Assembly: GCF_000214705.1 (NCBI RefSeq)
Contig: NC_015573.1
Location: forward strand, 2,921,001-2,985,000
Length of the DNA: 64,000 nt
Source: Desulfofundulus kuznetsovii DSM 6115
GTDB taxonomy: Bacteria > Bacillota > Desulfotomaculia > Desulfotomaculales > Desulfovirgulaceae
Direction: 5' to 3'
Shown here: piece after piece, positions 1-64,000 of the stretch
How positions within the stretch are numbered: position 1 is the stretch's first letter
Layout of the letters: every line of letters begins with the position of its first letter
Translations under genes and position numbers: made by a program
The notes under the pieces: generated by a model
Seen by the model: only the letters and a program-made list of their open reading frames with translations
Database searches by the model: none
What the model was told of the DNA's origin: nothing

Positions 1-898
1 GTTCGGAAACGTTTAACATCATATTAAAAGCTGTTGGAACGCAAAATAACATCGTAACACCATGGTTTTCGATTGTATGGAACATTTCTTCAGGTTCAAA
101 GCGCTCAATAATGGATATAGAAGCTCCAAAGCGCCAGGGGTAGAAAGTGAAATTCACCGAACCGAAAGCAAAGCTGAAATATGGATGGCCGCCTAAAATA
201 TCGTTTTCTTTAATTTTTAAAACATATCTGCCGTGCGTATCGGTAGCGGCCAGGATGTCATGAACGGTAGAAATGATCCCTTTTGGACGCCCGGTAGTAC
301 CTGAACTGTAAATAAGCCTTCCCACGTGATCCAAGGTTGTGGAAGCCGAGGGGGCAGTATCACTCTGTTCCCTGATTAACTCCTCAAATGCTACACAGTT
401 GGAAGCGTCAGCCTTACCACCGTAAACAATCTTCTTTAGAGAAGGAAGGTCCGCCTTTTCTACTTCGTTGAGACAGGCCACACTGCAAATGATGGCCTTG
501 GCCCCGGAATCAGTAGCCCTGTAGATGATCTCATCATATTTAACCAGGTGATTGACCAGTACAGGAATTGCCCCTATTTTCCAGCAGGCCATGTTAGCAA
601 TAATCCATTCCGGGCAGTTGGTACCCATTAACATTATCCGGTCAAATTCACCCAAACCGATGCTTCTTAATCCATTGGCAAGCCTGTTTACCTGCAACCA
701 CAGCTGCCGGTAGGTTATTTTGGTGTCTTTGTAATAGATGGCCACTTTGTCCGGGTATCGGGCAGCGCTACGACCCACTAGATAATCGGCAAGGTTAATG
801 TTATAGGGATACCTGGTTAGTTCAGGGAGGGTAAATATTTTTTCGGGAAGGTAATCCGACGGACCAATTACGTTATCCGGAAGAATAACCTTTCTCAT
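1..898 (-). CDS. Acyl-CoA synthetase / AMP-binding enzyme, N-terminal part (cut by window edge)
   Basis: The reading frame starts at ATG 898 and stays open to base 1, giving about 299 residues. It shows the ANL-superfamily phosphate-binding motif YSSGTTGRPKG at about residue 200, preceded by the usual N-terminal fold (PDKVAIYY, MGTNCPEWIIAN). Family knowledge: these enzymes make acyl-AMP and then acyl-CoA from a carboxylic acid, ATP and CoA. It is the last visible gene of a minus-strand beta-oxidation operon and probably activates the acid that the other enzymes process. Substrate chain length cannot be told. The C-terminal adenylation lid lies outside the window. Confidence 0.85.
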   Translation of the reverse strand, partial: MRKVILPDNVIGPSDYLPEKIFTLPELTRYPYNINLADYLVGRSAARYPDKVAIYYKDTKITYRQLWLQVNRLANGLRSIGLGEFDRIMLMGTNCPEWIIANMACWKIGAIPVLVNHLVKYDEIIYRATDSGAKAIICSVACLNEVEKADLPSLKKIVYGGKADASNCVAFEELIREQSDTAPSASTTLDHVGRLIYSSGTTGRPKGIISTVHDILAATDTHGRYVLKIKENDILGGHPYFSFAFGSVNFTFYPWRFGASISIIERFEPEEMFHTIENHGVTMLFCVPTAFNMMLNVSE

Positions 899-962
899 AC
901 AGGAAATCACCTCACATGTTCTACATAAGCCAAAGTTATATTATGGATCAGCCCCTCCTATC

Positions 963-2177
963 TCAAACCCTGACCAGTGCAGCGTCACCCTGAGCCAACC
1001 CGCCACAGATGGCTGCCACGCCTAAACCGCCGCCGCGGCGCCGCAATTCATAGATCAAAGTGCCGATCAAACGCGCCCCGCTGGCGGTATTGGGATGCCC
1101 GATGGCGATGGCACCGCCGTTTACATTAACCTTCTTTTTGAGCTCTTCATATTTTTTCATATCCCCGTTGGCCAGCATCTTGGTGCTGGTCAAAGTGACT
1201 GCCGCAAAAGCTTCGTTAATTTCAAATAAATTGATGTCCTCAAGACCGTAACCCGTCTTCTGAAGTAACTTTTGGATGGCAATGGCCGGAGCTTCTGAGA
1301 GTAACCTCGGTTTAGTAGCAATGGAAACCATACCAACAATAGCACCCAGGGGCTCCAGGTCAAGCTCTCTGGCTTTTTTTCTGGTGGTAAGGAGAAGCGC
1401 CGCCGACCCGTCGTTCAAACCAGGGGCATTGCCCGCCGTACAGGTGGGACTGCCGTAAATGGGCTTTAAGGCTGCAAGTTTTTCCATGGTTGTATCAGGT
1501 CTGTACTGTTCGTCTATATTCAGGACACTTACGCCGTTCTTCTGCGGCACTTCCAGGGCCATCATTTCATCGAGAAATTTTCCTGCGGCGTAAGCATGGC
1601 CGTATTTAACATGGCTACTAACCGCCCATTCATCCTGCTGGAAACGGTCTATACCATGCATTAAGGCAACTTCTCCCGCATCCTTGGCTACCGGCGCATA
1701 GTCTTTATAACCCAATTCCAGCAGGGGATCCTCTATGGTTAGATGGCCCATTTTTTTGGAATGAAAACGCTGGTTGCGCAGTAAAAAGGGCACCGTACTA
1801 AAGCTGGTCACCCCTCCGGCCAGAATTACCTCCCCCTCGCCGGCCCGGATGGTCCGGCAACCGTAATTGACTGCCGACATGGCGGAAACACAGGCCTTAT
1901 CCAGCGAACAGGAAGGTATTTCGGGGGGCAAACCCGCCTTCAGCAATGCCTGCCTGGCCACCACCGGGGTGTAGGGATCCTTGCAACAGGTGGTATCGCC
2001 CACCCCCCAGAAAATCTCATCAACCACATCACCCGGCAGTTTTACCCGGGCCAGTACTTCCTTCATGACAATAGCGCTCAAGTCATAGCAATCAATATCC
2101 TTTAGAGACCCTCCAAACCGGCCAAAGGGAGTGCGAACCGCACTGACCACCACAATCTCATCATCGCGTAACTTCAA
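963..2177 (-). CDS. Acetyl-CoA C-acetyltransferase (thiolase)
   Basis: 404 residues, the normal thiolase length. The nucleophilic Cys lies in KACVSAM (C96). The acid/base motifs are AIGHPNTASGAR near residue 361 and CGGLAQGDAAL, with the second catalytic Cys near 391. The enzyme condenses or cleaves acetyl-CoA units, the thiolytic step of beta-oxidation or the first step of C4 synthesis. The start is TTG at 2177, supported by a GGAGGGA ribosome-binding site nine bases upstream. It lies 17 bp after the SDR gene in the same minus-strand operon. The usual GHPIGASG reads GHPNTASG, so acyl specificity may differ from classical acetoacetyl-CoA thiolases. Confidence 0.9.
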   Translation of the reverse strand: MKLRDDEIVVVSAVRTPFGRFGGSLKDIDCYDLSAIVMKEVLARVKLPGDVVDEIFWGVGDTTCCKDPYTPVVARQALLKAGLPPEIPSCSLDKACVSAMSAVNYGCRTIRAGEGEVILAGGVTSFSTVPFLLRNQRFHSKKMGHLTIEDPLLELGYKDYAPVAKDAGEVALMHGIDRFQQDEWAVSSHVKYGHAYAAGKFLDEMMALEVPQKNGVSVLNIDEQYRPDTTMEKLAALKPIYGSPTCTAGNAPGLNDGSAALLLTTRKKARELDLEPLGAIVGMVSIATKPRLLSEAPAIAIQKLLQKTGYGLEDINLFEINEAFAAVTLTSTKMLANGDMKKYEELKKKVNVNGGAIAIGHPNTASGARLIGTLIYELRRRGGGLGVAAICGGLAQGDAALVRV

Positions 2178-2194
2178 TGTTCACATCCCTCCAA

Positions 2195-2971
2195 TTAAAC
2201 GGCCAAGTAGCCGCCATCCACACAAAGTACATGTCCTGTAATATTATAATCAGAAGCTGGAGAAGCAAGAAACACGGCTGCACCTTTAATGTCATCCCCG
2301 GTGCCAAAGCGGCGCAAGGGAATGTGGCGCAAGAGAATTTCCCCTTTTTCATTAATAACGTGCCTGGACATATGGGTGGGAAACCATCCGGGTGCAATGG
2401 CATTAACGGTAATCCCGTACTGTGCCCACTTGGCCGCCAGATCACGGGTAAATGAGATAACTGCTCCTTTGCTGGCATGATAGCCTATAGCGTGCATAAT
2501 TTCGGGATCCTTGCCTACAAAGCCGCAAATTGAAGTTATGTTAATGATTTTTCCGTACTTCTGTCCAATCATCACCTTACCCGCCTTTTGGCAGCACAGA
2601 AAGGTGCCCGTTACATTGACATCCATGATCTTCTGCCATCTCTCCAGCGGATAATCTTCTGTTAACGCACCCCAGGTAACCCCGGCATTATTAATCAATA
2701 TATCAAGGCGCCCAAATTCACGCACTGTAAAATCAACCATTGACTGAACGTCTTCCACTTGAGCCACATCGCATTTTACTGCCAGGGCCTTTACACCAAG
2801 CCCACGCAGTTTTTCAGCCGTGGCTTCACAACGTTCAAGTTTGCGTGAGGCCACCACCACCGAAGCGCCGGCTTCGGCAAGGGCCATACACATTTGCTCA
2901 CCCAGGCCGATTGAACCACCGGTGACCACCGCCACCCGACCTTCCAGGTTAAACATCTCTCTTACCTGCAC
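2195..2971 (-). CDS. SDR-family oxidoreductase, probable 3-oxoacyl/3-hydroxyacyl reductase
   Basis: 258 residues with the classical short-chain dehydrogenase pattern: cofactor motif TGGSIGLG (residues 17-24), NNAG (94-97), catalytic Ser147, Tyr164 and Lys168 in YHASK, and a C-terminal GHVLCVDGG. Such enzymes interconvert 3-oxo and 3-hydroxy groups with NAD(P)H. Position between thiolase and 3-hydroxybutyryl-CoA dehydrogenase suggests an acyl-CoA substrate. Together with the MaoC hydratase at the operon head it could form the (R)-3-hydroxyacyl branch, while Hbd and crotonase form the (S)-branch. The start is GTG 2971 with a GGGGGA site upstream; ATG 2956 is an alternative. Confidence 0.85.
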   Translation of the reverse strand: MQVREMFNLEGRVAVVTGGSIGLGEQMCMALAEAGASVVVASRKLERCEATAEKLRGLGVKALAVKCDVAQVEDVQSMVDFTVREFGRLDILINNAGVTWGALTEDYPLERWQKIMDVNVTGTFLCCQKAGKVMIGQKYGKIINITSICGFVGKDPEIMHAIGYHASKGAVISFTRDLAAKWAQYGITVNAIAPGWFPTHMSRHVINEKGEILLRHIPLRRFGTGDDIKGAAVFLASPASDYNITGHVLCVDGGYLAV

Positions 2972-2990
2972 CAGACGATCCCCCTTGCCT

Positions 2991-3842
2991 TTACTTCTTA
3001 TAGGAGTAAAATCCCTGACCCGTCTTGCGCCCCAATTGCCCGGCCCTCACCATCTGTGCCAATAGCGGTGCCGGACGGTATTTATCACCCAGTTCCCGAT
3101 TTAAACACTCCATCACGTGCAGGAGCACATCGGCTCCGGCCATGTCGATCAGTTCCAACGGCCCCATTGGGAAGTTGGTACAAACCTTCATGGCTTTGTC
3201 AATCTCTTCTGGTTTGTTGCCATCCATGACACAATAAACAGCTTCATTGAGCATCACGTCCAGGATGCGGCTTACAATAAACCCGGGGTAATCAACTGCT
3301 TCGGCCGGAATTTTACCAAGGCTCTTCACAAATTCAATACCTGTTGCTACCGCCTCATCTGAAGAGAGCCGGGCACGAATAACCTCGACGCCCTTCATTA
3401 ACGGAACAGGATTCATAAAATGCAAACCAATTACTCTTTCGGGTCGCCTGGTAGCAGCAGCAATGGCGGTAATGGGCAGCGAAGAGGTATTTGAGGCCAG
3501 CACAGCATTTTCTGGCACATGTTGATCAATTTTCTTAAAGAGCTCTTTTTTTACCGCCAAGTCTTCAAATACCGCTTCTATAACCAGGTCGACATCTTTG
3601 ACTGCTTCCACCAAATCAGTAGTTTTATGAAGCCTGCCAAGGGCAACTTTCATATCGTCAGCCGAAATCTTTTTTTTATCAACGAATCGCGCCAAGCTGT
3701 TTTCTATATTTGCCTGTGCTCTTTCCAGTATTTCAACTGAAAGATCATTAAGATATACCTCATAGCCCGAGGACGCACAAACTTGAGCAATACCAGCACC
3801 CATCGTCCCTGCACCGATAACGGCAACTTTTTTAATCTCCAT
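2991..3842 (-). CDS. hbd: 3-hydroxybutyryl-CoA dehydrogenase
   Basis: 283 residues, typical for Hbd. An N-terminal Rossmann motif [10 protein letters not shown] (residues 10-19) binds NAD(H). The helical domain carries the family signatures [25 protein letters not shown] with the catalytic His, and DYPGFIVSR. It converts (S)-3-hydroxybutyryl-CoA to acetoacetyl-CoA. It lies between the SDR and crotonase genes in the same operon, consistent with a short-chain beta-oxidation or butyrate pathway run in either direction. Confidence 0.93.
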
Positions 3843-3888
3843 TAAGGTATCAAAACCCCCTTCTACAAGGTACTCAGGCTAACCCCTT

Positions 3889-4674
3889 TTAGCGGTCGGT
3901 GTACCGGGGCACGCGTTTTTCCAGAAACGCCCTTATTCCTTCATGATGGTCTTCGGTGGCAAAACACCCGGCGAAACACTCTATCTCGTAATGTAACGCT
4001 GGGGTAAGGTCCATATCGCTGCCCCGGTCTATGGCCGATTTGGCCAGAGCTAAAACGGGGCGGGACTTGGTAGCTATTTCCCCAGCCAGTTTGATTGCCG
4101 TTTCCATTAACTCTTCCAAGGGCACAACCCGGTTCACCAAACCCCACTCGTAAGCCACCCGTGCCGGTATGATTTTACCCGTAAAAATTAATTCCTTGGC
4201 CCGGCTCACCCCCACCAAACGGGCTAGACGCTGGGTACCACCTCCTCCCGGGATAATGCCCAGGTTGATTTCCGGTTGCCCCAACCGGGCGTTTTCGGAA
4301 GCCAACCGCAGGTCGCAGCACATAGCCAGTTCGCAACCACCCCCCAGGGCATAACCATTGAGGGCGGCTATAGTTGGTACCGGCAGGGAGCAAATTTGGT
4401 CCTGGGTCCGGTAGGCCGCCAGGGCGAAATTTCTCGCTTCCACGGCAGAAAGGCGTTGAAGCTCGCTTACGTCCGCTCCTGCTGAAAAAGCTTTGCTGCC
4501 ACTTCCGGTGAGGATGACTGCCTTAATGCGGTTATCTCGTTCAATTTCGCTGAAAACTAAACCTAACTCGATAAACATCTGCCTGTTTAATGCATTTAAA
4601 CTCTCAGGACGGGACAGTGTAACTACCGCAATATGATCTTGAACGATCTGGTAATCGATAACTGAATAACCCAT
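3889..4674 (-). CDS. crt: Enoyl-CoA hydratase (crotonase)
   Basis: 261 residues with crotonase oxyanion-hole signatures SAGADVSEL and NGYALGGGCELAMCCD, and the second acidic region PEINLGIIPGGGGTQRLARLVG. Both catalytic Glu positions of the family appear present (GGCEL and QPEI). The enzyme hydrates crotonyl-CoA to (S)-3-hydroxybutyryl-CoA, the step next to Hbd encoded immediately downstream. Its start codon touches the stop of the upstream MaoC gene, which implies translational coupling. Confidence 0.92.
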   Translation of the reverse strand: MGYSVIDYQIVQDHIAVVTLSRPESLNALNRQMFIELGLVFSEIERDNRIKAVILTGSGSKAFSAGADVSELQRLSAVEARNFALAAYRTQDQICSLPVPTIAALNGYALGGGCELAMCCDLRLASENARLGQPEINLGIIPGGGGTQRLARLVGVSRAKELIFTGKIIPARVAYEWGLVNRVVPLEELMETAIKLAGEIATKSRPVLALAKSAIDRGSDMDLTPALHYEIECFAGCFATEDHHEGIRAFLEKRVPRYTDR

Positions 4675-5102
4675 CAGTATACCTCTTTCCCTACCATCAC
4701 TAAAGCCTCACCTTCAACTACCGCTTTGCCCTCCTGATTAAAGCACGTTGTACGCAACCTGAGCCTGTTTTTTGCAGCAATTTTTTCAATCACCTCAACT
4801 TCCGCGGTAATGGTATCCCCAGGAAATACTGGAAGGCAGAATTTAAGTGTTTGACCAAGATAAACGGCACCTGGGCCAGGCAACTTCATACCAATTACTG
4901 CGGAAATTAACCCCGCAGTCAGCATGCCATGAGCTACCTGCCGTCCAAAAATAGTTTTACGGGCAAATTCCACATTGACATGTACGGGGTTTAAATCCCC
5001 GGTAATCCCGGCAAAAAGATAAATATCGCTTTCCGTAATTGTTTTGCTAAAGCATGCCACATCACCAACCTTGATTTGATCAAATGTCTTCCTCTCTTCC
5101 AC
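4674..5102 (-). CDS. MaoC-like (R)-specific enoyl-CoA hydratase
   Basis: 142 residues, a single hot-dog domain of the MaoC/PhaJ type. The sequence DLNPVHVNVEFARKTIFG contains the Asp-His pair of the hydratase motif, followed by VAHGMLTAGLISAVIG. PhaJ-type enzymes make (R)-3-hydroxyacyl-CoA. The start is GTG 5102, with GGGAGG five bases upstream; the nearby ATGs are out of frame. It is the first gene of the operon, lying about 50 bp below a sigma-54 promoter. Having both MaoC and crotonase hydratases in one operon is a small oddity that would permit epimerisation of 3-hydroxyacyl-CoA. Confidence 0.85.
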   Translation of the reverse strand: MEERKTFDQIKVGDVACFSKTITESDIYLFAGITGDLNPVHVNVEFARKTIFGRQVAHGMLTAGLISAVIGMKLPGPGAVYLGQTLKFCLPVFPGDTITAEVEVIEKIAAKNRLRLRTTCFNQEGKAVVEGEALVMVGKEVY

Positions 5103-5150
5103 ATCATCCCTCCCATCCTTGACCTATGAAGTAATTCAATAATTATAGCT

Positions 5151-5166
5151 AGCAACGATCATGCCA
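5151..5166 (-). promoter_or_regulatory. Sigma-54 (-24/-12) promoter of the beta-oxidation operon
   Basis: Read on the minus strand the site is TGGCAT, five bases, TTGCT, a near match to the RpoN consensus TGGCAC-N5-TTGCW with both the GG and GC dinucleotides at the right spacing. Transcription should start near 5139, giving a leader of about 37 bases before the GTG at 5102. The gene on the other side of the intergenic region encodes a sigma-54 activator, which strongly supports the call. Confidence 0.72.
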
Positions 5167-5256
5167 ATCAGGTATAAAACACAATAATTAACAAACCAAA
5201 GAAAAAAGTCTAAATATCACAAAGAAAAAGTGGTTTTACCGCATGCTGAAGTGTAT

Positions 5257-5353
5257 AAATATGAGTCAAAACGAAAACCAATCATAAGGCAAGCCCATTA
5301 GACGTAAAAATATGAGACGGCGTTGATACAAAATGTTTTATAGTAAAACATTT
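5257..5353. promoter_or_regulatory. Candidate enhancer (UAS) region for the sigma-54 activator
   Basis: This stretch, 90-190 bp upstream of the minus-strand -24 element, holds two direct copies of AAATATGAG (5257-5265 and 5308-5316, 51 bp apart, about five helical turns) and a perfect palindrome with 10-bp arms and a 3-bp centre (AAATGTTTTA at 5331, TAAAACATTT ending 5353). Enhancers for AcoR-like activators lie at such distances. Assigning these repeats to the adjacent regulator is inference. The rest of the 585-bp gap (5103-5687) is AT-rich with no gene. Confidence 0.4.
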
Positions 5354-5687
5354 ATTGTACCCCGCGCTCCCAGACTCTATCCACCGGCTTTCGTAAGTAT
5401 ATCTCCTGGAGAGAATCTCATTCGCTAGTAGACAAGGATAATCCATTTTAGTCTGATATTATGATATTATTCATGGCCAGTTGCAGTCGTGGCTGGGGAC
5501 ATAGAGAAAATTCGTAAGAGTTATCCAAGCTCAAGCCGTTTTTTTGGTATCTACCCAAAAACTGGAAGTTTTATAGGTAACATTTACAGGTTAAAATTTT
5601 CTGGCTGGTATTAATTTTTTTTCACTTATATGCTAAAATAAATCAAAATTGGACGACTTGTTTTGAGACAACAGGAGGGATTAGTTT

Positions 5688-7670
5688 ATGCTACAGGCCG
5701 CCCAGGAAATGAAGATGCTCTGGAAACTGGTGCGTACCGTTGGTGATAAAAATGTGCGTGTACGGGAGGAAATTAAAGCCTCGTGGGCCAGAAGCCTCGC
5801 ACATGGGGTCAATCCTTATATGAAGGCCAACCAGACCGTGTTAACGGCCGAAGAATTTAAAAACAAACTCCAGGAAAACCGGGAATTGTTAGAAGTGGCT
5901 GTACCTGTAGTGAAAAACATTTATGATTTCGTAAAGGGAAGCGGTTTTGCAGTGGCCATTGCAGACAAAGATGGGGTTATACTGGTCATGATCGGGGATG
6001 AGGAAGGACTAGAATTTACCAGGAGAGCAAATCTAATTGAAGGTTCAGTTTGGTCGGAAGAAGTAATGGGGACCAATGCCATTGGACTGTGTCTGGTGGA
6101 AGGGAAACCTATCCAGGTCTACGGTTACGAGCATTTTTGCATCTGTTGCTATAATGGTACTTGTTCAGCAGCACCTATTCGTGATCCAAACGGCCGGATC
6201 ATCGGGGCCCTGGATATCACCGGATATTTTGAAAAAGTGCATTACCATACTCTGGGTATGGTAGTAGCTGGTGCAAATGCCATTGAGAGCCAGCTAGCCA
6301 TTAAAAGAGTACTTCGGGAAAATGTTCTGGCCAACCATTACAAAAACCTGATCATGGAATCAATCTCGGATGGAATCCTAACTATTGACAATTACGGCTA
6401 CATCACGCACCTTAATACCCAAGCGGCCAAATTGCTGCGGCTCGACCCAAGTACGGCTATCGGTAAAAGGTTAACCGAGATTTTTGGGGATATAGAAGCA
6501 AACCGTTATTTTATCAATCTTATTCAATCAAGTAGGGCCTTTACCGATACCATCATTCATATCCACCGGAAACACGAGAAAATCCGGTGTAATGTGAGCT
6601 GTCGCCCGCTTAACGACCACGATGGTACAAGCCTGGGGCGGGTGGTAGTTCTCCAGGAATTTTCACGGGTCAACCGGTTGGTTAACCGTCTGGCTATACC
6701 AAAAGCGAAAGTAAGTTTCTCCGATCTGGTGGGCGAAGATCCAGTATTTCTGGAAGCAGTAAAACTGGGAAAGGCTGCCGCCAACTCCGATTCCAACGTT
6801 CTTTTGCTGGGAGAAAGTGGAACTGGCAAGGAACTTTTTGCCCAGTCGATCCACAACGCCAGTATTCGTGCCGAACAACCCTTTGTTTCCGTCAATTGTG
6901 GGGCCATCCCCCGGGAGCTAATTGCCAGTGAGCTTTTTGGTTATGAGGAGGGCGCTTTTACCGGTGCCCGTAAAGGGGGCAATCCCGGTAAGTTTGAATT
7001 AGCCGACCAGGGGACAATTTTTCTGGATGAAATCGGTGAAATGCCCCTGGATCTCCAGGCCGCTCTACTCAGGGTGTTGGAAGAACAAAGGGTAATGCGG
7101 TTGGGAGGGCGGGAATATCTCCCGGTCAACGTTAGAATCATTGCTGCCACAAACAAAAACCTCCTGAAAGAGGTGGAAAGGGGGACCTTTCGCCGGGATC
7201 TATTTTACCGCCTGAACGTTATGGTTATATTTCTGCCGGCACTGCGGGAACGCAGGGAAGACATTGCATTGTTGACCAACCATTTTGTAAAACGTCTCAG
7301 TAAAAACAAGGGTAAAGACATAAAAGGGGTTTCTCCCGAAGTAATGGCCATCTTTTTAAACTATCACTGGCCCGGGAATGTTCGTGAATTGCAAAATGTG
7401 CTCGAACGTGCAGTTAACCTTTGTACAGGAACAGTGATTACCCCCGACTTACTGCCGCCGGAGTTAAGTCAGTACAACAATTACATGATTTCCCACAATC
7501 TGACACCCACAAAAGAAGAAAGCAAATTAATTAAAAAGGCGGAAGAACAGGCCATCCGCAACTGTCTGGCCCGATATAAAAGCAAAACAAAAGCGGCTGA
7601 ATATTTGGGCATTTCCCGGGCCACCCTTTACCGGAAAATTAAACAATACGGTATCGAGCTGGAACAGTAA
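5688..7670 (+). CDS. Sigma-54-dependent transcriptional activator (GAF-PAS-AAA-Fis)
   Basis: 660 residues. An N-terminal GAF-like sensor (about 60-200) is followed by a PAS domain (about 220-330) and a sigma-54 interaction domain with Walker A GESGTGKE (about 380), the GAFTGA loop, and Walker B TIFLDEIGEM. A Fis-type helix-turn-helix ends the protein (KAAEYLGISRATLYRKIKQ). The architecture matches AcoR-type enhancer-binding proteins, which sense a metabolite through the GAF/PAS part. It is divergent from the operon below 5102, whose promoter is of the sigma-54 type, so that operon is the likely target. The inducing ligand is unknown. Start ATG 5688 follows AGGAGGG. Confidence 0.92.
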   Translation: MLQAAQEMKMLWKLVRTVGDKNVRVREEIKASWARSLAHGVNPYMKANQTVLTAEEFKNKLQENRELLEVAVPVVKNIYDFVKGSGFAVAIADKDGVILVMIGDEEGLEFTRRANLIEGSVWSEEVMGTNAIGLCLVEGKPIQVYGYEHFCICCYNGTCSAAPIRDPNGRIIGALDITGYFEKVHYHTLGMVVAGANAIESQLAIKRVLRENVLANHYKNLIMESISDGILTIDNYGYITHLNTQAAKLLRLDPSTAIGKRLTEIFGDIEANRYFINLIQSSRAFTDTIIHIHRKHEKIRCNVSCRPLNDHDGTSLGRVVVLQEFSRVNRLVNRLAIPKAKVSFSDLVGEDPVFLEAVKLGKAAANSDSNVLLLGESGTGKELFAQSIHNASIRAEQPFVSVNCGAIPRELIASELFGYEEGAFTGARKGGNPGKFELADQGTIFLDEIGEMPLDLQAALLRVLEEQRVMRLGGREYLPVNVRIIAATNKNLLKEVERGTFRRDLFYRLNVMVIFLPALRERREDIALLTNHFVKRLSKNKGKDIKGVSPEVMAIFLNYHWPGNVRELQNVLERAVNLCTGTVITPDLLPPELSQYNNYMISHNLTPTKEESKLIKKAEEQAIRNCLARYKSKTKAAEYLGISRATLYRKIKQYGIELEQ

Positions 7671-7744
7671 GCTCTCGTGGATTGGTTAAAATCAACTGGT
7701 TTTGCGGGTGAGGGGGAAAAAGCAACCGGTAAGCTATCTTCCGA

Positions 7745-7785
7745 CATATTAAAACCAGGCCCCACCACGGCCTGGTTTTAATATG
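7745..7785. terminator. Bidirectional hairpin terminator
   Basis: A perfect 17-bp stem (7745-7761 with 7769-7785) and a 7-base loop. The arms begin and end with A/T-rich tracts, so a U-run is formed on both strands. It separates the convergent sigma-54 activator (plus) and the ferredoxin gene (minus). Confidence 0.85.
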
Positions 7786-7791
7786 TCACCT

Positions 7792-8094
7792 TTAAGCGGG
7801 AACAATGGCTCCCAGCTTGCATTTCGCCAGACATTCACCGCAGCGGATACACAGGGCCTGGTCAATGGAATGGGGCTCCTTTTTGTTGCCCGAGATGGCG
7901 CCCGTTTCACAGGCTTTAGTGCACATCTGGCAGCCCTTACATTTTTCCGGGTCCACTTTTAGGGCGGGAATTTCGACCCCGGCGGCCGCGGCCACATCTT
8001 TTACTCTGGCCCCCGGCGGTATTACAAGCTGCACACCGTTTAAAGTAATAACCACTTCTTTTTGTTGTTTTTTGGCTTCGGCCATCCTCTCCAT
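7792..8094 (-). CDS. 2[4Fe-4S] ferredoxin resembling the C-terminal domain of HydB
   Basis: 100 residues. Residues about 15-45 look like the beta-grasp start of NuoG/HydA-type [2Fe-2S] domains (ITLNGVQLVIPPGARVKD...) but lack its cysteines. The rest is a 2[4Fe-4S] ferredoxin with CKGCQMCTKACETGAI and CIRCGECLAKCKLGAI. From memory of the family, the linker GNKKEPHSIDQ between clusters is the form seen in the C-terminal ferredoxin domain of NuoF/HydB subunits. The HydB in this window (15371-17017) ends just before where that domain should start, so this protein may supply it in trans. That link is inference. It could also be an independent electron carrier. Confidence 0.8.
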   Translation of the reverse strand: MERMAEAKKQQKEVVITLNGVQLVIPPGARVKDVAAAAGVEIPALKVDPEKCKGCQMCTKACETGAISGNKKEPHSIDQALCIRCGECLAKCKLGAIVPA

Positions 8095-8176
8095 CTCCCA
8101 TGCAAAAGATTATATATATTCATAACTTCTACAAAGGACAGCCGATCCCTGCCACGGCGAATAAATCTTATGAACA

Positions 8177-9805
8177 CTATTTCTTCTGCCTGGCCAGTTC
8201 CTCCTCCCGCAGGTAACGGCGCAACACCTTACCCACAATGGTCTTGGGCAGGCTGTCCCTGAATTCCACCTGCCGCGGCACTTTATAGGCCGCCAGTTTG
8301 CCTCGGCAGTACTGGATCAGTTCCTCTTCCGTTGCCGTCTCTCCCTGTTTTAAAACCACAAAGGCCTTCACCGTTTCTCCCCGGTAGGGGTCGGGTATCC
8401 CGGTTACCACGGCCTCCAAAACCTTGGGGTGCTCAAATAAAACCTCTTCAACCTCCCGGGGATAGATGTTATATCCACCGGCAATGATCATGTCCTTTTT
8501 ACGGTCCACAACGTAGAAATAACCCTCCTCGTCCATCTTTGCTATGTCCCCGGTATAAACCCACCCGTCCCTCAGGGCATGGGCCGTCTCCCCGGGCATA
8601 TTCCAGTAACCCTTCATCACCTGGGGTCCCTTGATACAAAGCTCACCGGCTTCCCCTGGAGGCAACTCCCGATCACCCGTTTCCGGGTCCACGATCTTGC
8701 ACAGGGTATCCGGCAGGGGCAGGCCGATGCTACCCACCTTGCGTTTTCCCCGCAGGGGGTTGCAATGGGTCACCGGGGAGGTTTCCGAAAGGCCGTAGCC
8801 CTCCACCAGGTAACCGCCGGTTAGTTCTTCAAACTTTTCCGTCACCTCCACGGGCAAAGGAGCCGAGCCGCTGATGCAATACTTGATGGAACGTACGTCA
8901 TACTTTTTAACCTCGGGGTGGTTGTTAAAGGCCACGTACATGGTGGGAACGCCGGGAAAAAGGGTGGGCCGGTAGGCATTGATACACTCAAGAACCTGGT
9001 TTATTTCAAAGCGGGGCAAAATGATCTGGGTGGCCGCAATAACCACCGCAAAATTCATGGCCACGGTCATACCGTAGACGTGGAAAAAGGGAAGCACCGA
9101 AAGCACCCGCTCCTGCCCGTACTGGCAGCCGGCAAACCAGGCCACCATCTGCAGGGCGTTGGCCACCACATTGCGGTGGGTAAGCATGGCTCCTTTGGGT
9201 ATGCCGGTGGTGCCGCCGGTATACTGCAGTACGGCCAGATCCTCCACGGGATTGATCTTTACCACCGGCGGACTGGGCGGGGCACCGGCCATCATTTTTT
9301 CCGCCTGCAGGACATCCGGATCGGCCGCGCACTGCGGCTGGCCCAGGCTAAATAAAATTACGTGTTTTAAGGGAGTCACTCCCCGGAGACACTTAAGGCG
9401 AGGATAAAGGGCGTCATAGGCAATGATTACTTCGGCCCCTGAATCCACCAGAAGATGCTCCAGTTCCCGCTCGGTGTACATGGGGTTTACCTGCACCACC
9501 ACCGCCCCGATTTTCTGAATGGCCATGTAGCCGACCACATACTGGGGGCAGTTGGGCGACATGAGGGCTACCCGGTCACCCTTTTTGACGCCCAGATCCG
9601 CCAGAGCAGCGGCAAACCGGTGTACCATACCCGCCAGGGTGCGGTAGTTGATCTCCACACCGGCGAAGATGATGGCTGTCCGGTCAGGCCAATCGACTGC
9701 CGCGCGTTCCAGCAACTCGGGCATGGTCTTATCCGGATAATCCAGGGTTGGGGGCACGCCTTCCTCATAAAAGCGCAGCCAGGGTAGTGTAACTTGCCGG
9801 GCCAT
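8177..9805 (-). CDS. Long-chain fatty acid-CoA ligase
   Basis: Full-length ANL enzyme of 542 residues. It has the P-loop YTGGTTGIPKGAM, the aromatic/VEGYGLSE motif, the GWVYTGD hinge and the C-terminal GYNIYPREVEE and Lys-containing KTIVGKVLRR. It activates fatty acids with ATP and CoA. The start is set at ATG 9805 (MARQVTLPW), because AGGAGGGAGG lies eight bases upstream; a longer frame to 9844 has no such site. A FadR-type operator lies directly upstream, as is common for fadD/lcfA genes of Firmicutes. Confidence 0.92.
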   Translation of the reverse strand: MARQVTLPWLRFYEEGVPPTLDYPDKTMPELLERAAVDWPDRTAIIFAGVEINYRTLAGMVHRFAAALADLGVKKGDRVALMSPNCPQYVVGYMAIQKIGAVVVQVNPMYTERELEHLLVDSGAEVIIAYDALYPRLKCLRGVTPLKHVILFSLGQPQCAADPDVLQAEKMMAGAPPSPPVVKINPVEDLAVLQYTGGTTGIPKGAMLTHRNVVANALQMVAWFAGCQYGQERVLSVLPFFHVYGMTVAMNFAVVIAATQIILPRFEINQVLECINAYRPTLFPGVPTMYVAFNNHPEVKKYDVRSIKYCISGSAPLPVEVTEKFEELTGGYLVEGYGLSETSPVTHCNPLRGKRKVGSIGLPLPDTLCKIVDPETGDRELPPGEAGELCIKGPQVMKGYWNMPGETAHALRDGWVYTGDIAKMDEEGYFYVVDRKKDMIIAGGYNIYPREVEEVLFEHPKVLEAVVTGIPDPYRGETVKAFVVLKQGETATEEELIQYCRGKLAAYKVPRQVEFRDSLPKTIVGKVLRRYLREEELARQKK

Positions 9806-9829
9806 GGAAATCCTCCCTCCTGACTTTAA

Positions 9830-9847
9830 TAAATGATTATTCATTCA
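9830..9847 (-). promoter_or_regulatory. FadR-type operator upstream of the acyl-CoA ligase
   Basis: The minus strand reads TGAATGAATAATCATTTA, which fits the Bacillus FadR (TetR family) box TGAATGAMTANTCATTCA at 16 of 18 positions. It lies 25 bp before the start codon, overlapping the leader, a good place for a repressor. FadR boxes are relieved by long-chain acyl-CoA, the product of the controlled enzyme. Confidence 0.65.
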
Positions 9848-9941
9848 ACAAAAATAGTGAAAAACCTTCTTTATATTTAAATTTTTTTGACTTGTTTAAA
9901 CGGTCCTTCCCTCTTTGAACAATATTATTTGAAATATTAAT

Positions 9942-11090
9942 TTAATAGAATTCCACCGTAACGTTCTTCCCCATTTCCTGTAAAATGCGGATCAAATCCC
10001 GGATGATATACTGCTTATAAACAAATATGGCCGGTATTTCCGTTTCAGGAAGGACCGGGTTTGCCGCCGTACCCACAATAAAATGTACACTGTCCGCGGC
10101 GAGCAAGATGGAAGCCAGCCGGCTGGCCCCGTCCCTCCCCCGTAATTCCTTTAAACTGGTTTTCTTTCGCAGGTGTTCCATGGCATTGACCAGTGTAACG
10201 GCACCTTCGGTAACCAGATCGATACCGCCAATGGTACCGGCAGGTGGCACCCCGCCATTTCCGGAAGAATAATCTATTTTCAATTCCCTGCCCAATATCC
10301 GGGCCACGATGTTACCGGTGGTACCCCCACAGACCACTTTCATTCCGTTTGACCGGATCAGTTTATCCACCACCTCCACATCGTCGTGCACGTTCCGTGG
10401 AGGCCCGATTAAAACGGTCACGTGGCGCGGCTTGCGGATATTAATTACCGCCACGCTGGCGTCATCTGCCGGCTTTTCTCCGTAAATGCGATAACAAAGC
10501 TGGACAATTTCCTGAGCCCACTCCGTTGCACTCCTTGCCGGTGAGTACGTTGCTGCCAGGTACACCCCCAACCTGTGTTGATCCCACGTCATACTCAACG
10601 TCCTTCCCGCCCCCGCGTGGATGACCCCATCGGTAACAATGACCAGCCAGCTGTTCTCGGCAACCGTGAAATAACACTCCCGGATTAGCTTGTTGCCAAT
10701 CACCCTCTCCTTTCTGTCCACACTGCACAAAGTGTTATTCATGCCAATATACGAGGGGGGATTTTCATACTCCACCAGGTAGCCCCGGCCGTCAGGGGTA
10801 AATTGAATGATGGTGAAAGTGCTGTAAGCCAGATTTCTCACCTTGCAGATGGGCAGCGTGAGGGCCAGGGTCTCTATCACGTCCACTATCCGTCCACCCA
10901 TCTTGAGCATGGTACCCGCTGTTTTGGCGGTAAGACCGGAAAGGATTTTGGCTTTTATACCGCTGCCCAGGCCATCCGCCACCACCACAATATGGCTGCC
11001 GGCGGTACGAACCACCTCAATAGTGTCCCCGCATATTTCCTCCCCGTTTTTAACCAGTTGGGCGGTTCCGATATCCACGCAAAAACCCAT
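9942..11090 (-). CDS. PP2C/SpoIIE-type protein phosphatase of the sensory hydrogenase locus (HfsA-like)
   Basis: 382 residues. The N-terminal half shows PP2C/SpoIIE metal-binding motifs: CGDTIEVV, HIVVVADGLGSG (the Asp-Gly pair) and IVTDGVIHAG. The C-terminal part (about 235-382) is a separate alpha/beta region with VLIGPPRNVHDDVEVVDKL and CGGTTGN that I do not recognise. Its stop-to-start gap to the PAS-containing hydrogenase is 36 bp. Serine phosphatases of this type occur beside group C sensory [FeFe]-hydrogenases, as in hfsAB of Thermoanaerobacterium, where they are thought to relay the H2 signal. Confidence 0.75.
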   Translation of the reverse strand: MGFCVDIGTAQLVKNGEEICGDTIEVVRTAGSHIVVVADGLGSGIKAKILSGLTAKTAGTMLKMGGRIVDVIETLALTLPICKVRNLAYSTFTIIQFTPDGRGYLVEYENPPSYIGMNNTLCSVDRKERVIGNKLIRECYFTVAENSWLVIVTDGVIHAGAGRTLSMTWDQHRLGVYLAATYSPARSATEWAQEIVQLCYRIYGEKPADDASVAVINIRKPRHVTVLIGPPRNVHDDVEVVDKLIRSNGMKVVCGGTTGNIVARILGRELKIDYSSGNGGVPPAGTIGGIDLVTEGAVTLVNAMEHLRKKTSLKELRGRDGASRLASILLAADSVHFIVGTAANPVLPETEIPAIFVYKQYIIRDLIRILQEMGKNVTVEFY

Positions 11091-11126
11091 TGACCCGGCC
11101 CCCTTCCGGGCTTTAAATTATGTCGT

Positions 11127-12857
11127 TTAAAAAGATTCCTGCTCCATCAGTTCAATCAATTTGCTCAAGAGAACCTTCGTTTCGGCAGTGGTTTCGCCTA
11201 ACAGACCGGCAATTTCCTGGACCACACTCATTTGTTTGTTAATTACTTCCCGGGCCCGGGCGATGGTTTGTACCTTCACAAGCTCGAACTGCTCGCGCTG
11301 TCTTCTTTCAGCGGTAATGTCCACCAGGATGCCCGCTATGGATTTTTCCCTTTCCAACGGGAAAATAATTTCCCTGGTAATTATACCCAGCTCGGGGTAG
11401 GAATGGACGCAGCTCATCATTTCCCCGGTTTCAATAACCTTTAAAAAGTTTTCCGGGTTGATTAATTCATCCAGCCGCAGTCCGATCATTTCCCCGGCCT
11501 GACGTTTAAACAAGCGCTCGGCAGCCGGGTTGACTTCCCTGATCACCAACTGGTAATCCACGATAAGCAAGGCATTGGGCATGGCCGCCATCACCAGGTT
11601 GGAGGTGGACTCGGCCCGCTTGCGCATGTAGGGAATGCACATCTGCACCTCGGCATGCCCCCGGTAGACGGCGACGGCCTTGTCCCTGCAGGAATCATAA
11701 CCGCAGGCGCCGCAGTTCAACTCGTCCTCGGGCCGGTACTTTCCCGCCTGGGCCAAAATTTGCCGCAGGGCATGCTCATCGGGTAGGGGTAGGGAAACAC
11801 TGCGGTCTGAATACTCCCTGTACATAAGGGAGGAGGGTAATTCCACCCCTCCGGCGGTACCGGGAGTTTCCTCTTTTGACCGGGACCGGTAATAATCCCT
11901 CACCTTGCCGCGGCGCGTGTATATATCCTCCGCCCGGCAGAGGGAAAGGGGACCGTCAATACAGCCGCCCCGGCATGCCAGCAGTTCCATCAATGCCGGC
12001 GGCCCAGGGATTTTGTTGTGTGATAAATGATTTAAAAAGGTAATGCAATTTTGTAATCCTGTTATGGTCAGGTAGCTTTCTTCCCTCTGCAGGTCAAACT
12101 GCAAGGCACTGATCAGTCCCCCCTCAACAGGGAAAAGTCTTGCCCGGCCGGGCCGGGGCGGATCAAATTCACCTGCGGGCAGGCTCCCGGGGTCAAGACC
12201 CTCCTCCTGCACCCATTCCCAGAGTTCGTCAAATCCCAGCACATAATCAATGGCGTCATTTATCCCCTCCGTCCGGGCCTCCGCCTTCTTGGCCACGCAG
12301 GGCCCGATAAAAACCGTCCGGTAACCGGGGTACATTTTTTTAAGCAGCCGCCCGTGAGCAATCATGGGTGATACCACCGGTGCCAGCAAAGGCAAAAGAG
12401 CGGGGTAATGCCGCTCGATTAAATTGACCACCACCGGACAGGCACTGCTGATCAAGGGGCGATCAAGCCCCAGCCGCCGGTGCATCTGAACCACCAGTTC
12501 GGCCCCCAGGGAGGTTTCCTGCACCCTTTCAAACCCCAGCTTTCTCAACAGCGCCGGCATCTGCTCCGGATCCTGCAGGGGGAACGCCGCCACAAAGGAA
12601 GGAGCCACTGTAGCGGCCAGAGGATGTCCTTCTTTTAACAATTGCCGTACCTCATCCAGGTCGCGGGCCACCTTTTTGGCCTTTTGCGGACAGGACAGCA
12701 CGCAACGGGCATCCTGTACGCACAGTTCATCAATTACCCGCGCGTGCAGGGCCCCAGACTCGGCCCCGGCACTAAAACGGATGGCTTTAACCGCACATCC
12801 CCTGAGACAACGGTAACAGTCACGGCACTGAGCTTCATTGGTGGTAATAAGCCCCAT
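11127..12857 (-). CDS. Sensory [FeFe]-hydrogenase with PAS domain (HfsB-like)
   Basis: 576 residues. Order: two N-terminal 4Fe-4S sites (CRDCYRCLRGC, CVQDARCVLSCP), the H-cluster domain, an extra 4Fe-4S motif CGACGYDSC near residue 383, then a PAS domain (about 425-545) and a helical tail. H-cluster motifs are altered: L1 reads SACP rather than TSCSPGW, L2 is GPCVAKKAEA, and L3 is ACRGGCIDG without the GGGQP of catalytic enzymes. These changes and the PAS domain point to an H2 or redox sensor rather than a high-turnover hydrogenase. Encoded with the phosphatase at 9942 and close to hydABC, which it may regulate. Confidence 0.82.
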   Translation of the reverse strand: MGLITTNEAQCRDCYRCLRGCAVKAIRFSAGAESGALHARVIDELCVQDARCVLSCPQKAKKVARDLDEVRQLLKEGHPLAATVAPSFVAAFPLQDPEQMPALLRKLGFERVQETSLGAELVVQMHRRLGLDRPLISSACPVVVNLIERHYPALLPLLAPVVSPMIAHGRLLKKMYPGYRTVFIGPCVAKKAEARTEGINDAIDYVLGFDELWEWVQEEGLDPGSLPAGEFDPPRPGRARLFPVEGGLISALQFDLQREESYLTITGLQNCITFLNHLSHNKIPGPPALMELLACRGGCIDGPLSLCRAEDIYTRRGKVRDYYRSRSKEETPGTAGGVELPSSLMYREYSDRSVSLPLPDEHALRQILAQAGKYRPEDELNCGACGYDSCRDKAVAVYRGHAEVQMCIPYMRKRAESTSNLVMAAMPNALLIVDYQLVIREVNPAAERLFKRQAGEMIGLRLDELINPENFLKVIETGEMMSCVHSYPELGIITREIIFPLEREKSIAGILVDITAERRQREQFELVKVQTIARAREVINKQMSVVQEIAGLLGETTAETKVLLSKLIELMEQESF

Positions 12858-13021
12858 AGCAAAACCCCTTTTCTCCAGGGAACTATCTTGTGAAAACAGT
12901 CACTTGCTTATATTCTAATAGAAACCCTTCCCAAGATCAATCTCCAGAGCTCAACCACCAAACCAATGGCAGCCATCAATGCCCTGTTCTGCAATAAATC
13001 CTGACAAAAAGGCATTTCCGC

Positions 13022-13052
13022 AAAAAAGCCGGGAATAAAGACTATTCCCGGC
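13022..13052 (-). terminator. Intrinsic terminator of the hyd operon
   Basis: Perfect 10-bp stem GCCGGGAATA/TATTCCCGGC (13028-13037 with 13043-13052), followed on the minus strand by TTTTTTG. It ends the hydC-hydB-hydA-usp transcript. The rest of the 313-bp gap from 12858 to 13170 holds no gene that I can see. Confidence 0.88.
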
Positions 13053-13170
13053 AACTACTCCCTTTAAGAATTCACCAAATTACTAATCGGCTGTCGGGCA
13101 CTGCACGTCCTGGATTTCGGTCCCGGCTGCGGCCATCAACACCTTTCCCCGGGACCCTCCCCTTACCCTT

Positions 13171-13614
13171 TCACCTGATCACCAGCACCGGGCATTTGGC
13201 ACGCCGCACCACCCTCTGGCTGATGCTGCCCAGAAGCCATTCCTCCACGTCATCCCGGCCCCTGCTGCCGATTACGATCAGATCGTATCCACCCCCGTCC
13301 GCTTCCTGGATAATCTCGCTGGCCGGCTCTCCCCAGGCCGCTTTTTCCTTAAAGGTCACCTGAAAGCCTTCACACTGTTTAAGCCCGCTTTCGAGAACCT
13401 TCCGGCCATACTTTTCGATCCGGTCCTTGATTTGATAATATATTTCACCCAGTTTACCGCTGTAGGTTTCAAACATCTCAATGGGTGACGGTAACTGCAT
13501 GACATGAAAGAGCATAACTTCCGAACCAAATTTCTCAGCCATTCTGGCCGCAGCTTTCAGCGCCTGAAGGGAAGCATCCGAACCGTCAATGGGTACCAGA
13601 ATTTTCTTAAACAT
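13171..13614 (-). CDS. Universal stress protein UspA family
   Basis: 147 residues, the standard single-domain Usp length. It begins MFKKILVPIDGSDAS and ends with the ATP-binding signature G-2x-G-9x-GS (GSRGRDDVEEWLLGS) followed by KCPVLVIR. ATP-binding Usp proteins are small cytoplasmic stress regulators. It is the last gene before the terminator and lies 13 bp after hydA, so it is co-transcribed with the hydrogenase. Confidence 0.92.
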   Translation of the reverse strand: MFKKILVPIDGSDASLQALKAAARMAEKFGSEVMLFHVMQLPSPIEMFETYSGKLGEIYYQIKDRIEKYGRKVLESGLKQCEGFQVTFKEKAAWGEPASEIIQEADGGGYDLIVIGSRGRDDVEEWLLGSISQRVVRRAKCPVLVIR

Positions 13615-13627
13615 GAATTTTCCCCCT

Positions 13628-15352
13628 TTAAAACTTTCTCCGGGCCGTGTACCGTGTATGCAGTAGTTGATGGGATTTCTCTCCCAGGGGGCGACCCAAA
13701 AACTCCTCGTAAAGCTTCTTTATGGAAGGATTTTCGTGGGATTTCCGGATCCTTAACTTCTCATCCTCCTGGTACAGAGCCCGGGCGCGAAGCATCCTGA
13801 TTTCGTCGTTCACCGGGAGGGGCTGCCCGCCGCCACCGACGCACCCACCGGGACAGCACATAATTTCAATAAAGTGGTAATCCGCACTGCCGTCCTTGAT
13901 CCGGTCCAGAATCTTGCGAGCGTTGCCCAGACCATGGGCCACAGCCACCTTCAGCTCGCCCAACCCTTCCACCGGTACTACCGCCTCTTTGATGTCCTCC
14001 AGTCCCCTGACCGCCGTGAACTCCAGGCGTTCCAGGGTTTTCCCGGTTACCAGCTCGTAGACGGTACGCAGAGCCGCTTCCATTACCCCGCCGGTGGCGC
14101 CGAAAATAGTCCCCGCTCCACTGTATTCACCCAGAGGGTCATCATAATACCCGTCTTCGAGGCTCGCAAAATCTATGCCGGCTTGTTTAATCATCTTGGC
14201 CAGTTCCCGGGTGGTGATCACGTAATCAACATCCTTGTAACCGCTGCCGTTCATCTCGGGCCGGTTGCACTCAAACTTCTTGGCCGTACAGGGCATGACC
14301 GAGACCACCACCATGTCTTTCGGGTCCACCCCCACCTTTTGTGCATAATAGGTTTTCACCAGTGCCCCCAGCATTTGGTGGGGAGATTTGCAGGTGGACA
14401 GGTGGGGTAAAAGTTCCGGGTAAAAATGTTCGATAAATTTCACCCACCCCGGGCTGCAGCTGGTAATCATGGGCAGCACGCCGCCCTCTTTGATTCTTTT
14501 TAACAGTTCATGCCCTTCTTCGATGATGGTAAGGTCGGCCGCAAAGTTGGTGTCGAACACCCGGTCAAATCCCAGCCGGCGCACCGCCGCCAGCATTTTC
14601 CCGGTCACCAGCGTGCCCGGCGGATAGCCGAATTCCTCCCCCAGCGCTGCCCTTACCGCCGGGGCGTCCTGGACCACCACAAACTTGGACGGGTCAAAGA
14701 TGGCGTGCCACACCTCTTCGATATGTTCCTTCTCATGGATGGCCCCGACGGGACAGACCAGGATGCACTGACCGCAAAGGGCACAGGCAACATCGTTCAG
14801 GCTCTCGCCGAAGGCGGGTTCCACCCGGGTTTTAAACCCCCGGCCCTGAATGGAGATTGCCGCCACCTCCTGAATTTCCTTGCAAACGGTAACACAGCGG
14901 CGGCAGAGGATGCACTTGCTCTGGTCTCTCACAATGGAAGGCGAAAGGTTATCCAGGCGCCCTTCACTTTTCTCGCCGGTGAACTTAACTTCTCTGATCC
15001 CCAGCTCGTCGGCCAGTTTTTGCAGCTCGCACCTCTGATTACGGGTGCAGGTCAGGCAGTCGTCCATGGGATGGTCGGAAAGAATCATTTCCACCGAAAA
15101 CTTCCTGGCCCTCCTCACCCGGACGTTATTTGTGTGTACCACCAGCCCCTCGCTCACCGGAAATACACAGGCCGGCTGGAGGTTGCGGTTTCCCTCGATT
15201 TCCACCAGGCAAACCCGGCAGGCCCCGATGGCCTGCACTTCCGGCAGGTAGCAGAGGGTGGGAATACGAATGTTAGCCCTCCTGGCCGCTTCCAGAATGG
15301 TGCTGCCCTCTTCCGCCTGCACCTTAAGGCCGTCTATGGTCAGAGTTACCAT
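13628..15352 (-). CDS. hydA: [FeFe]-hydrogenase catalytic subunit HydA (electron-bifurcating type)
   Basis: 574 residues. N-terminal NuoG-like [2Fe-2S] domain (Cys34, Cys45, Cys48 and Cys62 region), a His/Cys 4Fe-4S motif, then a 2[4Fe-4S] domain (CILCRRC, CALCGQC). The H-cluster motifs are canonical: TSCSPGW, MPCTAKKFE and CCPGGCVGGGGQP. A C-terminal small-subunit-like tail follows. The protein reduces protons or oxidises H2 and, with HydB and HydC, couples this to NADH and ferredoxin together. It is shorter than Thermotoga HydA, which has an extra C-terminal [2Fe-2S] domain that is not seen here. Confidence 0.93.
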   Translation of the reverse strand: MVTLTIDGLKVQAEEGSTILEAARRANIRIPTLCYLPEVQAIGACRVCLVEIEGNRNLQPACVFPVSEGLVVHTNNVRVRRARKFSVEMILSDHPMDDCLTCTRNQRCELQKLADELGIREVKFTGEKSEGRLDNLSPSIVRDQSKCILCRRCVTVCKEIQEVAAISIQGRGFKTRVEPAFGESLNDVACALCGQCILVCPVGAIHEKEHIEEVWHAIFDPSKFVVVQDAPAVRAALGEEFGYPPGTLVTGKMLAAVRRLGFDRVFDTNFAADLTIIEEGHELLKRIKEGGVLPMITSCSPGWVKFIEHFYPELLPHLSTCKSPHQMLGALVKTYYAQKVGVDPKDMVVVSVMPCTAKKFECNRPEMNGSGYKDVDYVITTRELAKMIKQAGIDFASLEDGYYDDPLGEYSGAGTIFGATGGVMEAALRTVYELVTGKTLERLEFTAVRGLEDIKEAVVPVEGLGELKVAVAHGLGNARKILDRIKDGSADYHFIEIMCCPGGCVGGGGQPLPVNDEIRMLRARALYQEDEKLRIRKSHENPSIKKLYEEFLGRPLGEKSHQLLHTRYTARRKF

Positions 15353-15370
15353 CTTGTGTTACCCCCCTTG

Positions 15371-17017
15371 TTAAGAGATCTTCACTGCCGGCTGCTTCCT
15401 CAGCCTCTTGCAGACCCCGGCACGACAGTGTTTATCCCTGATATGCTCCAGGTACTCGTCCCGGAAATACTTGATGGTGGTCAGCACCGGGTTGGGAGCC
15501 GTCTGTCCGAGGCCACAAAGGGCGGCATCCTTGATGTTGACGCAGAGTTCCTCCAGCCTGTCGAGATCGTCTTCCTTACCCCTGCCCTGGGTTATGCGGA
15601 CGAGGATCTCCAAAATCCTTTTGGTACCGATCCGGCAGGGTGGGCATTTGCCACAGGATTCGCTCTGGGTAAAATCCATGAAGAACCGGGCAAAGTCCAC
15701 AATGCAGGTGTCTTCGTCGGTGATGATCAGCCCGCCCGACCCCACAATGGCCCCGATCCTGGCCAGCGATTCATAATCAATGGGGACATCAAGATATTCC
15801 GCGGGGATACACCCGCCCGAGGGACCGCCGGTCTGGGCGGCTTTGAACTTCTTGCCGTCCTTGATACCGCCCCCGATCTTATAAACCAGGTCCCTTAAAG
15901 TAGTACCCATGGGAACCTCCACCAGGCCGGTATTGATCACGCTGCCGGCCAGGGCAAAGACCTTGGTGCCCTTGCTTTTTTCCGTACCGAACCGGGCGAA
16001 CCAGTCGGCGCCCTTTAAAATGATGACGGGTATATTGGCGAAAGTTTCCACGTTATTGATCAGGGTGGGAAGTCCAAAAAGGCCCTTCTGGGCAGGGAAA
16101 GGAGGTCGTGGACGGGGCTCACCCCTTCTGCCCTCTATGGAGTTTAAGAGGGCGGTTTCCTCCCCGCAAACAAAGGCGCCGGCGCCAATCCTGATCTCCA
16201 CATCGAAATCAAAACCGGTGCCGAAAATATTTTTGCCCAGGTATTTATGTTCCCTGGCCTGTTCAATGGCCCGGCTCAAACGCTCGATGGCCAGGGGATA
16301 CTCCGCCCTGATGTAAACATAACCCTGACTGGCGCCAATGGCATAACCGGCGATAGCCATAGCTTCAATCACACTATGGGGATCCCCTTCCAGGACACTG
16401 CGGTCCATAAAAGCCCCCGGGTCCCCCTCGTCGGCGTTGCAAACCACGTACTTGGGGGTTTCCCTGGACTGGCTGGCAAATTTCCACTTGAGGCCGGTGG
16501 GAAATCCCGCACCTCCCCGCCCCCGGAGTCCGGACCTGATCACAGCGTCAATAACTTCTTCCCGGGTCATGGAGGTCAACACCGTGGACAGAGCACGGTA
16601 ACCGTCTCTGGCCACATATTCTTCGATGTTGTTGGGATCGATGAGGCCGCAGTTGCGCAGGACAATTTTTTGCTGGTACTTGAAGAAATCCATGTCCTCC
16701 ATCTTCGGAATGGCTTTACCCGTGGACGGATCTTTATACAGCAACCGGTCCACCAGCCTGCCGTTCAACAAGTGCTCCACCACAATTTCTTCCACATCCT
16801 GCGGGGCAACCTTATGGTAAAGCACCCCTTCAGGATTGATCAGCACCAGCGGACCCAGATTACACGAGCCAATACAACCGGTCTCGATAACCTTGACTTC
16901 CTGCTGCAGGCCGTGGCGGGCAACCTTTTGCCTGAAGGCGTCCCTAATCGCACGGCACCCGCACGACACACAACCGGCCCCGGCACAAACCAATACCTGC
17001 GCACGCCATTGATTCAT
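15371..17017 (-). CDS. hydB: HydB: NuoF-like flavin/NADH subunit of bifurcating hydrogenase, lacking C-terminal ferredoxin domain
   Basis: 548 residues. An N-terminal thioredoxin-like [2Fe-2S] domain is followed by the FMN/NADH-binding NuoF core (GRGGAGFPTGLKW; GAGAFVCGEETAL; PRPPFPAQKGL) and the 4Fe-4S motif SCGKCPPCRIGTKR. The chain stops at HCRAGVCKRLRKQPAVKIS. Homologues that I know continue from this CxAGxCK segment into a 2[4Fe-4S] ferredoxin domain, so about 60-70 residues are missing. A freestanding protein of that kind is encoded at 7792-8094. Role: the bifurcation centre linking NADH, ferredoxin and HydA. Confidence 0.92.
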   Translation of the reverse strand: MNQWRAQVLVCAGAGCVSCGCRAIRDAFRQKVARHGLQQEVKVIETGCIGSCNLGPLVLINPEGVLYHKVAPQDVEEIVVEHLLNGRLVDRLLYKDPSTGKAIPKMEDMDFFKYQQKIVLRNCGLIDPNNIEEYVARDGYRALSTVLTSMTREEVIDAVIRSGLRGRGGAGFPTGLKWKFASQSRETPKYVVCNADEGDPGAFMDRSVLEGDPHSVIEAMAIAGYAIGASQGYVYIRAEYPLAIERLSRAIEQAREHKYLGKNIFGTGFDFDVEIRIGAGAFVCGEETALLNSIEGRRGEPRPRPPFPAQKGLFGLPTLINNVETFANIPVIILKGADWFARFGTEKSKGTKVFALAGSVINTGLVEVPMGTTLRDLVYKIGGGIKDGKKFKAAQTGGPSGGCIPAEYLDVPIDYESLARIGAIVGSGGLIITDEDTCIVDFARFFMDFTQSESCGKCPPCRIGTKRILEILVRITQGRGKEDDLDRLEELCVNIKDAALCGLGQTAPNPVLTTIKYFRDEYLEHIRDKHCRAGVCKRLRKQPAVKIS

Positions 17018-17031
17018 CCCGGTCCCCTCCT

Positions 17032-17526
17032 TTACTCGTATTTTTCCAGAATTTCATTTATCCGGGCAGGATCCACCCGAGCATAGACATCCTCGTCGAT
17101 TAAGACCGCCGGCGCCAGGCTGCAGGCTCCCACACAGCGCACCTCGTTTAAGGAAAATTTCCTGTCCCTGGTGGTATCACCCACCCGGACTCCAAGGGCC
17201 TTCTCCAGATGGTCAATGATCCTCTGCCCTCCCCGCACATAACAGGCCGTACCCATGCAGACCCTGATTTCATGCCTGCCTTTAGGCACAAGGGAAAAGA
17301 AGGCGTAAAAAGTAGCCACCCCGTGTACCTCGCTCAAGGGGACATTAAGTCCTTCTGCCGCCATTTCCTGTACCCTGCGCGGCAGGTAGCCCAAAAGGTT
17401 CTGGGCCTTGTGTAGTACCATGATCAGGGCATTTTTATCCCCCCGGTGTTGATTAATAAACTCTTCGATCTGGGGATAAAGCTCCTCCTCATTGACCGGA
17501 ACACAGGTACAGCATTGTTTTTCCAT
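17032..17526 (-). CDS. hydC: HydC: NuoE-like [2Fe-2S] subunit of bifurcating hydrogenase
   Basis: 164 residues, NuoE family. A helical N-terminal region (LIMVLHKAQNLLGYLP) leads into a thioredoxin-like [2Fe-2S] fold with ligands in CMGTACYVRGG and CVGACSLAPAVLID. It passes electrons within the HydABC complex. It is the first gene of the operon, with 14 bp to hydB, and two dyad elements lie within 310 bp upstream. Confidence 0.92.
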   Translation of the reverse strand: MEKQCCTCVPVNEEELYPQIEEFINQHRGDKNALIMVLHKAQNLLGYLPRRVQEMAAEGLNVPLSEVHGVATFYAFFSLVPKGRHEIRVCMGTACYVRGGQRIIDHLEKALGVRVGDTTRDRKFSLNEVRCVGACSLAPAVLIDEDVYARVDPARINEILEKYE

Positions 17527-17612
17527 GTTCTTTTGCCTCCTTTAACTAATAGGTTCACAGAAGATACTCACCGCCAGAAGACACAGCAAGGTACTTTTCC
17601 TCCCTCAAATAA

Positions 17613-17834
17613 GTGATGGTAATAACTATCACAAACACAAAAGCCCCTGAATGGTTGCCGTACACCGCCTCCTTCCCGAGTGCATTCACATTTCTCAAGG
17701 TGTATGCATTCAGCGGAGGATTCCGGGGGAGTTAGTGGCCACAACCCCCTAAATGCCTTGCGTCAAGGTGAATCCTGAATTCCTGGCGATGAGAGGCAGG
17801 GCGATTTTTCCATCTTATGTGATAGTTATCACAT
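17613..17834. promoter_or_regulatory. hyd operon control region with two Rex/CRP-like palindromes
   Basis: The site at 17817-17834 is the perfect palindrome ATGTGATAGTTATCACAT, which fits TGTGA-N6-TCACA (CRP/FNR family) and also the Rex form TTGTGAW-N4-WTCACAA at most positions. A second, imperfect copy at 17613-17632 shares GTGATAGTTAT on the minus strand. Both lie upstream of hydC. NADH-responsive Rex control of an NADH-linked hydrogenase is attractive but unproven. Between them, 17725-17749 can form a hairpin, and TGCATTCA occurs twice (17681-17712). No gene is seen in 17527-18155. Confidence 0.5.
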
Positions 17835-18155
17835 TCCCATTACCAAAAAACCTACTATTAACTTTATTTATGGTAATTTGATAATAACACTTAAGAAGTT
17901 TTATTGCAACATGACATTAAAAAATTGTTCTATAGCCAATATTTAAACTTATTAAAATATTTAATATGCAATGAATACTTGGCGATTATTTGTTTGAGAT
18001 GCCTTATGTTTTTAATGATAACAGCCGGCCCTGATTGGAACCCGGGCCTGGTCGAACACTTCGATCGTGTGCTCGTGTGCCCGGCTTTCCCTTGACAAGG
18101 CTGTTTAAGGTAGATACGATGTAATTGTAATCATTCATAATATGAAAGGAAAAAA

Positions 18156-18394
18156 ATGAGCCCAACGATCTTAAGAGAAAAAGGTTATCGTTTCTTTTTC
18201 TTCTCCCGTGAGGAGACGCGAATGCATGTCCACGTTGTATGTTCCGACGGAGAAGCAAAGTTTTGGCTTCTCCCGGAGATTGAGTTGGCGAAAACCATAA
18301 TTTAACACGGGCTCAGTTGAAGGAAATCGAAAGCATAATTGAGGTGTATTATGATGAGTTCAAAAGCGCTTGGGAAAAGCACTTCGGCAGTTGA
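18156..18394 (+). pseudogene. DUF4160 protein with a -1 frameshift
   Basis: From ATG 18156 the frame reads MSPTILREKGYRFFFFSREE, then HVHVVCSDGEAKFWL, the DUF4160 hallmark, and halts at a TAA at 18303. If one base is added in the run of four A residues near 18290, the frame continues through the expected NHNLTRAQLKEIESII and YYDEFKSAWEKHF to a stop at 18394. So one lost A has broken the gene, unless slippage restores the frame. DUF4160 genes are commonly paired with DUF2442, as here, in a toxin-antitoxin-like arrangement of unproven function. Confidence 0.75.
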
Positions 18395-18620
18395 AATTAC
18401 CCATATTTCAAAGAATGGAGTTTGGCTTCTGGCCTATGACAAAGAGCTGTTCATGGCTTACAAAGATTTCCCATGGTTTAAGGATGCTCCTGTTGGGAAA
18501 ATCCTTAACGTCAAAGAGCTTCATCGGGGGCATTTCTATTGGCCGGATTTAGATGTGGATCTTACCGTTGAGATCATAGAACACCCGGAACGGTTTCCTT
18601 TAAAGGCAAAATACACATAA
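18351..18620 (+). CDS. DUF2442 family protein
   Basis: 89 residues from ATG 18351, which has GAGGTG six bases upstream; an in-frame TTG at 18339 is less likely. The core GVWLLAYDKELFMAYKDFPWF and the later HFYWPDLDVDL with EHPERFP are characteristic of DUF2442. It overlaps the end of the frameshifted DUF4160 gene by 44 bp. The pair is often considered a type II-like module, but no activity can be inferred. Confidence 0.82.
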   Translation: MMSSKALGKSTSAVEITHISKNGVWLLAYDKELFMAYKDFPWFKDAPVGKILNVKELHRGHFYWPDLDVDLTVEIIEHPERFPLKAKYT

Positions 18621-18799
18621 GACGGATGGTGGCGCAGGCAAGTAAAAACAAACCCGGCCGCCACCGGATGGCGGAAGCCGGGGAAGACGGAAGGAAGATC
18701 ATGCCCCGCATCGAGGGCTAAAAAATTTTTCCGACAATAAAAATACAGCAGGAAATTCTGGAGGGCAAGGCGAAATAGTTTAGTTAAAAAATAGCGTTA

Positions 18800-18905
18800 G
18801 CGTTCTCCGAGCCCGATTACCTGTGGCCATGGCTATGGTTTTCGGGCCGGCAGGGTATACCGGGAAACTGGTGTGCCTCCCAGTGCGGAAAGGAGAACAC
18901 TGCCA
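18800..18905 (+). ncRNA. Candidate Moco/tungsten-cofactor (Moco RNA motif) riboswitch aptamer
   Basis: GTTCTCC (18802-18808) pairs perfectly with GGAGAAC (18892-18898), closing a structure of about 97 nt. Inside, GCCCGA (18811-18816) pairs with TCGGGC (18842-18847). The 3' part GTGCCTCCCAGTGCGGAAAG resembles the conserved core that I recall for the Moco RNA motif. It lies on the plus strand ahead of two tandem terminators and the tungstate-binding gene tupA. Context, pairing and partial sequence memory support the call; no covariance model was run. Confidence 0.6.
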
Positions 18906-18923
18906 AGCTTTTAAGTGGGTAGG

Positions 18924-18957
18924 CTGTGTTCTGTTTCCCGCAGAACACAGTTTTTTT
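18924..18957 (+). terminator. First riboswitch-associated terminator
   Basis: Perfect 10-bp stem CTGTGTTCTG/CAGAACACAG (18924-18933, 18941-18950) with a 7-base loop and a 7-T run. It lies 19 bp after the aptamer candidate and well ahead of tupA. Confidence 0.85.
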
Positions 18958-18993
18958 CTGCGGACGTATAACCACCCGGCCGCCCGGAAAACG

Positions 18994-19031
18994 GCTGTGC
19001 TTCTGCCTTTTCGCCAGAGCACAGCTTTTTT
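18994..19031 (+). terminator. Second riboswitch-associated terminator
   Basis: Stem GCTGTGCT/AGCACAGC (18994-19001 with 19018-19025), extended by TCTG/CAG inside, then a run of six T. A second intrinsic terminator so close to the first points to tight attenuation of tupA transcription. The remaining leader to 19244 contains no gene. Confidence 0.8.
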
Positions 19032-19244
19032 GCTTTAAAACAAACCTTGAGGTCCCTGCCGGCCATGAATCCAATTATGTATGGCCTGTCCTTAAGGCAG
19101 TCAGGAGGTGAGAGAAGTGCTCTCTGATACTTATTGCCGGCGCGGAGCAAATAAGTGATCGAGACAATACAGTGCCGCAAGCGGGTTAACTGAACACTTA
19201 CTTTTGATCAAATCCAATCCAAATACCTGAAGAGGTGAACGACA

Positions 19245-20138
19245 ATGTTCAAGCGAATTCTTACCCCTGTATTAACCCTTCTCCTTGCGCTCGTGCTTAT
19301 TGCGGGCTGCTCTTCCAATAGCGCACAGGAAGAAGCAAAACAGGGACAGCCGGCCCGGGAAAAACCGCAAAAACAGGACGTAATTCTGGCCACCACCACC
19401 AGCACCCAGGACAGCGGCCTTCTGGATGTGCTTATTCCGGAATTTGAAAAGAAAACCGGTTATAAGGTGAAAACCATTGCCGTGGGTACGGGCCAGGCCC
19501 TGGAAATGGGTAAAAAAGGTGAAGCGGACGTGCTGCTGGTGCACGCCCCCAAAGCGGAAAAGGAACTGGTGGACAGCGGCGTGGGCATCAACTACCGGCT
19601 GGTAATGCATAACGACTTTATCGTGGTCGGTCCGGAAAACGACCCGGCCGGAGTCAAGTCGGCCCAAAACACTGTGGAAGCCTTTAAAAAAATCGCCCAA
19701 ACCCGGAGCACCTTTGTTTCCCGCGGGGATGAATCGGGCACCCACAAGAAAGAAAAAGACATCTGGAAAGAAGCCGGCATTACCCCCGGCGGCAAATGGT
19801 ACCAGGAAGCCGGCACGGGCATGGGCAATACTCTGAACATTGCCTCGGAAAAGGGAGGCTATACCCTCAGCGACCGGGCCACCTACCTGGCCAACCAGAA
19901 GCACCTGAAGTTGAAGATCCTTTATGAAGGGGACAAAACCCTGCTCAATATCTACCACGTCATGCAGGTGAACCCGGAAAAATTCAGCAAGGTCAATGCC
20001 GAAGGTGCCAAAGCCTTTGTGGACTTCATGGTTTCACCTGAAACCCAGCAAATTATCGGTAAGTTCGGGGTGGACAAGTACGGCCAGCCGCTGTTCTTCC
20101 CCGATGCCGGTAAAAAGGAAGAAGAACTGGGGAAGTAG
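19245..20138 (+). CDS. tupA: Tungstate ABC transporter substrate-binding lipoprotein TupA
   Basis: 297 residues. A lipoprotein signal (LALVLIAGCSS, lipidated Cys about residue 22) is followed by the TupA core, beginning ATTTSTQDSGLLD, with VGTGQALEMGKKGEADVLLVHAP and SRGDESGTHKKE, residues of the oxyanion site. It captures tungstate outside the membrane for TupBC. The chain has a low-complexity K/E linker after the lipobox. Expression is probably gated by the riboswitch-like leader and two terminators upstream. Tungsten supply fits the two AOR genes in this window. Confidence 0.93.
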   Translation: MFKRILTPVLTLLLALVLIAGCSSNSAQEEAKQGQPAREKPQKQDVILATTTSTQDSGLLDVLIPEFEKKTGYKVKTIAVGTGQALEMGKKGEADVLLVHAPKAEKELVDSGVGINYRLVMHNDFIVVGPENDPAGVKSAQNTVEAFKKIAQTRSTFVSRGDESGTHKKEKDIWKEAGITPGGKWYQEAGTGMGNTLNIASEKGGYTLSDRATYLANQKHLKLKILYEGDKTLLNIYHVMQVNPEKFSKVNAEGAKAFVDFMVSPETQQIIGKFGVDKYGQPLFFPDAGKKEEELGK

Positions 20139-20150
20139 GATAGAAATGAA

Positions 20151-20204
20151 ACCGCCCGCCCTGCCTTAAACCTTTTAGCCATAAATGCAGGGCGGTTACT
20201 TTTA
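20151..20204 (+). terminator. Hairpin between tupA and tupC
   Basis: GCCCTGC (20158-20164) can pair with GCAGGGC (20187-20193), followed by TTACTTTT. The poly-T is weak, so it may reduce rather than stop transcription into tupC. Confidence 0.45.
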
Positions 20205-20317
20205 AGCTTTGCGTTGATTAAGGTAGCCATCGGTACCGGATTTGACTGGTACCAGCACAAAAAGTTTGCCTAGCTTTGTATAGGGAAAATTGACCTCTTA
20301 GAAGTGGGGATTATCCA

Positions 20318-21064
20318 GTGAACAACACCATCTTAGAAGTGTACAATCTACAGTTCAAGCGGGGAAACCGGGAAATTTTAAATATCGATCATTTTGCCCT
20401 TCATGAGAGGGAAACCATCGCCCTGATCGGGCCAAATGGAGCCGGCAAAAGTACCCTGTTGCAGGTAATGGCCCTTTTATTAAAACCAACCCGCGGAACC
20501 GTGGAATTCCGGGGCGTACCGGCCACCCCCCGAAACGCCCTGGCCATTCGCCGGCGCATGGCCGTGGTGTTCCAGGAACCGCTTCTTTTAAATACGACGG
20601 TCTATGAGAATGTGGCCACAGGACTGAAGCTGCGGGGAGTTCCCCGGCAGGAAATAAAAAAAAGGGTTGGCCGCTGGCTGGAACTGCTGGGCATCGCCCA
20701 CCTGGCCGGGCGCCGCTCCCACCAGCTTTCAGGGGGAGAAGCCCAGAGGGTCAGCCTGGCCAGGGCCTTTGCCCTGGAACCGGACGTTTTGTTCCTGGAC
20801 GAACCCTTTTCCGCCCTGGATTTCCCCACCCGCCTGTCCCTGCTCAATGAACTGGACAGGCTTTTAAAAGATACGGGGATTGCTGCTATTTTTGTAACCC
20901 ATGATTTTTCGGAGGTGCCCTATCTCACCGACCGGGTGGCCGTGCTCAAAAACGGCCGCCTCGTCAAAACAGGCACCTTCGAGGAAATATTTAAAGTAAA
21001 GCCCCGGCGGGAGAACTACATTACCTCCCTTTACCGGGTTTTTGAAAGCGACGCGGCGGGGTAA
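20318..21064 (+). CDS. tupC: Tungstate ABC transporter ATP-binding protein TupC
   Basis: 248 residues with a full set of ABC motifs: Walker A GPNGAGKST (about residue 38), Q-loop VVFQEPLLL, signature LSGGEAQRVSLARA, Walker B VLFLDEPFSALD and switch His in VTHDF. It powers tungstate import with TupA, encoded 180 bp upstream, and a permease. The permease is not adjacent; a TupB-type gene lies 6 kb away on the other strand at 27052-27750. Confidence 0.88.
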   Translation: MNNTILEVYNLQFKRGNREILNIDHFALHERETIALIGPNGAGKSTLLQVMALLLKPTRGTVEFRGVPATPRNALAIRRRMAVVFQEPLLLNTTVYENVATGLKLRGVPRQEIKKRVGRWLELLGIAHLAGRRSHQLSGGEAQRVSLARAFALEPDVLFLDEPFSALDFPTRLSLLNELDRLLKDTGIAAIFVTHDFSEVPYLTDRVAVLKNGRLVKTGTFEEIFKVKPRRENYITSLYRVFESDAAG

Positions 21065-21140
21065 AGCAAAACACAAGCCGGCCCGGACCATTCACCGGCA
21101 ACCTTGCCCCCGGGCGGCGGCCAAACACATTAAACAGTTG

Positions 21141-21761
21141 TTAAACAGACATACGTCTAAGAAATTCTCTTAACTGCCCGAAGGCATCACTGGACAAAGA
21201 GAAGTATCCTGCCAGGGCCGCTTCACCCAAACGTTTCCCAACCTCGGGACGGGAAGCTAAAAAAACCTGCAGCATTGCTTTCGAAATCTGCCGTGGTAAA
21301 GAAAGGCTCATATTCTGCAGGCATTCAAAATATTGTTTTACGCAAAGCAAAGCAGGCTCATCTTGAACGGCAGCCAGGCATACATCTTCCAGCATCCCAG
21401 GCCTGTTATCTCCAGGCAAAACGACGGCTGTAACAGAAGGATTACTTCCGGCGGAAACCAGGGGGGCAGGGGGAACGGGCAGACCTGCGGACCCTAAAGC
21501 ACTGCAAATACTTTGAAAAGCCGCCCGGGCGTCTTCATCCGCATCCCTGACAATCCCCAGGGAAATTATTTTCGTAAAACCGGGAGAGTTCACAAGCGCC
21601 TTTAAATTCCCGGGCAGCCGGGATTTTCCCCCGATAGGCAAAATCTGAATATCAGGCAGGTTTAATTCGTTTTTGCAGTTATCAATGAGCGCGGCAAAGA
21701 AAAGCTCTTCATCCTTACCCTCCACCACCAGCACATGGGATTTCTCTATCCTGACGCTCAC
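21141..21761 (-). CDS. TOPRIM-domain protein (DUF3226-like) paired with an AAA ATPase
   Basis: 206 residues from GTG 21761, which overlaps the stop of the ATPase gene by one base and has GGAGGT upstream. The N-terminal half shows TOPRIM hallmarks: the Glu in VLVVEGKDEELFF and the acidic motif IVRDADED. The C-terminal half is helical. Such proteins are nucleases or nucleotide-binding partners. Coupling to an AAA ATPase with its own Walker motifs resembles split OLD-type systems and the PARIS anti-phage pair (ATPase AriA with TOPRIM AriB). A defence role is inference. Confidence 0.65.
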   Translation of the reverse strand: MSVRIEKSHVLVVEGKDEELFFAALIDNCKNELNLPDIQILPIGGKSRLPGNLKALVNSPGFTKIISLGIVRDADEDARAAFQSICSALGSAGLPVPPAPLVSAGSNPSVTAVVLPGDNRPGMLEDVCLAAVQDEPALLCVKQYFECLQNMSLSLPRQISKAMLQVFLASRPEVGKRLGEAALAGYFSLSSDAFGQLREFLRRMSV

Positions 21762-22852
21762 TATCGCACCTCCAGGTCCGTCTCCATGGCCGCTTCCAGC
21801 GTTTCCTGGTCGTAGGCAATTACCCGGGTACTTTTTCCCAGGGTTTCCAGCCGGTACAGACAAAAATCATAGTGCCCGCTATCCCTAAACGCCCTGTGGG
21901 CAGCCCTAATACACTCAAGACTATGGGTGGTGGCAAAAATTTGGGTATTAAACGTCCGTGCTGCTTCCCCAATGACCCGCCACACTTTATATAAAACGGA
22001 GTGGTGAAGCCCGTTCTCGATTTCATCTACAAGCACCACACCTTTTCCAGTATTGGCAATCGCCAGCACCAGACTGGCCAAACGTACCATTCCTTCTCCC
22101 ATAACCGGCAGGGGAATGAGACGGCCATGGCCGAGATCGCCGTAGATCATTGGTACCCCCCCGGCAACCACCACGCTCAGGCGGCGCAGCCGTGGCTCAA
22201 CCGTTTTTAAGACTTTTAAAAGTACATCCTGCTTACCAGTGATCTCCAGTCTTCCAAAACGCTCGGCATCTTCAGCAGGAGAAATCCGGCCGCGTGCAGC
22301 CAGGAAGACAGCCGGGATGGGCGACGGAGGCGGAGGAAAAGGCTGGACCTGAATTCCTTTCGGCCCCACAACCAGATAGTGCTTACCCTTTCGCTGTGCC
22401 TCATTGTATTCCAGCTCAAGCACAAGATCAGTGTCGGTGGACAGCAACGGTTCAGCAGGTTTCCCCTGATTTGAGTGTATAAATAAGCTAACTCCCGGAT
22501 TTTCCAGGGGTTCACGGAGTATCCTCAACCTGAGGGTGCGGTAACCCGCAGTTTTGCTTTTCCCTGTTAGTTCTATTTCCTTTGCCGGATCAAAGCCGGT
22601 AAAAAGGGAATCCCATGGTGTTTCTGCGGTTCTTCCTGATTCGATCTTAAAAGACGGCTCGATACCTCGAAACGTACTGATGCGCAGGACCAGCTCGGGG
22701 TTATATGCTCCACAGTGCAGGAATAGAGCCTCCAAAAGGGCTGTTTTGCCGACGTTATTCATCCCTGCAATCAGGTTGACGGGAGCTAATTTTTCGATAA
22801 TCAGCTCTTGGAAACACCGAAAGTTAGAGACTTTAAATGAAAGATACATCAT
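21761..22852 (-). CDS. AAA ATPase (AAA_15/AAA_21, OLD/PARIS-like)
   Basis: 363 residues. It begins MYLSFKVSNFRCFQEL, typical of RecF/SMC-like ATPases, with Walker A GMNNVGKTALLEALF (about 30-44), Walker B VVLVDEIENGLHHSV and a signature-like GEGMVRLASLVLAIANTGKG between them, plus a downstream TTHSLE. There is no nuclease domain in the chain; the TOPRIM domain is encoded by the next gene. The two genes form a coupled minus-strand operon with no other obvious member. Confidence 0.8.
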   Translation of the reverse strand: MMYLSFKVSNFRCFQELIIEKLAPVNLIAGMNNVGKTALLEALFLHCGAYNPELVLRISTFRGIEPSFKIESGRTAETPWDSLFTGFDPAKEIELTGKSKTAGYRTLRLRILREPLENPGVSLFIHSNQGKPAEPLLSTDTDLVLELEYNEAQRKGKHYLVVGPKGIQVQPFPPPPSPIPAVFLAARGRISPAEDAERFGRLEITGKQDVLLKVLKTVEPRLRRLSVVVAGGVPMIYGDLGHGRLIPLPVMGEGMVRLASLVLAIANTGKGVVLVDEIENGLHHSVLYKVWRVIGEAARTFNTQIFATTHSLECIRAAHRAFRDSGHYDFCLYRLETLGKSTRVIAYDQETLEAAMETDLEVR

Positions 22853-22958
22853 AAAGTCCTCCCATAGTATCGATTTCCTTTACTGTTGCCGTCCTGCGCC
22901 TCCGCTTTCCTGGTATCCTTTTTGTAATAGATATGCTCCGTTTCTTTAGAAAAGATCC

Positions 22959-23720
22959 TTATTCCGGCCCCGTAATCATGCGGGTGATGGCGCTGGCCAG
23001 GGCGGCGGCACCAAAACCGTTATCGATATTTACCACGCCAATACCGGAAGCGCAGCTGTTCAGCATGGTGAGAAGGGCGGCCAGGCCGTGAAAACTGGCC
23101 CCGTAACCGACGCTGGTGGGCACGGCGATGACCGGCTGCTCCGCCAGCCCGGCCACCACGCTGGCCAGGGCTCCCTCCATTCCCGCCACCACAATGATGA
23201 CCTGCGCCCACCGGATCATCTCCAGTTTGTCCAGCAGACGATGGATGCCCGCCACTCCTACGTCGTAGCAGCGGCGCACGTGGTTGCCCATCACTTCGGC
23301 GGTCACGGCTGCTTCCTCGGCCACCGGGAGATCAGCGGTCCCCGCCGACATCACCAGCACTTTACCCTTTGGCTGCGGGCGCTCCCCGCGGTACACCACA
23401 ATAGTGCGCGCCAGTTCCGAATAAACGGCGTCGCTGAAAACGGCCCGTACTGCTTCGTATACCTCCCGGGCGGCCCGGGTGGCCAGAACGGTCCGGTTGT
23501 TCCCGCAAAGCCTCTGCACAATCTCCACTACTTGTTCCGTGGTTTTGCCCTGGCAGAAAACCACTTCCGGGAAACCCTTGCGCAGGGCCCGGTGGTGATC
23601 CACCTTGGCAAACCCCAGGTCTTCGTAGGGCAGGGTCTTGAGCCTCTCTATGGCCGCATCCACTTCCAGGCGGCCGCGGCGCACATCTTCCAGCAATAGA
23701 CGTAATTCATCTTTAGTCAT
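22959..23720 (-). CDS. larB: LarB, nickel-pincer cofactor carboxylase/hydrolase
   Basis: 253 residues of the PurE-like LarB family. The helical N-terminus (ELRLLLEDVRRGRLEVDAAI) leads into a PurE-type core with SAGTADLPVAEEAAVTAEVMG, VVAGMEGALASVVAGL and PTSVGYGASF. LarB carboxylates nicotinic acid adenine dinucleotide, the first step of nickel pincer nucleotide synthesis for lactate racemase-like enzymes. No larC or larE is visible, so the partners must lie elsewhere. It lies 89 bp after the MoeA-like genes. Confidence 0.88.
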   Translation of the reverse strand: MTKDELRLLLEDVRRGRLEVDAAIERLKTLPYEDLGFAKVDHHRALRKGFPEVVFCQGKTTEQVVEIVQRLCGNNRTVLATRAAREVYEAVRAVFSDAVYSELARTIVVYRGERPQPKGKVLVMSAGTADLPVAEEAAVTAEVMGNHVRRCYDVGVAGIHRLLDKLEMIRWAQVIIVVAGMEGALASVVAGLAEQPVIAVPTSVGYGASFHGLAALLTMLNSCASGIGVVNIDNGFGAAALASAITRMITGPE

Positions 23721-23809
23721 TCATCCTTCTCCCCTGAAAGAAGGCCGGATAAATATGGATACCGGCCCGGAATAATATCCCTGGAACATGGTCGTATCAA
23801 GATTGCCTC

Positions 23810-25756
23810 TTACTTCTGTTCCCACATGACCTTGCCGCAGTCCCGCAGGTCGTAGCCGCCCAGGGCCTGTACCTCTTTCCGGAACTCCGGCAGGTCCATC
23901 ACGGTCAACAAACGCTGGATGTAAGGTGTATCCCAGTATTCCCGGGGGATGCAGAGGTCGTAACGCTCCTCGGCCAGGGGTATGAAGTCGAGCCCCAGGG
24001 CCACCGCGGCGGCCCGGATGCCAAGCCCCGCGTCCACCCCGCCGGCCACGGCCGCCGCTACGGCCATGTGGGTGTATTCCTCCCGCTCGTAACCGTTTAT
24101 TTGGTCCGGGCTGATCCCCAGCTGTTTCAAGTGGTAATCCAGCAAAACCCGGGTACCCGCCCCCCGCTGCCGGTTCACAAAGGTAACGTCAGGCCGGGCC
24201 AGGTCCTCCAGCCCCCGGATCCCTTTGGGATTGCCTTTGGCCACAATCAGCCCCTGCTCCCGGTAGACCAGGTTGACCAGCACTACTCCCCTGCCCGGCA
24301 GCAGCCGCTGGATATAGGAAACGTTGTACTCCCCCGTTTCCTCATCCAAAAGGTGCGTGCCGGCACAGTGGGCCTCTCCCCTTTTCAAGGCGTTCAAACC
24401 CGCCAGGCTCCCTACATGGGCGCTGGACAGGCTGGCCTGGGGGTAAAGGCGGCGCAGGTAATTGGCCAGGACGTCCAGGGCGATATCGTGGCTGCCGATG
24501 ATGACGGTGGTTTCCTTGATCTCCTCCAGGGGACGCAGGAGCTCCACCGGCACCGCCTGGCCCGCACCGTAACCCTCGGAAAGCCGGGGCACCCGCACAA
24601 TGCCGTCGGCCCGGATCAGGGACATGATGATGCCCGCTCCCCGGGATATGGGTGTGGCAATGATCTTGTCCCCCACCTGTCCCAGTTTGACCCGTACAAA
24701 CTCCTCCACTCCCAGGGAGGAGACCAGCTTGCGGGAAACGGTGGCTTCAATTTTCCGGCGGGCGGGCGGGACGGAACCAAGCTTTTTGTATATGATGGGT
24801 TTAACAAACAAATCAGCACACAGGTAGGCCGATACGGGGTAACCGGGCACCCCGATCACCGGCCGCCCGTCCACTTCCCCCAGGATCACCGGTTTCCCCG
24901 GCCTGGTGGCCACACCGTGCACCAGCACCCGGCCCAGACTTCTGATTACTTCCGCCGTGTAATCCTCGCTGCCGGCCGAAGAGCCGGCATTGATGAGCAC
25001 CACATCGGATTCCTGCAGGGCTTCCAGCAGGGACTGGCGCAGGGCCTCAAAATCATCGGCGGTGATTTTTTTGCGGACCGGATCGCCCCCCCACTCGCTC
25101 ACCAGGCCTGCCAGCATCCGGCTGTTATAGTCGATAATATCTCCGGGCCTCAGCTCCCGGCCCGGCTCCACCAGTTCCGTACCGGTGGGCAAAATGGCCA
25201 CCCGCGGCCGGGGGTGGACGGAAATTTCCGTTACCCCGCCGGCCAGGAGCCCCCCGATGTCCACCGGGCGCACCCGGTGATTGGCGGGAACGATCATTTC
25301 CGTAGCAACGATATCTTCCCCAATGGGCCGCACGTGCTGCCAGGGGTAAACCGGCTGGGTGATCTCCAGGACTTCCGGGGACACAAAATGCACGTCCTCC
25401 ACCATGATCACCGCATCGTACCCTTCAGGGAGGGGATCACCCGTATCGACCATGATGGCCTCGCTGCCCACAGCCAGCCGTTTGGGAGCAGTTTCGGAAG
25501 CACCAAAGGTCAGGGCAGCCTTCACCGCATAGCCGTCCATGGCCGCCGCGTGGTAGTGGGGCGAAGACACCCGTGCATAAACGGGAGCCGCCGTCACCCG
25601 GCCCCGGGCCTCCTCCACCGCCACAACCTCGGGCGGCCCGGGATTGAGTGCCCCCTTTTGCTCAAGGTAAGCCATGTATTCTTCCAGGGCTTCTTCCCAG
25701 GGCCGGTCGTCCAGATAAACGTCCCGTTTGCCCGTGACCTTAGACAACGCCATCAC
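23810..25756 (-). CDS. moeA: MoeA-family molybdopterin molybdenumtransferase fused to a periplasmic-binding-like domain
   Basis: 648 residues. Residues 1 to about 410 are MoeA: SSPHYHAAAMDGYAVKA, DTGDPLPEGYDAVIMVEDV, GDIIDYNSRML, NAGSSAGSEDYT and GVPGYPVSAYL. The last 230 residues form a PBP-like domain (TVIIGSHDIALDVLANYL ... GVDAGLGIRAAAVALGLDF). MoeA inserts Mo or W into the adenylated pterin. The fused domain resembles ones that bind oxyanions or small ligands and may sense the metal, which is inference. It follows another moeA gene with a 3-bp gap. Confidence 0.88.
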   Translation of the reverse strand: MMALSKVTGKRDVYLDDRPWEEALEEYMAYLEQKGALNPGPPEVVAVEEARGRVTAAPVYARVSSPHYHAAAMDGYAVKAALTFGASETAPKRLAVGSEAIMVDTGDPLPEGYDAVIMVEDVHFVSPEVLEITQPVYPWQHVRPIGEDIVATEMIVPANHRVRPVDIGGLLAGGVTEISVHPRPRVAILPTGTELVEPGRELRPGDIIDYNSRMLAGLVSEWGGDPVRKKITADDFEALRQSLLEALQESDVVLINAGSSAGSEDYTAEVIRSLGRVLVHGVATRPGKPVILGEVDGRPVIGVPGYPVSAYLCADLFVKPIIYKKLGSVPPARRKIEATVSRKLVSSLGVEEFVRVKLGQVGDKIIATPISRGAGIIMSLIRADGIVRVPRLSEGYGAGQAVPVELLRPLEEIKETTVIIGSHDIALDVLANYLRRLYPQASLSSAHVGSLAGLNALKRGEAHCAGTHLLDEETGEYNVSYIQRLLPGRGVVLVNLVYREQGLIVAKGNPKGIRGLEDLARPDVTFVNRQRGAGTRVLLDYHLKQLGISPDQINGYEREEYTHMAVAAAVAGGVDAGLGIRAAAVALGLDFIPLAEERYDLCIPREYWDTPYIQRLLTVMDLPEFRKEVQALGGYDLRDCGKVMWEQK

Positions 25757-25759
25757 TCC

Positions 25760-26992
25760 TCAAAAAAGTTTGACCTCCACCCATTCGCCTGCTTCTACAC
25801 CTTCTTTGCCCGCCGGGATGCGGGCCAGCCCGTCGGCACGAACCATGGTAGTAATCAGGCCCGATTTGCCCAGCACGGGCTCCGCGTGAAGCTCCCCGTC
25901 CTGCAAACGCAGTTTCACCCGCACGAAATCCTCCCGCCCGGCGGCGGAACGCAAATTGCGGGTTATCCGCGCCCTCAGGGGGAATTCCCAAAAGCCTTCC
26001 CGGGGGTAACTGTAAGATCTAATCAAAGGAGCCACCAGCAGCTCAAAGACCACCAGGGCCGAGGCGGGATGGCCGGGCAGGCCGAAAACCGGTTTGCCGT
26101 TCACCACCGCCCCCACGGAGGGTTTGCCGGGTTTCAGGGATATGCCGTGAAACAAAACCCCCGGCCGCCCCAGGGAATCAATCACCCGGGCCGCCACGTC
26201 CCGGGTGCCCACCGAACTGCCCCCGGAGAGCAGGACCATGTCGTTTTCCGAAAGGGCCCGGGCCAGCTGTTCCTGCAGCCGGTGAAAGTCGTCCCGGACA
26301 ATGCCGTACAGGCGGGACTCGCCGCCACAGCCGGCCACCGCGCCGTAAAGGGTATAGGAGTTGATGTCCCGCACCTGGCCTGGAGCCGGCTTTTCTTCCG
26401 GGGAGACCACTTCATCGCCGGTGGAGATGATACCCACCCTTAAGGCGCGTCTTACTTCCACCGCAGCAACCCCGGCTGCGGCCAGTATCCCCAGGTCCTG
26501 CGGCCGCAGGCGGTGTCCCGCCGGCAACACCACGCTCCCGGCCGGGACATCCTCACCCCGGCGGACGACGTTCTCCCCGGGCGCCACCGGCCTGGTAACG
26601 CCAATGGTCTTTTCATCCAGCTCCTCGGTATGCTCCACCATCACCACCGCGTCGGCGCCCGCGGGCAGCATGCCGCCGGTGGCAATGCGCCAGGCCTGGC
26701 CCGGCTTTAACTCCCCTTCCGGCGCCGCGCCCATCAGGACTTCCCCCGCCACCTCCAGGTAGGCGGGCAGGCCCTCGGAGGCGCCAAAGGTATCCTTTGC
26801 CCGCACGGCAAAACCGTCCATGGTGGAACGGTCAAAGCCGGGCACATCGTCAACGGCCACCACATCGTGCAAAAGACAACGGTCGAGGGCGGACAACAAT
26901 GAAACTTTCTCCCCATCCCGGGGAAATGACACATGGTTTAAAACTATTTCCCGCGCCTCTTTAATGGTAACTGCCTGAAACAATTCCTTCAT
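25760..26992 (-). CDS. moeA: MoeA molybdopterin molybdenumtransferase
   Basis: 410 residues from ATG 26992 (MKELFQAV), which has GGAGAG upstream; the frame extends to 27043 without a better start. It shows MoeA motifs FDRSTMDGFAV, ATGGMLPAGADAVVMVE, STGDEVV, DINSYTL, LSGGSSVGTRD, and GLPGHPASALVVFE. This is a full-length stand-alone MoeA. With the fused MoeA next to it, the cell may use one paralogue for molybdenum and one for tungsten, as proposed for organisms with duplicate moeA genes. Confidence 0.9.
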   Translation of the reverse strand: MKELFQAVTIKEAREIVLNHVSFPRDGEKVSLLSALDRCLLHDVVAVDDVPGFDRSTMDGFAVRAKDTFGASEGLPAYLEVAGEVLMGAAPEGELKPGQAWRIATGGMLPAGADAVVMVEHTEELDEKTIGVTRPVAPGENVVRRGEDVPAGSVVLPAGHRLRPQDLGILAAAGVAAVEVRRALRVGIISTGDEVVSPEEKPAPGQVRDINSYTLYGAVAGCGGESRLYGIVRDDFHRLQEQLARALSENDMVLLSGGSSVGTRDVAARVIDSLGRPGVLFHGISLKPGKPSVGAVVNGKPVFGLPGHPASALVVFELLVAPLIRSYSYPREGFWEFPLRARITRNLRSAAGREDFVRVKLRLQDGELHAEPVLGKSGLITTMVRADGLARIPAGKEGVEAGEWVEVKLF

Positions 26993-27051
26993 CCACTTTT
27001 CTCTCCTTAAATATAGCAACGCTGTCAGGGCGGCAGTCGCCACTCTGATCT

Positions 27052-27750
27052 TTAAGCATGGCTGCCGCGCTGCTGGGCCATGGTTAAAAAGGCGGTAATG
27101 CCGTAGGCCAGGAGCAGCAAAATGATGCTTAAGGCGGTGGCCAGCTCATACTTGCCCTGGCCCACTGCCAGTACCGTGGCCGTGGTGAGCACCCGGGTAC
27201 TGCCGGCAATGTTGCCGCCGACCATCATGGAGGCGCCCACCTCGGAAATCACGCCGCCAAACCCGGCCATAACCGCGGCCAGCAGGCCCAGCCGGGCCTC
27301 CCGCACCAGAAGCCACAGCAATTGACACCGGGAAGCCCCCAGGGCCAGGATCTGCAGGGGAATCTTCGGGTTTAAAGACTGCATGGCGGCCACGGTAAAG
27401 CCGGCCACAATAGGGGAAGCAATAATGGCCTGGGCCACCACCATGGCCGCAGGGGTGTAAAGGAGGTCGAGGAAACCCAGGGGCCCGTACCGGGTAAAGG
27501 TAAGCCAGACCGCCAGCCCCACCACCACCGGCGGCAGGCCCATGCCGAAGTTAACCACACTGACCAGGAAGCGGCGGCCGGGGAAATTGGTCAAGGCCAG
27601 AAGGGTCCCCAGGGGAACGCCAATGAGCACACTGATCAGTGTGGCCAGACCGGAGATTCTTAAAGTGCGTAAGGTAATATCCAGAACTTCGGGATCGCCT
27701 GTCGCCAGCAAACGAACGGCCTCCACAAGACCCTGCCAGAAGATTTCCAA
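27052..27750 (-). CDS. tupB: Tungstate-type ABC transporter permease TupB
   Basis: 232 residues with five or six hydrophobic segments and the permease EAA-like loop near residues 135-155 (QILALGASRCQLLWLLV). The region GMGLPPVVVGLAVWL and the ending GGVISEVGASMMVGGNIAG match TupB/YvrB-type permeases. The start is TTG 27750 with AAAGGAG about ten bases upstream. It is coupled to moeA and separated from tupA and tupC, which lie on the opposite strand. It probably completes that transporter. Confidence 0.82.
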   Translation of the reverse strand: MEIFWQGLVEAVRLLATGDPEVLDITLRTLRISGLATLISVLIGVPLGTLLALTNFPGRRFLVSVVNFGMGLPPVVVGLAVWLTFTRYGPLGFLDLLYTPAAMVVAQAIIASPIVAGFTVAAMQSLNPKIPLQILALGASRCQLLWLLVREARLGLLAAVMAGFGGVISEVGASMMVGGNIAGSTRVLTTATVLAVGQGKYELATALSIILLLLAYGITAFLTMAQQRGSHA

Positions 27751-27812
27751 ACTCCTTCAACTCCTTTGGTGACTATCGTCCATATCCCAACCTGTCCTGA
27801 AATAGTACTTGC

Positions 27813-28019
27813 CCGCCGTTTGCACACGCTCGCTCCGTTCGCCTCGCAGGCCAAACTATCGCTCGCCCTCGGGCTACGGCGGGGTTCCCGGCCCATTCGG
27901 CATCCATGCCTCAGGGGCCGGCCTCGGGCATCCATGCCCTCGGCCCCGCCTCCGCCCTCGGTCTCGCTAAGTTTGGCATCTGCTCGGCTCAATGTCGCTC
28001 GCTTCGTGCAAAACGGCGG
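27813..28019. repeat. 207-bp palindromic repeat element with terminal inverted repeats
   Basis: The ends are CCGCCGTTTGCAC and GTGCAAAACGGCGG, near-perfect inverted repeats. Farther in, GGCCAAACT (about 27850) faces AGTTTGGC (about 27970), and GGCATCCATGCC occurs twice (about 27899 and 27927). So the whole block can fold as a long imperfect hairpin. It fills most of the gap between the AOR gene and tupB. No coding signal is seen. It looks like a dispersed MITE- or REP-type element; copy number in the genome is unknown. Confidence 0.6.
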
Positions 28020-28051
28020 CCATTTCGTCCTCTCTTGGTGGCGCTAAATAT

Positions 28052-29971
28052 TTACCTTAGTAAATTTAGCTCCGCCAGCTTTTCTCTCCCGGGCACCCCC
28101 GTATCCGGATCCCACCCCCGGGCCAGGTAATATTCCCTCAAAACCTCCCGCACCTTTTCCCGGTCCAGCCTGCGCCCGGCGGCGGGACCGGCCCTCACCG
28201 GCTCTTCGTAAAAACGGGAGGGGTAATCGGCATCACCCGGTTTTTCCCCGTGGCGCAGGTTAAACAGCTTCTGAAGGTTCCAGATGCGCTCCCCCGCCCT
28301 GATCACTTCCGCCGGTGTAATATCAATGCCGGTCAAGCTGGTATACAGGCGGGCAAAAAGGGTGGGACCCACGGTATGCAGCACGGGCGGGCGGATGCAC
28401 ATGCCCAGCGCGTTGTAAACGGCAATGAGATCCTCCGCCCACCTGGACATTTTGGGTATGTTTACATCCCGGGTAACCGGATCAAAAATCTCTTTTTTCA
28501 ACTCGTCCGGCATGTCCAGACGATCATACATCTCCTCCGGAAAACCAAACTTCTCCGTAAGGTAGGGGACGGGGTTTTCGTTGTAACGGAGATTTTCCAC
28601 CGGGTTCCGGGTGCGCAGGTGGTCTCCGCCCCGTACGCTGGTAATATACCCCAGCGTCCAGGTGGACCAGCGGGCCCGGGGATCTAAAAGGAAACACTCC
28701 AACCCCTTGACTTCCACGGCATATCTTGATGCTCCGGGGAAATGCCGCGCTGCCCTCCTGACGCCTTCGGCCAGCACATCCCCCATGCCCCGGCGGTGAG
28801 CAATCATGTCGAGCAGGGAAATGGTGGCCCGTTCATCGCCCCAGTTGAGGGAGAAGCCCAGATCCTTTTCGCCGATCAGCCCCTTTTCGTACAACTCCAT
28901 GGCGAAGGCTACCACCGCCGCTGCGGAAACCATGTCCATACCCAGGCGCTGGCAGGTTTCGGTAAGCATGGCGATGGCCGGCAGGTTGTTGATATCACAC
29001 CCGGCTCCAAAGCCGATCACCGGTGTAACTTCCAGGTCTTTAAGTCTCAGGCCGGCGTAGGGGCCTTCCTTCACTTCCACCCAGTGGGCACAGGCAATAG
29101 GGCAGGCCATACAGGCCACCCCGCGGGTACTGTACCTGGGCAGGACCCTGCGGCTGCGGGTTTCCACCCAGCCGTCAACGGCGCCGCGCTGGTAATTGCG
29201 CCCGGGAAGGGCCCCAAACTCCTGGTAGGGCAGGCTGGCCAGCATGGTGCCGAAGCGGGAAAAGGAACCGTAAAAGGGGGAGGAAAAGATGGCTTTACGG
29301 GTGTCATCCACCGCCTGCAGGAACTCCTTCCGGTGAGCCACCCGCACAGCACCCCGGCCGCGTACCGCTACGGCCTTCAGGTTTTTGCTGCCCATTACCG
29401 CCCCCAGCCCCGTGCGGGCCCAAGCATCAAAGGGGCCGTTTTCTATGCTGGCAAAGCGGACCAGGTTTTCGCCGGCCTGGCCAATGGCCGCCACCTGGAT
29501 GGCGTCATCGCCCAGTTCCCGGCGGATCCGGCGCACCGTCTCCCAGGCATCCCGCCCCCAGAGGTGGCCCGCCGGTAAAATTGTTGCCTGGCCGTCACAG
29601 ATCCATACATAAACCGGCGAGGCAGCCTTTCCCCGGATGATCACCCCGTCAAATCCGGCAAACTTGAGCTCGCTCCCCCAGAAGTTGCCGGAGTTGGCCG
29701 TGCCAAACAAGCCGGTGGCGGGCGAGAGGGCGGAAGCTTCGGTGCGGGACGCGGTGGGCACCGTCGTCCCCACCAGCACTCCCACGTTAAAGGCAAGGAC
29801 ATTCTCCGGGCCGAGGGGGTCGGCACCGGCGGGAATCTCTTCATACAGCAGGCGGGCGTTAAATCCCAGGCCGCTTAAATACTCCCCGGCCCAATCCTGC
29901 TCCACCGGGCGTTCCCTTATTTTGCCGGCAGTGAGGTCGATATCCAGGATTTTGCCGCTGTAACCGTACAC
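28052..29971 (-). CDS. aor: Aldehyde:ferredoxin oxidoreductase (tungsten enzyme)
   Basis: 639 residues. Cluster ligands C287-x2-C290-x3-C294 and a late Cys in YNALGMCIRPP match the four Cys of Pyrococcus AOR. The pterin-binding segment has GLGAVMGSKNLKAVAV and the C-terminal half has SVRGGDHL. The enzyme oxidises aldehydes to acids, or works in reverse, with ferredoxin. The start is GTG 29971 with GAGAGGGGG upstream; an overlapping ATG is out of frame. The ferredoxin gene sits 15 bp upstream, so both are one transcript. Confidence 0.93.
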   Translation of the reverse strand: MYGYSGKILDIDLTAGKIRERPVEQDWAGEYLSGLGFNARLLYEEIPAGADPLGPENVLAFNVGVLVGTTVPTASRTEASALSPATGLFGTANSGNFWGSELKFAGFDGVIIRGKAASPVYVWICDGQATILPAGHLWGRDAWETVRRIRRELGDDAIQVAAIGQAGENLVRFASIENGPFDAWARTGLGAVMGSKNLKAVAVRGRGAVRVAHRKEFLQAVDDTRKAIFSSPFYGSFSRFGTMLASLPYQEFGALPGRNYQRGAVDGWVETRSRRVLPRYSTRGVACMACPIACAHWVEVKEGPYAGLRLKDLEVTPVIGFGAGCDINNLPAIAMLTETCQRLGMDMVSAAAVVAFAMELYEKGLIGEKDLGFSLNWGDERATISLLDMIAHRRGMGDVLAEGVRRAARHFPGASRYAVEVKGLECFLLDPRARWSTWTLGYITSVRGGDHLRTRNPVENLRYNENPVPYLTEKFGFPEEMYDRLDMPDELKKEIFDPVTRDVNIPKMSRWAEDLIAVYNALGMCIRPPVLHTVGPTLFARLYTSLTGIDITPAEVIRAGERIWNLQKLFNLRHGEKPGDADYPSRFYEEPVRAGPAAGRRLDREKVREVLREYYLARGWDPDTGVPGREKLAELNLLR

Positions 29972-29986
29972 GCATTTACCCCCTCT

Positions 29987-30232
29987 CTATTCCGCCGCCC
30001 CGGCTGCTTCAACCACCCGCAGGGCTCCCGCGGGGCAGGCCTGGGCACATCTTTTGCAGCCGCGGCAAGATGATGAAAAGGTAATCGCAAATGTCCCGTC
30101 AAACTCATGCCTCGTAATGCAGATAAAGGCTTTGGTGAGGTCAAACTCCCCATGGTGGGTAATGGCACAGGTCAGGGCACAGGTGCAACAGCCGATACAC
30201 TTGCCGGGGTTGACCGCCAGTTCCTTGGCCAT
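29987..30232 (-). CDS. AOR-associated 4Fe-4S ferredoxin
   Basis: 81 residues from ATG 30232 (MAKELAVNPG), chosen because GGGGGGT lies six bases upstream. It has CIGCCTCALTCAITHHG and CRGCKRCAQACPAGAL, two cluster motifs separated by an insert of about 40 residues (ICITRHEFDGTF), typical of DMSO-reductase-type or AorB-like iron-sulfur subunits. It likely transfers electrons between AOR and the soluble pool. Confidence 0.88.
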   Translation of the reverse strand: MAKELAVNPGKCIGCCTCALTCAITHHGEFDLTKAFICITRHEFDGTFAITFSSSCRGCKRCAQACPAGALRVVEAAGAAE

Positions 30233-30303
30233 GAACGTACCCCCCGAAAATAACGTCAACTAAGAATTTCTCCGGTCAGCCTCCGATAACCTGCCTTGGA
30301 CAA

Positions 30304-30327
30304 ACAAAAAACACCGTGAAGGTGTTT
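30304..30327 (-). terminator. Terminator between the two AOR operons
   Basis: On the minus strand AACACC TTCAC GGTGTT is followed by TTTTTTG. It ends the AOR2-ThiS-MoeB-MoaD transcript before the AOR1 ferredoxin gene. Confidence 0.72.
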
Positions 30328-30344
30328 TATAAAGCGGGGGCTCA

Positions 30345-30626
30345 TCATTGCTTTTTTCCGTAAAACCCCAGCATGACCCTGTGAATGGACGGTATCCCCG
30401 GCGGGACAAAAGCCACCCGGTCGCCGTCCTGCAGAGGATGGCTCATTTTTTCCACCCTGCCATTGACAAAGACCACTTCCACCTGTTCTTCAGGTATTTC
30501 CAGACGCTTTAATAGAGTCCCGGGAGTATCACCGGGAGCGATTTCCACATGCAGGGGGAAAGGCCAGCCCCGGTGGGAAAAAATTTTCATCAACGGGCCA
30601 AAGGCCCGCAGTTCTATTCTGGCCAT
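30345..30626 (-). CDS. MoaD/ThiS-family small protein without terminal Gly-Gly
   Basis: 93 residues from ATG 30626, with GAGGTGA upstream; the longer frame to 30662 runs into the moeB end. The beta-grasp core reads RIELRAFGPLMKIF ... VNGRVEKMSHPLQDGDRVAFVPPG, the MoaD/ThiS pattern. The chain goes on past the usual Gly-Gly end to HRVMLGFYGKKQ, so it cannot form a C-terminal thiocarboxylate unless it is cut. Association with AOR suggests a specialised role in tungstopterin formation or binding. Confidence 0.8.
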   Translation of the reverse strand: MARIELRAFGPLMKIFSHRGWPFPLHVEIAPGDTPGTLLKRLEIPEEQVEVVFVNGRVEKMSHPLQDGDRVAFVPPGIPSIHRVMLGFYGKKQ

Positions 30627-30631
30627 CGCCG

Positions 30632-31411
30632 TCACCTCGCCTTTTGGCCGCAGGCCGGGCATCCGGAGTCCCGATCTATGGAAACTTCATAAAAGGTCAT
30701 GGACAGGGCGTCATAGGTAAGCAACCGGCCGACCAGCAAATCGCCAAGCCCCAGGAGGTACTTGATGGCTTCCGTGGCCTGGATGGTACCGATAACACCC
30801 GGCACGGCCCCCAGAACCCCCAGTTCCGCACAGCCGGGGACGTGCGGATCCGGTTCGTGCGGGAAAATACAGCGCAGGCAGGGACCCGCCCCCGGCATCA
30901 CGGTCATCACCTGCCCGGCAAAGGCCAGCACACCGCCGTAGATAAAGGGTTTCCCCAGGCGCAGGCAGGTTTCATTGAGCAGGAAACGGGTGGCAAAATT
31001 ATCGGTGCAGTCAACAACAATGTCATACCTCTCGATCAAGGACACGGCACTGGCGGCGCTCAAACGCTCAGGGAAAACCTCCACCTGCACGTCCGGGTTT
31101 AGAGCCACCAGCTTATCCCTGGCCGATTCCACCTTGGGCCGGCCGATATCGCCGGTGCGGTGCAGGATTTGCCGCTGCAGGTTGGATAAATCCACCACGT
31201 CGGCATCCACCAGACCCAATCGCCCTACTCCGGCGGCGGCGAGGTAGTAGGCTACCGGTGAACCCAACCCGCCGGTCCCCACCACCAGTACCCCGCCGCG
31301 CAACAGCTTCGTCTGCCCCTCCATGCCCACGCCGGGGAGGAGGATATTCCTCTGGTAGCGCTTCTGTTGTTCCCGGGTCAGCTCTTTCACTATTTCCTCA
31401 CACCTCTTCAT
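30632..31411 (-). CDS. moeB: MoeB/ThiF-family adenylyltransferase
   Basis: 259 residues from ATG 31411 (MKRCEEIVKEL). It carries the Rossmann motif GTGGLGSPVAYYL, DxDxVDLSNLQRQ with Arg, the adenylation Asp in DCTDNF, and zinc ligands CLRCIFP and CPACG. E1-like enzymes adenylate the C-terminal Gly of a MoaD or ThiS partner. A partner with the required GGG end is encoded by the gene just upstream (31417-31656). A longer frame to 31663 is unlikely: its first 84 residues overlap that gene. Confidence 0.9.
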   Translation of the reverse strand: MKRCEEIVKELTREQQKRYQRNILLPGVGMEGQTKLLRGGVLVVGTGGLGSPVAYYLAAAGVGRLGLVDADVVDLSNLQRQILHRTGDIGRPKVESARDKLVALNPDVQVEVFPERLSAASAVSLIERYDIVVDCTDNFATRFLLNETCLRLGKPFIYGGVLAFAGQVMTVMPGAGPCLRCIFPHEPDPHVPGCAELGVLGAVPGVIGTIQATEAIKYLLGLGDLLVGRLLTYDALSMTFYEVSIDRDSGCPACGQKAR

Positions 31412-31416
31412 CTCAC

Positions 31417-31656
31417 TTATCCCCCACCTACCGGCGGGAACAGGGAGACACGGTCGCCGGGCTGCAAAACGGCATCCATGGCCGCGTGGCGCCCGTTGAC
31501 CAGGACCGTAAAAACCTGGCTCCGGGGAATGCCCAGGCTGTCCACAAGTCCGGCCACGGTAATTCCTTCCGGACGCTCCACCTCGATACTCTGGCCGAAA
31601 CGGGCTCCGGGTATATGTTTCTCCAGTCCGCTGAAAACTCGCACTTCCAGCCGCAA
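31417..31656 (-). CDS. MoaD/ThiS-like sulfur carrier with terminal Gly-Gly-Gly
   Basis: 79 residues from TTG 31656, which has GGGGG eight bases upstream; a longer in-frame extension to 31770 overlaps the AOR2 gene. The core is LEVRVFSGLEKHIPG ... VLVNGRHAAMDAVLQPGDRVSLFPPVGGG, a complete MoaD/ThiS fold with the catalytic Gly tail. It probably delivers sulfur for the dithiolene of tungstopterin, activated by the adjacent MoeB-like protein. Confidence 0.82.
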   Translation of the reverse strand: MRLEVRVFSGLEKHIPGARFGQSIEVERPEGITVAGLVDSLGIPRSQVFTVLVNGRHAAMDAVLQPGDRVSLFPPVGGG

Positions 31657-31726
31657 ACAACATACCCCCGTTATTACGAAAGGCGGCAAGACACCCCCGC
31701 CCGGGGTGCCTTGCCAGCCAGCTGAT

Positions 31727-33454
31727 TTAGAAGTTGAATACCTGGTCCAATCCCTCTTCCCTGACATCAAAGACCGTGTTGTGGGGCGGCAGTTCTTCCA
31801 GGCTGAAGAACTCCGGCAACCGGTCGTCGGCGCTGGTGAATCCGGCCTTGAGGTTGAACTCCCTCTCCGCCTTCAATACCTGTTTGCCCAGGTTGAGCAC
31901 GTCATCCACAGTTAAATTGAAGCCGTACCTGGCGTTAAGCAACTCCACAATGGTGGGCATTCCCTCGGGGTTGTCCAGAACGGCAAAGGCCACAAAGAGA
32001 CACAATCCGGTACTGTCTATGAACGCGGTGGCAATTTGCAGGTTCCGGGAAAGCTCCACCTGCCCCTCGGGTTTCAGCGGGTCCACGTACCCGCCTACCT
32101 TTAGAATATTGGCGGTAACGGCATACCCGGCGGTATGGTCGGCGCCCATGGGCGTGGTGGCGTAGGTAACGCCGTTGCCTTTGCAGGCCCGCGGGTCGTA
32201 GGCGGGGATGCCCTGGCCCTTCACAGCGGGCACGCGGGTTACACCGTAAACCCGGCCGGCGTTGGCCGAACCGCCGCCGATAATCCGCCCCAGAGGCGTG
32301 CCCCTGGCCACTTCTTCCAGGGCTTTAATGGCAGCCTCACCGTCGCCGAAGGGTATGACGCCGGCTTCCATGAGCACACCCAGGGTGCACCCCGTCTCAA
32401 TGGTGTCCAGGCCCACGTCGTTGCAGATGTAGTTCAGTTTGGCGATTACATCCAGGTCGCCGATTTCCAGGTTCGGGCCGAAACACCAGGCGGTTTCATA
32501 TTCAATGGGGGCACAAACCTTACCGTCGGGCATGGGATATACGTTTGAACACCGCATGACGCAACCGGGGTGGCAGGCATGGGTGGCCTTTCCGCCGCGG
32601 GCAACGGCCACCTCGGCCAGCTTCTCCCCGCTGACCTCAGCAGCTTTGTCAAAACGGCCAAAGCGGAAGTTTCTGGTGGGGAGGGTGCCCGCCTCATTGA
32701 TGATGTTCATGAGCACGTTGGTGCCATAGTTAGGCAGACCCTGCCCGGTTACGGGGTGGTTCTGTAAAATTTGGGCAAACTTCCTGGCCGCCGCCTTGAA
32801 ACGCTCGGGCTCTTTGACCGGCGCATCAAAGGTGGTGGGGCTGTCCACGACGATGGCCTTAATTTTCTTGGAGCCCATTACCGCCCCCAGGCCGCCCCGG
32901 CCGGCATAACGGCTGCTGTTGCCATCACTGTCGTTGTTGGTCACCCCTGCGGCCGGCATGAGCATTTCGCCGGCAGGACCAATGGTAATCACGGCGACCT
33001 TATTACCGTAACGCTCCCGGCAGATGGCCGTAACCTCGTAGGTACCCTTGCCGGCCAGATCGCTGGCGGGCAGCAACTCCGCACCACCGGGAGTGACCTT
33101 GAGCAGGTACCAATCGCTGCCTGCGGGCTTACCCTCAAGAATGATAGCCTTGATGCCCAGGTTGGCCAGCTTCTGAGAGGCAATACCGCCGGCATTGGCT
33201 TCCTTAATTCCTCCGGTGAGGGGGCTCTTTCCTCCCACCGACAGCCGTCCCGATGACGGTGCGTTGGTGCCGGAGAGCAATCCCGGGGCAATGACCAGCT
33301 TGTTGTAGGGACCGAGAGGATCACAGGTGGGCGGCACCTCATCTAAAACCAGCTGGGACGTGAGCGCCCTGCCCCCAAGCGCCATATACTTTTCCGGTAC
33401 TTCTTCAAACTTGACTTCCCCGGTGGTCGTATTAACCCGCAGGAACTTGGACAC
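31727..33454 (-). CDS. Second aldehyde:ferredoxin oxidoreductase family protein
   Basis: 575 residues. The AOR cofactor motif GRGGLGAVMGSKKIKAIVV is present at about 186-203, with cluster ligands C294-x3-C298-x3-C302 and a later Cys in IDSTGLCLF. The spacing CxxxCxxxC differs from the CxxC form of AOR1. Length is shorter than AOR1, so it may belong to another AOR subfamily with a different aldehyde or aromatic substrate. The start is GTG 33454 with AAAGGAGG nine bases upstream. It is the first gene of an operon with sulfur-carrier genes. Confidence 0.9.
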   Translation of the reverse strand: MSKFLRVNTTTGEVKFEEVPEKYMALGGRALTSQLVLDEVPPTCDPLGPYNKLVIAPGLLSGTNAPSSGRLSVGGKSPLTGGIKEANAGGIASQKLANLGIKAIILEGKPAGSDWYLLKVTPGGAELLPASDLAGKGTYEVTAICRERYGNKVAVITIGPAGEMLMPAAGVTNNDSDGNSSRYAGRGGLGAVMGSKKIKAIVVDSPTTFDAPVKEPERFKAAARKFAQILQNHPVTGQGLPNYGTNVLMNIINEAGTLPTRNFRFGRFDKAAEVSGEKLAEVAVARGGKATHACHPGCVMRCSNVYPMPDGKVCAPIEYETAWCFGPNLEIGDLDVIAKLNYICNDVGLDTIETGCTLGVLMEAGVIPFGDGEAAIKALEEVARGTPLGRIIGGGSANAGRVYGVTRVPAVKGQGIPAYDPRACKGNGVTYATTPMGADHTAGYAVTANILKVGGYVDPLKPEGQVELSRNLQIATAFIDSTGLCLFVAFAVLDNPEGMPTIVELLNARYGFNLTVDDVLNLGKQVLKAEREFNLKAGFTSADDRLPEFFSLEELPPHNTVFDVREEGLDQVFNF

Positions 33455-33525
33455 CGTTCTTTCCTCCTTTTTGATCTTTTTGTTTTTCCTAAGCCATACA
33501 CTTTTTATCTACACACATAGCCTCA

Positions 33526-33541
33526 CACAATTTTTATGCCA
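33526..33541 (-). promoter_or_regulatory. Weak sigma-54-like element upstream of AOR2
   Basis: On the minus strand TGGCAT-N5-TTGTG resembles -24/-12 spacing, but the conserved C of the -12 GC is T. Position 72 bp before the GTG start would suit a promoter. Confidence 0.25.
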
Positions 33542-33662
33542 CCCTGCATAAATCCTGCGGTATGCCTTCGCCATATATAAAAGTTATAAAAGTAGTGCGC
33601 CATTTTGATACGCCCTACCTGCTCCATTACAGGGCACCAGCATCACAACAGGACACTTTTAC

Positions 33663-33699
33663 TAAAAATGATAGGAGAGATTCGACTCTCCTATCATTT
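33663..33699 (-). terminator. Terminator after alcohol dehydrogenase 1
   Basis: Perfect stem of 12-14 bp (AAATGATAGGAGAG with CTCTCCTATCATTT) and a 6-base loop, followed on the minus strand by TTTTTAG. It ends the gene at 33721. Confidence 0.88.
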
Positions 33700-33720
33700 C
33701 ATTAGCTTAGTGATTACATT

Positions 33721-34884
33721 CTACATTGCCTGCCGGTAGATGTCAATTATGTCGTCCAGGGTGGCCAGGCGCGGGTTGGTCAGGCTGCAGGCATCCTTCA
33801 TGGCGTTTTCGGCCATGATGGCCAGGTCTTCCTCCTTCACTCCCAGACCGGCGAGACCGGAAGGAATACCCACATCCTCCGACAGTTTCTGAATGGCGAA
33901 AATAGCCTTTTCGGCGGCTTCACGCACGGAAAGCCCCTCAATGTTTTCGCCCAAAGCCACCGCAATGTCGGCAAACCGCTGCGGGCAGGCAATCAGGTTG
34001 AAACGGCAGACATGGGGGAGCAGGATGGCATTGCACACGCCATGGGGAAGGTTATAGAAGCCGCCCAGTTGATGGGCCATGGCGTGGACGTAACCCAGGC
34101 TGGCGTTGTTGAAAGCCATGCCGGCCAGGAACTCGGCATAAGCCATCCTATCCCGGGCTTCCATGTTCTGACCGTTGGCCACGGCCTGGCGCAGGTTGCC
34201 GGCAATTAACTTCATGGCCATCAGCGCCGCCGAATCGGTAACCGGGGTGGCCATGGTCGAAACATACGCTTCCACGGCGTGGGTTAAAGCATCCATCCCC
34301 GTCGCCGCCGTCAGGGCCGGGGGCATGCCCACCATGAGCAGGGGGTCGTTTATGGCCACGTTGGGGGTAACCCGCCAGTCCACGATGGCCATTTTCACCT
34401 TCCGGTCGGTATCGGTAATGATGCAGAAACGGGTCATTTCGCTGGCCGTCCCCGCGGTGGTGTTCACGGCAATAAAGGGTGGCATGGGCTTGCTGGACTT
34501 GTCCACGCCTTCATAATCCCTGATGTTGCCCCCGTTGGTGGCCACAATGCCGATACCTTTGGCGCAATCGTGGGAGCTGCCGCCGCCCAGGGAGATGATC
34601 ATGTCGCACCGGTTTTCCTGGAACACTTTTAAGCCGTCATGGACGTTGATGTCGGTGGGATTGGGCTCGGCCCCGGCAAAGATAACGGCCTCGGCGCCGG
34701 CCTCTTCCACCTGCGCCTTAATCTGGTCGGCCATGCCGGACTTGGCCAGGTAGGCGTCCGTAACAATGAGCGCCCTTTTGCCGCCGAGAATTTTCACCTG
34801 TTCGCCGACCTTTTTGTGAGCCCCAATACCCATGAGGTTCACCGTAGGGATGTAATACCCGTAAACCTGTTCACCCAATGCCAT
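33721..34884 (-). CDS. Iron-containing alcohol dehydrogenase
   Basis: 387 residues, group III ADH. NAD-binding [14 protein letters not shown] (about residue 98), and metal-ligand region with [16 protein letters not shown] and LPHV, containing the His residues and an upstream Asp. It oxidises alcohols or reduces aldehydes with NAD(H). It has its own sigma-54 promoter, a terminator, and the NtrC-type regulator gene next upstream. Together with AOR it could move carbon between alcohol, aldehyde and acid. Confidence 0.92.
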
Positions 34885-34983
34885 TAAAACCGCCTCCCTG
34901 TACTTAGTGTTCTAGAGAGGAATAAACAATCATATTTATCCCTCTCCCTGCAAGAATTTTTATTTTTCGATTATTTAAAGTAA

Positions 34984-34999
34984 GGCAATATTCATGCCA
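34984..34999 (-). promoter_or_regulatory. Sigma-54 (-24/-12) promoter of alcohol dehydrogenase 1
   Basis: The minus strand reads TGGCAT, five bases, TTGCC: GG and GC dinucleotides with ideal spacing for RpoN. It lies about 100 bp before the ADH start. The next gene upstream encodes a sigma-54 response regulator. Confidence 0.7.
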
Positions 35000-35106
35000 G
35001 AGATAAAAATCTTAAAATTCGCTACGCTTAAGGCAACCCTGTGTTGACAGCGTTCCATTACGGGACAAAAGCTTAGCCAATTTGGAGCGGGGAGTTTCAA
35101 TTTAGT

Positions 35107-35130
35107 AATTTTGAAGCGAATTTTGAAGCG
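35107..35130. promoter_or_regulatory. Tandem 12-bp repeats, candidate enhancer for ADH 1
   Basis: AATTTTGAAGCG is present twice head to tail (35107-35118 and 35119-35130), about 110-130 bp upstream of the sigma-54 promoter. This distance suits binding sites of an NtrC-type activator. The link to the neighbouring regulator is inferred. The rest of 34885-35272 is AT-rich with no gene. Confidence 0.45.
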
Positions 35131-35141
35131 GCCCTCTCAAG

Positions 35142-35172
35142 AAAAAAACCGCTTTCGGCGGGAAAGCGGTTG
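35142..35172 (-). terminator. Terminator of the ADH2-kinase-regulator operon
   Basis: Stem ACCGCTTTC/GAAAGCGGT (35148-35170), then TTTTTTT on the minus strand. It lies 100 bp after the stop of the response regulator. Confidence 0.85.
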
Positions 35173-35272
35173 GTCTGCCGTGTGTGAAAAGCCAAACTTG
35201 CCGGTGGGTACCGGACGCAGGGTGCACATCACGGGAAACGCCGGAGCGAGGGGGCAACGACGTCCCCTGTAA

Positions 35273-36829
35273 TCAGCTGTTTCTTGCCTCGCCCTGCATT
35301 TCTTTTAATTTCCGGTAGAGGGTATTCCGGCCGATACCCAGTATGCGTGCGGCCAGGGTAATATTGCCGCGGGAATAACTCAGGGCCTGATTGATGGCTT
35401 CCCTTTCCATCTCTTCAATGGTTGCGGGAGGCGGGCAGGGCAGGCCCCTGCGGGACATCACTTCCAGCACCCTTTTTTCCAGTGCCTTTAACAAATGAAA
35501 AACCCGTGGCAGTTCCCCGTCCTCGAGGCCGGCCAGGAAATCATCCGCACGCACCAGGTTTTGCAGTTGGGCCAAAGAAGGCGAGCCTTCCGGTTGATCA
35601 CCCGGGGGTACCGCCCCCGGTCTTTTGAAACGGTTCAGGGCACCGGTTATGCGGTTGGAGAGGTGCCCGGGTAAAATTACCGTGCCGTCGCACAGGGCCG
35701 CGGCCTGGTGGATGGCATTAACCAGTTCCCGCACGTTGCCCGGCCAGGAATATTGCATCATGATTTTCATTGCTTCAGGGGAGATTTTTATACTCTGACC
35801 TGTTCCATGTCCGGCAAGCTCATTTAAAAAATGATTGACCAGCACCGGAATATCTTCTTTGCGTTCCCTTAAAGGGGGAAGATGCAGCCGCACCACGTCA
35901 AGCCGGTAAAATAAATCTTCCCGAAAGCTTTTTTCCCTGACGGCCTGCTCCAGATCCACATTGGTGGCGGCAATTACGCGAACATCGGTTTTAATGGGCT
36001 TTTCTCCCCCCACCCGCATGAACTCCCCGGTTTCCAGCACCCGGAGGAGCTTAACCTGGATGGACAGGCTGGCCTCACCAATTTCATCCAGGAATAGTGT
36101 ACCATGGTTGGCCAGTTCGAAAATACCCCTGCGCTGGCCGGTGGCACCTGTAAACGCACCCTTTTCATGGCCAAACAACTCGCTTTCCAGAAGATTTTCC
36201 GGCAGCGCTCCGCAGTTAACGGGAATAAAGGGGCGGTCGCTCCGGTGGCTGGCCGCATGGATGAAGCGGGCCAGCACTTCCTTGCCCGTACCGGTTTCCC
36301 CCTGGATGAGCACGTTAACATCCTTGCGGGCAATTTTAAAAGCCACGGAAAGAAGCTGGTTCATGGCCCGGCTGTTTCCGACAATTATTCCCGCCCGGGC
36401 GGCAATATGACCCCATTCGGCGGTGGTAAGCCTTTTTTTCCTCTCTTCAGCACCACCGGCAAAATCAAGGGCTTTATCTATCAAGGCCTCGATTTGCGAA
36501 ATGTCCTCGAAAGGCTTCTCAATGTAATCGTAAGCCCCCAGTTGAATGGCCCTTACGGCCGTCCTGGTGGTGCTGTATCCCGTCATGATTATGACTTCAC
36601 AGCCGGGCTGTACCTTTTTTATCTCCTGGAGCAGGAACAGCCCGTTGAAATCGGGCAGCTTCAAATCAACCACCGCCACGTGAAACTTCTGGTCGTTAAT
36701 GGCCTCGCGGGCCTCCTGGCCACTTGCAGCTACGGCTACCCGGTACCCTTTTCTTTCCAGCAGGCAACGGAAAAAGGTACCTACCTCCACTTCATCATCT
36801 ACCACCAGGATACGTGCCTGCAAAGACAA
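35273..36829 (-). CDS. NtrC-family response regulator (REC-AAA-Fis)
   Basis: 518 residues. The receiver domain has the acidic pocket VVDDE and phospho-acceptor Asp in VVDLKLP (about 55). The sigma-54 domain has Walker A GETGTGKE (about 180), the GAFTGA loop in GHEKGAFTGATGQ, and LFLDEIGEA. A Fis HTH ends the protein (LAARILGIGRNTLYRKLKE), after an extended linker of about 100 residues. It pairs with the kinase at 36867 and probably activates the sigma-54 promoter at 34984. Confidence 0.92.
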   Translation of the reverse strand: MSLQARILVVDDEVEVGTFFRCLLERKGYRVAVAASGQEAREAINDQKFHVAVVDLKLPDFNGLFLLQEIKKVQPGCEVIIMTGYSTTRTAVRAIQLGAYDYIEKPFEDISQIEALIDKALDFAGGAEERKKRLTTAEWGHIAARAGIIVGNSRAMNQLLSVAFKIARKDVNVLIQGETGTGKEVLARFIHAASHRSDRPFIPVNCGALPENLLESELFGHEKGAFTGATGQRRGIFELANHGTLFLDEIGEASLSIQVKLLRVLETGEFMRVGGEKPIKTDVRVIAATNVDLEQAVREKSFREDLFYRLDVVRLHLPPLRERKEDIPVLVNHFLNELAGHGTGQSIKISPEAMKIMMQYSWPGNVRELVNAIHQAAALCDGTVILPGHLSNRITGALNRFKRPGAVPPGDQPEGSPSLAQLQNLVRADDFLAGLEDGELPRVFHLLKALEKRVLEVMSRRGLPCPPPATIEEMEREAINQALSYSRGNITLAARILGIGRNTLYRKLKEMQGEARNS

Positions 36830-36866
36830 AATAATCCCTCCGGGAACAAGCTGAATTTAGAAAAAT

Positions 36867-38225
36867 CTAGGACCGGTCCTCCTCCAAAGGGAGGACCAGC
36901 GTAAAGGTGCTTCCCTCACCCGGCCGGCTCTCTACTTCGATGGTCCCTCCGTGGGCCCGGGCAATGCCAAGGCTCACGCTCAACCCCAGCCCGGTACCCC
37001 GGGAAGCTTCTTTCGTCGTAAAAAAGGGATCAAACACCCGGCTCATATTTTCAGGGGAAATTCCCTGCCCGTTATCCTGAACAGTCACGACTGCACAACG
37101 CCGCCCGTTTTCATCCCTGCGCACCCCGGTGCGGATATGAATATACCTTTCCCTTTCCACCCCTTCTAAAGCATCCCGGGCATTGAGCAACAGGTTGATC
37201 AAGACCTGGTCGAGCTGCTGCCCGTTGGCGGCCACCCTGGGCAGGTCCGGGGCCAGGTCCGTGCAGACATTGATCCCGTTCCGGTTAATCTGATATTTAA
37301 CCAGGCTCAGCACCCTTTCCACCACCTCATTGAGGTCGGTGGGAGCTACCACCGGCGGCTCCTGGCGGGCAAAGGTGAGCAGGTTCTGGATTATTTTTTT
37401 GCAGCGCAGGCCGCAGGTGACGATATCCTTGAGCAACTGGGAAGCCGGGTGTTCAGGCTCAAGCTCACGCTGCAGCATCTGGGCGTTGCCAATGATCACG
37501 GTCATGGGACTGTTAAGTTCGTGGGCCACTCCCGCAGCCATTTCACCTATGGCTGCCAGCTTGGCCGACTGGATCAGTTGAGCCTGCATTTGCACCCGCG
37601 CCCGGAAGGCTTCCTCCCATTCCCGCTTGGCCTGGACCACTTCCTCGTAAAGCCGGCGGTTCTGGACGCAGATGGCCAGCTGATCCGCCAGCTGCCGGGC
37701 AAAAGTTAAATCATTTTGGGAGTAGATATTTTTTTCCCGGGTGCCAATTACCAGCATACCAATGATGTTTTGCTTCACTTTAAGGGGGTCCAAGATCAAA
37801 CAGTTGAGCTCGAACTGCCGCACGGGAAGCTCCTCAAGAAGTTTCCCGTCGCCGGCAACACACAGGTACACCTGTTCTTGCTGTTTTCTAATGGTCTCCC
37901 AGAGCACCGAATTCCGGGGCACCACCAGACCGTTGCACGGCAGCGGAGGCTGCGTGGCCACCAGGCGCAGCTCACTGCCTTCCAGCGTGATCAGGCCCAG
38001 AAAATCACACGGGATAACCAGGGGAAGGTTTTCATAAACCCTTTGCACGATCATTTCCAGGGACATATCGATATTGATATCCCGGCTTAACTGGTGGATG
38101 ATCTCCAGGCGGCGGTTCTGGATAACAATTTCCCGGTTGCGTTTTTTCAGCTCCACGTAATAATTCAGCTTGGATGACCTGACCCCCGTCAAATTCTCAA
38201 TCAGCCTGGCTTTGTCGTCAATCAA
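36867..38225 (-). CDS. Sensor histidine kinase (GAF-HisKA-HATPase)
   Basis: 452 residues, no membrane segment seen, so cytoplasmic. A GAF domain (about 45-195) precedes a coiled-coil, the H-box AAGVAHELNSPMTVI (about 235) and the HATPase domain with N-box NLLLNARDAL, VQDNGQGISPENMSRVFDPF and GTGLGLSVS. It overlaps the upstream ADH gene by 8 bp. It likely senses a soluble ligand, perhaps an alcohol or aldehyde, and phosphorylates the NtrC-type regulator. Confidence 0.92.
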   Translation of the reverse strand: MIDDKARLIENLTGVRSSKLNYYVELKKRNREIVIQNRRLEIIHQLSRDINIDMSLEMIVQRVYENLPLVIPCDFLGLITLEGSELRLVATQPPLPCNGLVVPRNSVLWETIRKQQEQVYLCVAGDGKLLEELPVRQFELNCLILDPLKVKQNIIGMLVIGTREKNIYSQNDLTFARQLADQLAICVQNRRLYEEVVQAKREWEEAFRARVQMQAQLIQSAKLAAIGEMAAGVAHELNSPMTVIIGNAQMLQRELEPEHPASQLLKDIVTCGLRCKKIIQNLLTFARQEPPVVAPTDLNEVVERVLSLVKYQINRNGINVCTDLAPDLPRVAANGQQLDQVLINLLLNARDALEGVERERYIHIRTGVRRDENGRRCAVVTVQDNGQGISPENMSRVFDPFFTTKEASRGTGLGLSVSLGIARAHGGTIEVESRPGEGSTFTLVLPLEEDRS

Positions 38226-39390
38226 CCTGAATCCCTCTCTTCAAGGTCAGAGCAAAAAGGTTATGCAAATCCCTTTCTGTTACATCCCGCGGGTTGGTAA
38301 TAATGCAGGCGTCTTTCAGGGCGTTTTGGGCAAGATTGTTTATACGCTCCTCCGACAGGTTCCCCACGGTAATTTTATCCGGTATGTCAAGATCCCGGGC
38401 CAGCCTGCGCACCGCCTGGATGGCCCTTTCCGCCGCCTCCCATGTACTCAGTCCTGCAATATTCTCGCCCATGGCCTCGGCTATCCGGGCGAATTTTTCC
38501 ACACAGGCGATCATGTTAAACTCCATTACATATGGCAAAAGGATGGCATTGGTTTCTCCATGATGCAAATCCAGCTGCGCGTCCAGCTGGTGGGCCATGG
38601 CATGGGTGGCCCCTAAAATGGCGTTGGAGAAGGCCAGACCGGCCTGTAAAGCAGCCATGGCCATGGCCGACTTGGCCTCCAGGTTGGAGCGGCAGGCAAC
38701 CGATGGACGCAGGTACCTGGCCACCAGGCGTATGGCATTCAAGGCATTTACGTCGGTAAGGGGGGTTGCGGCCAGGGATACAAAGGACTCGATGGCATGG
38801 CTTAAAGCATCCAGCCCGGTGGCAGCCGTCAGCCTGGCGTCCTTGGTCTGGAGTACCACGGGGTCGATAATGGCTATGTCGGGCACCAGGGATTTGGAAA
38901 TAATGGTCATTTTAACCTTGCGCCGGGTGTCAACGATAATGGCAAACTGGGTGACCTCGGACCCCGAACCGGCCGTGGTGGGCACAACCAGCAACGGCGG
39001 GAGGGGGCGGGTGATCTTGTTGACCCCTTCATAATCCTGGATAACCCCCCCGTTGGTGGCCAGGATGGCCACGGCCTTGGCTACGTCGATGGGGCTGCCT
39101 CCTCCCACGGCCAGAATGGCATCGCAGCCCGTGTCCTGGTAGCGCTTGACCCCTTCGATCACCTCATAATCCTTCGGGTTGCTGGTAACCTCGAACCAAA
39201 CCTCAAAGGAAAGGCCGGCCTCCTTGAGCCGGTCGATGGCCCTGTCCACCCACCGGTTGGCCACCACCCCCGGGTCACTGATGACAAAAAGTTTGGTCGC
39301 TCCCAGGCGCAGGGCGCTTTCACCCACCTGGCTCAAGGCCCCCAGGCCGAAAATAATTTCGGGAGCCACAAATTTACTGATCATCCGCAT
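38218..39390 (-). CDS. Second iron-containing alcohol dehydrogenase
   Basis: 390 residues from ATG 39390 (MRMISKF), because GGAGAG lies seven bases upstream; ATG 39405 has no such site. It has AVGGGSPIDVAKAVA and the metal region HAMAHQLDAQLDLHHGETNAILLP. It is similar to but distinct from ADH1. It forms an operon with the kinase and regulator, so the two-component system is made together with one enzyme and may control the other. Confidence 0.9.
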   Translation of the reverse strand: MRMISKFVAPEIIFGLGALSQVGESALRLGATKLFVISDPGVVANRWVDRAIDRLKEAGLSFEVWFEVTSNPKDYEVIEGVKRYQDTGCDAILAVGGGSPIDVAKAVAILATNGGVIQDYEGVNKITRPLPPLLVVPTTAGSGSEVTQFAIIVDTRRKVKMTIISKSLVPDIAIIDPVVLQTKDARLTAATGLDALSHAIESFVSLAATPLTDVNALNAIRLVARYLRPSVACRSNLEAKSAMAMAALQAGLAFSNAILGATHAMAHQLDAQLDLHHGETNAILLPYVMEFNMIACVEKFARIAEAMGENIAGLSTWEAAERAIQAVRRLARDLDIPDKITVGNLSEERINNLAQNALKDACIITNPRDVTERDLHNLFALTLKRGIQVD

Positions 39391-39457
39391 GGGCTTTCTC
39401 TCCATAAAATTTTTTCTAATTGTTTTAATTCTCTATCACCGGGAAACTTCCTGTCGG

Positions 39458-39487
39458 AAAAAAACACCTCCTGGGAAAGGAGGTGTT
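39458..39487 (-). terminator. Terminator-like hairpin in the leader of ADH2
   Basis: Stem AACACCTCC/GGAGGTGTT (39463-39487), with a run of seven T after it on the minus strand. It lies 68 bp upstream of the ADH2 start and in the same orientation. Either it ends an upstream transcript that has since decayed, or it is an attenuator. Confidence 0.65.
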
Positions 39488-39547
39488 CGTGCAAGGCCTA
39501 TTTTTCCTCCATGAGGCCTAAAAAACGCCCCTGAAAACCCAGCGGTT

Positions 39548-39876
39548 ATGAGCGTTGGATTTGGATTAAGCAACATGGTGCGGGCTGAGGGGCAGCCGGT
39601 TCTGGCTATAAAATGTTTTTCGTACTGCCGCTTGTTGGGTTTCAGATTGTGGGTTCGGGATATTTCCAGGCTACGGGCAAGCCGTTCCAAGCCACTATAC
39701 TCGCACTATCACGTCAGGTACTCCTGCTCATACCTCTCCTACTTATCCTTCCGCGGTTCTGGGGCCTTCAGGGTATATGGTGGAGTCCGCCCCTGGCCGA
39801 TCTCGGGTCAACTCTGATAACGTCAGCCTTTTTATGGAGTAGTTTCAGGGCTTCGAGCAAAGATTCAAGTAGCTGA
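39548..39876 (+). pseudogene. Remnant of a MATE-family efflux transporter
   Basis: The translation has a middle-domain piece (GLSNMVRAEGQPVLAIK) and, after a frame change near 39613, a C-terminal piece (SGYFQATGKPFQATILALSRQ, LLLILPRFWGLQG). The intervening domain is missing, and there is no start or full length. It is a decayed gene by internal deletion and frameshift. Confidence 0.6.
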
Positions 39877-39996
39877 GCCTGCTCAGGCAAGAAACCGATC
39901 CATAAGGAGGTAGAAAACAGCTTCTTTCCTTGTAACAATTATCTCAAATAGGTATTGCCAACCAATATTGTATGATATAAACTAATATCAGGTGAT

Positions 39997-40408
39997 GTTC
40001 ACCTTTCATTCTCCCGGGATGTTCCCGGGAAAGGGCAGGGGCTGGCCCGGCGGGAGAAAGCTCCGATGGAACGTGCGCTGGCTGGCAGTGGCGCACGCGA
40101 AGCGGGCTTTAACGATGAGGTTTTCTTTGGGAACTGAGCACTGCCGGGTAGCCTGCACTGGGGTGTACGGGAAACGGCATTCCGGTCGGCCAAACCGTTC
40201 CTGTCCTTCAGGTGGGAGCCTTTGGGCGATAAGACCACCCCGCCGTTTGGAAGCAGTCAGGCTGGATAAAGACGGTGGGCCTTTCGGGTCTGCCGGATGA
40301 CGTACCGGTTTGGCGGTCACTGTTTCGGGCGGGACTCCAGAAGCCCGCGGTCCGCCTGCCCCGTCAGCCGGGCAGGTGGGGATGCCCGGCCTCTCGGAGA
40401 GCGTGAAC
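39997..40408 (+). ncRNA. Large structured RNA candidate, possibly HEARO/omega-RNA-like
   Basis: About 410 nt with many strong pairs and no coding sequence I recognise. GTTCAC (39997) can close with GTGAAC (40403-40408). TTCTCCC (40009) pairs with GGGAGAA (40052-40058), GTGCGC with GCGCAC, AACGG (40173) with CCGTT (40195-40199), and GCCGGGCA (40367-40374) with TGCCCGGC (40383-40390). Single-stranded blocks such as CAGGTGGGAGCC remind me of HEARO RNA, the guide RNA of IscB/IsrB elements. No IscB-type gene is next to it. The family name is a hypothesis. Confidence 0.4.
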
Positions 40409-40476
40409 TGCTTTTGCTGTCGCTTTTTCGCTACTTGATAGAAGTTGATAGCAAAAATGAAACAGGAGCGATGCTC

Positions 40477-41028
40477 ATGAAGGTTGTTGGTGTAGTAGGT
40501 AGTCCCAGACGTGGTGGCAACACTGAAATTCTTGTTGAAACAGTGCTGGCAGGAGCTGCTGGGGCCGGAGCAAAAACGGAAGTGTACAGGCTTAACGAAC
40601 TCAATATTCGTGGGTGCCAAGGTTGTTTCTACTGTCAGGAACACGGCAGGTGCCGCCAGAGTGACGACATGACTCTGCTGTATGAGGCACTGCGTACAGC
40701 AGACGGTCTTGTGATCGGGTCGCCTATCTATATGGGTTATTTAACTGCACAGACTAAGTTGTTTCTTGACCGGCTTTTTGCCTTCCTTAAATTGGGGGTT
40801 GGCTGCACTCTGCCGCGAGGAAAGCGAGGTGTTCTTGTTTACTCACAGGGAGGTGGCGAAAATGGAGCATCGGTGATGGAGACACTGAGTTCATTTTTAA
40901 CGACGATGATGGGGATTGAGGTAAAGGGAATTGTAGGCGGGAACGGACTGAATGAGTTAGGTGCGATCAAGCAGAGACATGACCTGTTGGAAAAGGCTTT
41001 CCAGCTTGGTAGAGAATTGGTTGTCTGA
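40477..41028 (+). CDS. NADPH-dependent FMN reductase / iron-sulfur flavoprotein
   Basis: 183 residues from ATG 40477, eight bases after AGGAG. A flavodoxin-like fold begins with VVGSPRRGGNTEIL, the FMN phosphate loop, and contains a CQGCFYCQEHGRC motif that in related proteins binds a 4Fe-4S cluster or forms part of the active site. GSPIYMGYLTAQTKLFLDRL is the second flavin motif. Probably a cytoplasmic oxidoreductase of unknown substrate. Its 3' end overlaps the junction where the cas6 remnant on the other strand was cut. Confidence 0.85.
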   Translation: MKVVGVVGSPRRGGNTEILVETVLAGAAGAGAKTEVYRLNELNIRGCQGCFYCQEHGRCRQSDDMTLLYEALRTADGLVIGSPIYMGYLTAQTKLFLDRLFAFLKLGVGCTLPRGKRGVLVYSQGGGENGASVMETLSSFLTTMMGIEVKGIVGGNGLNELGAIKQRHDLLEKAFQLGRELVV

Positions 41029-41033
41029 TTGGG

Positions 41034-41425
41034 CTGTTGTTCGCCCAGCTGCAAAAGGGGATGAACTCCGCCACCTCTCCCTCGTATACAGCCCGGCCCA
41101 CCACGCCGCCCATCTTTATCCTGCTGTCCTGGCGGGCGGAAAACCGCTCCCACTGGGGGGGCTCGAGAACGAACGGGCGTGGTACGTTGTCATAATTGCG
41201 GAGAGCCTCCGAACCGGGGGGAGGACTGGTTTCGAAGATGTAGGCATAGGGGCAGTGTTGGTTTAGAAGGCAGTTCCGGCAATCTTTTTGCCGTGATGTA
41301 CAGGTAATGCGCTGGAAAACCCGGCCGAATCCCCCGCGCAGGGTCGAACCCTTGTAGGGCGGCAGGATCAGCCCTTCCCGGCCGGCCACCAGGATTATCT
41401 CGTAGATGGCAACGTGAAAATTCAC
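41034..41425 (-). pseudogene. cas6: Truncated cas6 (CRISPR pre-crRNA endoribonuclease)
   Basis: From GTG 41425 the frame reads FHVAIYEIILVAGREGL, then LPPYKGSTLRGGFGRVFQ, a Cys-rich insert, and PYAYIFETSPPPG ... PRPFVLEPP, all typical of Cas6 of the RAMP superfamily. Near 41050 the frame shifts (GEVAEFIP to LLQLGE), and homology stops at about 41034, just before the C-terminal G-rich loop that Cas6 needs. No other cas6 is visible in the window. So this copy is probably inactive. Confidence 0.75.
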
Positions 41426-41635
41426 CAGTGGGTAGAAAGAGAGCTGTTTTCTACCTCCACTCACGTCGTAAGCGTTAGCCTTGACGTCGTCCATGGTCAC
41501 GTAGACGATCTTCGGCGGGCCGTCTACATGGTACCCCGGCTCTACCGGCGAGTAGTTATAAAACCCCTCCATCACTTCGCCCTGGCCTTTAAGGTCGACC
41601 ACGGGCTTGTTTATCCCCGGCACCTTCGGATCTAG
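41426..41635 (-). pseudogene. Unrecognised C-terminal gene fragment cut by the IS1182-like element
   Basis: In frame with the cas6 remnant, about 70 residues read LDPKVPGINKPVVD, EGFYNYSPVEPGYHVDGPP and TMDDVKANAYDVSGG. The text looks like real protein but I do not recognise the family. The IS interrupts it at a CTAG duplication; rejoining the flanks keeps the frame for only about 15 bp (43546-43560) before a terminator, so little is left upstream. Confidence 0.4.
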
Positions 41636-43545
41636 GAGCCTGTTGCAAAACTCCTTACCACCCACAAAAATCTGACGGAAAAACCAAAAGATTTTTCCAT
41701 TTAGAAGGAATTGACCAGCAATTTGTCGAATATCTAAGGTATCATTAGATAGAGGGTGGTAATTTGAAATGCTGGGTCGCCAAAAACAACAATTGAAATT
41801 TACGAACATCAACGTCCTGCAGGCCTGGGAGCAAAAGCCCCTTGTTCCCGAAGACAGCTTTTACTATGGCCTTTCTCAGGCTGACGATATCTTCCGGGAC
41901 GAACTATTTGCCGACTGCTATGCCTCCTGCGGACGTCCGTCCATCCCACCCAGCCGCTTGGTCAAGGTGCTCCTGCTGCAGTTTCACGACCGGGTATCAG
42001 ACCGGGAAGCGGAACAACGTGCTTTATACGACCTGCGCTGGAAAGTAGCACTGAACCTTTCCCTGGGGGAAGCAGGATTTGACCATACCGACCTGTGCCG
42101 GTTCCGGGCCAGGTTATTGTTGAACAAGAAAGAACGCGCCGCTTTTGAAGAAATCCTGAAGGCGGCGGAAGCCAAAGGGTTGCTTCCCGCTAAATGTGTT
42201 CAACAGATCATGGACTCCACCTACGTCCTGGGTGCCGGAGCGGTCCAGGACACCTACACTTTAATCCGGCTGGCCATAAGAAAACTTTTGAGCGCCCTGA
42301 AAAAACGCCCTGATTTCCCGGAATTGAGGCTGAATCTTAATTATCAGGGCAAGGGCAAACCCAAAATCAACTGGGAAGCCCCCGCCGAACGGGAAAGGCT
42401 GTTAAACCAGCTTTACCAGGATGCCTTAACGATTATTAGCGCAACGGAGGGGATGGAATTATCCTGTAAAGAAAGGGAATTAAAAGACCTCCTATTGACG
42501 GTAGCCACCCAGGATATAGAACAAAAGGAAGACGGCTCGGTAACCATAAAACGGGGGGTGGCCAAAGACCGGGTCATTTCCACCACCGATCCCGAAATGC
42601 GCCACGGAAGAAAGTCTCACTCCCGGCTCTTTGACGGCTACAAGAGCCATACCGCCATGGATAAAGAAAGTGAATTTATCACCGCCGTTACCGTAACCCC
42701 CGGGAACACCCACGATTCAGAGGCAACTTTTGCACTTGTCGACCAGCAACCCGAAGAGCGCCGGCCAGAGGAAGCGATCTTTGACACTGCTTATGGCACG
42801 GGCAGGGTCAGGGAAGAAATGGCCACCCGCCAGATTAAAGTGATCAGCCCTGTCCCCGAAGGAATCGGGAAAGATGGCTGTTTCCCCAAATCGGCTTTTG
42901 AAATTGACCTGGACAGACAGATCTGCCGCTGCCCAGCCGGTCAAATCGCACCTGAAAAAATCTATGACAAAAAAACGGGCCGGCTCAAAGTATTTCTCTT
43001 TTCCCCGGAACAATGCCAAAACTGCCCTTTATTAAACCAGTGTACCAGAAACAAAAAGGGTAGACGGACAGTCACGGTAAATGCCTACGAACGCTACCTC
43101 CAGGAGGGTCGGGCCTTTCAAAAAACCGAGGAGTTTGCCGGTAAATATCCCGAACGCTGCAAGATCGAGAGAAAGCAGGCGGAAATGGTGATGCATGGCC
43201 TGCGAAAAGCTCGTTATGTTGGTCTGGCCAAAGTAACCCTGCAGGCGCTTTTAGTTGCCACTGTGGTTAACTTTAAACGTTACTGGAAGTTGCTTAATCA
43301 AAAAGTAACTGCTGCTGTTCCCCATAACGATATGGCAATAAATGGCACTACACCGGTCCTGGCCAGTGGATAGGGGGTAGTCTGCCCAAATACAGGTAAA
43401 ATAAGGAAAATACACGTAAAACAAATGGTTATTAGCTGGTTCAAACATGTTTTAAGCCTGTTATAACAGATTACCATTAACTGCTAACTAGAATTTTTGC
43501 AAGTGGCTTTTCAGCAGAAATAAGAGACTATTTAGCAACAGACTC
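41636..43545 (+). mobile_element. IS1182-like insertion sequence
   Basis: 1,910 bp between copies of the target site CTAG (41632-41635 and 43546-43549). Ends are imperfect inverted repeats, GAGCCTGTTGCAAAACTCC and, on the other strand, GAGTCTGTTGCTAAATAG. It contains one transposase gene and appears complete. Confidence 0.85.
41769..43373 (+). CDS. IS1182-family DDE transposase
   Basis: 534 residues. The N-terminal domain (FYYGLSQADDIFRDELFADCY; GRPSIPPSRLVKVLLLQ) is typical of IS1182. The DDE core includes the Asp in QIMDSTYVLG (about 150), GYKSHTAMD, FDTAYGTG with the second Asp, and a Cys-rich region CRCPAG ... CQNCPLLNQCTRNKKG. The last acid lies near RCKIERKQAEM. It appears intact. Confidence 0.92.
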   Translation: MLGRQKQQLKFTNINVLQAWEQKPLVPEDSFYYGLSQADDIFRDELFADCYASCGRPSIPPSRLVKVLLLQFHDRVSDREAEQRALYDLRWKVALNLSLGEAGFDHTDLCRFRARLLLNKKERAAFEEILKAAEAKGLLPAKCVQQIMDSTYVLGAGAVQDTYTLIRLAIRKLLSALKKRPDFPELRLNLNYQGKGKPKINWEAPAERERLLNQLYQDALTIISATEGMELSCKERELKDLLLTVATQDIEQKEDGSVTIKRGVAKDRVISTTDPEMRHGRKSHSRLFDGYKSHTAMDKESEFITAVTVTPGNTHDSEATFALVDQQPEERRPEEAIFDTAYGTGRVREEMATRQIKVISPVPEGIGKDGCFPKSAFEIDLDRQICRCPAGQIAPEKIYDKKTGRLKVFLFSPEQCQNCPLLNQCTRNKKGRRTVTVNAYERYLQEGRAFQKTEEFAGKYPERCKIERKQAEMVMHGLRKARYVGLAKVTLQALLVATVVNFKRYWKLLNQKVTAAVPHNDMAINGTTPVLASG

Positions 43546-43572
43546 CTAGGGTGAAGGCAGCCCCCAAAATAG

Positions 43573-43596
43573 AAAAAACCCGGCAGAGCCGGGCAG
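43573..43596 (-). terminator. Terminator after the toxin-antitoxin remnant
   Basis: CCCGGC AGA GCCGGG stem followed on the minus strand by TTTTTTC. It lies 37 bp after the truncated toxin stop. Confidence 0.8.
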
Positions 43597-43632
43597 GTTT
43601 CCTGTTTCATAAACAGTTTGCAAACGAAAAAA

Positions 43633-43734
43633 TTACGGGTAAAGGTTCTTTCCAAACATGAGGTAATGAGAATCAAAAAGGGCAACAAATCCTCCGGAAT
43701 CAATGAATACTTTAGAGCGGCCTTGGTCCACCAT
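43633..43734 (-). pseudogene. Truncated PIN-domain toxin (VapC-like)
   Basis: From ATG 43734 the frame gives 33 residues, MVDQGRSKVFIDSGGFVALFD and then a stop. VFIDSGGFVALFD is the first strand and catalytic Asp of a PIN nuclease. The remaining about 100 residues, with the other acidic ligands, are gone. It overlaps the end of the antitoxin-like gene, the normal arrangement of such pairs. Confidence 0.65.
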
Positions 43735-43921
43735 ACAAGTCCCCCTTGTACGTACGCGAACCTTTTTTCTTCGGGCCGCTGGCAATGCCGATCAACTCAT
43801 CAAGAAATTTTTCTTCTCCTCGCTTTGGTACAACTCCCAAGCGTTCATACAGTTCTTTCCTTTGGTGTGGGGGCAATTCTTTAATCATTTCGTAAATCCT
43901 GTCAAGGTCATTTACTGCCAT
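43712..43921 (-). CDS. Small antitoxin-like protein partnered with a PIN toxin remnant
   Basis: 69 residues, charged and probably mostly helical at the start (LDRIYEMIKELPPHQRKELYERLGV), with a basic tail RTYKGDLYGGPRPL. The size, the helix-then-tail form and the overlap with a PIN toxin start suggest an antitoxin. I do not recognise the family. With the toxin truncated it has no partner here. Confidence 0.55.
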   Translation of the reverse strand: MAVNDLDRIYEMIKELPPHQRKELYERLGVVPKRGEEKFLDELIGIASGPKKKGSRTYKGDLYGGPRPL

Positions 43922-44690
43922 TTCAACTCACCGCTTTGCTTCATATTTTTATCCAGATTATAACATTTGGCATTGACAGAGTAAAGGGCTTTTAAAAGCA
44001 GCAAGAGCAAACCAATATCCCGGTCTTGAGGCTGGAGCAGGCGGATTTCAATGGTCACCCTCGTCCGTGCAGTTCCAAAAACTGGCTGTTCACTAAAAAG
44101 TGCGGTGGGATAAGACCCCACCGTAAAGCGGTCGATTTTAACCCTGCTCTGGACCAGTTCCAGCGGCTCGTCTATTACTGCTTCCTCCACCAGCAAGCGG
44201 CTTGCTTTCAATTGTCCTTTCTCCCTTTCACCTACAGACCGGAGGCCAAACAGGTCCTCGAACAGCGCAGCAGCCTTTTCTCCGGGCAAAAGAGTGTTTG
44301 CTATGCGCAAAGCCCTGGCCCGCAGTGCCCCGGCCAGGCTGGTACCGGTTAAAACCGGCACTACTCCTTTTTCTCTTTGCCTGGAATGCAAGTGGACCAT
44401 GTGGGGGGCATTCGGTTCACCGGGTTCGGAACGGATCAGTAAAGAGCCGTCGAGGGAAAATGTGGCTCTGAGAAATACCTGCGCCTGTCCGGCCGCAGCG
44501 CAGAATCAGTCACACCGAGCAACTGATGAATAGGGGTGCCTTCCTTTTTTTCACCATCCTCTCCTGCCAGCCAGGAAACCAGTCCCTGGGGTGTGGTCAG
44601 GTCATAGCGGCAAATTCCCACTTTTCCACCCGGCACCTCCAGCAACTCGAAAGTTAACGGAAAGGTGGTGCCGGCAACCAGCAACTCCAG
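43912..44690 (-). pseudogene. Broken RAMP-superfamily gene (type III CRISPR Csm3/Cmr-like)
   Basis: The 3' part has VPVLTGTSLAGALRARALRIAN, the hallmark of Csm3/Cmr4-type RAMP proteins, followed by VKIDRFTVGSYPTALFSEQPVFG. The 5' part (44436-44690) is in another frame: RYDLTTPQGLVSWLAGEDG ... RRYFS, and a shift near 44460 would rejoin FSLDGSLLIRSEPGEP. Upstream the frame enters the first CRISPR repeat, so the N-terminus is lost. Downstream it ends after IGLLLLLLKAL, before the G-rich loop. Thus it is truncated at both ends and frameshifted, a relic of a type III locus at the trailer end of the array. Confidence 0.7.
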
Positions 44691-45087
44691 GTCCCCTTTT
44701 CGTCGGGTCAGTGGGTGCAACAAAGTGGTGTTCTACTCTCAGCCCCTGGAAATGCACTTTCAGTCCCCTTTTCGTCGGGTCGGTGGGTGCAACCAGCCGG
44801 TACCGGAAAGGAGAGCGGCCAGGGCGTGGGCTTTCAGTCCCCTTTTCGTCGGGTCAGTGGGTGCAACTCTTAACCGAGGTAAAGAACGGACCGACGATGT
44901 ACTTTCAGTCCCCTTTTCCTCGGGTCAGTGGGTGCAACTGAGGAACCGGACGTGGGGGCTGACTTCGCCGCCGAATCTTTCAGTCCCCTTTTCGTCGGGT
45001 CAATGGGTACAACTCGATGATCCAGCAAGGACCGGCTGTCTGTGCTGAATGCTTTCAATCCCCTTTTCGTCGGGTCAGTGGGGCAAC
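44691..45087 (-). CRISPR. CRISPR array, trailer-end segment (6 repeats, several degenerate)
   Basis: Six copies of the 37-nt repeat (plus-strand start CTTTCAGTCCCC, end GGGTGCAAC) with spacers of about 34-38 nt. The first lacks its outer six bases, and others carry changes: GGTCGGTGGG near 44783, CCTCGGG near 44916, CAATGGGTACAAC at 45000 and a 1-nt deletion in the last. This decay marks the old, leader-distal end. The segment stops at an IS21-like insertion and continues at 47617. Confidence 0.93.
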
Positions 45088-45232
45088 CTGGTGTGTTTGG
45101 CAAGTAAAAAATGATGAATTCGGCAATCAAAAAATGCAGAGTTTGCCATCACGCTCGGTAATTATTCTCCTTCGAATCGGGAGATTTCAGTTCGCTGTGG
45201 TCGTAATCCTATTATCTTTATCTTCCGACTGG

Positions 45233-46006
45233 TTAATAGCTATGGCTGAGAGCGCTTTCTGCAAAACGATAGCTCTCCCCTTCAAAGGCCAGGATATGGG
45301 CATGGTGGACCAAACGGTCGATGAGCGCTGCTGTGAGGCGGTTATCCCCCAGCACGGTGTTCCACTGACCAAACTGTAAGTTGGAAGTAACAATGATACT
45401 TTGTCGTTCATACGCTTGAGCTACAACGTTGAATAAGAGTTCAGCTCCCTCACGGAGAAGTGGCACGAAGCCAAGCTCATCGATGATAATCAGATCGACC
45501 TTCTCTAGCTCTCCCATCAGCCGCTGCAAACGACCCTGGCGGTGACTTTCCAACAGGGCGTTGACGAGGTCCAGGCACCGGTAGAAACGGACGCTCCTCC
45601 CCTCCATGCAGGCCCGAACCCCCAGGGCGATGGCCAAATGCGTTTTGCCGGTGCCCACGGCCCCGAGCGCCAGCACGTTTTCACAGCGCTCGATGAAGGT
45701 GAGTTCTGTCAGATGGGTGATGGTGGTGGAGGCCGGTAAGGTCACGGGCTTCCAGTCAAAGTCATTCAGCGTCTTATGGGCCGGGAAACCCGCCTTCTTG
45801 ATAAGGTGGCGGACCCTGTTAGCCCAACGCGCTTCCAGTTCGGCTGCGAACAGGTCGGTCAGGTATTGTTCCCGGTCATGGCAGGTGATCTCCAGGTAAA
45901 TAGACGGGATATATGCCAGTTTTAAAGCCTTACACTGCTCCTTCACCGACAACTTGGTCACGGAGTTCACCTCCTTTCCCGCCCGCCTGCGGCACCAGCC
46001 GGTCAT
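45233..46006 (-). CDS. istB: IstB, IS21-family helper ATPase
   Basis: 257 residues. Walker A GAVGTGKTHLAIALG (about 105), Walker B LIIIDELGFVPL and sensor IIVTSNLQFGQW, the IstB/DnaC-like AAA+ pattern. It assists IstA in target DNA remodelling. Its start overlaps the istA end by 77 bp; the true start may be later. Confidence 0.93.
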   Translation of the reverse strand: MTGWCRRRAGKEVNSVTKLSVKEQCKALKLAYIPSIYLEITCHDREQYLTDLFAAELEARWANRVRHLIKKAGFPAHKTLNDFDWKPVTLPASTTITHLTELTFIERCENVLALGAVGTGKTHLAIALGVRACMEGRSVRFYRCLDLVNALLESHRQGRLQRLMGELEKVDLIIIDELGFVPLLREGAELLFNVVAQAYERQSIIVTSNLQFGQWNTVLGDNRLTAALIDRLVHHAHILAFEGESYRFAESALSHSY

Positions 46007-47477
46007 AGATGTTGATCTCGGGTGTATAGCGCCTGACGCTATCCGGCGTATAGGTCTCGTTTAAGGCCTCCAGGGGAGCGTCCGGGAATGTAATGCGGTA
46101 CAGCTTATGACGGATTAAGGCGCTATCTGCCGCCGGGTATTTTGCGACCTCCTCCAAGACTCGGGCGATATCCTCGATGGTGAACCCTTCTTCCAAGAGG
46201 GTATGGATGAACTTTAGTCGTTCCCGGTATGCTTCCGGATCACATGCTTCCAGGTACTGACGAACCGGTTCGGGGAGGAACCGGTACATGGTCGCATGCC
46301 GGGCACCCCTTGGTTTACGGATGAAAATCCTAAAGTACCCTTTCCAGTCGATGGGTTGGGTTTTTAATGTGTAGTGGCGGGGGAGATGGGCTAAACGCTC
46401 TTGAGTGGAGCTGAAGACTTCCACGCAGTCCCACCAGAGCTTGAGAAGCACCGTCTCTCCAACCTGTGCGCTTGGCACCGGATATACTTCTCCGCAGCAT
46501 TGCACCTGGCCATACTTGTTCACACGGGCAGTCTCGAATCGGACTGGTTCAAAGGGGGTAGCGGGCAGGGGAAGGAGCGCTTTTTTGTCCTCTTCCCACA
46601 GCTCGGCAATTGTAACGCCTTTCTCGTAGTGGGAGCGTTGCATATCCTCTAAGGCTCGCCGGTAAAGCTCAGCCGTTAATTCCTCGTAACTTGAAACCGT
46701 CGGGTATGGTATGAGCCAGTTGCGCCGTGTATAGCCCACTTTATTCTCAACGTGGCCTTTTTCGTTGCCCTTGCCGCTGTTACAGAACTTAGCCTCAAAC
46801 CGGTAGTGGAGCATGAACCGGCGGAAAGTTTCGGTTAGTTCCCGTTGTTCGCCTTTCCCCACACCCACAACTGCTGCCGAAAGGTTATCGAACCAAATTT
46901 CCGGCGGAACGCCGCCTATCCACTCGAAAACCAGGATCATAGCGTAGAGCAAGCATTCCGTATTTTCGCTGGGCACCGGTACGCAAAAACCGGCATTGCT
47001 GTAGGGGAAGGAGAATGTTAGGTACTTAATTTCCCTTAGTACTCCGTCCCATACCACGTGGCTTGTCCCGAAATCCACCTGGGCTTGTCCGGGTGGGTGC
47101 TCCAACCGCAAGTATTTCTCTTGCGCTCCAGTACGGAGTTCTTTCTTGCGGCGGGAAACGTATGCTCGCACCGTTCTCCCCGACCCCTTGAAACCATATT
47201 GCTCACGTAGTTGCCGGTAAATGGTAGCCGCAGTGCGGCGCTCCTTGCGGGGCTTGAGCATATCCTCCATGAGCCAGGTGTCCACGATGTCCACAAAAGA
47301 CCCCATGACCGGCTGCCGGCGCCGGGTCTGCTGCATGGGCTGATTCCAGTCGTCTTTCTTGGCGTACTTAGCCGCTGTTCGCCAGTTGACGCCTACCCGC
47401 CGGCTAATTTCGGCAATACTGCACTCTTCCTGCTCATAAAGATGTTTGATATACTGTTGTTGGGCCATTGCTATCAC
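45930..47477 (-). CDS. istA: IstA, IS21-family transposase
   Basis: 515 residues. The N-terminal HTH (SIAEISRRVGVNWRTAAKYAK) is followed by an rve integrase core: QVDFGTSHVVWDG with the first Asp, WFDNLSAAV with the second, and KGHVENKVGYTRRNW with the final Glu. A C-terminal region rich in basic residues follows. The gene appears intact. Confidence 0.94.
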   Translation of the reverse strand: MIAMAQQQYIKHLYEQEECSIAEISRRVGVNWRTAAKYAKKDDWNQPMQQTRRRQPVMGSFVDIVDTWLMEDMLKPRKERRTAATIYRQLREQYGFKGSGRTVRAYVSRRKKELRTGAQEKYLRLEHPPGQAQVDFGTSHVVWDGVLREIKYLTFSFPYSNAGFCVPVPSENTECLLYAMILVFEWIGGVPPEIWFDNLSAAVVGVGKGEQRELTETFRRFMLHYRFEAKFCNSGKGNEKGHVENKVGYTRRNWLIPYPTVSSYEELTAELYRRALEDMQRSHYEKGVTIAELWEEDKKALLPLPATPFEPVRFETARVNKYGQVQCCGEVYPVPSAQVGETVLLKLWWDCVEVFSSTQERLAHLPRHYTLKTQPIDWKGYFRIFIRKPRGARHATMYRFLPEPVRQYLEACDPEAYRERLKFIHTLLEEGFTIEDIARVLEEVAKYPAADSALIRHKLYRITFPDAPLEALNETYTPDSVRRYTPEINIYDRLVPQAGGKGGELRDQVVGEGAV

Positions 47478-47647
47478 CTCTTGTATCCCCTCCTGCCTTT
47501 GCCCAAGTCAGAAGGGTTATTCTAGAGCGTGATGGCAATGCCCTCTTTTACCTGCGCCATGCTATGCATTTTTGGCTGCCGTTTTATGCAATTCTATTAT
47601 GCCAAAAACAACCTGGCGCAGTTTCGTCGACAGGTCGTACTGCGATT

Positions 47648-47684
47648 CTTTCAGTCCCCTTTTCGTCGGGTCAGTGGGTGCAAC
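47648..47684 (-). CRISPR. Single CRISPR repeat stranded between IS21 and a Mu-like transposon
   Basis: An exact copy of the 37-nt repeat. The spacer on its left is split by IS21 (rest at 47617-47647) and the spacer on its right is cut at 47707 by the transposon. It shows that the two array segments were once one array. Confidence 0.93.
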
Positions 47685-47930
47685 GGCCCAGCCCTGGGAC
47701 GCACTGCTGTCAATTCTCACTTTAATTTAGCCCAACCCCTGCCCATTTTCGCAGACTAAACAATCTGCAACTATTTCCGATACCAGAATAATCTGCAACT
47801 GCTTCGCATATTGTTCTGGTATTTCAGGTCAGTCAGTCAGTCCGTCTATTCACCAGAATATGACAACCAGTGACTGACCCCTTTTCTTCCGGCTGTGGAA
47901 CAGGTAGAATATTTACTGGAAGTGACCGCC

Positions 47931-48539
47931 ATGCAGCAGATATTTTACACGCCTGTACCGCCGGAAGAATACGCCCGCCTGGGCAAAGATTTTCCTTTTC
48001 CCCAACCCACCTCATGCCCCAACCCCGGTTGTCTGGTCAAGGCACCCCCTCAAAAACACGGTTTTTATCAACGCAACGTCATCGCGGCAAATTTCTGTGG
48101 CCGGATTCTCATCCGCCGCTACTACTGCAAATACTGCCGGACCACCATTTCGTACCTGCCTTCCTTCTGCCTGCCGTATTTCCAGTATTCGGTTGAGATA
48201 ATCTTTACCGCCCTTTGGTATACTCTGGTTTCCCACCACTCATTTTCCGAGTGTTTAAATCTGCTGAAAGAGTTTTTCGTGTACCTGTACTGGAACACTG
48301 GCCATCTGCAATTCTACGTGCGGAGATTTTTAACCAACTTAAACAACATCAAAGTGGGCCTGCGCCAGCTTCTCCCCAGGGTCAGCCTCCCACAGGACAG
48401 CCAGGACAAAAAAGAAGGAGCCAGAAAGGTACTGCACATTGTGGCAGCTGGATTTCCCCGGATCCAGACCTTCTCCAGCAGGTTTTATGCCCAATGTGGG
48501 TACTCTTTTATGGCTCCTCTGCACAATATTTTAGCATAA
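47931..48539 (+). CDS. DUF6431-type zinc-ribbon protein of the transposon
   Basis: 202 residues from ATG 47931 (GGAAG eight bases upstream); GTG 47895 is an alternative start. A Cys pair in CPNPGCLVK and another in YYCKYCRTTISYLPSF suggest a zinc ribbon, followed by a helical region. Proteins of this kind accompany DDE integrase plus ExeA-like ATPase genes in Firmicutes and may bind transposon DNA or pick targets. The function is unproven. Confidence 0.65.
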   Translation: MQQIFYTPVPPEEYARLGKDFPFPQPTSCPNPGCLVKAPPQKHGFYQRNVIAANFCGRILIRRYYCKYCRTTISYLPSFCLPYFQYSVEIIFTALWYTLVSHHSFSECLNLLKEFFVYLYWNTGHLQFYVRRFLTNLNNIKVGLRQLLPRVSLPQDSQDKKEGARKVLHIVAAGFPRIQTFSSRFYAQCGYSFMAPLHNILA

Positions 48540-48676
48540 AAGGAACCTTTAGAGTACCCGGAATGGTTCATGATACCACCAACAAACCTTTTTTCTTGGG
48601 GCCGACCGGTGACGCGTCAAAGGGCTTTAAGCGCTTAGAGCCTCCCAGAAAATGTAACAGGGAGGACTGGTAGTTT

Positions 48677-50839
48677 ATGCTCACCGACCAGGAAAGGGAA
48701 ACCATTGCCCTGAAGAAATTTTCTTTAATCGCACCGGTATTAAACGGCCAGGTACAGAACCAAACGGAATATTTTAAAAACCTGGCGGCCCGGCCAATTG
48801 AAATGCCCCACTACGGTCCCAGGCGCTATTCCATAAAGAGTTTCATGTGGTGGCTGTACCTTTACCGGCGGCACGGACTGGAGGGTTTAAAGCCCGGGTA
48901 CCGTTCGGACCGGGGTAAAAGCCGCCGGATAACTGAAGAAATGGCCCGGAAAATCCGGGAAAAGAAGGCAGCCAATCCCCGCCTTTTCGGCACCCTGCTT
49001 TATGAGGAACTGGTCAAAGACGGTGTGTTCACGCCGGACAGGCTCTCTTTGTCCACCTTCTACCGTTTTCTGGCCCAAAACCCGGACCTGGCCGCTGATA
49101 GCCGCCCCGATGCGGAGGAAAAGGAGGTCAAACGGTTTTCCCACCAGTGGGTGAATGAACTCTGGCAGACGGATATCATATACGGCCCCCGTTTAAAGGC
49201 AGGCCGGGCCAAAAAGCAAACTTACCTCATTGCTTTCATCGACGATGCTTCACGTCTGGTTACAGCAGCCCAGTTCTGCTGGGAACAGAACTTTACAGCG
49301 GTAAGGACCGTTTTAAAAGAAGCAATTTTAAAACGGGGGATACCAAAAATGATTTACACCGATAACGGAAAGGTTTACCGCTGCGGTCAGCTGGCCATGA
49401 TCTGTGCCGGCCTGGGGTGCACTTTACTGCATACCGAACCTTTTGCTCCGCAGGCCAAGGGTAAAGTGGAACGTTTTTTCCGCACCGTCAGGATGCGTTT
49501 TTTAAGCCGTCTGGAACCGGACAGGATTAAATCCTTAGAGGAGTTGAACCTTGCTTTCTGGCAGTGGCTGGAGACGGATTACCAGCGCAAAACGCACAGT
49601 GCACTTGGTATGAGCCCCCTGGATTACTTTATGTCCCAGGCACATGCGGTGAAAATGGTTTCCAACCCGGTCTTTTTAGACGAAAGCTTCCTTTTGCGGG
49701 TAACGCGCAAAATTAATCACGACGCTACCTTCCCATTAGATAACATCCTCTACGAGACGGACCAGCAGTTTGCCGGCACACGCCTGGAAGTCAGGTATGA
49801 ACCCGAGTGGCTGGGAAACCCCGCCCGCCCTGTGCTGCTCTACAAAGACGGCCTGAAAGTGGGCGAGGCCAGACAGGTTGATTTCTATGCCAACGCGCAG
49901 CTGAAAAGGAGAGGCCGCGGCCGCCCGGCCCTCAAAAATACCGCTACCGGCCCGGAAGATAAACCTCTAACCCCGAGTATCAGTGAGATTCCGGTACCAG
50001 CCGTCTCCTTTGCCGAACTGCTCAAAAGTGAAGAGGCGGGTGAGAAGTGGTTCTACGGGTTGAAGTTCAACCCTTTCAGCAAGGAAGTGCCTTTTGACCA
50101 GCTTTATTTAAGCCAGAACCTGATGGAACTCACCTCCCGCCTGAAGTACTTACAGCAGGTGCGGGGTATGGGTTTAGTTGCGGGGGAGCCGGGTTGCGGT
50201 AAAACCACCGCCCTGCGCAAGTATGTGGAGGAACTCAACCCGGCCCATTTCAAACCGTGCTATTTTACCCTCTCCACGGTGACGGTACTGGAATTTTACA
50301 AGGGCCTGGCCCTGACCCTGGGCGAACAGCCAAAACACAAAAAGGTAAGTCTGTTCCACCAGATTCAGGATACCATCACCAACCTGTATTACGACCGCCA
50401 TATTACACCGGTTATTGTGCTGGATGAAATTCACCTGGCAGACGGCAGGGTGCTGGAGGAATTAAGGCTGCTTCTCAACTTCAAAATGGATTCACAGAAT
50501 CCCTTTATCCTGATCCTGTCCGGGCAAACGCTGATCCGCAACAAATTGGCCCTCAATGCCAACAGCCCTCTGCGCCAAAGGCTCACCGTAAAGTATGTCA
50601 TGCAGGGCCTTAAACCCGGCGAAATCCAGGAATACTGTGCAAGCCGCCTGAAAAACGCCGGCCTGCACGAGGAGATCTTTACCCCGCAAGCTCTGGAGAC
50701 CATTTACGCCATCACCAAAGGATTGCCCCGGCTGGTTAACAATCTGGTGACCAGCTGCCTGATCTGCGCATACGGCAGGAAACAAAAGCAGATTGACGAG
50801 GATGTGGTGTACCAGGCAAGCCAGGAGCTGGAAGTTTAG
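48677..50839 (+). CDS. Fusion of DDE integrase-type transposase (TnsB/MuA-like) and ExeA/TniB-like AAA ATPase
   Basis: 720 residues. Residues about 1-120 form HTH domains (RYSIKSFMWWLYLYRRHG). The rve core spans about 150-320 with NELWQTDIIYG (first Asp), MIYTDNGKVYR (second) and QAKGKVERFFRT (Glu). After a linker (about 400-455), the ATPase starts FYGLKFNPFSKEVPFDQ, with Walker A GEPGCGKTTALRKY (about 500) and Walker B VIVLDEIHLADG. In related elements these are two genes; here they are one frame with no stop. The start ATG 48677 has AGGGAGGA upstream. Confidence 0.88.
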   Translation: MLTDQERETIALKKFSLIAPVLNGQVQNQTEYFKNLAARPIEMPHYGPRRYSIKSFMWWLYLYRRHGLEGLKPGYRSDRGKSRRITEEMARKIREKKAANPRLFGTLLYEELVKDGVFTPDRLSLSTFYRFLAQNPDLAADSRPDAEEKEVKRFSHQWVNELWQTDIIYGPRLKAGRAKKQTYLIAFIDDASRLVTAAQFCWEQNFTAVRTVLKEAILKRGIPKMIYTDNGKVYRCGQLAMICAGLGCTLLHTEPFAPQAKGKVERFFRTVRMRFLSRLEPDRIKSLEELNLAFWQWLETDYQRKTHSALGMSPLDYFMSQAHAVKMVSNPVFLDESFLLRVTRKINHDATFPLDNILYETDQQFAGTRLEVRYEPEWLGNPARPVLLYKDGLKVGEARQVDFYANAQLKRRGRGRPALKNTATGPEDKPLTPSISEIPVPAVSFAELLKSEEAGEKWFYGLKFNPFSKEVPFDQLYLSQNLMELTSRLKYLQQVRGMGLVAGEPGCGKTTALRKYVEELNPAHFKPCYFTLSTVTVLEFYKGLALTLGEQPKHKKVSLFHQIQDTITNLYYDRHITPVIVLDEIHLADGRVLEELRLLLNFKMDSQNPFILILSGQTLIRNKLALNANSPLRQRLTVKYVMQGLKPGEIQEYCASRLKNAGLHEEIFTPQALETIYAITKGLPRLVNNLVTSCLICAYGRKQKQIDEDVVYQASQELEV

Positions 50840-50856
50840 GTGCAGAGGCGGCTCAT

Positions 50857-51123
50857 ATGTACAAAAGACTCAGCCTGGAATATTACTTTGCCAGCACCGG
50901 TTTTTATGATTTACTGCCACTGGCACTCCAAATGGCCAGGGAACTGCACTTTACCCCGGAGGAAATGATCGAGGCTATCTGCAAGGTGGCCGATAAAGCC
51001 AGAATGTATCCGCCGACCAGAAACCGGCCGGCCTGGTTCACTGCCGTGTTCAGAGAAAAGTTGCTGGAAGCACGGGCGGAAATTCTGGCCCTTAAGAAAA
51101 AATATCCGTTTGACCGGTTTTGA
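50857..51123 (+). CDS. Small accessory protein of the transposon
   Basis: 88 residues: YYFASTGFYDLLPLALQMAREL, FTPEEMIEAICKVADKA and a helical basic tail ending KKYPFDRF. No recognised domain. It lies 17 bp after the transposase-ATPase gene, followed by a terminator and the right transposon end, so it is a cargo or accessory gene. Confidence 0.6.
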   Translation: MYKRLSLEYYFASTGFYDLLPLALQMARELHFTPEEMIEAICKVADKARMYPPTRNRPAWFTAVFREKLLEARAEILALKKKYPFDRF

Positions 51124-51134
51124 GCGGTATTACC

Positions 51135-51170
51135 ACCGGCTGCCTCTTTCGGGTAGCCGGTTTTTCTTTT
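51135..51170 (+). terminator. Terminator of the transposon operon
   Basis: ACCGGCT (51135-51141) pairs with AGCCGGT (51155-51161), followed by TTTTTCTTTTTT. Confidence 0.82.
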
Positions 51171-51311
51171 TTGGGTTTTCGATGGAAATTCCGGCGGAAT
51201 TGAAAATTATTTTTGTGATTACCGGTTTAAAATGAGAATTTCCTTTGTTCCACCAGTTGGTTGCCCCAATTTAATTTGAAGATTTTTCCCGAATCAATTT
51301 GAAAATCTACA

Positions 51312-54300
51312 TCGTCGGGTCAGTGGGTGCAACTGGAGGAGATGATTAACGCCGACGGCTGAAAACGACTTCTTTCAGTCCCCTTTTCGTCGGGTCAGTG
51401 GGTGCAACCCATCAGGGGGGCGCTCAACCTGCTCAACAAGTACACTTTCAGTCCCCTTTTCGTCGGGTCAGTGGGTGCAACCAACCGGGCGGGCAAGACT
51501 GGTGCCGAACCGGTCACCACTTTCAGTCCCCTTTTCGTCGGGTCAGTGGGTGCAACAGGATTGCGGCGGTCCTGCTGCAGCGAGCCTTTATGCCTTTCAG
51601 TCCCCTTTTCGTCGGGTCAGTGGGTGCAACCATCCAGGGGGCCGGAGGGGTTCGGTGGCGTCTCCGCTTTCAGTCCCCTTTTCGTCGGGTCAGTGGGTGC
51701 AACTGGCGCTGATTTCGTACACATGATCACCTCCTTCCAACTTTCAGTCCCCTTTTCGTCGGGTCAGTGGGTGCAACGGGTAACGCCGTAGTACCCCAGG
51801 TGGCCGAGGTAATTCTTTCAGTCCCCTTTTCGTCGGGTCAGTGGGTGCAACTGAAAGGTAAGGCGTTGCAGGCGAGGTGTGTTCCTTGTCTTTCAGTCCC
51901 CTTTTCGTCGGGTCAGTGGGTGCAACCCTGGGCGCGGGAGGCAGTGGGCAGGGCTTATGCCGCCTTTCAGTCCCCTTTTCGTCGGGTCAGTGGGTGCAAC
52001 CCCGACAAAATTTAATTCGTTTACAGGGGCCTTTAGCTTTCAGTCCCCTTTTCGTCGGGTCAGTGGGTGCAACTGAAGAGAGAAAATCTTTGGGGCCGGG
52101 CCGGAACCCTTTCAGTCCCCTTTTCGTCGGGTCAGTGGGTGCAACAAAAAAGCAAATTCTTCTTCCGAAAGGTTCTCTTCACTTTCAGTCCCCTTTTCGT
52201 CGGGTCAGTGGGTGCAACTTCCAGGGTGTTGTTCGGCCTATACCTACCCACACACTTTCAGTCCCCTTTTCGTCGGGTCAGTGGGTGCAACTCGCAGTTG
52301 CAGGGGATCCACGGTAGGGCATAAATCTTTCAGTCCCCTTTTCGTCGGGTCAGTGGGTGCAACCTATAATGCATCATTCGCACCATCTTTTACTGCTGGC
52401 TTTCAGTCCCCTTTTCGTCGGGTCAGTGGGTGCAACCGGCGGAGCAAAGTTTCGCGCCGGCAGTGTTCAGCACTTTCAGTCCCCTTTTCGTCGGGTCAGT
52501 GGGTGCAACAGAAGGTGACTTAACATCTTCCTCATCTGCATTTGTCTTTCAGTCCCCTTTTCGTCGGGTCAGTGGGTGCAACGGAGACACCTCTACAGTG
52601 TAGGTAGTGTCCGGTGTACTTTCAGTCCCCTTTTCGTCGGGTCAGTGGGTGCAACGGTGCAGCTGGTCATTGCGGCCCTGGATCCGCTTTTCGCTTTCAG
52701 TCCCCTTTTCGTCGGGTCAGTGGGTGCAACTCGGCCAATGCCCTGGCGTAAAACAGGTGCTGGCTGGCCCTTTCAGTCCCCTTTTCGTCGGGTCAGTGGG
52801 TGCAACTTTCTGTAGCAGTTCTTTTCTTGCTTCAACTATTGTCTTTCAGTCCCCTTTTCGTCGGGTCAGTGGGTGCAACAAAGGCGGGCGCTTCAGGTGG
52901 AAGGACGGGAGGAACTTTCAGTCCCCTTTTCGTCGGGTCAGTGGGTGCAACTTTCCACCGGTTTCCTGCGGCGGTCTTCAGGTTGGAGCTTTCAGTCCCC
53001 TTTTCGTCGGGTCAGTGGGTGCAACCCAAACGATGCCGGCAGCAGCAGCGATGCGCATAAGAGCCTTTCAGTCCCCTTTTCGTCGGGTCAGTGGGTGCAA
53101 CGCATTCATGGCCGTAGCCGAGGCAGCCACCGCATTCACTTTCAGTCCCCTTTTCGTCGGGTCAGTGGGTGCAACTCAGCCAACCCCCGTATATCGCATT
53201 GAAAAACTTTATACTTTCAGTCCCCTTTTCGTCGGGTCAGTGGGTGCAACAAGGACAGGCGAAGTAATCACCCGCGCCTGGTCCTTCCCTTTCAGTCCCC
53301 TTTTCGTCGGGTCAGTGGGTGCAACAAATCATCAGCGAGTTAAACTTTGCCGCATTGAAGTCCCGCTTTCAGTCCCCTTTTCGTCGGGTCAGTGGGTGCA
53401 ACGTTCAGGTTGAGGAGTGGCCCCGGGGGAGTAGTCCGGCTTTCAGTCCCCTTTTCGTCGGGTCAGTGGGTGCAACCAAAACTGGATTGGGCCAATCTCA
53501 AAAAGAAAATCCTTTCAGTCCCCTTTTCGTCGGGTCAGTGGGTGCAACCTCGGCGGCATCGGCCTGCTGCTCGGGGCTGGACTGCCTTTCAGTCCCCTTT
53601 TCGTCGGGTCAGTGGGTGCAACTACCGTTGTAGTTGTCCTTATCGCGCCCCCGGCTGGTCCTTTCAGTCCCCTTTTCGTCGGGTCAGTGGGTGCAACATT
53701 TCCCGTTCACTAGCCACTATCCCGCAATCCGCGCCTTTCAGTCCCCTTTTCGTCGGGTCAGTGGGTGCAACCAGGGAAGCGGATCCCTTTATCCCCTGGC
53801 ACTGGAGGTCTTTCAGTCCCCTTTTCGTCGGGTCAGTGGGTGCAACGAAGAAGAGTGCCGGTTAACGGCCATGCCGGAACGGTGATCTTTCAGTCCCCTT
53901 TTCGTCGGGTCAGTGGGTGCAACTTATAACGACCCATCGGCGCTTATAAAAATTGGCTCTTTCAGTCCCCTTTTCGTCGGGTCAGTGGGTGCAACCACCA
54001 TACCACCCCCTTCGCCAACCACAACCATACCTTTCAGTCCCCTTTTCGTCGGGTCAGTGGGTGCAACTCACCCCGGTGCTCGTACAGGTGCGCTATCAGC
54101 ATTCTTTCAGTCCCCTTTTCGTCGGGTCAGTGGGTGCAACCCGGGCGGTGGACGCAGGGACGCTGCCTCACAAACGGATCTTTCAGTCCCCTTTTCGTCG
54201 GGTCAGTGGGTGCAACGAATGTCCGGGGCGAAAGCGGAGTTGTTGGTGGAAGTGCTTTCAGTCCCCTTTTCGTCGGGTCAGTGGGTGCAACGCCAGCAAG

Positions 54301-55244
54301 CGCGTGGCGGACAAGCTGCTGAAACACTTTCAGTCCCCTTTTCGTCGGGTCAGTGGGTGCAACGGTGACCGCCCGGCAGCCGGAACGTTTTCGCTGGCCA
54401 ACCTTTCAGTCCCCTTTTCGTCGGGTCAGTGGGTGCAACAGCCTGCCCCCAACATCACACCCAAAATGGTGGACCCTTTCAGTCCCCTTTTCGTCGGGTC
54501 AGTGGGTGCAACCTTTCCTGGCGAAACCGCCGGTAAGCGGGCTGTTGACTTTCAGTCCCCTTTTCGTCGGGTCAGTGGGTGCAACCGACTTCGTGCTCCT
54601 TTCGGCGGATAAGGCTGAACTCTCTTTCAGTCCCCTTTTCGTCGGGTCAGTGGGTGCAACAAGCTGCGCCTATGTGCCTGGCCAGGGCCGTCACGACTTT
54701 CAGTCCCCTTTTCGTCGGGTCAGTGGGTGCAACACCTCACCCTCACTTTCGGGCGCAAAACTCCTTGCACCTTTCAGTCCCCTTTTCGTCGGGTCAGTGG
54801 GTGCAACACCGCCTGGAAAGAGAGAAGCCTTATGAGGCCATAATCTTTCAGTCCCCTTTTCGTCGGGTCAGTGGGTGCAACAAATATCGACCTGGCGCAC
54901 GTAATACTGAAGTTGGCTTTCAGTCCCCTTTTCGTCGGGTCAGTGGGTGCAACGGAATAACAAGTACCGGGTGCCGCTAATTCTGCTGGCTTTCAGTCCC
55001 CTTTTCGTCGGGTCAGTGGGTGCAACGAGAAGAGGGGGCAAAGGCCGAGCGCGACAGGATCACTTTCAGTCCCCTTTTCGTCGGGTCAGTGGGTGCAACT
55101 GAAGCGCTTGAGCCTGGCACGGGAAGCGCTGGGGCTTTCAGTCCCCTTTTCGTCGGGTCAGTGGGTGCAACGGAGCCAAGGGTCGGTTTCGCCGACTACT
55201 ACTTCGCCTTTCAGTCCCCTTTTCGTCGGGTCAGTGGGTGCAAC
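51312..55244 (-). CRISPR. Main CRISPR array, about 53 spacers
   Basis: Repeat of 37 nt, on the transcribed minus strand starting GTTGCACCCACTGACC and ending GGGGACTGAAAG. Copies are essentially identical from 51375 to 55244; the first (51312-51333) is cut to 22 nt by the transposon. About 53 spacers, 35-40 nt. Orientation: the ACTGAAAG end matches the usual 8-nt 5' handle of crRNAs, decay is at the low-coordinate end, and cas genes lie upstream, so transcription runs right to left. Length and uniformity suggest recent active spacer acquisition. Confidence 0.97.
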
Positions 55245-55442
55245 CGACCGCGATGGCCAGAAAAAATCCAGCTGTTGTGCGGGCTGGCGGCTTTCTGATG
55301 CGGCTCAGGAAAGCATTTTTTTCGAAAATGGTTTTTCTGCACGAAAGCCGGGGGTATTTGCGAAATGATCACAAAGCCAGTTATCCACCTGACATTCTTT
55401 TCACCGCCGGGGAAAAAATACCTTCCCCGGCGGATACATTTA
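55245..55442 (-). promoter_or_regulatory. CRISPR leader region
   Basis: 198 bp between the newest repeat and the csa1 stop. It holds a strong dyad (CCGCCGGGGAA at 55404 with TTCCCCGGCGG ending 55433) next to the csa1 stop, without a T-run on the minus strand, and A/T-rich stretches nearer the array. It should contain the array promoter and integration signals, but no clear -10/-35 was identified. Confidence 0.6.
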
Positions 55443-56372
55443 TTACCGGCAAAAAGGAAAATACGGGCATGAGGCGGGGCAGTTTTCCGGCACTCCCGGA
55501 TCAATTTCCTCCGCCACCAGCCGGGCTTTTTCATCCCGTATTTCGCAGAACCGCTGGCGCAACTCGTCGCTGATGATGTGCAGGTCTTTCCTTACAAGCA
55601 GCCTGTCGTCTTTGAACTCGGCGTAAACGAGGCAGCCCAGGTTGACCGGAAATTCATATAAAGACTCCATGACCAGGGCGTAACCGGTGGTATTCAACCG
55701 GTGAAAAGGCTGCGGGCGCCCGAACTTTAAATCCACGATAACCGGCTCGGGATAAGTAACGGCATCAGTGCTTAAATTCGGGCTTAAACCCAGAAAGGAA
55801 CCGTCCAGCTTCTGTTCTACCACCACCGGAATGGCCAGGCTGACCAGGGAATCTTCCCCGATGTAAGGCTGTTTGACCAGTATTTCCTGGATCCGGGCGA
55901 TGAGGCGGGATTTTTCAAAATCCGTGAGAACTTTAACATTCCGGAGCAGGCGGGCATAATTTTCCGGGTCCTCCCCCGTATCGACTTCCCCCGGCCAGCA
56001 CTCCGGCGGGTACGGTGGTAACTCGTTAAGACGGGTAACAATTTTCTGGTAATTCGCTACTCCCTCTTCGTAAATAATTCTTTTTGCGGCTACAATAAGG
56101 TGGACGAGGGCTCCGTGAAGAACGGTGCCTTTTTGCATGGCTAAATTGGGCCTGGTCTTAATTCCTTTCACCCTGCGCAAATACAGGTCGCGGCCCGTCG
56201 GGCAATATGCGCCGGCCACCTCGTAGATGGCAAGCAAGATATCGTAAATGGGTGACAGAGGGGGGAAAGGCCAGTTCCAGCCCCGCAGCTCATCGGCCAC
56301 GCCCATTTCCCTCGCCTTTGGCAAAAGGCCCCGGTAGAGGTTCTTCTTTTCTTCATCTGTAAAAAAATACAT
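55443..56372 (-). CDS. csa1: Csa1-type Cas4-like nuclease
   Basis: 309 residues from ATG 56372, overlapping the cas4 stop (TAATG). It has a large N-terminal helical part with Cys in GAYCPTGRDLYLRR, a RecB-like core with Asp/Lys in PVIVDLKFGRP, and the C-terminal Cys cluster CPASCPYFPFCR. This matches Csa1/Cas4 of type I-A systems, which work with Cas1-Cas2 to prepare new spacers. Having both csa1 and cas4 is a type I-A hallmark. Confidence 0.8.
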   Translation of the reverse strand: MYFFTDEEKKNLYRGLLPKAREMGVADELRGWNWPFPPLSPIYDILLAIYEVAGAYCPTGRDLYLRRVKGIKTRPNLAMQKGTVLHGALVHLIVAAKRIIYEEGVANYQKIVTRLNELPPYPPECWPGEVDTGEDPENYARLLRNVKVLTDFEKSRLIARIQEILVKQPYIGEDSLVSLAIPVVVEQKLDGSFLGLSPNLSTDAVTYPEPVIVDLKFGRPQPFHRLNTTGYALVMESLYEFPVNLGCLVYAEFKDDRLLVRKDLHIISDELRQRFCEIRDEKARLVAEEIDPGVPENCPASCPYFPFCR

Positions 56373-56956
56373 TATCCCACATCCCCGCAGAAATTTTTGT
56401 ACTCGCAATCCACGCACCTGCCCCGGCGACGCGGGGCCTCCGGGAAGATCTGCCTTTCGATCAGGCTGCGGATTTTTTTCAATTTATCCTTTACATGAAC
56501 GCGCATCCCCGGGGTCACTTCTATATAGCGGGCCGTTTTGCGGGGGAGGTAATAGATAAAGCCGCCGCGCACGGGTTTGCCGTAATGTTCCTCAAGCAAA
56601 AGGACGTAGGCGGCCAGCTGGTATTTATGGTTGACGGACAAAGGACGGTTGGTATCCTTAAATTCCACGGGAAAACAGCCCGCGGGGGTGACGATGTGCA
56701 TATCCAAAATACCCGCAAGGCCAAGCCGGTCGGAAACCAGAGGGGTGCGAAAAATACGCTGGCCTTCCTCCAGTTTAAAAGCCTTGAGGCTCCGCCGCCC
56801 TTCCAAACGCACGGCCTCCAGGTGAGCCAGGGCACCCTCCTGCATTTTGGCGGTTACTTTTCTTTCCACCGGTAAAACGTAGGTAAAATAGATGATGCGC
56901 GGGCAATAGAAAAATTGTTTCAAGTCGGTAACTGTTAAATAAAACACCACCATCAC
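56372..56956 (-). CDS. cas4: Cas4 exonuclease
   Basis: 194 residues. RecB-like motifs with AGILDMHIVTP, PVEFKDTNRP (Glu-x-Lys) and QLAAYVLLLEEHY, plus C-terminal Cys CVDCEYKNFCG and an early Cys in FFYCPRIIYF, together four ligands for a 4Fe-4S cluster. It trims prespacers and helps select PAM in acquisition. The start overlaps the end of cas2. Confidence 0.92.
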   Translation of the reverse strand: MMVVFYLTVTDLKQFFYCPRIIYFTYVLPVERKVTAKMQEGALAHLEAVRLEGRRSLKAFKLEEGQRIFRTPLVSDRLGLAGILDMHIVTPAGCFPVEFKDTNRPLSVNHKYQLAAYVLLLEEHYGKPVRGGFIYYLPRKTARYIEVTPGMRVHVKDKLKKIRSLIERQIFPEAPRRRGRCVDCEYKNFCGDVG

Positions 56957-57249
56957 CTGATGATATACCCGGCGGGCTTATCCGTCGGCATGAGAGGCTC
57001 TCCTTCCGGAACGCAGATTTCCAGCAGCAATCGCAGATCTTTGTCGCACACCGGAACGATGACTATTTTCCCTTCTTTCTTACCGACCGTCCTTTTAAGC
57101 CGCCGGTAGAGCTCTTCCCGCCGGTTGTGGTTGAGTTCACCGAAAAAGGCGGAATACTGGATGTGGGTCAGGCCGTAATCCTTGCAGGTCTGGAACACTT
57201 TGTTGCGGAGGCGGTCTTCCGTGATATCGTAAATGACAAAAGTTTTCAT
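56953..57249 (-). CDS. cas2: Cas2 endoribonuclease-like protein
   Basis: 98 residues from ATG 57249 (MKTFVIYDITED), with a possible GTG at 57258. The conserved Asp of the first strand is in VIYDI; YSAFFGELNHNRREELYRRL follows. Cas2 forms the structural core of the Cas1-Cas2 integrase. It overlaps the cas1 end, so the genes are coupled. Confidence 0.94.
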   Translation of the reverse strand: MKTFVIYDITEDRLRNKVFQTCKDYGLTHIQYSAFFGELNHNRREELYRRLKRTVGKKEGKIVIVPVCDKDLRLLLEICVPEGEPLMPTDKPAGYIIR

Positions 57250-57251
57250 CC

Positions 57252-58262
57252 CTACCACCCCGTCAGAAAGGGCCTGTATTTCCCTTCCCCCCGCAGGTAG
57301 GAGGCCAGGCGGCGGGATTGCATCTGGATTATTGTGCGCACCTTGTGCTTTTTCCCGTCGTAGTTTTCTTCACCGTCGAGCCTTTCCAAAACGCGCCGGG
57401 CAATTTCCCGGCGGCTTTCCTGGGAGAGCTTTTCGTCCTCCATGGCAATGGTTCCGCCCCTGGTGAAAAAGGAAACGATCGCCCGGTCCACCACGGCGGG
57501 CCGGAACTCCTCGGTCAGGTCCAGGACCAAACTCGGCTTTCCCGGGCGGTCGGTATGCAGGAAACCGGCAAAGGGCTCCAGCCCGGCCAGCATCACCGCC
57601 CCCCAGATCTGGCCGTAAAGGATGCCGTAGCCGTAGTTTAAAGCAGCGTTTACGGGGTCGGCTGCTCCCCGGTGCTCCCGCCCGGTAAACTCCACATGGC
57701 CCCGCAAGAGCAGTGCCACCGCCCCCCAATACTGCAGGGCGGCCCTCCCTTCCACGGAAAAGATCTGGGGCCGGGCCTCATCAATATTATCTCCCTTGAT
57801 TTCCTCCAGTTCCTGCAAGGCGTTTTCCAGATGGCGGCAAACGGCCTGCAGGTCCTCGTAAAGAACGGTGTCGGTATTTCGCCGGTATTTGGCGAAATAT
57901 TTGATCAGGTTGGCCTGGTTCTTCAGCTTTCCTTCCACGAAGCATTTGGACAGGTACAGGCCGCGCCCGTCCCGGTAGGCCAGAATCTGTTCCCGGCGCG
58001 TGATTACCGTACCCGTTAAACTGGGCGCGGTCAACCGGGCGTATGGCTTCCCCGTAGAAGTCAAAAAATTGATCTGCACGCCGCACTCCACGCACTCCCT
58101 GATAACATCGGCGGAAATGGATACCCCCGAGGAAGCAATGGTAATCTGGGTGATGTCCCGGAAGGGAACTTCCTCTACCACCTGGCCTTTTTCTTTAACC
58201 ACCAACCGCTCGCTCTTCTTCCCCAGGGAAACGCCGTATTCGGTTATGAACAGTTCGGGCAT
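57252..58262 (-). CDS. cas1: Cas1 integrase
   Basis: 336 residues. The catalytic triad is visible: Glu171 in SVEGRAALQYWG, His236 in AGFLHTDRPG, and the acidic group LVLDLTEEFRP (248-252). It inserts new spacers at the leader end. The protein is full length, and the array nearby is large and regular, so acquisition is probably functional. Confidence 0.96.
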   Translation of the reverse strand: MPELFITEYGVSLGKKSERLVVKEKGQVVEEVPFRDITQITIASSGVSISADVIRECVECGVQINFLTSTGKPYARLTAPSLTGTVITRREQILAYRDGRGLYLSKCFVEGKLKNQANLIKYFAKYRRNTDTVLYEDLQAVCRHLENALQELEEIKGDNIDEARPQIFSVEGRAALQYWGAVALLLRGHVEFTGREHRGAADPVNAALNYGYGILYGQIWGAVMLAGLEPFAGFLHTDRPGKPSLVLDLTEEFRPAVVDRAIVSFFTRGGTIAMEDEKLSQESRREIARRVLERLDGEENYDGKKHKVRTIIQMQSRRLASYLRGEGKYRPFLTGW

Positions 58263-58323
58263 GTATTTATCACCTACCCGGTATAAATTAAAATCCGGAA
58301 GAAATAAACCAGGGGTCCGCTTT

Positions 58324-59037
58324 CTAACTTAAACCGGGGGAGGCCAACCCTTCCATAGCCCCATTAGCTGTTTCCAAAAATTTCAGCATGATGATCTTCC
58401 CTTCCGGGGGACCGCTTCTCACCTTTAGGTGAAGCCGCTCGTTGGGATCGTACTCCGCACCCAGAATTGCTGCCACGCAAGCAAAAAATGTTTCCCCGTC
58501 CTCGCAGCGGGAACTGATTACGGAAGCCAGAGGAGCGCGCAGGTAGCCCAGGCAGGTCCCCCAGGGGGAAAGGACCGCCACTGCACTGGGGTCAACTTTG
58601 TTCTCCGGCTCCCGAACCAGGACTACGGGCATGCCCGGGGCAAGGAGCGCCGCCTCCCGGAACCGCTCCTCGTACCTTAAGCCCACTACCCGCGTGAAAA
58701 ATTCCCGGGCTTTAAAAAAGTATTCCTGAACATCATCGGCCACCGGTCCCAGGAGGGCTCCCAGGACGAACAGAAGATGGCTTCCCGGAAAAAAGGAGTG
58801 GTGGTACAGCTCGGCGGCGGCGTTGACCAGAAGATCTTCGGGAACAAACTCCTGCAACAGCTCAAAAGCCGCCGCGTGCCAGTGCTTGACTTTCTCCAGT
58901 TCCCGGATGGCTCCCCAGACGGCGCCCTTCAGCAAAAAATCTGCCCCCCGCACCACTGCCAGGAAATCCTCTCCTTCTTCTTCAGGCCAACCGTCGGCAT
59001 ACCCGTTCCGCACGGCCGCCTTAAGAAGCTCCAGCAC
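58324..59037 (-). CDS. HIRAN-domain protein encoded inside the cas operon
   Basis: 237 residues from GTG 59037, which has GGGAGG about seven bases upstream; the open frame extends to 59361 but overlaps cas5. The first 145 residues are helical and unrecognised (LELLKAAVRNGYADGWPEEE, NAAAELYHHSFFPGSH). The C-terminal 85 residues fit a HIRAN domain: VVLVREPENKVDPSAVAVLS, GTCLGYLRAPLASVI. HIRAN domains bind free 3' ends of DNA. It lies between cas5 and cas1, where cas6 is often found. Its role in CRISPR is unknown; acquisition of spacers is one possibility. Confidence 0.72.
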   Translation of the reverse strand: MLELLKAAVRNGYADGWPEEEGEDFLAVVRGADFLLKGAVWGAIRELEKVKHWHAAAFELLQEFVPEDLLVNAAAELYHHSFFPGSHLLFVLGALLGPVADDVQEYFFKAREFFTRVVGLRYEERFREAALLAPGMPVVLVREPENKVDPSAVAVLSPWGTCLGYLRAPLASVISSRCEDGETFFACVAAILGAEYDPNERLHLKVRSGPPEGKIIMLKFLETANGAMEGLASPGLS

Positions 59038-59276
59038 GCAAAAACCTCCCTTCTTTTTATGCATTACATTATAGATGCTGTCGAATAACCAGCCGGGGCA
59101 GCGGCCGTCCCCCGTCGCTCTGTGGTATAGGCCGAACGCAAAAGAAGTTTTCAAAAAATACACATTCTGCTTCGGCAGAGCCGTGTTTCGTATCCGGCCC
59201 TCCGCAAATGTCGCTCCTTTTGGGACGACCGCCGCCCACCTAGTTTCTGGTTTTGCGACGGTATCTAAAAACAACT
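59038..59276 (-). other. 239-bp gap in the cas operon with possible RNA structure
   Basis: Between the cas5 stop and the GTG of the HIRAN gene. It contains a 5-bp stem with a tetraloop (TCTGC TTCG GCAGA, 59165-59178) and an imperfect hairpin at 59210-59229. One frame stays open through it on the minus strand, but it lacks a good start and the translation looks unlike known Cas proteins. It may be a gene remnant, a small repeat element or an RNA. It shows no similarity to the CRISPR repeat. Confidence 0.4.
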
Positions 59277-60113
59277 TCACTCGTGAAGCGGATTTTGCGG
59301 GTGGTTTTGGGTTTTGACATGGCGAATACCGGTTAGTTGGTTTTTCAATAATATATCGCACCTTACATACTCAGTGTACCCGCGTGATGATTTCAGCTGA
59401 CGATATGGAATAAGGTTATGAACCAGTATTCGGTGTTTGTTTAACTCAACCCGTTTTTCTGAATAAGTGTTAATGCGGTCGAAAAGGTCACTCGCATCCA
59501 CTGCTCCAACATCGTCAAGGAACTGTCCAAGTCCATAATCCACTGGCCCTTCCGGGAAAGTATTCGCCGGAAGCGTGAAATAATCGGGGAGTTTATTTCG
59601 CCTTTCCCATTTCATAAATTGGACAAAACTACCTCTCTTACCCAAATAGTTTACATGCGCACCTACTACAGCGAGTGTATTGATTAAGTTTTCCTCCAAC
59701 CCGTCAACTTCTAATGCTACGGATAGCGTTCCTTCAAAATAGCAGAACTCACGATAAGCTATTGTACTTTGAAAAGGGTTGCTGGCAACGAATTTCCGTT
59801 GTCTTTCTGCGATAAGTGGATCCTTATCGGGTTTTTTTAGCTCTCTCTTTCTCAAAATTTTAATAAAGGTATTATTTACCACTGCTCGTTCTGGTGGTCG
59901 AAAACGCACATTTCTCCCCTTTATCAGCTCAAAAATCTGACGGCCAAACTCCACATCCTTCGCCCTGATAGCAGCGTCCACCATGGCCAGTTTGAAAGCA
60001 TAAGGAGAAGGAACAAGAAGTGTTTTACCTCCTGAACTGGTGGCATGGGTCATACGAAGGGTAAAAAGTGTCGTGGGCCGGTAATGCAAAATCAGCCAGT
60101 CAGTCATTAGCAT
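59277..60113 (-). CDS. cas5: Cas5-type RAMP subunit of Cascade
   Basis: 278 residues from ATG 60113, which overlaps the cas7 stop (TGATG). It starts MLMTDWLILHYRPTTLF and has a long charged middle section (RELKKPDKDPL), FEGTLSVALEVDG and YLGKRGSFVQF, in line with the G-rich loop (LGKRGS) of Cas5. The last 15 residues (HVKTQNHPQNPLHE) look non-conserved. Position after cas7 and the LGKRGS motif support Cas5; sequence divergence lowers certainty. Confidence 0.75.
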   Translation of the reverse strand: MLMTDWLILHYRPTTLFTLRMTHATSSGGKTLLVPSPYAFKLAMVDAAIRAKDVEFGRQIFELIKGRNVRFRPPERAVVNNTFIKILRKRELKKPDKDPLIAERQRKFVASNPFQSTIAYREFCYFEGTLSVALEVDGLEENLINTLAVVGAHVNYLGKRGSFVQFMKWERRNKLPDYFTLPANTFPEGPVDYGLGQFLDDVGAVDASDLFDRINTYSEKRVELNKHRILVHNLIPYRQLKSSRGYTEYVRCDILLKNQLTGIRHVKTQNHPQNPLHE

Positions 60114-61072
60114 CACTCTCCACAAAGTTCAGTACCGGTTATAATCTCCTCCATGACACTGGCAAATTGTGATAATGAATTAAAATGATATAATTTAACT
60201 GCATTATTCCCAAGTCTATTTAATACGGCAGTTATTTCTTCTATTTCTCTGCGATAATTTGGGTTTAATGCGCTGGTTTGCGGCGCCGGGTAAGTGGAAG
60301 TGCTACAAGTAATAACTCCTTCAAAATCTACCACATGCGGGTTCTGGGTATTTCTCTGAGCGCCGTTGGGTTTGAGAAAAGTAAACAGTACGCTCTTCAA
60401 AAAAGCCCGCAGCCTTTTTTCCCTTTCCGCTTTATCTAAAACATAAGCCAAAGTAATATCATTCCGCCCAAGGCGATACAGGTCGAGATTTAATATTACG
60501 GCATACTGCCCGGAAGACGCTGGACGGTGAAAAATGTTTTGCCCGAGATTGGCTCCTTCTCCAGAACCGGCACCTCTCCCCTCGGAAACGTATTTTACAT
60601 GGAAATAAGCCTCCGTCCGGGTAGCCTCCGGACGCCCAATAACCCAGCCAAATTCCGCCACTGACTTGCGTCCTATGGCTCTGGCTTTACCACCTATTTC
60701 ACGTGTAATTAAAACTCCCTCGGCGTCATCAATAATGCAGCGGGATATGGCCCCACTTAAAATCACGTTGTCTTCCACTCCTTTTTCGAAGGAAGAAGCA
60801 AATGTATCGTCGGCTCCAATCCGGTTGGCGTTAAAAACGCAGCAACCTTCACATAACGGTAAATTCCCCTCCCTGGCCAATTGATACAGGTGCTCGGCTT
60901 GAATATGTTTAAACATATCACCTGAAATAGCGTTTACCGCGTGAATTTTTCCTTCCCTGTCAACAATTTGTACCTGGCGAGTCATCAGGTGATTGCCCTC
61001 CGAACCCTCGTTATTCAACGAATGAAGATCGAGGGTTAAAAGACCAGAAATAGCAAGCGATTGTATAGCCAT
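60113..61072 (-). CDS. cas7: Cas7 backbone subunit (Cst2/DevR family)
   Basis: 319 residues. It begins SLAISGLLTLDLHSLNNEGSEGN and continues VNAISGDMFKHIQAEHL, the DevR/Cst2 hallmark. Multiple copies of Cas7 coat the crRNA in Cascade. The loop GVLITREIGGKARAIGRKS and the segment KYVSEGRGAGSGEGANLGQN are also family-like. It lies 2 bp after cas8. Confidence 0.9.
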   Translation of the reverse strand: MAIQSLAISGLLTLDLHSLNNEGSEGNHLMTRQVQIVDREGKIHAVNAISGDMFKHIQAEHLYQLAREGNLPLCEGCCVFNANRIGADDTFASSFEKGVEDNVILSGAISRCIIDDAEGVLITREIGGKARAIGRKSVAEFGWVIGRPEATRTEAYFHVKYVSEGRGAGSGEGANLGQNIFHRPASSGQYAVILNLDLYRLGRNDITLAYVLDKAEREKRLRAFLKSVLFTFLKPNGAQRNTQNPHVVDFEGVITCSTSTYPAPQTSALNPNYRREIEEITAVLNRLGNNAVKLYHFNSLSQFASVMEEIITGTELCGE

Positions 61073-61074
61073 GA

Positions 61075-62736
61075 TCAGTTTTCCTCCTTTGATTTTTCTT
61101 CTTTTGCATAGCCATAGGCCAGAAGCAGCATACCAACCAGTTCTGAACCATTCTTGTTGATCAATTCCAAAACTTCATCAAGATCTTTATCGCTAATACT
61201 CTCCCGCCGCTCCTTTTTTTGCTCAGCGTGCCTGGCATTTTCCGCATTGTATTTCTGCACAAAATCACTTAAGGCAATTACAAATTGATCTTGAAACTTT
61301 ACCTTGCGCTTCCATTCTTGCGCCAAGCCATAATGTATCTCAAACACCTGGGTCCCTGAAGCTTTGCGGTACTGAGCATTCACCGTCGCCCTCCGAATCG
61401 CCCTGGCAATATTTTGAAACCCCTCATTTTCAATAATAGTTTTTAAATTGTAGGCCATAAACAACCTCCTTAAATTTGTTATTGAAAGTTGAGCTACCCA
61501 TTCATTTTGGGTCAATCTTTGCATAATATGAGTTGCATAATCAGTTGTAAACATTAAAAAATCATTCAAGCTGCCGCTACTAACAAAATTTCTATACTCC
61601 TGTAAAAGTGGTATATCGCCGGAATGTTCTTCATTTAAAGTGTTGATACATTGACGATGTTCAGAAATGATATCCAGCCAGGCTTCCGCATCATCACGCG
61701 TATTTACTGGAAACCAACCCGGTAAACCAAGAAACGATACATTCATAAGTGCTTTGCCGGTACCAAGACTTTTGAAATAAGCAGTAGAAATTCCTTTTAT
61801 GATTTCTTGAGGCCGGCGTTGCCGTATTTTTATCCTGCCTTCGCTACCGGCAAGGACCTCAGAGTTTACAATCAATATTTCGGCAATTCCCAAAACCGCA
61901 TTTATTTCTAATCTTAGTGAACCCCACAAACTTTGTTTTAATAATTCCTCCCGCACTAATTTTAAAGCAGAAATATTTATCTCACCTGGGGCCATAACCA
62001 ATATTTTGGTATCTTCACCCACACGATAACTGCTCATAGCTATATGCATGGCCCGATACTTCATCCATTCGTCAAACCAATCCACCACTTGATCTGACAA
62101 ACCACCTAAACCCACCCCGTCAGGCTTACTGCGGTGAACACCTTTCCCGGAAATAGGGCTGAACAACTGAAGGTTAGCGGCCGACAAACCCTTTTCCAAA
62201 TCTTGGTTACTTATTTTTTTTATTCGTTTGGCCACAATTTCTGCTATATCTTCCCTTTCCAGCAAGATCAGCAATAATGAATTATATCCATTTGAACCCA
62301 TGCGCAAACTATTAAAATCCTTAAGGAGTTGTATATCATTTCTGGGTGGATCCGGACGTTTTTCCTTTGGAATGATTTGTGTCTTTTTATTTTTTGAGGT
62401 TTTTTTAATTATCTTGTCAAAATCCCTGTATATAGCCTCTTTTTCTCTTTCAAGTTCATAATCGATAACTTCAATTCCGTACGGTGCACTATCGTTCTTC
62501 TTGTATTTAATGTAAGGGTAGCCGGGTAGGAGCTTAACACTCCTGGCTTTTTCTAAATCGATGGCGGGGTTAAGCAAAAGCTCATAGGCATCATTTTCAT
62601 CTTTAATAATCACTTCCCGTATAACCATACCTTCTTCTTCAAGCCAGGTGGAAAAAAGATCGGCCATGCCGATGGCCACTAAGGTATCTGCATAGGTCTG
62701 AGTGGCTTTAGGGATTCTGTAACTTTGTAATAACAT
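61075..62736 (-). CDS. cas8: Cas8 large subunit of a type I system
   Basis: 553 residues. It starts LQSYRIPKATQTYADTLVAIGMADLF, as Cas8a1/Cst1-like large subunits do, and continues with a long variable region. The last 120 residues, helical and charged (KYNAENARHAEQKKERRES), could serve as the small subunit (Cas11), which has no separate gene here. Assignment rests mostly on position between cas3 and cas7. Cas8 recognises the PAM. Confidence 0.75.
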   Translation of the reverse strand: MLLQSYRIPKATQTYADTLVAIGMADLFSTWLEEEGMVIREVIIKDENDAYELLLNPAIDLEKARSVKLLPGYPYIKYKKNDSAPYGIEVIDYELEREKEAIYRDFDKIIKKTSKNKKTQIIPKEKRPDPPRNDIQLLKDFNSLRMGSNGYNSLLLILLEREDIAEIVAKRIKKISNQDLEKGLSAANLQLFSPISGKGVHRSKPDGVGLGGLSDQVVDWFDEWMKYRAMHIAMSSYRVGEDTKILVMAPGEINISALKLVREELLKQSLWGSLRLEINAVLGIAEILIVNSEVLAGSEGRIKIRQRRPQEIIKGISTAYFKSLGTGKALMNVSFLGLPGWFPVNTRDDAEAWLDIISEHRQCINTLNEEHSGDIPLLQEYRNFVSSGSLNDFLMFTTDYATHIMQRLTQNEWVAQLSITNLRRLFMAYNLKTIIENEGFQNIARAIRRATVNAQYRKASGTQVFEIHYGLAQEWKRKVKFQDQFVIALSDFVQKYNAENARHAEQKKERRESISDKDLDEVLELINKNGSELVGMLLLAYGYAKEEKSKEEN

Positions 62737-62738
62737 GT

Positions 62739-64000
62739 TTATCCCTTCCTCATGAATTCACTGTTTTTCCGCTGGGAGGATTGATCCGCAAGCCTCAATA
62801 AGCGGACTGTAAACCAATAAAATGGTAAATATTTCTCACCCCCTGCGCTAGGACGCAGCAATTCTTTTTCACCAAAGGTTTTTCGATCCACCGCTGATGG
62901 TTTGTCGTCCAATTGCTTAACAAATGGCTCAAAACCTAATTCAATTAAACAATTATTAACATAATTTTTCATTCTCTGATCTACAACAAAATCACTCAAA
63001 TTAACTGCTCCAGCATTGTGGTGGCGTGCAATGGCCGTCCAGGCAACTAAAGCCAGTTCAGGATCGATTGAACCGTTCGGGTAATTCTCTAAAAAATCTA
63101 TTAAACTGTTTGCTACGGCAAAAGCTCCTTCCACGGCGTGCGGCCCGCGTTGATAACGCTGATCTTTTTGAAGATCCCTTTGCAACTGGTGATGTTTTTC
63201 CCAGCTGAAAGTAGAATGGGCAAGAGGTTCATTTTTCTTTAGCAAAGAGCAATCAGGATCAACAAGATATTGCCACGCACGAATAGCTTCCTGCCATTTA
63301 TTGTTAAGTTTGCCTGTGTCATGAAGCAAAAGGGTTATTCTAATTAAATCAATCAGAGCTTTGATTTCCATCCCCATTTTTGAAGAGATATTTTTAAGAG
63401 CCACTTGATGCCGTTCCAAAATTTTCATTCCTTCTTCTACCACTGAAAAAGCATGTTCCCGAAACGATTCACATTGGTATTCTGGTCGAATAATCAAAGG
63501 CTTCAGTGCGGCAGGATGGGTGATGGGTAAACCCGGCGTTCCCAAAGCCAATCCAATTTCTGGTGTATAACAGGCTATACCCGGGTGTAACGCAACCAGC
63601 CACCCGGCAGTCGTTAACTGCTTTACAGACGTCGCCTCCTTCCAATAAAAAACCCCGTTTTCCTCATTTCCGTCATCACCACTCACCAGAAATTTGGCCA
63701 CCCAGGCCTCCTTTTTATTATTAAAAAGATCTTGCAACGCCCAAAGACTGACCCGTGGCAAAGAAAGATATTCGACAGGAGAAAACAAATCGTGTTTTTC
63801 CGGATTATCATGAATTAAAACGTTAAGCGAGTCTACATCCCGGATTAAATTTCGCACCGCTGACAGCGTTCTGCCTTTTCCAGCCAATTCGATGGACAGA
63901 TTGACTTCCTGATACCGTCTTGGAAGATCTGCAATAACCCTGGCTATCTGGTCAGTTTCCTGTTTTTCAAGAACTTTTTCTAAAAACTGTTTTTCTCTCA
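62739..64000 (-). CDS. cas3: Cas3, C-terminal part with HD nuclease domain (cut by window edge)
   Basis: The frame is open from 62739 to the window end, giving at least 420 residues. The HD domain starts about residue 190 of the visible part: FREHAFSVVEEG (metal His), LLLHDTGKLNNKW (His-Asp), and RHHNAG. The remaining upstream part has no helicase motif in view but resembles the end of a helicase module (EKVLEKQETDQIARVI). The HD domain is therefore after the helicase, the reverse of the usual HD-helicase order. No start codon is visible. Confidence 0.8.
   Translation of the reverse strand, partial: REKQFLEKVLEKQETDQIARVIADLPRRYQEVNLSIELAGKGRTLSAVRNLIRDVDSLNVLIHDNPEKHDLFSPVEYLSLPRVSLWALQDLFNNKKEAWVAKFLVSGDDGNEENGVFYWKEATSVKQLTTAGWLVALHPGIACYTPEIGLALGTPGLPITHPAALKPLIIRPEYQCESFREHAFSVVEEGMKILERHQVALKNISSKMGMEIKALIDLIRITLLLHDTGKLNNKWQEAIRAWQYLVDPDCSLLKKNEPLAHSTFSWEKHHQLQRDLQKDQRYQRGPHAVEGAFAVANSLIDFLENYPNGSIDPELALVAWTAIARHHNAGAVNLSDFVVDQRMKNYVNNCLIELGFEPFVKQLDDKPSAVDRKTFGEKELLRPSAGGEKYLPFYWFTVRLLRLADQSSQRKNSEFMRKG

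Follow-up and report, generated by a model that had tools for sequence, protein, structure and literature searches.

A predicted P3-less Moco-family riboswitch with one aptamer and two terminators ahead of the tungstate uptake genes tupA-tupC of Desulfofundulus kuznetsovii

The Moco RNA motif was described by Regulski et al. in 2008 as an element found ahead of molybdenum and tungsten (Mo/W) genes, with terminator expression platforms in some members (PMC2408646). In the passages of that study used here, 58 of the 176 Moco RNAs form a class devoid of the P3 stem, which was proposed to sense the tungsten cofactor (Tuco or Wco), and tungsten users were called via tupA and tupB (PMC2408646). Members of the family also occur in series: Syntrophomonas wolfei has a triple array of Moco-family riboswitches (PMC2408646), and tandem Moco and Wco riboswitches are listed in a review of tandem riboswitches (PMC9481103). 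Since these sources cover such riboswitches, the element analysed here belongs to a known class.

We studied a 64,000-nt stretch (hereafter the window) of the genome of D. kuznetsovii DSM 6115, a single contig of 3,601,386 bases. The sole match at gathering threshold in the whole window is RF01055, the Moco RNA motif, at 18793-18911 on the + strand (75.7 bits against a gathering threshold of 36, E = 1.7e-16, full model from 1 to 135; cmscan, Rfam 15). This is the covariance search by which a first-pass annotation of the sequence had proposed to check its riboswitch candidate, and the candidate passes it. Between 18600 and 19300, we found no other RNA family up to E = 1 and no second RF01055 match. 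The element is a Moco RNA motif; the notion of a chance fold with no riboswitch behind it is refuted at the sequence level by the E-value, and we give it practically no credence. The first-pass annotation had also reported a closed aptamer-like fold with GTTCTCC/GGAGAAC. Both strands are present and form P1 (18802-18808 paired with 18892-18898, + strand), as indicated by the alignment and by conservation in the leaders, and the folds beat those of shuffled sequences. The folding energy of the 119-nt aptamer is -55.8 kcal/mol and that of its shuffled versions -40.9 (sd 3.7), which gives z = -4.0, with one shuffle in 200 doing as well; the 243-nt leader reaches z = -6.5 with none of 200 shuffles as good.

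The order aptamer-T1-T2-tupA, where T1 and T2 are the two hairpins described below, occurs in all eight tupA-bearing genomes among the nine searched in the host family; the ninth (G067) has no tupA match and carries three Moco RNAs. The eight leaders share the signatures of the aptamer. P4 bears a GAAA loop, i.e., a GNRA tetraloop, in every one of them, and the UAUGG side of the receptor in the P2 bulge was found in all eight. The other side of the receptor is CCUGUG in seven leaders, that of the window included, and CCUAAG in Desulfovirgula; the CCUGUG side was judged by sight, and we accept it on the basis of what we take to be the canonical tetraloop-receptor letters. P3 is absent: the columns of this stem are deleted in the RF01055 alignment, so that 3 nt separate P2 from P4, against 16 positions, a 5-pair P3 among them, in the model. 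The aptamer is thus of the P3-less (Tuco/Wco) subtype.

Behind the aptamer lies tupA (19245-20138, +), which matches the tungstate-binding protein model NF041772 with 249 bits (E = 3.8e-74, below the equivalog cut-off of 400) and the solved chains 3muq (E = 8e-79) and 3lr1 (named tungstate-binding; E = 7e-74), in agreement with the gene's earlier identification as a tungstate-binding protein. Its product is 100% identical to the TupA of Desulfofundulus australicus DSM 11792. The gene tupC (20318-21064, +), which adjoins tupA in the window's clade, encodes a transporter ATPase whose best NCBIfam model is WtpC (193 bits, below the cut-off of 440), and the Moco RNA is therefore directly followed by two Mo/W genes. 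Between T2 and tupA there is a small reading frame, which was discarded as a part of the switch: this stretch is absent in one relative (L037), so the frame is dispensable. Immediately upstream of the riboswitch are a DUF2442 gene (18339-18620, +) and, ahead of it, a short reading frame that appears interrupted by eye, the pair spanning 18156-18620 (+). A gene set beside the riboswitch, at 13628-17526 (-), encodes an NADH-dependent [FeFe] hydrogenase of group A6 whose subunits include NuoF- and NuoE-like ones.

The permease gene tupB (27052-27750, -; NF041773, 141.8 bits, below the cut-off of 320) is outside the riboswitch operon. Its product is 62% identical to that of the tupB beside tupA in Moorella mulderi, and it is the only strong match in the host genome. 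It lies about 7 kb from tupA-tupC on the opposite strand, after an aldehyde ferredoxin oxidoreductase gene (28052-29971) and just before a moeA gene (25760-27043) and a longer moeA-type gene (23810-25756), so that the tungstate importer is split over two transcription units. The two genes are likewise on opposite strands in each of the other seven genomes of the family that have tupA: the strong tupB match shares the contig of tupA, at a distance of some 5-19 kb. Among the best 80 of 340 tupA relatives, tupB is directly downstream of tupA in 51 loci, a count that includes those where tupB starts at the end of tupA (L074, L082, L091, L092, L103, L113, L115, L122); three of the other 29 (L070, L101, L108) have less than 1.8 kb of downstream sequence. 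Six loci (L052-L057) have tupA-tupC and no tupB match in the stretch examined. As the window contains just this one Moco RNA at gathering threshold, nothing found here suggests that a switch of this type also governs tupB. The locus is an example of a tungstate importer whose permease gene sits outside the riboswitch operon.

The two moeA-type genes next to tupB are distinct and side by side on the - strand, and the one at 23810-25756, which matches NF011068 with 823 bits, is longer at the C-terminus. Perhaps one serves tungsten and the other molybdenum, which is a guess. The window also has two aldehyde ferredoxin oxidoreductase genes, at 28052-29971 and 31727-33454 (-). This family is known for tungsten enzymes, and the host genome has 11 AFOR_C matches, of which two are the window genes and one is a short fragment with a stop.

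Of 113 genomes searched in the host order, 104 carry the RF01055 motif, which is thus ordinary there. Its association with tupA is common as well: when we scanned all of the best 80 of 340 tupA relatives, 40 loci had a Moco RNA upstream on the same strand (29 within 500 bp, the rest at about 1.0-1.3 kb), two of the 80 having less than 500 bp of upstream sequence. In six of these best 80 loci, tupA is preceded by a pair of Moco aptamers arranged in series (L059, L060, L062, L081, L087, L101). At three others (L063:1872-1993, L065:1747-1871 and L069:1847-1964), the Moco RNA precedes another TupA-like binding protein, recognised by eye from its ASTIGPIDAGI motif, and the tupA match lies about 1 kb beyond that gene. 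A second possible Moco RNA in the host genome (G000:C1:2557733-2557847) was set aside on its score of 28.5 bits, below the gathering threshold of 36. In five of the six genomes analysed from the genus, the aptamer of the tupA leader is the only Moco RNA above the cut-off. A lone Moco RNA whose target is tungstate uptake makes a clean case for asking whether the ligand of P3-less Moco RNAs is the tungsten cofactor.

Which cofactor the aptamer binds can be approached from its subtype and its surroundings. The missing P3, together with the published correlation between lack of P3 and tungsten use, makes the tungsten cofactor the better guess, and more likely than Moco. Tungsten genes are indeed present, namely tupA, tupB and tupC (each below its curated cut-off) and the 11 AFOR_C matches. 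The same switch might instead respond to Moco, or to either cofactor, if the loss of P3 were a lineage habit rather than a choice of metal. P3-less aptamers do precede other genes in the host order, oxidoreductase-like (L033, L039) or modA-like (L040) as judged by eye, and deletion of P3 in E. coli abolished regulation in all conditions tested without making a Tuco sensor (PMC2408646). Against such a habit stand the near-perfect match between P3-less RNAs and tungsten users in the published passages (PMC2408646), the tupA target and the aldehyde ferredoxin oxidoreductase genes found here, and we regard this alternative as unlikely.

Downstream of the aptamer, T1 (18924-18957, +) was identified by folding, terminator scan and conservation. 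Its core stem pairs 18924-18933 with 18941-18950 and is followed by seven T (18951-18957); it is an uninterrupted 12-pair hairpin when folded alone and has 14 pairs, G-T included, in the terminator scan. A perfect terminator within 20 bp of the fold had been announced by the first-pass annotation: the stem is uninterrupted as stated, and the spacing is slightly larger, with 23-26 nt from P1 to the start of T1. The 5' arm of T1 contains GTGTTCT (18926-18932), complementary to AGAACAC at 18894-18900 (+), which overlaps the 3' strand of P1 and would be the 5' side of an antiterminator. As 18894-18900 is common to both helices, the aptamer stem and the antiterminator are mutually exclusive, and the locus is therefore predicted to be an OFF switch acting by premature termination. 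We consider it very probable that a P3-less riboswitch of the Moco family controls tupA-tupC by transcription termination, with plentiful cofactor turning the genes off.

In the proposed mechanism, the tungsten cofactor (or, less likely, Moco), when plentiful, would bind the nascent aptamer and keep P1 closed. This would leave the 5' arm of T1 free, so that T1 could form and RNA polymerase would stop, and T2 may give a second chance to halt the polymerases that leak past T1. When the cofactor is scarce, the 3' strand of P1 would pair with the 5' arm of T1, T1 would come too late, and the tungstate uptake genes would be made. In cells, the response would thus presumably run from cofactor present to uptake genes off.

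Folding of the eight leaders is consistent with such a competition. In ligand-free transcripts ending at the 3' arm of T1, the antiterminator has a probability of 0.97-1.00 in seven leaders and 0.25 in Desulfovirgula (L042). When ligand binding is modelled at the same transcript end as a bonus on P1, with an assumed value of -8 kcal/mol, T1 reaches 0.92-0.96 in all eight. Four bases further, the ligand-free RNA of the window favours P1 and T1 (0.97 each), and ligand-free T1 ranges from 0.01 to 0.84 in the other seven. Since P1 and T1 are already preferred four bases later, the ON state must be a kinetic one, set by timing.

The complementarity between P1 and T1 in the window is marginal relative to shuffled versions of the 3' extension of P1, 10 of 200 being as good. 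Six of the 33 aptamers tested reach the level of the window, four of them from its clade or nearest kin (the window, L036, L041 and L042), and we discarded the P1/T1 antiterminator as a general design in the host order. These 33 aptamers were hand-picked, mostly for a nearby terminator, from a set of 92 that omits six loci duplicating others; the set was built with a lenient home-made hairpin finder that reports overlapping hairpins, and served as a source of candidates only.

The linkers diverge among the eight leaders while the pairs of P1, T1 and the antiterminator persist: 7/7 pairs are kept in P1, 7/7 in the antiterminator, 9-10/10 in T1 and 8-11/11 in T2. The helices P1, T1 and antiterminator hardly vary in sequence among these leaders, so that covariation offers no proof of the switch. 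The T run comprises at least seven T in T1 and four to six in T2.

The second terminator-like hairpin, T2 (18994-19031, +), was identified by folding and conservation. Its stem (18994-19005 with 19015-19025) has 11 pairs and one bulge and is followed by six T (19026-19031); the hairpin folds at -17.9 kcal/mol. It is missing from the list of the consensus terminator scan, which over 3 kb gave seven terminator-like sites against 5.0 in shuffles. We accept T2 because it is kept as a hairpin in all eight homologous leaders. The second terminator of the first-pass annotation is thus real, but it is imperfect and weaker than T1. With the RF01055 match, tupA behind it and both hairpins kept in relatives, the riboswitch candidate put forward at the outset is supported.

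What T2 does can be read in several ways. The first-pass annotation had suggested that a pair of terminators in a row might keep leakage low in the OFF state. In the window, the 5' arm of T2 equals that of T1 plus one inserted base, and this likeness raises the possibility that the aptamer gates T1 and T2 alike: when no ligand is bound, the 5' arm of T2 could be captured by the 3' strand of P1 (hand-over) or by the freed 3' arm of T1 (relay). In ligand-free transcripts six bases short of the end of the T2 stem, the best pair of a hand-over or relay helix is indeed highly probable in all eight leaders, and the duplex of the T2 5' arm with the P1 3' strand has energies from -13.2 to -17.4 in all eight. 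However, the relay helix is weak in two relatives (L038, -8.6; L042, -6.0), and the shuffled-arm control gives a positive ligand-dependent difference in only five of the eight sequences, with 9, 5, 82, 28, 30, 97, 16 and 6 of 100 shuffles per sequence matching or beating it. Once T2 is complete and four bases have been added, it exceeds 0.5 without ligand in six of eight leaders, and the resemblance of T1 and T2 may only mean that one copies the other. We therefore think that joint gating is quite improbable, and that T2 is most likely a back-up or a weak attenuator.

Another reading gives T2 no part in the response to the ligand: it would be a weak ligand-independent attenuator or a hairpin stabilising the 5' end of the mRNA, perhaps a decaying copy of T1. 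The shorter T run of T2 fits this, as do the defects of its stem in L041 (a mismatch and wobbles) and L038 (two mismatches) and its position in L037, where some 40 nt separate the end of the stem from the start of tupA. But the hairpin is present in all eight leaders despite the diverged linker around it, and in G066 a C-G pair has become T-A by changes on both sides of the stem. This reading has appreciable weight, which we place somewhat short of even. If joint gating were nonetheless true, the two stop signals would open and close together, and leakage would be multiplied down without a second aptamer. In the open-licence PMC passages, we found no description of one aptamer with two coupled terminators, a scope that carries no claim of absence from print. 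The locus makes a natural leader with one aptamer and two terminators available for study.

The comparison with known systems places the locus within the family. It resembles the Moco RNA motif RF01055 in its core sequence, its P1, P2, P4 and P5 stems, its GAAA loop and its place before Mo/W genes (PMC2408646). Unlike the Moco RNA of E. coli moaA, which has P3 and is described as acting on translation, it lacks P3 and is predicted to act by termination (PMC2408646). With the Tuco/Wco variant it shares the missing P3 and the tungsten genes of the organism, and the only difference seen from the published passages is the second terminator behind one aptamer (PMC2408646). Successive terminators before one gene set are also found in tandem Wco riboswitches and in the triple array of S. 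wolfei (PMC9481103, PMC2408646), but the window has a single aptamer where the tandem Wco riboswitches have two (PMC9481103). The rimP leader likewise has two terminators in one leader; unlike the window, it is not a Moco RNA, and the antiterminator mentioned for it is that of the first of its two terminators (PMC2965389). The one-aptamer, two-terminator leader is thus a modest twist, a small variation in the expression platform of an otherwise ordinary member of the family.
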